Positions 1-17,720 of a stretch of DNA of 17,720 nucleotides are shown here, one piece after another (the stretch's first letter is position 1; each line of letters starts with the position of its first letter). The DNA is from an uncultured Eubacteriales bacterium (lineage in GTDB: Bacteria > Bacillota > Clostridia > Lachnospirales > Anaerotignaceae). The notes under the pieces are model-generated. The model was not told the DNA's origin. It saw only the letters and a program-made list of their open reading frames with translations, and made no database searches. The DNA is taken from NCBI GenBank assembly GCA_902406135.1, contig CABPCX010000007.1, positions 1-17,720 of the forward strand. Direction: 5' to 3'. The position numbers were made by a program, and so were the translations under genes.

Positions 1-1731
1 ATTCTTTTCGTCTTCTTTGTCGTCTCTTTCTACTCTGCCTTCTTCAAGCTCATAGCTGTGTGTGGGTCTCTTGCTGTCAAGATAGTCTTCGTATTCTTCT
101 TCGTCCATTACAACATATTCGCCGTCGATCTTTACAAGGTGGCTTTCTTCATCCATGTAATCGCTTACATCATTAGTGAATGTTCCGCTAGTGATAGTGA
201 GGTTATCTTTGCTGTCAGCTTCTACTTCACCCTCAAATGTGCCGCCTTTGATATTTAATAATGAATTTTCCTTAGCTTCAATCTTACCTTCAAATGTGCC
301 GCCTTTGATAGTAGCCTTTGTTGTTAACTGTTCGCCTTCACCATCAATACTCTTTTCAATTTTAACAGATGTTTCTTCTGTAATGTTTCCGCTTTCCATA
401 ACGAAATCAGCGTCATCTACATTGTATTTGTTGTCTACTCCAATTCCGCCCCAGCCGTTTCCAGATGTAGTAATATCTTTTACTGTAACGTCTGATGAGG
501 TATTCTGTATAGCATATGCGCCACAGTCTTTAATTTCAACATTTTTAAGAGTTAATTTTGCAGTATCGTCGTTAGAACCTGTAAATACATTAAATCCATG
601 TCTAACTTTTTTATTGTTGCCATCAAGTTTTAAGTCTTCTACTGTTACGTCAGCACCATTCATTACATCAATGAAAGAACCATTACCTCTGTCTTCGGAT
701 ATTTTGGCTCCAACGTATTTAAGTGTGCTGTCGTTACCAACAATTTCTACATCTTTTAAGATTCTTATCTTATTTTCAAGTTCGTATGTATCATTTTCAA
801 GAACCCATGTAACTCCGTCAGCCTGATATTTTTCTGCAAGCTTAAGGTCATCTTCATCACTGATGTAGAATTCTTTATCGCTCTTTTCAAAGGCCTTATC
901 ATCCATAACAACATAGTTGCCCTCTTCATCCTTTAAGAGCTTACTATTGGCATCCATATAATCACTTACATCTGATGTAAAGCTGCCTTTTACGATCTCA
1001 ATATTTGCAGTATTTCCACTTGTAGTATCATCTATCTCAATATCAAAAGTACCATTATTAATAGTTAACTTTGCATTTTCAAGCCATTCACTTTCAGGCT
1101 TTGTATTATCACTTGTATATTCTACTCTACCTTTAACTGTACCAGTCATATTATCTAAGAATGTAACAGTTACTCCATCCACATAGCCATTATCAGGCCA
1201 AAAATACAAATCAAAAGCAACCTTACCATCCTTAGCTGTTATATTTGTATCTCCACCAATTTTTGTATTTCCACAGTTATTGCTGATTACATAACCACAA
1301 TTTTCACCTGTTCCATCAAGATTCATATCCATAAGCGTAAGATTACAGTAATTCTGGATAAGAATTTTTGCTGTATCCGATTCAACCGATCCATCTTTTA
1401 ATGTAATCTCAGAACCTTTTAATAACTGCATACCATTTGTTTCTGTACCTGTAGAACCAACTGTGCCATCTATTGTATATGTATAGCCATTGAAATCTAT
1501 AGTGAAGTTATCTCCTGATTTTGCTATAAAACCACTCTCTTTAATATTATCAAGTATTTCTATAGTACATTCTTTTCCACGCGCAACCTCAATAGCCTCA
1601 CCTAAAGTTTTATATCCTTTGCCATTAATTTCAGCAACATCTCCATCTCCAGCCAACGCCGTAAAGCTGCATACGCTCATGGCCATAACTACACCCATAA
1701 GTCCGGCTGTAAGCTTCTTAAATCTTTTCAT
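1..1731 (-). CDS. Secreted beta-helix surface protein, partial (3' end beyond window), probable SLH protein
   Basis: The reading frame runs from an ATG at 1731 to the left edge without a stop (577 codons). Residues 1-29 form a signal peptide: a basic MKRFKKL start, a hydrophobic core, and a probable cut after ALA. A 'ING.GY.TLGEAIEVA' segment follows at about 37-52. Residues about 300-500 have the short-rung pattern of a right-handed parallel beta-helix (pectate-lyase-like). Two copies of a 'G-S/T-F-T-x-D-V-S-D-Y-M-D' module lie at about 249-260 and 516-527, each followed by a YVVMD segment. The last 20 residues (HSYELEEGRVERDD...) match the acidic linker that precedes the SLH motifs in the paralogue at 11506-14007. 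I therefore infer that SLH motifs lie just outside the window. The ribosome binding site AAAGGAGGA lies 8 bases before the start. No catalytic residues are recognised, and the ligand or function is unknown. Confidence 0.85.
   Translation of the reverse strand, partial: MKRFKKLTAGLMGVVMAMSVCSFTALAGDGDVAEINGKGYKTLGEAIEVARGKECTIEILDNIKESGFIAKSGDNFTIDFNGYTYTIDGTVGSTGTETNGMQLLKGSEITLKDGSVESDTAKILIQNYCNLTLMDMNLDGTGENCGYVISNNCGNTKIGGDTNITAKDGKVAFDLYFWPDNGYVDGVTVTFLDNMTGTVKGRVEYTSDNTKPESEWLENAKLTINNGTFDIEIDDTTSGNTANIEIVKGSFTSDVSDYMDANSKLLKDEEGNYVVMDDKAFEKSDKEFYISDEDDLKLAEKYQADGVTWVLENDTYELENKIRILKDVEIVGNDSTLKYVGAKISEDRGNGSFIDVMNGADVTVEDLKLDGNNKKVRHGFNVFTGSNDDTAKLTLKNVEIKDCGAYAIQNTSSDVTVKDITTSGNGWGGIGVDNKYNVDDADFVMESGNITEETSVKIEKSIDGEGEQLTTKATIKGGTFEGKIEAKENSLLNIKGGTFEGEVEADSKDNLTITSGTFTNDVSDYMDEESHLVKIDGEYVVMDEEEYEDYLDSKRPTHSYELEEGRVERDDKEDEKN
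181..303 (-). repeat. Beta-helix rung repeat of about 60 bp
   Basis: Inside the partial surface-protein gene the coded peptide 'KGGTFEG' recurs with a 20-residue period (I-K-G-G-T-F-E-G, then 12 residues, then again), and a third, weaker 'TSGTF' follows. At the DNA level the 20-mer caaatgtgccgcctttgata occurs at 234-253 and again at 292-311. This is a short internal duplication of beta-helix rungs, a plausible site of length variation. Confidence 0.7.
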
Positions 1732-1784
1732 TTCTGCATCCTCCTTTAAATTTTTAGCCATTAAAAACTAATGATACAATTACC

Positions 1785-1812
1785 ATTTTACCCCCCCCCA
1801 CGGAAAAATCAA
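1785..1812 (-). promoter_or_regulatory. Promoter with G9 homopolymer spacer
   Basis: Read on the minus strand, TTGATT (1807-1812) is followed by a 16-bp spacer that ends in nine consecutive G (1791-1799), then TAAAAT (1785-1790). The predicted transcript start is near 1778, giving a leader of about 47 nt before the ATG at 1731. The G run abuts the -10 box, so any gain or loss of a G changes the -35/-10 distance. The paralogue upstream of 14007 has the same layout with G10 and a 17-bp spacer. Box assignment is by eye; the arrangement is directly visible. Confidence 0.72.
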
Positions 1813-1954
1813 GCCTAATTGGCAATTACAGGATATTGCAGATGTATTTCGTATGATTAAACAAATTAACAAATTTTTAAATGTTCATTTTTGTTGGAAA
1901 AGAGAATTGATTTCTCATGTTAAATCCTTCTTTTTGCAAAATTAAAATCGGCAT

Positions 1955-1982
1955 AAAAAAAGCGGAGACCAAAGGTCTCCGC
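1955..1982 (-). terminator. Rho-independent terminator of etfBA
   Basis: A perfect 9-bp stem (GCGGAGACC at 1962-1970 with GGTCTCCGC at 1974-1982, 3-nt loop) is followed on the minus strand by seven T (1961-1955). It starts 15 bases after the etfA stop codon. Between here and the promoter at 1812 (1813-1954) I see no gene or recognisable site. Confidence 0.93.
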
Positions 1983-1996
1983 CTAAATTTTCAAAA

Positions 1997-2971
1997 TCAA
2001 GCTTTGAATTTCTTAACTTCTGCTGTAATAACAGGAACGATGTCAAGAAGGTTACCAACGATACCAACGTTAGCGATATCGAAGATAGCAGCATCCTCGT
2101 CCTTGTTGATAGCAACGATGTAGTCAGCACCTGTGATACCAGCAACGTGCTGTGTAGCACCTGAGATACCGCAAGCGAAGTAAAGCTTAGGAGCAACGCT
2201 CTTACCTGACTGACCAATCTGGTAAGCTCTTGAAATCCAGCCGGCTTCGATGGGAGCTCTTGTAGCACCGATAACACCGCCAAGGGCGTCAGCGAGCTCT
2301 TTAAGGATAGCGAAGTTCTCAGCAGAACCTACGCCACGGCCACCAGCAACGATAACTTCAGCTTCTTCAAGGTTAACTGTTTCAGAGATTTCTTTAACGA
2401 TGTCAACAACCTTTGTCTTGATAGCGTCTGCGGGGCAAACGATAGCTTCGTTGATGATTTCGCCAGCTTTAGCTTCATCGGGCTCAGCCTTCTTGAAAGC
2501 ACCTGAACGAAGAAGTGCGAATTCGATTTCGCTTTCGCAAACATCATCGTTAAGAACTGCACCGGCATATACAGGGCTTGTGTAAACGATCTTGTCTCCG
2601 TCAAGAGCAACACCTGTTACGTTTGTAACACAGCCTGATCCAACTTTAGCAGCAGCTTTTGCAGCAAGGTCTTTTCCGTCGGGTGTAGCGCCAACGAAAA
2701 CAGCCTTAGGAGCATATTTCTTAACTACTTCAACGAGTGCATTTGTGTAAACATCTGTATTGTAAACTTCGTAGTCGTCACCGGCAACAACAACAGCCTT
2801 GTCAGCACCGAAAGCGATAGCCTGTTTAGCAGCGCCTTCTACGTCCTTGCCAATAACAACAGCGATAACTTCTCCACCGTCAGCAGCAACTTTCGCAGGT
2901 GTAAGGATCTCAAGACCTACGTTTTTAGCTTTGCCTTCAGCAGCTTCAACATATACTAATATATTTTTCAT
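1997..2971 (-). CDS. etfA: Electron transfer flavoprotein, alpha subunit
   Basis: 324 residues, the normal length for EtfA. The N-terminal domain (about 1-190) carries the 'FVGATPDGKDLA' segment. The C-terminal FAD domain has 'AGGRGVG' (209-215) and the EtfA signature around 252-278 (QIGQSGKSVAPKLYFACGIS, then GATQHVAG), followed by 'INKDEDAAIFDIAN'. EtfA holds FAD and passes single electrons between EtfB and a partner dehydrogenase in the cytoplasm. It has no N-terminal ferredoxin-like [4Fe-4S] extension, unlike LctC of the Acetobacterium woodii lactate dehydrogenase complex. It starts 20 bases after the etfB stop, with GGAGGAGG before the ATG, and ends at a strong terminator. The probable partners are the acyl-CoA dehydrogenase and the FAD lactate dehydrogenase encoded upstream. 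Confidence 0.96.
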   Translation of the reverse strand: MKNILVYVEAAEGKAKNVGLEILTPAKVAADGGEVIAVVIGKDVEGAAKQAIAFGADKAVVVAGDDYEVYNTDVYTNALVEVVKKYAPKAVFVGATPDGKDLAAKAAAKVGSGCVTNVTGVALDGDKIVYTSPVYAGAVLNDDVCESEIEFALLRSGAFKKAEPDEAKAGEIINEAIVCPADAIKTKVVDIVKEISETVNLEEAEVIVAGGRGVGSAENFAILKELADALGGVIGATRAPIEAGWISRAYQIGQSGKSVAPKLYFACGISGATQHVAGITGADYIVAINKDEDAAIFDIANVGIVGNLLDIVPVITAEVKKFKA

Positions 2972-2991
2972 CTTAAAGTTCCTCCTCCCGA

Positions 2992-3762
2992 TTATAATAC
3001 TTTAGCGTCTACGAGCATATTGAATGCCTTAAGTGCTGATTCTTCAAAAGTTTCCTCTTTGATCTTAACGCCGGCTGATTTCTTAGCGGGCTCATAAACC
3101 TTGATTGTCTTAACTGAAGCAGCAGCGTTTACGCCAGTAGCAACAACGGGAACGTCTTTCTTTCTTGCAGCCATTTTGCTCTTCATTGTAGGATATCTGG
3201 GTTCATAATCAGGTTTGATTATACCAAGAACGCAGGGTACACCGATTTCAACCATGTTGTATCCTTCTTCTGTTTCTTTCTTAACTGAAAGACCGCCGTC
3301 CTTAGGCTCGAAACCGATAACGTCAACAACTTCGCCGTATCCAAGTTTCTCTGAAAGGAGCTGGCTAACGATACCGCAGGCATAGTCTGTAGATTCTTTA
3401 CCACAGCAAACGATATCAAACTTCTTGCCTCTTGTTTCCTCAAGCTTAGCAACTGCAGCAGCGATAACTTCGCTAGTAGCAGCAGCGTCTGCGCCTTCGA
3501 TAACATCGCTTATGATATAAGCCTCGTCAGCACCAACTGCAAGGCAGTTTTTCATTGTGTCTTTAACTTCGTCACCGCCGATTGACATAACTACAACAGT
3601 ACCGCCGTTAGCTTCTTTGTATCTTGTAGCCATCTCAAGAGCGTATCCGTCGAACGGATTGATAACAGGAGCGATTTTTTCGATATCAGGTGCTCCTGAA
3701 GCGTTTAATTTAACTTCTACATCTGCATCGGGAACCTGTTTTACACAAACTAAAATTTCCAT
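2992..3762 (-). CDS. etfB: Electron transfer flavoprotein, beta subunit
   Basis: 256 residues, the usual EtfB length. Family features seen: N-terminal 'ILVCVKQVPD' (3-12), 'NPFDGYALEMA' (35-45), and 'DYEPRYPTMK' (185-194), the EtfB signature region. EtfB binds AMP or a second FAD and, in bifurcating enzymes, NADH. The nucleotide-binding loop reads 'CGKESTDYACGIVSQL' (120-135). It lacks the 'DGDTAQVGP'-type sequence that I associate with bifurcating Bcd-type Etf, so bifurcation should not be assumed. The gene has its own promoter (3837-3865) and a leader of about 67 nt, and is co-transcribed with etfA. GAGGAGG precedes the ATG. Confidence 0.96.
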   Translation of the reverse strand: MEILVCVKQVPDADVEVKLNASGAPDIEKIAPVINPFDGYALEMATRYKEANGGTVVVMSIGGDEVKDTMKNCLAVGADEAYIISDVIEGADAAATSEVIAAAVAKLEETRGKKFDIVCCGKESTDYACGIVSQLLSEKLGYGEVVDVIGFEPKDGGLSVKKETEEGYNMVEIGVPCVLGIIKPDYEPRYPTMKSKMAARKKDVPVVATGVNAAASVKTIKVYEPAKKSAGVKIKEETFEESALKAFNMLVDAKVL

Positions 3763-3836
3763 TTAGAATTTCCTCCTCTAAAAATTATGTTTTGCTTATG
3801 CACGCCTACGCAAAAGTATATGCGTACTCTTAAAAA

Positions 3837-3865
3837 ACTTTATCAAAGTTTAGGGCACTTGTCAA
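3837..3865 (-). promoter_or_regulatory. Strong sigma-A type promoter of etfBA
   Basis: On the minus strand a perfect TTGACA (3860-3865), a 17-bp spacer and TAAAGT (3837-3842) give a predicted start near 3830. A 6-bp inverted repeat (TACGCA 3807-3812, TGCGTA 3821-3826) follows immediately after the start site, as a leader hairpin or operator. This shows that etfBA can be expressed independently of the upstream dehydrogenases. Confidence 0.8.
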
Positions 3866-4123
3866 ATAAAACTTAGATTTTATTGTTAAAATTTAACTTT
3901 TGGCACCAGTACCCGTAAAGACAGCGTCTTTATGCCAAAAGCCGTCCTCACGACACCGGATCGCACTGACGGTCCGGCCTCCCCATATTTATAAAATTAA
4001 TAAAAAACTGAGGGAGTACGCAGGAGCATACCCCCGCAGCCAAAATTTGAATGAAATCCAATAACGTTCTAATCGAAATTTTTACTTAAGCCCAAATCCC
4101 TTTAAAAGTTCGTCTGCGCTTAA
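3866..4123. other. Gene-free, hairpin-rich intergenic stretch between acyl-CoA dehydrogenase and etfB
   Basis: No credible gene is present. The stretch holds a palindrome GTTAAA-a-TTTAAC (3885-3897). It also holds a long hairpin: TTTTGGCA 3898-3905 pairs with TGCCAAAA 3933-3940, enclosing TAAAGAC/GTCTTTA at 3916-3922/3926-3932. A G+C-richer block with interleaved arms follows: CCGTC 3942-3946, CCGGA 3956-3960, GACGG 3968-3972, TCCGG 3973-3977. The block is upstream of the etfB promoter, so it would be in a transcript only by read-through from the dehydrogenase genes. Its identity is unknown. Confidence 0.5.
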
Positions 4124-4153
4124 AGTTCGGGGAACCCGCAAGCTCCCCGAACT
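4124..4153 (-). terminator. Terminator-like hairpin after the acyl-CoA dehydrogenase
   Basis: A perfect 10-bp stem (4124-4133 with 4144-4153, AGTTCGGGGA / TCCCCGAACT) encloses a 10-nt loop, 35 bases after the stop codon. Only three T follow on the minus strand, so it may be a partial terminator or a 3' stabilising hairpin rather than a full stop. Confidence 0.6.
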
Positions 4154-4188
4154 GAAATATCGGTCATTAAAATGAACTTAATATTTTA

Positions 4189-5328
4189 TCAGAATTTACC
4201 AAGAATGTGGTTAGCGATAACAACTCTCTGGATTTCGTTTGAACCTTCGAAGATCTGGAAGATCTTAGCATCTCTTAAGAGCTTTTCAACAGGATATTCT
4301 CTTGAGTATCCGTATCCACCGAATAACTGGATACCGTCAAGTGTAACCTGAACAGCCATATCACCTGCATAGCATTTAGCCATAGCAGCTTCTTTTCCGT
4401 AAGGAAGGCCAAGTTCATAGAGTTTGTGAGCGTGAGCAACCATCTGACGAGCTAATTCGATCTGCATAGCCATATCAGCCATCTTGAACTGAAGAGCCTG
4501 GTTCTTAGCAACGGGTCTGCCGAACTGCTGTCTTGTCTTTGTGTAAGCGATGCCTTCGTCAAGAGCTCTCTGAGCGATACCTACAGCAAGTCCGCCAACG
4601 AACATTCTGGCAAGGTCAAGAGTCTTCATAGCTGTTGCGAAACCTGTACCTTCTTCGCCAAGTCTCTGAGAAGCGGGGATTCTAACATCTTCAAGAACAA
4701 CGTCGCTTGTGATAGATGTTCTGATACCCATCTTGTTCTCGTGGTTTGTTGTGCTTAAGCCCGGTGTATCCTTATCAATGATGAAAGCGCTCATACCCTT
4801 AAGGCCCTTTGTTTTATCTGTAAGAGCTGTGATGATGAAGAAGTCAGCAACGGGAGCGTTTGTGATGAAGCATTTTCTACCGTTAAGGATGTAGTCATCT
4901 CCGTCTTTAACAGCTGTTGTCTTTCCTGCACCGGGGTCAGAACCAGCGTTGGGCTCTGTAAGACCGAATGCACCAAGACCACCGTTGATAACAACGTCAC
5001 AGTATTTCTGTTTCTGTTCTTCTGTACCGGCAATAAGGATAGGTTTAAGAGCAAGGTTGCTTGCTGCCATTGTTACAGCAAAACCTGCATCTGACCAAGC
5101 CATTTCCTCATACATAGCAAGGATTGTTTCGCCGGGAAGACCGAGTCCGCCGTATTCTTCGGGAACCTCGAGCATCTGGTATCCAAGCTCGATAGCCTTG
5201 TCATAAATTTCTTTAGGCCATTCGCCTGATTCGTCATATGCTTTGCACTGTTCCTTTACTTCGTTGTCACAGAACTTCTTAACGTCTGCAACCAATGCGC
5301 GTCCGTCCTCGTCTAAAATATAAGCCAT
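4189..5328 (-). CDS. Acyl-CoA dehydrogenase / enoyl-CoA reductase flavoprotein
   Basis: 379 residues, typical of short-chain acyl-CoA dehydrogenases (Bcd, AcdB, acryloyl-CoA reductase). Seen: first family signature 'GAFGLTEPNAGSD' (119-131); 'RQQFGRP' (266-272) in the C-terminal helical domain; second signature 'QLFGGYGYSREYPVEKLLRD' (334-353); and catalytic base Glu361 in 'IFEGSNEIQR'. These enzymes use FAD to interconvert acyl-CoA and 2-enoyl-CoA, with Etf as electron partner. In anaerobes they usually run as enoyl-CoA reductases. It lies 78 bases after the lactate dehydrogenase gene and upstream of etfBA. No crotonase, thiolase or CoA-transferase is nearby, so it is not part of a classical butyryl-CoA operon. 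Acryloyl-CoA, crotonyl-CoA or a Stickland-type enoyl-CoA are all possible substrates; sequence alone does not decide. Confidence 0.92.
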   Translation of the reverse strand: MAYILDEDGRALVADVKKFCDNEVKEQCKAYDESGEWPKEIYDKAIELGYQMLEVPEEYGGLGLPGETILAMYEEMAWSDAGFAVTMAASNLALKPILIAGTEEQKQKYCDVVINGGLGAFGLTEPNAGSDPGAGKTTAVKDGDDYILNGRKCFITNAPVADFFIITALTDKTKGLKGMSAFIIDKDTPGLSTTNHENKMGIRTSITSDVVLEDVRIPASQRLGEEGTGFATAMKTLDLARMFVGGLAVGIAQRALDEGIAYTKTRQQFGRPVAKNQALQFKMADMAMQIELARQMVAHAHKLYELGLPYGKEAAMAKCYAGDMAVQVTLDGIQLFGGYGYSREYPVEKLLRDAKIFQIFEGSNEIQRVVIANHILGKF

Positions 5329-5406
5329 TATAATTTCCTCCCCAAAAATTCTTTAAAAATTAGTAATTTATTTGTTTATAGTTGATTGTTTATTTATATC
5401 AATATC

Positions 5407-6831
5407 TTAGTCACATTTCTCGCAAACTTTGCCAGGATTTAAGATATTGTTAGGGTCAAATACTTTCTTGATGCCTCTCATGAGTTCCATCTTTCTTTCG
5501 CCTACAGCCTTTTCAAGGAATTTTACCTTGCTGTGGCCGATACCGTGCTCACCAGAGATTTCGCCGCCCATTTCGATAGCCTTGTCGTACATTTCGTCCA
5601 TAACAAGGTCAGATTTCTCAGCGAACTCTTCAAGAGACATATCTCCTTCTTTACAAGCGTAGATATGAAGGTTACCGTCTCCGGCGTGGCCGAATCCTCT
5701 GATAATAACGTTGTATTTATCCTGAAGAGTAAGAACCCAGTTGAAGTACTCAGCGATCTTGTCTCTGGGAACAACAACGTCGCACTCATCAAGTTCATCT
5801 GTAGCAGCCTGAATTGATTCAAGGAACTGGCTTCTAGCAGCCCAAGCATCTCTTCTCTTGTCGGGTGTATCAGCAACGAATACGTCAAGAGCTCCGTTTT
5901 CGAATACTACTTCACTTGTAGCCTCGCAGATAGCGTCAAGCTGATCTCTGTCGTTTCCGTCGAATGTCATAAGGAGGTAAGCACCTGCCTCAACGCCGTC
6001 AACAACTTTAGGGAAGTTTTCTTTTTCAAGATACTTCTCGCTCATCTCAACGATGTCTCTGCCCATGAACTCAAGAGCCTGGGGCTCAAGTTTGTTAAGG
6101 AAGATCTGAGGAACTGTAGCGATACATGTTTCAAGATCTTCGAAAGGAATGATGAGGCTGACAAACTCTTTAGGCATAGGGATAAGTTTAAGTGTAAGCT
6201 CTGTGATGATACCGAGAGTACCTTCTGAACCGCACATAAGCTGAACAAAGCTGTAACCTGAACTTGTCTTGGGAACCTTTGATCCGAAGTTAACGATTTC
6301 GCCTGTAGGAAGAACTACCTGCATAGCACGAACGTAATCTCTTGTTGAACCGTATTTAACAGCTCTCATACCGCCGGCATTTGTTGAAACGTTACCGCCG
6401 AGTGTAGCGAACTTTTCACCGGGATCGGGTGGATACATAAGGCCCTGTTTTTCTGCATCTACAGCAAGGTCATTAAGAAGAACGCCGGGTTCTACAGTAA
6501 CTGTAAGGTTACCAAGGTCATAGCTCTTAATGTGGTTCATTCTTACTGTTGATATCATAATTCCGCCCCATTTAGCAACGGCACCGCCGGCAAGACCTGT
6601 ACCGGCACCTCTGGGGATAATAGGAATGTTTTTCTCGTTAGCGAGTTTAACGATTGCTGAAACTTCCTCTGCAGAAATAACTTCTACAACAGCGTCGGGA
6701 AGTTTCTGTCCGTAAAATCTCATTTCGTCATGAGCATAATCTTCGTTGATTTCGTCTCCAGCGAAAGCTCTGCCCGGAGCGATTGCTTTAAGCTGTTCGA
6801 TGATTTCGGGTGTAACTTTGTTAAATTCCAT
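5407..6831 (-). CDS. FAD-dependent D-lactate / 2-hydroxyacid dehydrogenase (GlcD/LctD family)
   Basis: 474 residues. The N-terminal FAD-binding domain (PCMH type) shows 'PRGAGTGLAGGA' (73-84), 'PPDPG' (134-138) and 'GGNVSTNAGG' (145-154). The C-terminal FAD-oxidase domain shows 'GHAGDGNLHIY' (381-391), 'SGEHGIGHSK' (426-435) and 'FDPNNILNPGK' (458-468). The family oxidises 2-hydroxyacids such as lactate or glycolate to 2-oxoacids. Anaerobic members such as A. woodii LctD hand the electrons to Etf. The protein is soluble and ends in a short CEKCD tail of unknown meaning. The start is fixed by AAAGGAGGAAG before the ATG. An 11-bp FadR-type operator lies about 120 bases upstream, so the neighbouring regulator probably controls it. 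Lactate is the likeliest substrate given the context, but other 2-hydroxyacids are possible. Confidence 0.9.
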   Translation of the reverse strand: MEFNKVTPEIIEQLKAIAPGRAFAGDEINEDYAHDEMRFYGQKLPDAVVEVISAEEVSAIVKLANEKNIPIIPRGAGTGLAGGAVAKWGGIMISTVRMNHIKSYDLGNLTVTVEPGVLLNDLAVDAEKQGLMYPPDPGEKFATLGGNVSTNAGGMRAVKYGSTRDYVRAMQVVLPTGEIVNFGSKVPKTSSGYSFVQLMCGSEGTLGIITELTLKLIPMPKEFVSLIIPFEDLETCIATVPQIFLNKLEPQALEFMGRDIVEMSEKYLEKENFPKVVDGVEAGAYLLMTFDGNDRDQLDAICEATSEVVFENGALDVFVADTPDKRRDAWAARSQFLESIQAATDELDECDVVVPRDKIAEYFNWVLTLQDKYNVIIRGFGHAGDGNLHIYACKEGDMSLEEFAEKSDLVMDEMYDKAIEMGGEISGEHGIGHSKVKFLEKAVGERKMELMRGIKKVFDPNNILNPGKVCEKCD

Positions 6832-6952
6832 CTTTCTTCCTCCTTTTATTGATTGAAATAAAATACACTCTACCTGATAAAGGTTTGATATTTATTTGCT
6901 TTTATGATTACAGACCTGACCGGGATTGTTTGTTAATAAACTATCGGTATGG

Positions 6953-6963
6953 TGGTCTAACCA
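6953..6963. promoter_or_regulatory. Candidate FadR/LldR-type operator
   Basis: TGGTCTAACCA is a perfect TGGT-n3-ACCA palindrome, the known half-site arrangement for FadR-subfamily GntR regulators. It lies in the 162-bp gap between the regulator and the lactate dehydrogenase gene, upstream of the latter. A direct repeat GACC-t-GACC lies downstream at about 6913-6921. I could not settle the -35/-10 boxes of the dehydrogenase promoter. Confidence 0.6.
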
Positions 6964-6993
6964 GACATGTTAAAAAAATTTTTCTTTACGGAA

Positions 6994-7689
6994 TCAATTT
7001 AAACTTTGCACGTAGTCCAAGTGTTCGGATATTTTTCTGACAGCCTCAACGCTGTCGCCTTTAACAACGGCCTGATAGATTTCCAGGTGCTGTTTATATA
7101 TCACCTGTCCGGAGCCGTCCTTTTTAATTGCTTCGCTGCGGTTATATTTAACCGTTTTTTCGAGGATATACTCAGTCAGGTTCTGGGCCACCAGAAGGAG
7201 CCTGTTGCCTGTAAGCTCAAATATGCGTCTATGGAACAGGATGTCCAGTTTAACGCTCTGAGAGCAGTTGTCAATGGATTTTTCCATCTCATCGACTATA
7301 TCCTTCAAGTCTTTGAAAAAGTCTTCTGTTTCACCTCTGAGGGCAAGACGTCTGATGGAGCCTTCCTCAAGGATCTTTCTGAACTCCTGCAGATCTTTCT
7401 CTATATCACGATTAGCCAGAATTACCGGCCAAATCATAGAAAGGAACGGTTCGACATTAAAATCGGACACTACAGAGCCTTCACCGGGACGAATCTCAAT
7501 GATGCCCATAATTTCCATTACTTTAAGCGCTTCCCTTACAGAAGTCCTGCTGACATTAAGCATTTCAGCAAGCGACCTTTCGGGAGGGAGCTTGTCACCT
7601 TTTTTAAGGCTACCGTCATGGATAAGATCTACTATCTGTTCAACAATGTTTTTGTAAATTTTCTGGGTTTGGACAGTTTTGAGTTCCAT
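6994..7689 (-). CDS. GntR-family transcriptional regulator, FadR/FCD subfamily (lactate-type)
   Basis: 231 residues from the ATG at 7689. I chose this start because AAAGGAG lies 5 bases before it and the N-terminus then reads like other family members; an in-frame upstream extension to 7728 has no such support. The winged-helix domain covers about 8-75 (PPERSLAEMLNVSRTSVREA, then MGIIEIRPGEGS). The FCD ligand domain covers about 95-225, with the usual metal/ligand residues Asp149, His153, His201 and His223. LldR, PdhR and LutR belong to this subfamily and respond to lactate or pyruvate. I infer that it controls the adjacent dehydrogenase cluster through the operator at 6953-6963, and perhaps itself through the inverted repeat at 7742-7760. 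The ligand cannot be read from sequence. Confidence 0.9.
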   Translation of the reverse strand: MELKTVQTQKIYKNIVEQIVDLIHDGSLKKGDKLPPERSLAEMLNVSRTSVREALKVMEIMGIIEIRPGEGSVVSDFNVEPFLSMIWPVILANRDIEKDLQEFRKILEEGSIRRLALRGETEDFFKDLKDIVDEMEKSIDNCSQSVKLDILFHRRIFELTGNRLLLVAQNLTEYILEKTVKYNRSEAIKKDGSGQVIYKQHLEIYQAVVKGDSVEAVRKISEHLDYVQSLN

Positions 7690-7741
7690 GACAACTCCTT
7701 TCCTTCCGCCCGAAAAATTTCTAAGCACGCTGTTATACAGA

Positions 7742-7788
7742 TTTACTTTGTACTAGTAAAGGGTACTAAAAAAATAAAGGAGTGTCAA
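7742..7788 (-). promoter_or_regulatory. Regulator promoter with overlapping inverted repeat
   Basis: On the minus strand TTGACA (7783-7788), a 17-bp spacer and TACCCT (7760-7765) form the promoter, with a good -35 and a poor -10. An inverted repeat TTTACT (7742-7747) / AGTAAA (7755-7760), with central TACTAGTA, covers the predicted start site and is a candidate autoregulatory operator. A degenerate TGGTcctAC half-palindrome lies at 7808-7816, about 20 bp upstream of the -35 box. Confidence 0.6.
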
Positions 7789-7789
7789 T

Positions 7790-8123
7790 CGTGATTTTTG
7801 ACATATTTGGTCCTACGTTTTTATAAAAAACATCCTAAGCAGGCGTATTTTTTCAAAATTTATTACAGCTTCAAAAAAATGTGTAGATTTTTGATTAATG
7901 GTTTCACAAAAAATAACTGATTTTTATACAAAACCGATAAAGAAATATCCACCAATAAGACAGGTGGATACTTCTTCTCAAAATGTGCAGATTGTTAAAA
8001 AATTATAAATCTTTTCTAAGCTGCCTATACCGACAGTATATGACTTGTTAAACTTTTTAACAAACTTTTTCGTTAAATTAATATTTAACACAGTCCAAAA
8101 AGCACGCAAAATTTCAGTTGGCC
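7790..8123. other. AT-rich intergenic stretch upstream of the regulator
   Basis: No gene is seen on either strand. The stretch contains a hairpin at 7946-7970 (listed separately) and two TTAAC-type palindromes: TTGTTAAA-ctt-TTTAACAA at 8045-8063 and GTTAAAT-taat-ATTTAAC at 8072-8089. The rest is low-complexity AT. Confidence 0.5.
7946..7970 (-). terminator. Terminator-like hairpin downstream of the hydroxyacid dehydrogenase
   Basis: A perfect 8-bp stem (TATCCACC 7946-7953, GGTGGATA 7963-7970) with a 9-nt loop is followed on the minus strand by TTTCTTT. It is about 150 bases past the stop codon at 8124, so a long 3' UTR would be required. The stem could instead serve another role. Confidence 0.5.
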
Positions 8124-9089
8124 TTATTTTATCTTGCATACGTTTACGGGATTTCCGTCCAGATAAGCATAAAGATTATCGAAAACTATCCTAGCTCTTC
8201 TTATCATAGACTCTTTAGACGCAAATGCCACGTGAGGTGTAAGCAGAGTATTTTTAGCGTTAAGAAGAGGATAGTCAGCGGGAATAGGAGGCTCCATATC
8301 GAATACGTCGATGGCAGCTCCGGCTATTTTTCCGCCGTTAAGGGCTTCGGCAAGGGCAGCATTGTCAACTACAGCGCCTCTTGCGCAGTTGATAAGGATA
8401 GCGCTTGGTTTCATAAGAGCTATCTTTTCAGCATCAAGGAATCCCTTTGTCTCAGCTGTTGAAGGTATATGTAAAGATACTATATCGCTTTCTTTTAAAA
8501 GTGTTTCCAAATCCGTATATTCGATGCCGGCCTTTTCTGCTTCGGGTTTTACCGTCCTGCTGTATCCCAGTACACGGCAGCCAAAGGCTTTAAAGAGAGC
8601 GGCTGTCATAACGCCGATTCTTCCTGTACCGATGATTCCGACGGTCTTTGTGCCAAGCTCAGTGCCCATAAGGCCTGCTGAAGCAAGGGTTTTGCCTTCT
8701 CTTACGGCTTTGTCGCCCTCGTTAATCTTTCTGAGAACGTTTATGGCCATACCAACAGCCAGCTCGGAAACGGTTTCATTTGAATATCCGGCCGCATTGC
8801 ATACGGTAACGTTTTTATCAGCGCAGGCTTTGAGACCCACATGGTCTATGCCTGTAAAAGCCACATTGAGCATTTTTATGTTCTGGCATTTTTCTATTAC
8901 GCTGTCGGGGAGAGGGTTATTAGCAATCATAACGATGTCGCTGTCCTTTGCTCTTTCATAGAGCTCATTGGGGTCAGTAGTTTTTTCGGGATAAAAAACA
9001 AATTCGTGGCCCTTTTCCTTAAGCGGCGCCGAAAGCTCGTCCATAAGAGCTGCATCTATTCCTATGGGTTCCAAAAGACTTATTTTCAT
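8124..9089 (-). CDS. D-isomer-specific 2-hydroxyacid dehydrogenase, NAD(P)-dependent
   Basis: 321 residues, normal for the family. The Rossmann motif GTGRIG lies at 154-159. The catalytic triad is Arg237 (NCARGAVVD), Glu266 (DMEPP) and His286 (LTPHVAF). It reversibly reduces a 2-oxoacid to a D-2-hydroxyacid; candidates are pyruvate, glyoxylate/hydroxypyruvate or a branched/aromatic 2-oxoacid. The residues after the second beta strand read 'VLGYSRT' rather than the acidic 'YD' usual in NAD-specific members, so NADP(H) use is plausible. AAAGGAGGAG precedes the ATG. The gene is transcribed alone from an extended -10 promoter (9149-9157). Its position next to the 2-hydroxyacid/Etf cluster suggests a shared metabolite pool, but it has its own promoter. 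The exact substrate is not assignable. Confidence 0.9.
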   Translation of the reverse strand: MKISLLEPIGIDAALMDELSAPLKEKGHEFVFYPEKTTDPNELYERAKDSDIVMIANNPLPDSVIEKCQNIKMLNVAFTGIDHVGLKACADKNVTVCNAAGYSNETVSELAVGMAINVLRKINEGDKAVREGKTLASAGLMGTELGTKTVGIIGTGRIGVMTAALFKAFGCRVLGYSRTVKPEAEKAGIEYTDLETLLKESDIVSLHIPSTAETKGFLDAEKIALMKPSAILINCARGAVVDNAALAEALNGGKIAGAAIDVFDMEPPIPADYPLLNAKNTLLTPHVAFASKESMIRRARIVFDNLYAYLDGNPVNVCKIK

Positions 9090-9148
9090 TAATATATCTC
9101 CTCCTTTATTTACCTGCGAATCCGCAAAATTGGTACTGCCTATATAAG

Positions 9149-9157
9149 ATTATAACA
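9149..9157 (-). promoter_or_regulatory. Extended -10 promoter of the hydroxyacid dehydrogenase
   Basis: TGTTATAAT on the minus strand combines a perfect TATAAT (9149-9154) with the TGn extension. No good -35 is visible at the expected distance, which fits the extended -10 class. The predicted leader is about 50 nt. Confidence 0.6.
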
Positions 9158-9227
9158 TAATCAAATATAAATTCCTACATTAAATTAGACTTATAAATTA
9201 AAATTGAAGGGAAGTTGTCGAAATTTC

Positions 9228-9257
9228 TTGACTTTACAAAAAACAAGACGTTATAAT
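9228..9257 (+). promoter_or_regulatory. Promoter of the MATE operon
   Basis: TTGACT (9228-9233), an 18-bp spacer and TATAAT (9252-9257) are seen. The predicted transcript start is about 9264, leaving a leader of about 117 nt that contains a terminator hairpin. Confidence 0.78.
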
Positions 9258-9288
9258 CTATTGTGCACAGCGTAAGCGCAGGTAATAT

Positions 9289-9310
9289 ACAGCGTCTGAC
9301 GCTGTTTTTT
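9289..9310 (+). terminator. Leader terminator (attenuator) upstream of the MATE gene
   Basis: A perfect 7-bp stem ACAGCGT (9289-9295) / ACGCTGT (9299-9305) with a 3-nt loop runs into six T (9305-9310). It lies after the promoter and 70 bases before the start codon, with no upstream gene on this strand, so it can only act on the MATE leader transcript. A second copy of the left arm, ACAGCGT, lies at 9267-9273 and can compete for the same right arm. Confidence 0.7.
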
Positions 9311-9380
9311 CAGGTTATGGTAGCTTTCCTTAAAAAGACTCCTCAGAGCAATGTAGTCAACTGTTTGAACGGAGGTAACT

Positions 9381-10748
9381 ATGGAAGAAAAACAAATAAC
9401 TAACAAGATGGGTATTGAACCCGTAGGAAGTCTTATTCTCAAGATGGGCATACCCATGATACTGTCGATGATGCTTCAGGCCTTTTATAACATCGTAGAC
9501 AGTTATTTCGTAAGCAGTATGGAAGGTGTAGGAGACGCTGCCGTAAATGCTCTTACTCTGGCCTTCCCCATACAGGCCCTTATGGTAGCTTTAGCCATAG
9601 GTACGGGTGTAGGTGTTAACTCCCTGCTTTCAAAGTTTTTAGGTATGGGAGACAGAAAGACAGCCAGCAGAATAGCGGGCAATGCTGTTTTTCTTAGTGT
9701 ATGTACATATATATTGTTTTTAATTTTCGGACTGTTCTTTGTGGACGCCTATATTTCGTCCCAGACATCGGACCCCATAATACAGGAAATGGGCTGTTCC
9801 TACCTTAAAATATGTACGGTATTATCCTTTGGCTCAGTTATATATATGATATACGAAAAGCTTCTTCAGGGAACAGGCAAAACAGTGCTTTCTACAATCG
9901 CACAGGTATCCGGAGCCATAACCAACATAATCCTTGACCCTATAATGATATTTGGTATGTTTGGATGTCCTGCTTTAGGCATCGCAGGTGCCGCCTATGC
10001 GACGGTTATAGGCCAGGCTGTATCCCTTGTTTTAGGAATGATATTCCACCATACAAAGAATAAAGAAATCGAAACAAAGGCCGAGTATCTTGTTCCCGAT
10101 AAGGAAATCATCACAGCAATATACCGTGTCGGAATACCGGCCATAATAATGCAGGCACTTATGTCAGTAATGACATACTGCATAAATATAATTTTCGTAA
10201 GAGTATCAGGTTCAGTTGTTACGGCCTACGGAATATACTTCAAAATACAGCAGTTTGTATTCTTTGCGGCCTTCGGACTTAACAATGCCATTATTCCCAT
10301 TGTGGCATTTAACTACGGAATGAGAGACAGAGCCAGAATATCCAAGGCAATCAGATGCGGCCTTCTCTATAATGCCATTATAATGCTTGCAGGAGCCGTT
10401 CTTCTTCAGGTATTCGGAAAACAGATAATCGGTTTATTTGACGTATCAACGGAAGTAAAGGAACTCAGTATACAGGCAGTAAGGATAGTTACCCTTGGCT
10501 ACATATTCGTCGGAGCCAACGTAATTTTCCAGGGTATATTCCAGGCATTGGGCGAAGGTATTAAGTCCCTGGTTATTTCCGCAATAAGACTTATTATTGT
10601 GGTTCTTCCTCTGGCATATTTCTTTACCACCCTTCCCAATGCACAGAATATCGTATGGGCAGCATTCCCCATAGCTGAAGCCTGCGGACTTGTTGTTTCA
10701 ATATTATTTATGTCTAGAGTTTCCAAAAACAAACTTTCCCGTATCTAG
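9381..10748 (+). CDS. MATE-family multidrug/metabolite exporter (MepA/DinF-like)
   Basis: 455 residues, the normal MATE length, with about 12 hydrophobic segments in two similar halves. The first helix reads 'IPMILSMMLQAFYNIVDSYFVS', split here as IPMILSMMLQ and AFYNIVDSYFVS, typical of the family. The second half begins near residue 235 with 'YRVGIPAIIMQALMSVM'. MATE proteins export cationic drugs or metabolites across the cytoplasmic membrane in exchange for Na+ or H+; the substrate is unknown here. GGAGG sits 6 bases before the ATG. Expression appears to be gated by the leader terminator at 9289-9310. The stop codon overlaps the ribosome binding site of the next gene, so the two are translated from one message. 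Confidence 0.93.
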   Translation: MEEKQITNKMGIEPVGSLILKMGIPMILSMMLQAFYNIVDSYFVSSMEGVGDAAVNALTLAFPIQALMVALAIGTGVGVNSLLSKFLGMGDRKTASRIAGNAVFLSVCTYILFLIFGLFFVDAYISSQTSDPIIQEMGCSYLKICTVLSFGSVIYMIYEKLLQGTGKTVLSTIAQVSGAITNIILDPIMIFGMFGCPALGIAGAAYATVIGQAVSLVLGMIFHHTKNKEIETKAEYLVPDKEIITAIYRVGIPAIIMQALMSVMTYCINIIFVRVSGSVVTAYGIYFKIQQFVFFAAFGLNNAIIPIVAFNYGMRDRARISKAIRCGLLYNAIIMLAGAVLLQVFGKQIIGLFDVSTEVKELSIQAVRIVTLGYIFVGANVIFQGIFQALGEGIKSLVISAIRLIIVVLPLAYFFTTLPNAQNIVWAAFPIAEACGLVVSILFMSRVSKNKLSRI

Positions 10749-10760
10749 GAGGCGATATAA

Positions 10761-11363
10761 ATGTCAAAGAATATAATAACTATCAGCCGTGAATTCGGAA
10801 GCGGCGGAAGAACCATCGGAAAAGAAGTTGCAAAAAAACTGGGCTATGCTTATTACGATAAGGAGCTTGTTAAAATGGTAGCCCTTGAGACCGGCCTTGA
10901 TGAAGGTTTTATAGAGCAGGAAGGCGAATATGCCCCCAATAAAAACTTTTTCTCATACTTATTTTCATCATCTGCCCCCGGCGTTATGAATGGAATGTCC
11001 ATGGAAGACTTTTTATGGGTAATGCAGAGAAAGATAGTGCTTGATATAGCCGAAAAAGGAAACTGCGTTATCGTTGGACGCTGTGCCGACTATATATTAA
11101 AGGAAAGAACAGACTGCTTAAATGTATTTGTACATTCAAGTATGCCTAAAAGAGCGGAAAGAATTGTCCGTCTCTACGGCGAGAGCGAAAAGACTCCCGA
11201 AAAGAGACTTGAAGAAAAGGACAAAACAAGAAGCCTTTACTATAAGCGCCATACAGGAAGAGAATGGGGCGACGCAAGAAACTACAATCTTTCCCTGGAC
11301 AGCGGAATGTTTGGCATTGATAAATGCGTTGATATAATAATCGGACTTTCAAAAATAGACTGA
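10761..11363 (+). CDS. Cytidylate-kinase-like family protein
   Basis: 200 residues. A P-loop-like segment 'SREFGSGGRTIGK' lies at 9-21, and the family motif 'VIVGRCADYIL' lies at 103-113. These match the cytidylate-kinase-like family, which is related to but distinct from the Cmk of nucleotide synthesis. The C-terminal half is rich in Arg/Lys (about 130-175), as in the lid of nucleoside monophosphate kinases. The true substrate of this family is not established to my knowledge. It starts 12 bases after the MATE stop with AGGAGG overlapping that stop, and is followed by a strong terminator. The tight coupling suggests a job linked to the exporter, but that is inference. Confidence 0.85.
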   Translation: MSKNIITISREFGSGGRTIGKEVAKKLGYAYYDKELVKMVALETGLDEGFIEQEGEYAPNKNFFSYLFSSSAPGVMNGMSMEDFLWVMQRKIVLDIAEKGNCVIVGRCADYILKERTDCLNVFVHSSMPKRAERIVRLYGESEKTPEKRLEEKDKTRSLYYKRHTGREWGDARNYNLSLDSGMFGIDKCVDIIIGLSKID

Positions 11364-11367
11364 TACG

Positions 11368-11398
11368 AAAAAAGGGAGCGTTAAACGCTCCCTTTTTT
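11368..11398 (+). terminator. Terminator of the MATE operon
   Basis: An 8-bp stem GGGAGCGT (11374-11381) / ACGCTCCC (11385-11392) with a 3-nt loop is flanked by six A and six T. It is 4 bases after the kinase-like gene and symmetric enough to work in both directions. Confidence 0.93.
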
Positions 11399-11452
11399 AT
11401 ATGCTCTTTCCAAGGCTTTAAAAATATTTCTAAACCGCAAAACTTTAATATA

Positions 11453-11481
11453 AAAAGAACGTCTCAAAGAGACGTTCTTTT
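11453..11481 (-). terminator. Terminator of the SLH surface-protein gene
   Basis: A 13-bp perfect stem (11453-11465 with 11469-11481, core GAACGTCTC / GAGACGTTC) with an AAA loop and A/T flanks lies 25 bases after the SLH gene stop. With the preceding terminator it insulates two convergent units. Confidence 0.9.
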
Positions 11482-11505
11482 ACTTTTAAATTAAATATGC
11501 AGTTA

Positions 11506-14007
11506 TTACATAGCTAAGAGTGATGCTACCCATCCTCTTGTTGCGTTGGGCGCTCCGCCAACATAGATTTCAGGTGTCTTTCCGTTTGCTATAGCGCTCA
11601 TTCTTTCAAACTGCTCTGTTGTAAGAGCGTCATCAGGACCAAATACGTCGCCGTATCCTGCTACGATTCCCTGCTCGTATGCCCAAGCTACTGCTTTTGC
11701 ATACCAATCGTCTGATGTTACATCAAGGAAAGGTGCAACATTCTGGGGTTCAGGTTTTCCTGCTTTGTTCCAAAGTACTGTTGCTCCCATACCTCTTGTG
11801 AGTGTTCCGTTGGGTGCGAATCCTCCGTCGCCAATACCTGCCATCCAGCCGTTTTCATATACTTTGATGATTGCATCATAGTTAGGGTTGTCTTTACCTA
11901 CGTCTGAGAAAGGTCCTGCCTCCTCTTCGGGTGTTACTACAGGCTCATTCTTTTCGTCTTCTTCGTCATCTCTTTCTACTCTGCCTTCTTCAAGTGAGTA
12001 GCTGTGGCTGGGTTTTGAACTGTCCTTTATAAGTTTAGGTGTAGCTGTAAATGTGTCACCATTTATATGGTTAAGAAGTTTTTCCGTAAATGTGTCATAA
12101 ACTTCTCCGTCAATAATCCATCCCTTAAATGTATAGCCTTTTTCCTTATAATCAGGAAGGTTTTCACCTATATTAGCTACATTATATTCTTTTTTCTTTA
12201 TTATGTCTCCGTCACTGTCTTTAAATTCAATTGAACCGCTTCTGCTATCGTTAAATATTGTTATTAAACTAAATCCATTGGGGTTTGTAAATGTAACTTT
12301 ATCGTTATCGTTATTATTATTAAGAGTAGCTTTATAGTAATATGTTCTTCCGTTATGGATATGCTTTACGAAAAGATTGTCTTCATTGAACATATCGCTA
12401 GGTACAGGTATTGTTACCTCAACTTCTTTTGTTACATCAAGTTTTTCTCCTTCTTTAATTGTTTTAGTAGATGTTCCTGATGTAGCTTCGAGCTTATACA
12501 TAGGTGTAACATCTACAGTGAAAGTTTTTTCTGTTTCAGTATTTACATAATTTTCTACTTTAACATCAAGATATGTAACTACCTTAATCTCGATGTCTGC
12601 TTCATTATCTACTTCAAGAGCTTTCTTAGCGTCATCTACATCGCTCTTTGTAACCACATCTTTGACATTGTTTTCTAATCCAGCTACTGTAGTATCATTC
12701 GCTATTGTGTTTTCAAAATTACTAGGAAGTGTTACTCCTTCAGTCACTTCTACAACAGTATCATCTGTTTCTGTTGTAACTACAGTCTCACCAACTGTAT
12801 CTGCAACAACTTTTACATTTAAATAGCTTTCTTCATCAGCGAGTTTAGCACCATCCATAAGATAAATTGTCTGGCCTTCAACCGGGCTATAATATTCACC
12901 ATCTATATTCACATTTGTTTCTTCATCCAGCTTTGCTCCTGTAACAGTTACATCTCCGCTTACTGTTATTTTAGCAGGGTATGCAGGATATTTAGGGTTT
13001 AATGTCTCTATTGCGTTTTTCTCACATCCGCAATCAATGTTACACTTATTGATTGTTCCTTCATTGATAACTTCATATGAACCACCATTTGATACGGATA
13101 CACCATCGGGGTTCAATAAAACTCTATCGATTTCACCATAATTTTTAAGAACAACATCGCCCTTAATATATCCTCTCATAGCCATATATAAATTAGTCTT
13201 AACGACCGCATCTTTATTTACAATCATTTCGGCGCTTCCAGTATATCCATTTGCTCCTGTAACAGCACTGTAAGGTCCGTTTATCTCACCATTTACAGTA
13301 CATGAAACTCTTCCAATTCCGCCATAAGAATAGCTTGCACCAAAATAATAGAAAACTTCTCCATTTATAACTACATTTGCTTCTTTTACAAAGTTTTTTG
13401 CAGTTCCAGTTCCTTCTCCTACATCAACAACGTCCTCAATCTGAGGGCCAACAGCTGAGTTTCCACCTGCATAAAGAAGTCTTACTTCTCCGTCAACAAC
13501 TATATCTACATTTCCAACCTGAGCTTTGCTTGTACCATCTCCATGAGATGTTAAACCGCCGCCATATACATTTAAAGCAGCAGCACCTTCATCAATCTCA
13601 ATTCTAACATTATCAGTCTTTGAGTCAGCATATCCTCCGCCAAAAATCGTATTTACCTTGGCTCCGTCTTTAATCCTTATAGTTACATCACTGTGTTCTC
13701 CATTGTTATCAATGTCATCATTTCCACCGGCAAATATTGTTAATCCCTCTGCTGACGCAACATTTTTGTCAAATGTATAATCAGTCTCTCCAACTGTTAC
13801 TATCAGGCCATTCCCTTTATTATCGGGAGCAACAATAATATCATTACCGTTTGCAAAAAATACATTGTTATATACTTTTCCAGCATCAGGTGTATTAATA
13901 TTATTTACTGTTGGAAGCTTATTATCCGCCAGCGCAGTAAAACTGCATACGCTTAAGGCCATAACCGCACCCAAAAGTCCGGCCGTAAGTTTTTTGAACT
14001 TTTTCAT
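11506..14007 (-). CDS. Secreted S-layer-homology (SLH) domain surface protein
   Basis: 833 residues. A signal peptide covers 1-27 (MKKFKKLTAGLLGAVMALSV, probable cut after ALA). Residues about 70-330 are Gly-rich with repeated 'V.I.GEV....GG' rungs, suggesting a beta-solenoid. Residues about 591-660 resemble an InlB-type B-repeat ('GYTFKGWIIDGEVYD'). An acidic linker (about 661-696) leads to SLH motif 1 (about 699-745) and motif 2 (about 758-808). Only the tail of a third SLH motif is left (about 815-833, 'NATRGWVASLLAM'). SLH domains anchor proteins to secondary cell-wall polymers, so this is an exported surface protein; its ligand is unknown. Signal peptide, linker and promoter closely match the gene at 1-1731. 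AAAGGAGGA lies 7 bases before the ATG. Transcription starts from a promoter with a G10 spacer. Confidence 0.92.
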   Translation of the reverse strand: MKKFKKLTAGLLGAVMALSVCSFTALADNKLPTVNNINTPDAGKVYNNVFFANGNDIIVAPDNKGNGLIVTVGETDYTFDKNVASAEGLTIFAGGNDDIDNNGEHSDVTIRIKDGAKVNTIFGGGYADSKTDNVRIEIDEGAAALNVYGGGLTSHGDGTSKAQVGNVDIVVDGEVRLLYAGGNSAVGPQIEDVVDVGEGTGTAKNFVKEANVVINGEVFYYFGASYSYGGIGRVSCTVNGEINGPYSAVTGANGYTGSAEMIVNKDAVVKTNLYMAMRGYIKGDVVLKNYGEIDRVLLNPDGVSVSNGGSYEVINEGTINKCNIDCGCEKNAIETLNPKYPAYPAKITVSGDVTVTGAKLDEETNVNIDGEYYSPVEGQTIYLMDGAKLADEESYLNVKVVADTVGETVVTTETDDTVVEVTEGVTLPSNFENTIANDTTVAGLENNVKDVVTKSDVDDAKKALEVDNEADIEIKVVTYLDVKVENYVNTETEKTFTVDVTPMYKLEATSGTSTKTIKEGEKLDVTKEVEVTIPVPSDMFNEDNLFVKHIHNGRTYYYKATLNNNNDNDKVTFTNPNGFSLITIFNDSRSGSIEFKDSDGDIIKKKEYNVANIGENLPDYKEKGYTFKGWIIDGEVYDTFTEKLLNHINGDTFTATPKLIKDSSKPSHSYSLEEGRVERDDEEDEKNEPVVTPEEEAGPFSDVGKDNPNYDAIIKVYENGWMAGIGDGGFAPNGTLTRGMGATVLWNKAGKPEPQNVAPFLDVTSDDWYAKAVAWAYEQGIVAGYGDVFGPDDALTTEQFERMSAIANGKTPEIYVGGAPNATRGWVASLLAM
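11947..12006 (-). repeat. Linker segment shared with the paralogous gene (copy of 1-60)
   Basis: These 60 bases match positions 1-60 in the same orientation at 54 of 60 positions by eye. The match encodes the acidic pre-SLH linker. The copies lie about 11.9 kb apart as direct repeats, and the match may extend beyond the left edge of the window into the SLH region. Confidence 0.85.
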
Positions 14008-14061
14008 ATAACATCCTCCTTTAATTTTCTTTAGCTTTTTTGAGCTAATAACTCATATTCT

Positions 14062-14090
14062 ATTTTACCCCCCCCCCAGAAAAATTTCAA
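14062..14090 (-). promoter_or_regulatory. Promoter with G10 homopolymer spacer
   Basis: On the minus strand TTGAAA (14085-14090) is followed by a 17-bp spacer made of TTTTTCT plus ten G (14068-14077), then TAAAAT (14062-14067). The transcript should start near 14055, about 48 nt before the ATG at 14007. The leader contains a 6-bp hairpin (TTAGCT 14031-14036, AGCTAA 14043-14048). The spacer is at the optimum of 17 bp with ten G; the paralogue has nine G and 16 bp. Confidence 0.76.
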
Positions 14091-14211
14091 GGTTTTTCCA
14101 GAAATTATGAACCTTTCATTAAATATTCATCTATTTTACTAATTTTAGCAACTGTTTACATAAAATGTTTTGTTTGAATTTATTACCAAAATTTAATTTC
14201 AATACAGCGGC

Positions 14212-14238
14212 ACAAAAAAGAGCGGCACAAGCCGCTCT
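14212..14238 (-). terminator. Terminator of the rplS-lepB-rbgA unit
   Basis: A perfect 8-bp stem AGAGCGGC (14219-14226) / GCCGCTCT (14231-14238) with a 4-nt loop is followed by a T run on the minus strand. It is 8 bases after the rbgA stop. Confidence 0.92.
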
Positions 14239-14246
14239 CAAATAAA

Positions 14247-15188
14247 TTACTTTCTTCCTTTATAATTATCTTTTCTTTCTTTGTCTCTCTGTTTTTTCTC
14301 CGCCTCTTTTTCGGCTTTCTTTTCGTTCATTTCCTTGATATCCTCAGGAAGTTCAAGGGTGATTTTTCCTATCTTTCCGCCTCTGAATTCATCAAGTATT
14401 ATTTTAGCCGCCCTAAGACAGTCAGCTTCTCCGCCCTTTTTGATAAATCCCCTAGCCAAGGCTATTTTTTCAAGGACTTCAAAGGGCTCCTCTATGGTAT
14501 CAAACTCAGTCTTATATCTTTTTCTTATGCTTTCGGGGTCTACCACCATCATAAGATTGATAAACTCGGTACATAATGTCTGGGTATCAAGTATGTCGTC
14601 ATTTATAGACCCTATCATCGCCAGCTTAAGGCCGACTTCTTCGTCCTCAAATTTAGGCCAGAGTATACCGGGAGTGTCCAGAAGCTCAAAGTCCTTTTTA
14701 AGTCTTATCCACTGTTTGCCCCTTGTAACGCCTGGCTTGTCTCCTGTTTTTGCGGTAGTCTTTCCGACACTCTTATTTATAAAGGTAGATTTACCTACGT
14801 TAGGTATGCCGACTATCATAGCCCTTACGGGTACAAACAGTCTGCCCCTTGCTTTTTCTCTTGCAATTTTGTCTTTCATAAGCTCTGCGGCTGCGGCAGA
14901 AACCTTATTTACTCCCGTACCCTTAACGGCATCGGAAAGTATTACGGTAAATCCCTTTTCTTCAAAATACTTTTTCCATATTTCGGTTTTTGCGGGGTCT
15001 GCCAGGTCGCTTTTATTCATAACGATAATTCGTCTTTTATTTTTTGCCAGCTCATCAATGTCCGGATTTTTACTGCTGTAGGGAATACGAGCGTCAATAA
15101 GCTCGATGACAACATCAACAAGGGAAATATTTTCCTCCATCATTCGCCTTGTTTTTGTCATATGTCCCGGATACCACTGTATATTCAT
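14247..15188 (-). CDS. rbgA: Ribosome biogenesis GTPase RbgA (YlqF)
   Basis: 313 residues from the ATG at 15188. I prefer this over an in-frame TTG at 15200 because GAGGTGG precedes it and the N-terminus then reads 'MNIQWYPGHM', the family hallmark. The GTPase motifs are circularly permuted: NKSD (G4) at 58-61, then GIPNVGKST (G1) at 127-135, then DTPG (G3) at 171-174. A helical C-terminal domain and a Lys/Glu-rich tail (about 280-313) follow, making it somewhat longer than the B. subtilis protein. RbgA acts late in 50S subunit assembly. Its linkage to rplS (L19) is conserved in Firmicutes. It is the last gene of the unit, 15 bases after the GNAT gene. Confidence 0.95.
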   Translation of the reverse strand: MNIQWYPGHMTKTRRMMEENISLVDVVIELIDARIPYSSKNPDIDELAKNKRRIIVMNKSDLADPAKTEIWKKYFEEKGFTVILSDAVKGTGVNKVSAAAAELMKDKIAREKARGRLFVPVRAMIVGIPNVGKSTFINKSVGKTTAKTGDKPGVTRGKQWIRLKKDFELLDTPGILWPKFEDEEVGLKLAMIGSINDDILDTQTLCTEFINLMMVVDPESIRKRYKTEFDTIEEPFEVLEKIALARGFIKKGGEADCLRAAKIILDEFRGGKIGKITLELPEDIKEMNEKKAEKEAEKKQRDKERKDNYKGRK

Positions 15189-15203
15189 AATCCACCTCAA
15201 ATT

Positions 15204-15683
15204 TTATCTAAGTTTAAGTCTGTATAGTCTCTGTATTCTCTTACCGTCAAGGAATGTATCTATTTCCGACACAAACTCCCAGCCGAATTTTTCATAAAGT
15301 CCAAAATGTTCGGTATATAAATAAATCTCGTCAAAATCTATGTTTTCCTGCGCTGTCCTTTTTATGTTTTCCATAAGGATTTTTCCAAATCCCTTTCCGC
15401 GGTACTTTTCCTCAACGTATACATTGGCAAGCCAAGGATAGATGTCAGGCCTTACGGTCAGGTCATCATATAAAAACTGATACATACCTATTATATCCTG
15501 TCCCAGAAAGATTCCGTAGGTCTGGGGAAGCCTGTTTTCCTGCATACCGTGCTTAAGATAGCAGGCCACTGCATCCGGGCTGAAATCCTCATCTTTGCCC
15601 CACCATTCATACATCCAGGAAGTCATTTTTTCTAAAGTCTTTTCATCCGTACTTGTTATCTTTTTAAATAAAGGTTTTAACAT
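15204..15683 (-). CDS. GNAT-family N-acetyltransferase
   Basis: 159 residues. The acetyl-CoA binding motif A is seen as 'VYVEEKYRGKGFGKILM' (88-104), with R-G-K-G-F-G at 95-100, and motif B as 'LYEKFGWEF' (129-137). These soluble enzymes move an acetyl group from acetyl-CoA to an amine; the acceptor is not predictable. It sits 37 bases after lepB and 15 bases before rbgA in the same direction, so it is probably co-transcribed, although it is not a usual member of this operon. GGAGAT precedes the ATG. Confidence 0.88.
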   Translation of the reverse strand: MLKPLFKKITSTDEKTLEKMTSWMYEWWGKDEDFSPDAVACYLKHGMQENRLPQTYGIFLGQDIIGMYQFLYDDLTVRPDIYPWLANVYVEEKYRGKGFGKILMENIKRTAQENIDFDEIYLYTEHFGLYEKFGWEFVSEIDTFLDGKRIQRLYRLKLR

Positions 15684-15720
15684 AGTATCTCCATAACTTT
15701 CTTTAGGTGCAGTCTAATCA

Positions 15721-16272
15721 TCAGGATTTATTGACTATTTTAAATCTTACGATACCTATGATGCTGTCTCTTTCAAAGGTGCCTATGTAGCTGTCTCTGC
15801 TGTCGGCGCTTACGTTTCTGTTGTCACCCATAACAAAATATTCATCTTCTCCAAGGGTGATGGGATATTCCCTGTCGCCGCAGGTCATCATAGGGCCGTT
15901 GATATAGTCCTCATCAATAACTTCTCCGTTTACGGCTGTTTTATAACATTCAGCCTCTTCGTCATAAAAAATATTTATTTCATCGCCGGGACAGCCGATA
16001 ACTCTTTTTATAAAGTTTTCGCCGTCTACTCCGTCGTTATATTCGCAAATCACAATATCATTTCTTGAGGGGCCTTTTATTTTGCAGCTGAGTATATCCG
16101 TAAAAACATACTCGCCGTGCACATAGTTAGGCACCATGGATGAGCCCTTTACGGCCGTTATTCTGAATCCAAAACTTCTTATGACAAATACGGCTATGAT
16201 ACCAATAACAATGAGAAGGACCCATTCCTGTATTTCTTTTTTAATGTCTTTCTTTTTTTCCGTTTTTCCCAT
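15721..16272 (-). CDS. lepB: Signal peptidase I
   Basis: 183 residues from the ATG at 16272, chosen because GGAGGT lies 7 bases before it. One N-terminal membrane helix covers about 17-36. The family boxes are complete: 'GSSMVPNY' with nucleophile Ser45, 'NDIVIC' (71-76), 'FIKRVIGCPGD' with general base Lys89, and 'GDNRNVSADSR' near the C-terminus. It cleaves signal peptides of exported proteins on the outer face of the membrane; the two surface proteins in this window would be among its substrates. It follows rplS, from which it is separated by a strong hairpin (16295-16320). Confidence 0.95.
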   Translation of the reverse strand: MGKTEKKKDIKKEIQEWVLLIVIGIIAVFVIRSFGFRITAVKGSSMVPNYVHGEYVFTDILSCKIKGPSRNDIVICEYNDGVDGENFIKRVIGCPGDEINIFYDEEAECYKTAVNGEVIDEDYINGPMMTCGDREYPITLGEDEYFVMGDNRNVSADSRDSYIGTFERDSIIGIVRFKIVNKS

Positions 16273-16290
16273 AACGGACCTCCGTATTTG

Positions 16291-16320
16291 AAAACAGCGC
16301 ACGGAACAATCCGTGCGCTG
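16291..16320 (-). terminator. Attenuating terminator between rplS and lepB
   Basis: A perfect 11-bp stem CAGCGCACGGA (16295-16305) / TCCGTGCGCTG (16310-16320) with a 4-nt loop is followed on the minus strand by four T. It begins 8 bases after the rplS stop. The short T run suggests partial read-through, which would give less lepB-rbgA than rplS message. Confidence 0.8.
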
Positions 16321-16327
16321 TGAGTAA

Positions 16328-16675
16328 TTATCTGATAGCTTCTTTAACTTTAGCTGCCTTACCTACTCTGTTTCTTAAGTAGTATAATTTAGCTCTTCTT
16401 ACGATACCCTTCTTAACCAGTTCGATATGGTCAATTCTGGGTGAGTGAACGGGCCATGTTTTTTCAACGCCTACACCAGAAGCAATTCTTCTAACTGTGA
16501 AGTTTTCTCTAACGCCGCCGTTCTGTTTTTTGATAACAATACCTTCGAACATCTGGATTCTTTCTTTAGAACCCTCTACAACCTTAGCGTATACACGAAC
16601 TGTATCGCCTACATTAAACTGAGGAATGTCGCTCTTAAGCTGTTCAGCTTCGATCTGTTTAATTAATTCGTTCAT
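16328..16675 (-). CDS. rplS: 50S ribosomal protein L19
   Basis: 115 residues from the ATG at 16675, chosen because AAAGGAGGAAG precedes it and '[16 protein letters not shown]' matches L19 N-termini. An upstream in-frame extension to 16750 is leader RNA, not protein. Family features: '[20 protein letters not shown]' (20-39), 'QMFEGIVI' (41-48), '[12 protein letters not shown]' (70-81) and 'RRAKLYYLR' (92-100). L19 lies at the 30S-50S interface. It is the first gene of this unit, with its own promoter and a structured leader. Confidence 0.97.
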
Positions 16676-16800
16676 TTGTCTTCCTCCTTTCTTCCAGCGG
16701 TGTTCATTAACGCATAATCTTATGGCTTTTTCGCCGCGCCAGCGGACCACCGGTAATAACAGTTAAACGGCATAGGGCATAATCCGCCTATAGCCGAACA
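16676..16800 (-). ncRNA. Structured rplS leader, possible L19 autoregulatory leader
   Basis: The 125-nt leader between the predicted start (about 16800) and the rplS ATG opens with a stem-loop near its 5' end: 16768-16776 with 16787-16796, one bulged base. It is G+C-rich around 16700-16755. Leader regulation of L19 is known in Firmicutes; I cannot confirm a match to that RNA family by eye. Confidence 0.35.
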
Positions 16801-16806
16801 TATGGT

Positions 16807-16835
16807 ATTTTATCACATACAAGCCTATATTGCAA
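16807..16835 (-). promoter_or_regulatory. Promoter of rplS
   Basis: TTGCAA (16830-16835), a 17-bp spacer and TAAAAT (16807-16812) on the minus strand are seen, just downstream of the apt stop. No terminator is visible after apt, so read-through from apt is also possible. Confidence 0.75.
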
Positions 16836-16843
16836 GCATTTTT

Positions 16844-17356
16844 TTAATAATTAAGAATTGTTTTTACATTATATCCTTTGAGGAAATCTCTTCCCTTAAG
16901 GTCGTCAAGCTCGATAAGGAAGCAGAGAGCGCTTACTTCAGCACCTACTGACTCAACGAGGTCAATCATAGCCTTTGCAGTACCGCCTGTAGCAAGGAGG
17001 TCGTCAATGATAACTACTTTCTGACCTTTCTTTAATGCGTCAACATGCATTTCGATAGTAGCTGTGCCGTATTCAAGGGCATATTCTCTGCTGACAGTTT
17101 CAGCGGGGAGTTTACCTTTCTTTCTGATGGGCACAAAGCCTTTGCCTCTGTTATATGCAAGGGGCATACCGAATATAAATCCTCTTGATTCGGGCGCAAC
17201 GATAATATCGTAATCCACATCTGCAAGCTTTTCGTCGATTTCATCAACAGCCTGTTTTAATGCCTCGGGGTCCTTAAGCAGAGTTGTTATATCTCTGAAA
17301 ATTATTCCTTTTTCAGGAAAGTCTTTAATGCTTCTTATACTATCTTTTAAATCCAT
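16844..17356 (-). CDS. apt: Adenine phosphoribosyltransferase
   Basis: 170 residues, the usual Apt length, from the ATG at 17356 with GGAGG 8 bases before it; an upstream in-frame TTG at 17371 is rejected. Seen: N-terminal 'IKDFPEKGIIFRDIT' (10-24), 'PESRGFIFG' (55-63), and the PRPP-binding motif 'VVIIDDLLATGGT' (114-126). The enzyme salvages adenine by joining it to PRPP to give AMP. It follows recJ by 37 bases, an order common in Firmicutes, so the two are probably co-transcribed. Confidence 0.97.
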   Translation of the reverse strand: MDLKDSIRSIKDFPEKGIIFRDITTLLKDPEALKQAVDEIDEKLADVDYDIIVAPESRGFIFGMPLAYNRGKGFVPIRKKGKLPAETVSREYALEYGTATIEMHVDALKKGQKVVIIDDLLATGGTAKAMIDLVESVGAEVSALCFLIELDDLKGRDFLKGYNVKTILNY

Positions 17357-17393
17357 TGTTTTTCCTCCCAAAAACCGATATATATAAACAATT

Positions 17394-17720
17394 TTACCAC
17401 CTGAACGAACTTATATCAAGCTGAATACGCTCAAATCCGTTATATCTGTTGATTTTCGGCGTATAAACTATATCCGCCTTAATACCTGAGCCAAGGCCCT
17501 TCAATAATCTGTGGCAGTTTTCCTCGCCGTATCTGTCCCTTACGTCGTCAAGAAGCTTGTCAGCGTCTCCAAACCAAAGACCTTCAGCCGAAGCCGTACC
17601 GTCATTCAATATGAGCTTTACGGCATTTCTGTTTTTTCCCATAATGAATATTTTTTCTACCTTTAAATTTTTAGCCGCAAAAACAGGCTTTCTGTTTCCC
17701 TTTCCGCAGGGCTCAATAAG
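17394..17720 (-). CDS. recJ: Single-stranded-DNA exonuclease RecJ, C-terminal fragment (5' end beyond window)
   Basis: An open frame of 108 residues enters from the right edge and stops at 17394. It begins 'LIEPCGKGNRKPVFAAKN', matching the RecJ junction 'EPfG.GNpkPvFa'. It continues through the C-terminal OB-fold region and ends '...GFERIQLDISSFRW', close to the normal RecJ C-terminus. The catalytic DHH and DHHA1 domains lie outside the window. RecJ is a 5'-3' exonuclease in recombination and repair. The frame has no break within the window, so this is truncation by the window edge, not a pseudogene. Confidence 0.9.
   Translation of the reverse strand, partial: LIEPCGKGNRKPVFAAKNLKVEKIFIMGKNRNAVKLILNDGTASAEGLWFGDADKLLDDVRDRYGEENCHRLLKGLGSGIKADIVYTPKINRYNGFERIQLDISSFRW

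Follow-up and report, generated by a model that had tools for sequence, protein, structure and literature searches.

Poly-G tracts in the promoter spacers of surface-protein genes in gut Clostridia as candidate slipped-strand switches

In the 17,720-nucleotide stretch of DNA that was analysed here as a whole (the window), an SLH gene (gene B) and its paralogue (gene A) both lie behind promoters in which an uninterrupted G tract stands between the -35 and -10 boxes. A slipped-strand promoter switch resembling that of porA in Neisseria meningitidis is in our view the best explanation of both tracts, with a probability of roughly two in three, where slippage in the population and an effect of tract length on transcription are presumed by analogy. 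The same promoter layout recurs before surface-protein genes in three of four genomes of the closest genus, and the lengths of the T/G run differ among near-identical copies.

Reading the minus strand across the promoter core of gene B (14090-14062) gives TTGAAA TTTTTCT GGGGGGGGGG TAAAAT with a tract of exactly 10 G, which confirms the claim of the first-pass annotation that TTGAAA, seven bases, ten G and TAAAAT form a promoter with a 17-bp spacer at this SLH gene; the distance from promoter to ATG is 54 bp. That annotation had also stated that the G-tract promoter recurs before the paralogue, and this is borne out by the G9 tract, the spacer of 16 and the TAAAAT box found 53 bp before the ATG of gene A (Table 1). 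The ATG at 1731, which follows AAAGGAGGATG, is the likely start of gene A, and the open reading frame called mechanically from 1761 includes the ribosome site. Genes A and B have a signal peptide in common and largely similar leaders, and no SLH domain was found in the 577 aa of gene A that lie inside the window.

Table 1. Positions of the two promoters, their genes and neighbouring elements in the window.
Feature	Positions	Strand	Remarks
Promoter core, SLH gene B	14062..14090	-	TTGAAA 14090-14085, TTTTTCT 14084-14078, G10 14077-14068, TAAAAT 14067-14062; spacer 17
G10 tract, gene B	14068..14077	-	proposed variable spacer
Ribosome-binding site AGGAGG, gene B	14015..14020	-	read from sequence
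Gene B	11506..14007	-	833-aa exported protein; signal peptide by eye, two SLH domain matches
Terminator-like hairpin	14218..14239	-	3' of rbgA-type gene, upstream of gene B promoter
Promoter core, SLH-family gene A	1785..1812	-	TTGATT 1812-1807, TTTCCGT 1806-1800, G9 1799-1791, TAAAAT 1790-1785; spacer 16
G9 tract, gene A	1791..1799	-	
Ribosome-binding site AGGAGG, gene A	1740..1745	-	read from sequence
Gene A	1..1731	-	incomplete (window end); paralogue with the signal peptide of gene B
Terminator-like hairpin	1960..1984	-	3' of etfA, upstream of gene A promoter

The identification of both G-tract sites as sigma-A-type promoters can be regarded as secure. Each is the sole sigma-70-like match in its scanned stretch, yet shuffled sequence does equally well (1 versus a mean of 1.0), and the match gains its weight because each promoter has the start codon on one side and, on the other, a terminator-like hairpin belonging to the upstream gene. 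Placement of the tract in the 5' leader was set aside, as it lies upstream of the -10 box in a region with a hairpin and one promoter match, while a promoter farther upstream could still exist. G8 words occur in the window as five overlapping matches confined to the G10 and G9 tracts, while 200 dinucleotide-preserving shuffles average 0.17 and reach 3 at most; on these shuffles, together with shuffles of the flanks of the genus tracts described below, a chance origin of the layout was set aside.

The closest relatives were identified through the rbgA-type protein of the window. Its counterpart in Candidatus Metalachnospira gallinarum (L001) shares 93% identity with it, and identities of 90% and 86% were obtained with the proteins of a Clostridia MAG (L002) and Anaerotignum sp. 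MSJ-24 (L003), respectively. The closest-genus set comprises the genomes containing these three loci (G001, G002 and G003, respectively) and a fourth, G005. Gene B is not present next to rbgA in L001-L004. In G001, a gene related to gene A (44% identical over 270 aa) occupies the equivalent site after etfA, and its promoter has a spacer of 15 (G7T) as against 16 (G9) in the window.

A census of every G tract of at least seven bases in these four genomes, taken regardless of context, returned 23 tracts (seven in G001, four in G002, seven in G003 and five in G005) where about 279 are expected from base composition as measured on pieces of the genomes. The promoter layout, namely a -10-like box adjoining the tract and a TTG box 13-19 bp upstream, was seen at 12 of the 23, four each in G001, G003 and G005 and none of the four in G002. 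By eye, 11 of these 12 precede signal-peptide genes, and the twelfth (L111; L190, contig C9 of G001) has TTGACA, G9, TAAAGT and a spacer of 19 before the gene for a TraX-family membrane protein. The remaining tracts are one coding G8 in G005 and ten for which inspection by eye gave a tRNA start, hairpins, coding stretches or no clear assignment. Under a stricter rule (at least five of six matches at -10, a TTG -35 box with at least four of six, spacer 13-19), nine of the 23 pass. When the flanks were shuffled 2000 times with their composition kept, 0.045 tracts passed on average and never more than 2; the true significance of this comparison is lower, because members of the same family are not independent. 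The G7 TAAAAT promoter on contig C123 of G005 (L104; L186; spacer 18) stands 641 bp before the gene for a 962-aa exported protein, which gives a long leader. On contig C28 of G001 (L191), an SLH-family gene behind a G8 promoter stops early, and the SLH matches fall in a separate downstream open frame.

Tract and spacer lengths were tallied for 15 sites, two from the window and 13 from three genomes, including a fifth G003 copy with G6 that came from a pattern search. Spacers measure 13 (three sites), 14 (one), 15 (four), 16 (three), 17 (two), 18 (one) and 19 (one), and the tracts are G6 (one), G7 (five), G8 (six), G9 (two) and G10 (one), with those of the relatives being G7-G8 at 11 of the 13 genome sites. 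The closest comparison comes from the five promoter copies of MSJ-24 (G003), where spacers are 13, 13, 13, 14 and 15 and the fill between -35 and -10 reads T5CC-G8, T4CC-G8, T4CC-G7 (twice) and T4CGA-G6. Downstream of the -10 box these copies match a 205-bp stretch with 97-100% identity over 204-205 bp and no gap reported, and gaps within the block common to all five are confined to the T/G run; one copy (L118) shows a 1-bp difference some 100 bp upstream, in a part where one of the other copies is already divergent. Four of the five genes, examined over their whole length, specify exported proteins that vary in the middle and agree at 99-100% over the final ~130 residues (Cu_amine_oxidN1). 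In G001, three paralogues with the signal peptide of the window family have spacers of 15 (G7 plus T), 15 and 16.

A G run is also found inside a coding region. On contig C157 of G005 (L189), a coding G8 (4114-4121, minus strand) lies where a signal peptide ends. In the assembled sequence a stop interrupts the signal-peptide frame shortly after the tract, and the SLH frame is adjacent and open for 895 codons. This out-of-frame SLH gene suggests that in this genus G runs also serve at the level of translation.

If both tracts are switches, sigma-A-type promoters would here have spacers of variable length, set by the G10 and G9 runs: gain or loss of G by slipped-strand replication would widen or narrow the distance between the -35 and -10 boxes, and transcription would thereby be tuned or silenced. 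By the porA analogy, gene B (G10, spacer 17) would be in the strong state and gene A (G9, spacer 16) one step away from it, and the SLH or other exported proteins displayed could differ among cells of one population. Slippage is plausible at G9-G10 and slower at G6-G8, the lengths seen in most relatives. The MSJ-24 spacers of 13-15 all fall below the 17-bp optimum; either the five promoters would be weak or off, or this species would tolerate shorter spacers and the porA rule would not apply to it. A MutS domain was found in five of five genomes, so a mutator background is not evident, and loss of MutS was rejected on this ground.

The alternative that deserves most discussion is a fixed promoter element, such as a regulator site or a helix shape that favours one sigma factor, which would co-regulate surface genes while small length changes amount to drift and no switching occurs. 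A scan of 392 genomes of the order with the pattern TTGAN{6,13}G7TAAAAT found 19 sites in eight genomes and none with the reversed control; eight sites belong to the genus and seven to a genome from elsewhere in the order (G323). The latter (L161, L165, L167, L169, L170, L171 and L172) stand before zinc-ribbon, lipoprotein and other genes and have the look of a fixed element: all seven read TTGACA-N9-G7-TAAAAT, with exactly G7 and a spacer of 16 under a broader pattern permitting others, and at least four of the seven clearly differ between the -35 box and the G run. In view of this constancy, a G run next to a -10 box is no proof of switching, and, in keeping with a fixed element, the genus yielded no TTGA...TAAANT site whose tract was G4 or G5. 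Against it, lengths are far from constant in the genus and the window, where spacers of 13-19 and tracts of G6-G10 over the 15 sites include near-identical copies, and spacers of 14-19 occur at the G9-G11 tracts of other Clostridia. On balance we consider a fixed element unlikely for the window, though it keeps an appreciable share of our belief.

It could also be supposed that these are ordinary constitutive promoters whose functionless G runs were inherited through duplication of one ancestral promoter. Copies inside one genome are clearly duplicates, and the 12 layout sites are consequently not independent; yet G tracts so far under their compositional expectation have been kept at promoters, and at least four unrelated promoter backgrounds carry them in the genus (the G003 family, the family of G001 and the window, and the G005 sites L108, L112, L104 and L120), which makes inheritance from a single ancestor quite improbable. 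That the runs are sequencing or assembly artefacts is scarcely credible. Some short-read chemistry does miscall G runs, and the window itself matches none of the compared genomes, but different species, assembled separately, show the layout, among them MSJ-24 (L003), which is recorded as a strain rather than a MAG, and its placement relative to -35, -10 and gene is always the same.

Beyond the genus, long tracts count in favour of the slipped-strand reading. A spacer pattern with at least nine G gave 10 sites in six of 391 Clostridia genomes (reversed control 0), and seven of the 10 precede exported proteins compared with 154 of 811 in the background (binomial 0.0006), where export was called with a crude signal-peptide test and the background was the 811 open reading frames of rbgA neighbourhoods. 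Taking together the 32 sites outside the genus from the order, phylum and long-tract scans, exported proteins follow 10 of 15 tracts with at least nine G and four of 17 with G7-G8, the latter being near background. One genome, G188 (L223, L228 and L229), has G9, G10 and G11 TAGAAT promoters with spacers of 18 or 19 before exported proteins with similar signal peptides, one of which the crude export test missed owing to an upstream start. Other searches gave less. Outside the genus, the pattern G6NTAAAAT was not enriched in 58 genomes of the family (five sites in four genomes versus 13 reversed-control sites), and of these five sites the two inspected by sequence were not called promoters. Within the genus, two of 11 pattern-scan sites are by eye not promoters of this kind, L087 having no -35 box and L089 a G run that is the ribosome site of a LysR-like gene. 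A phylum sample of 398 genomes showed a weak excess (13 sites versus six in the reversed control), with some spacers of 11-12 or sites inside open frames. A protein search of a plasmid collection gave three weak matches; viral contigs gave none by protein search or with the window's own promoter string, and 11 stretches matched the general pattern.

Slipped-strand promoter switches are known mainly from Gram-negative mucosal bacteria, and the porA promoter was reportedly treated by van der Ende in 1995. The likeness to porA claimed in the first-pass annotation holds for the layout, since in both cases poly-G stands between the -35 and -10 boxes of a surface-protein gene. The porA optimum is 17 nt, which is the spacing of gene B, and reduced spacing leads to loss of transcription (PMC7864442); repeats that alter spacing are described in another source (PMC5084427). 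As in porA, the homopolymer lies wholly between the two boxes and its length differs between copies or species, and the products are probably surface-exposed, as judged from the SLH domains of gene B and the common signal peptide of gene A. Unlike porA, the promoters belong to Gram-positive Clostridia, precede SLH and other exported proteins, occur as several paralogous copies per genome and carry a T run adjoining the G run. Homopolymer length likewise acts at the surface-protein promoters of opc (poly-C, N. meningitidis) and tpr (poly-G, Treponema pallidum), but the opc tract includes the -35 box and the tprL tract is part of the -10 box, so that spacing is unchanged there (PMC7864442). Invertons, the invertible promoters of gut bacteria, offer a reversible promoter change before surface genes as proposed here, but by DNA inversion and not by slippage (PMC8748976, PMC11892184). 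A literature search that covered mainly titles and abstract openings, with few subscription journals, found no report of poly-G spacer promoters in Clostridia.

The proposed mechanism is already known from porA, and the interest of these promoters lies in the host group and in the multigene families. It is conceivable, although we hold this tentatively, that poly-G spacer promoters serve several lineages of gut Clostridia as stochastic switches for whole sets of exported proteins, and that in Candidatus Metalachnospira and its sister species these act on multigene families whose members are constant at the ends and variable in the middle and, together with a coding switch, yield combinatorial surface variation in Gram-positive commensals. 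With its family of five paralogues in a named strain, MSJ-24 makes the switch directly testable. If gut Clostridia do switch SLH-type and lipoprotein genes in this way, metagenome reads that already exist could reveal the surface variation of commensals through their tract lengths, and this variation would bear on how commensals meet IgA, phages and changes of niche.
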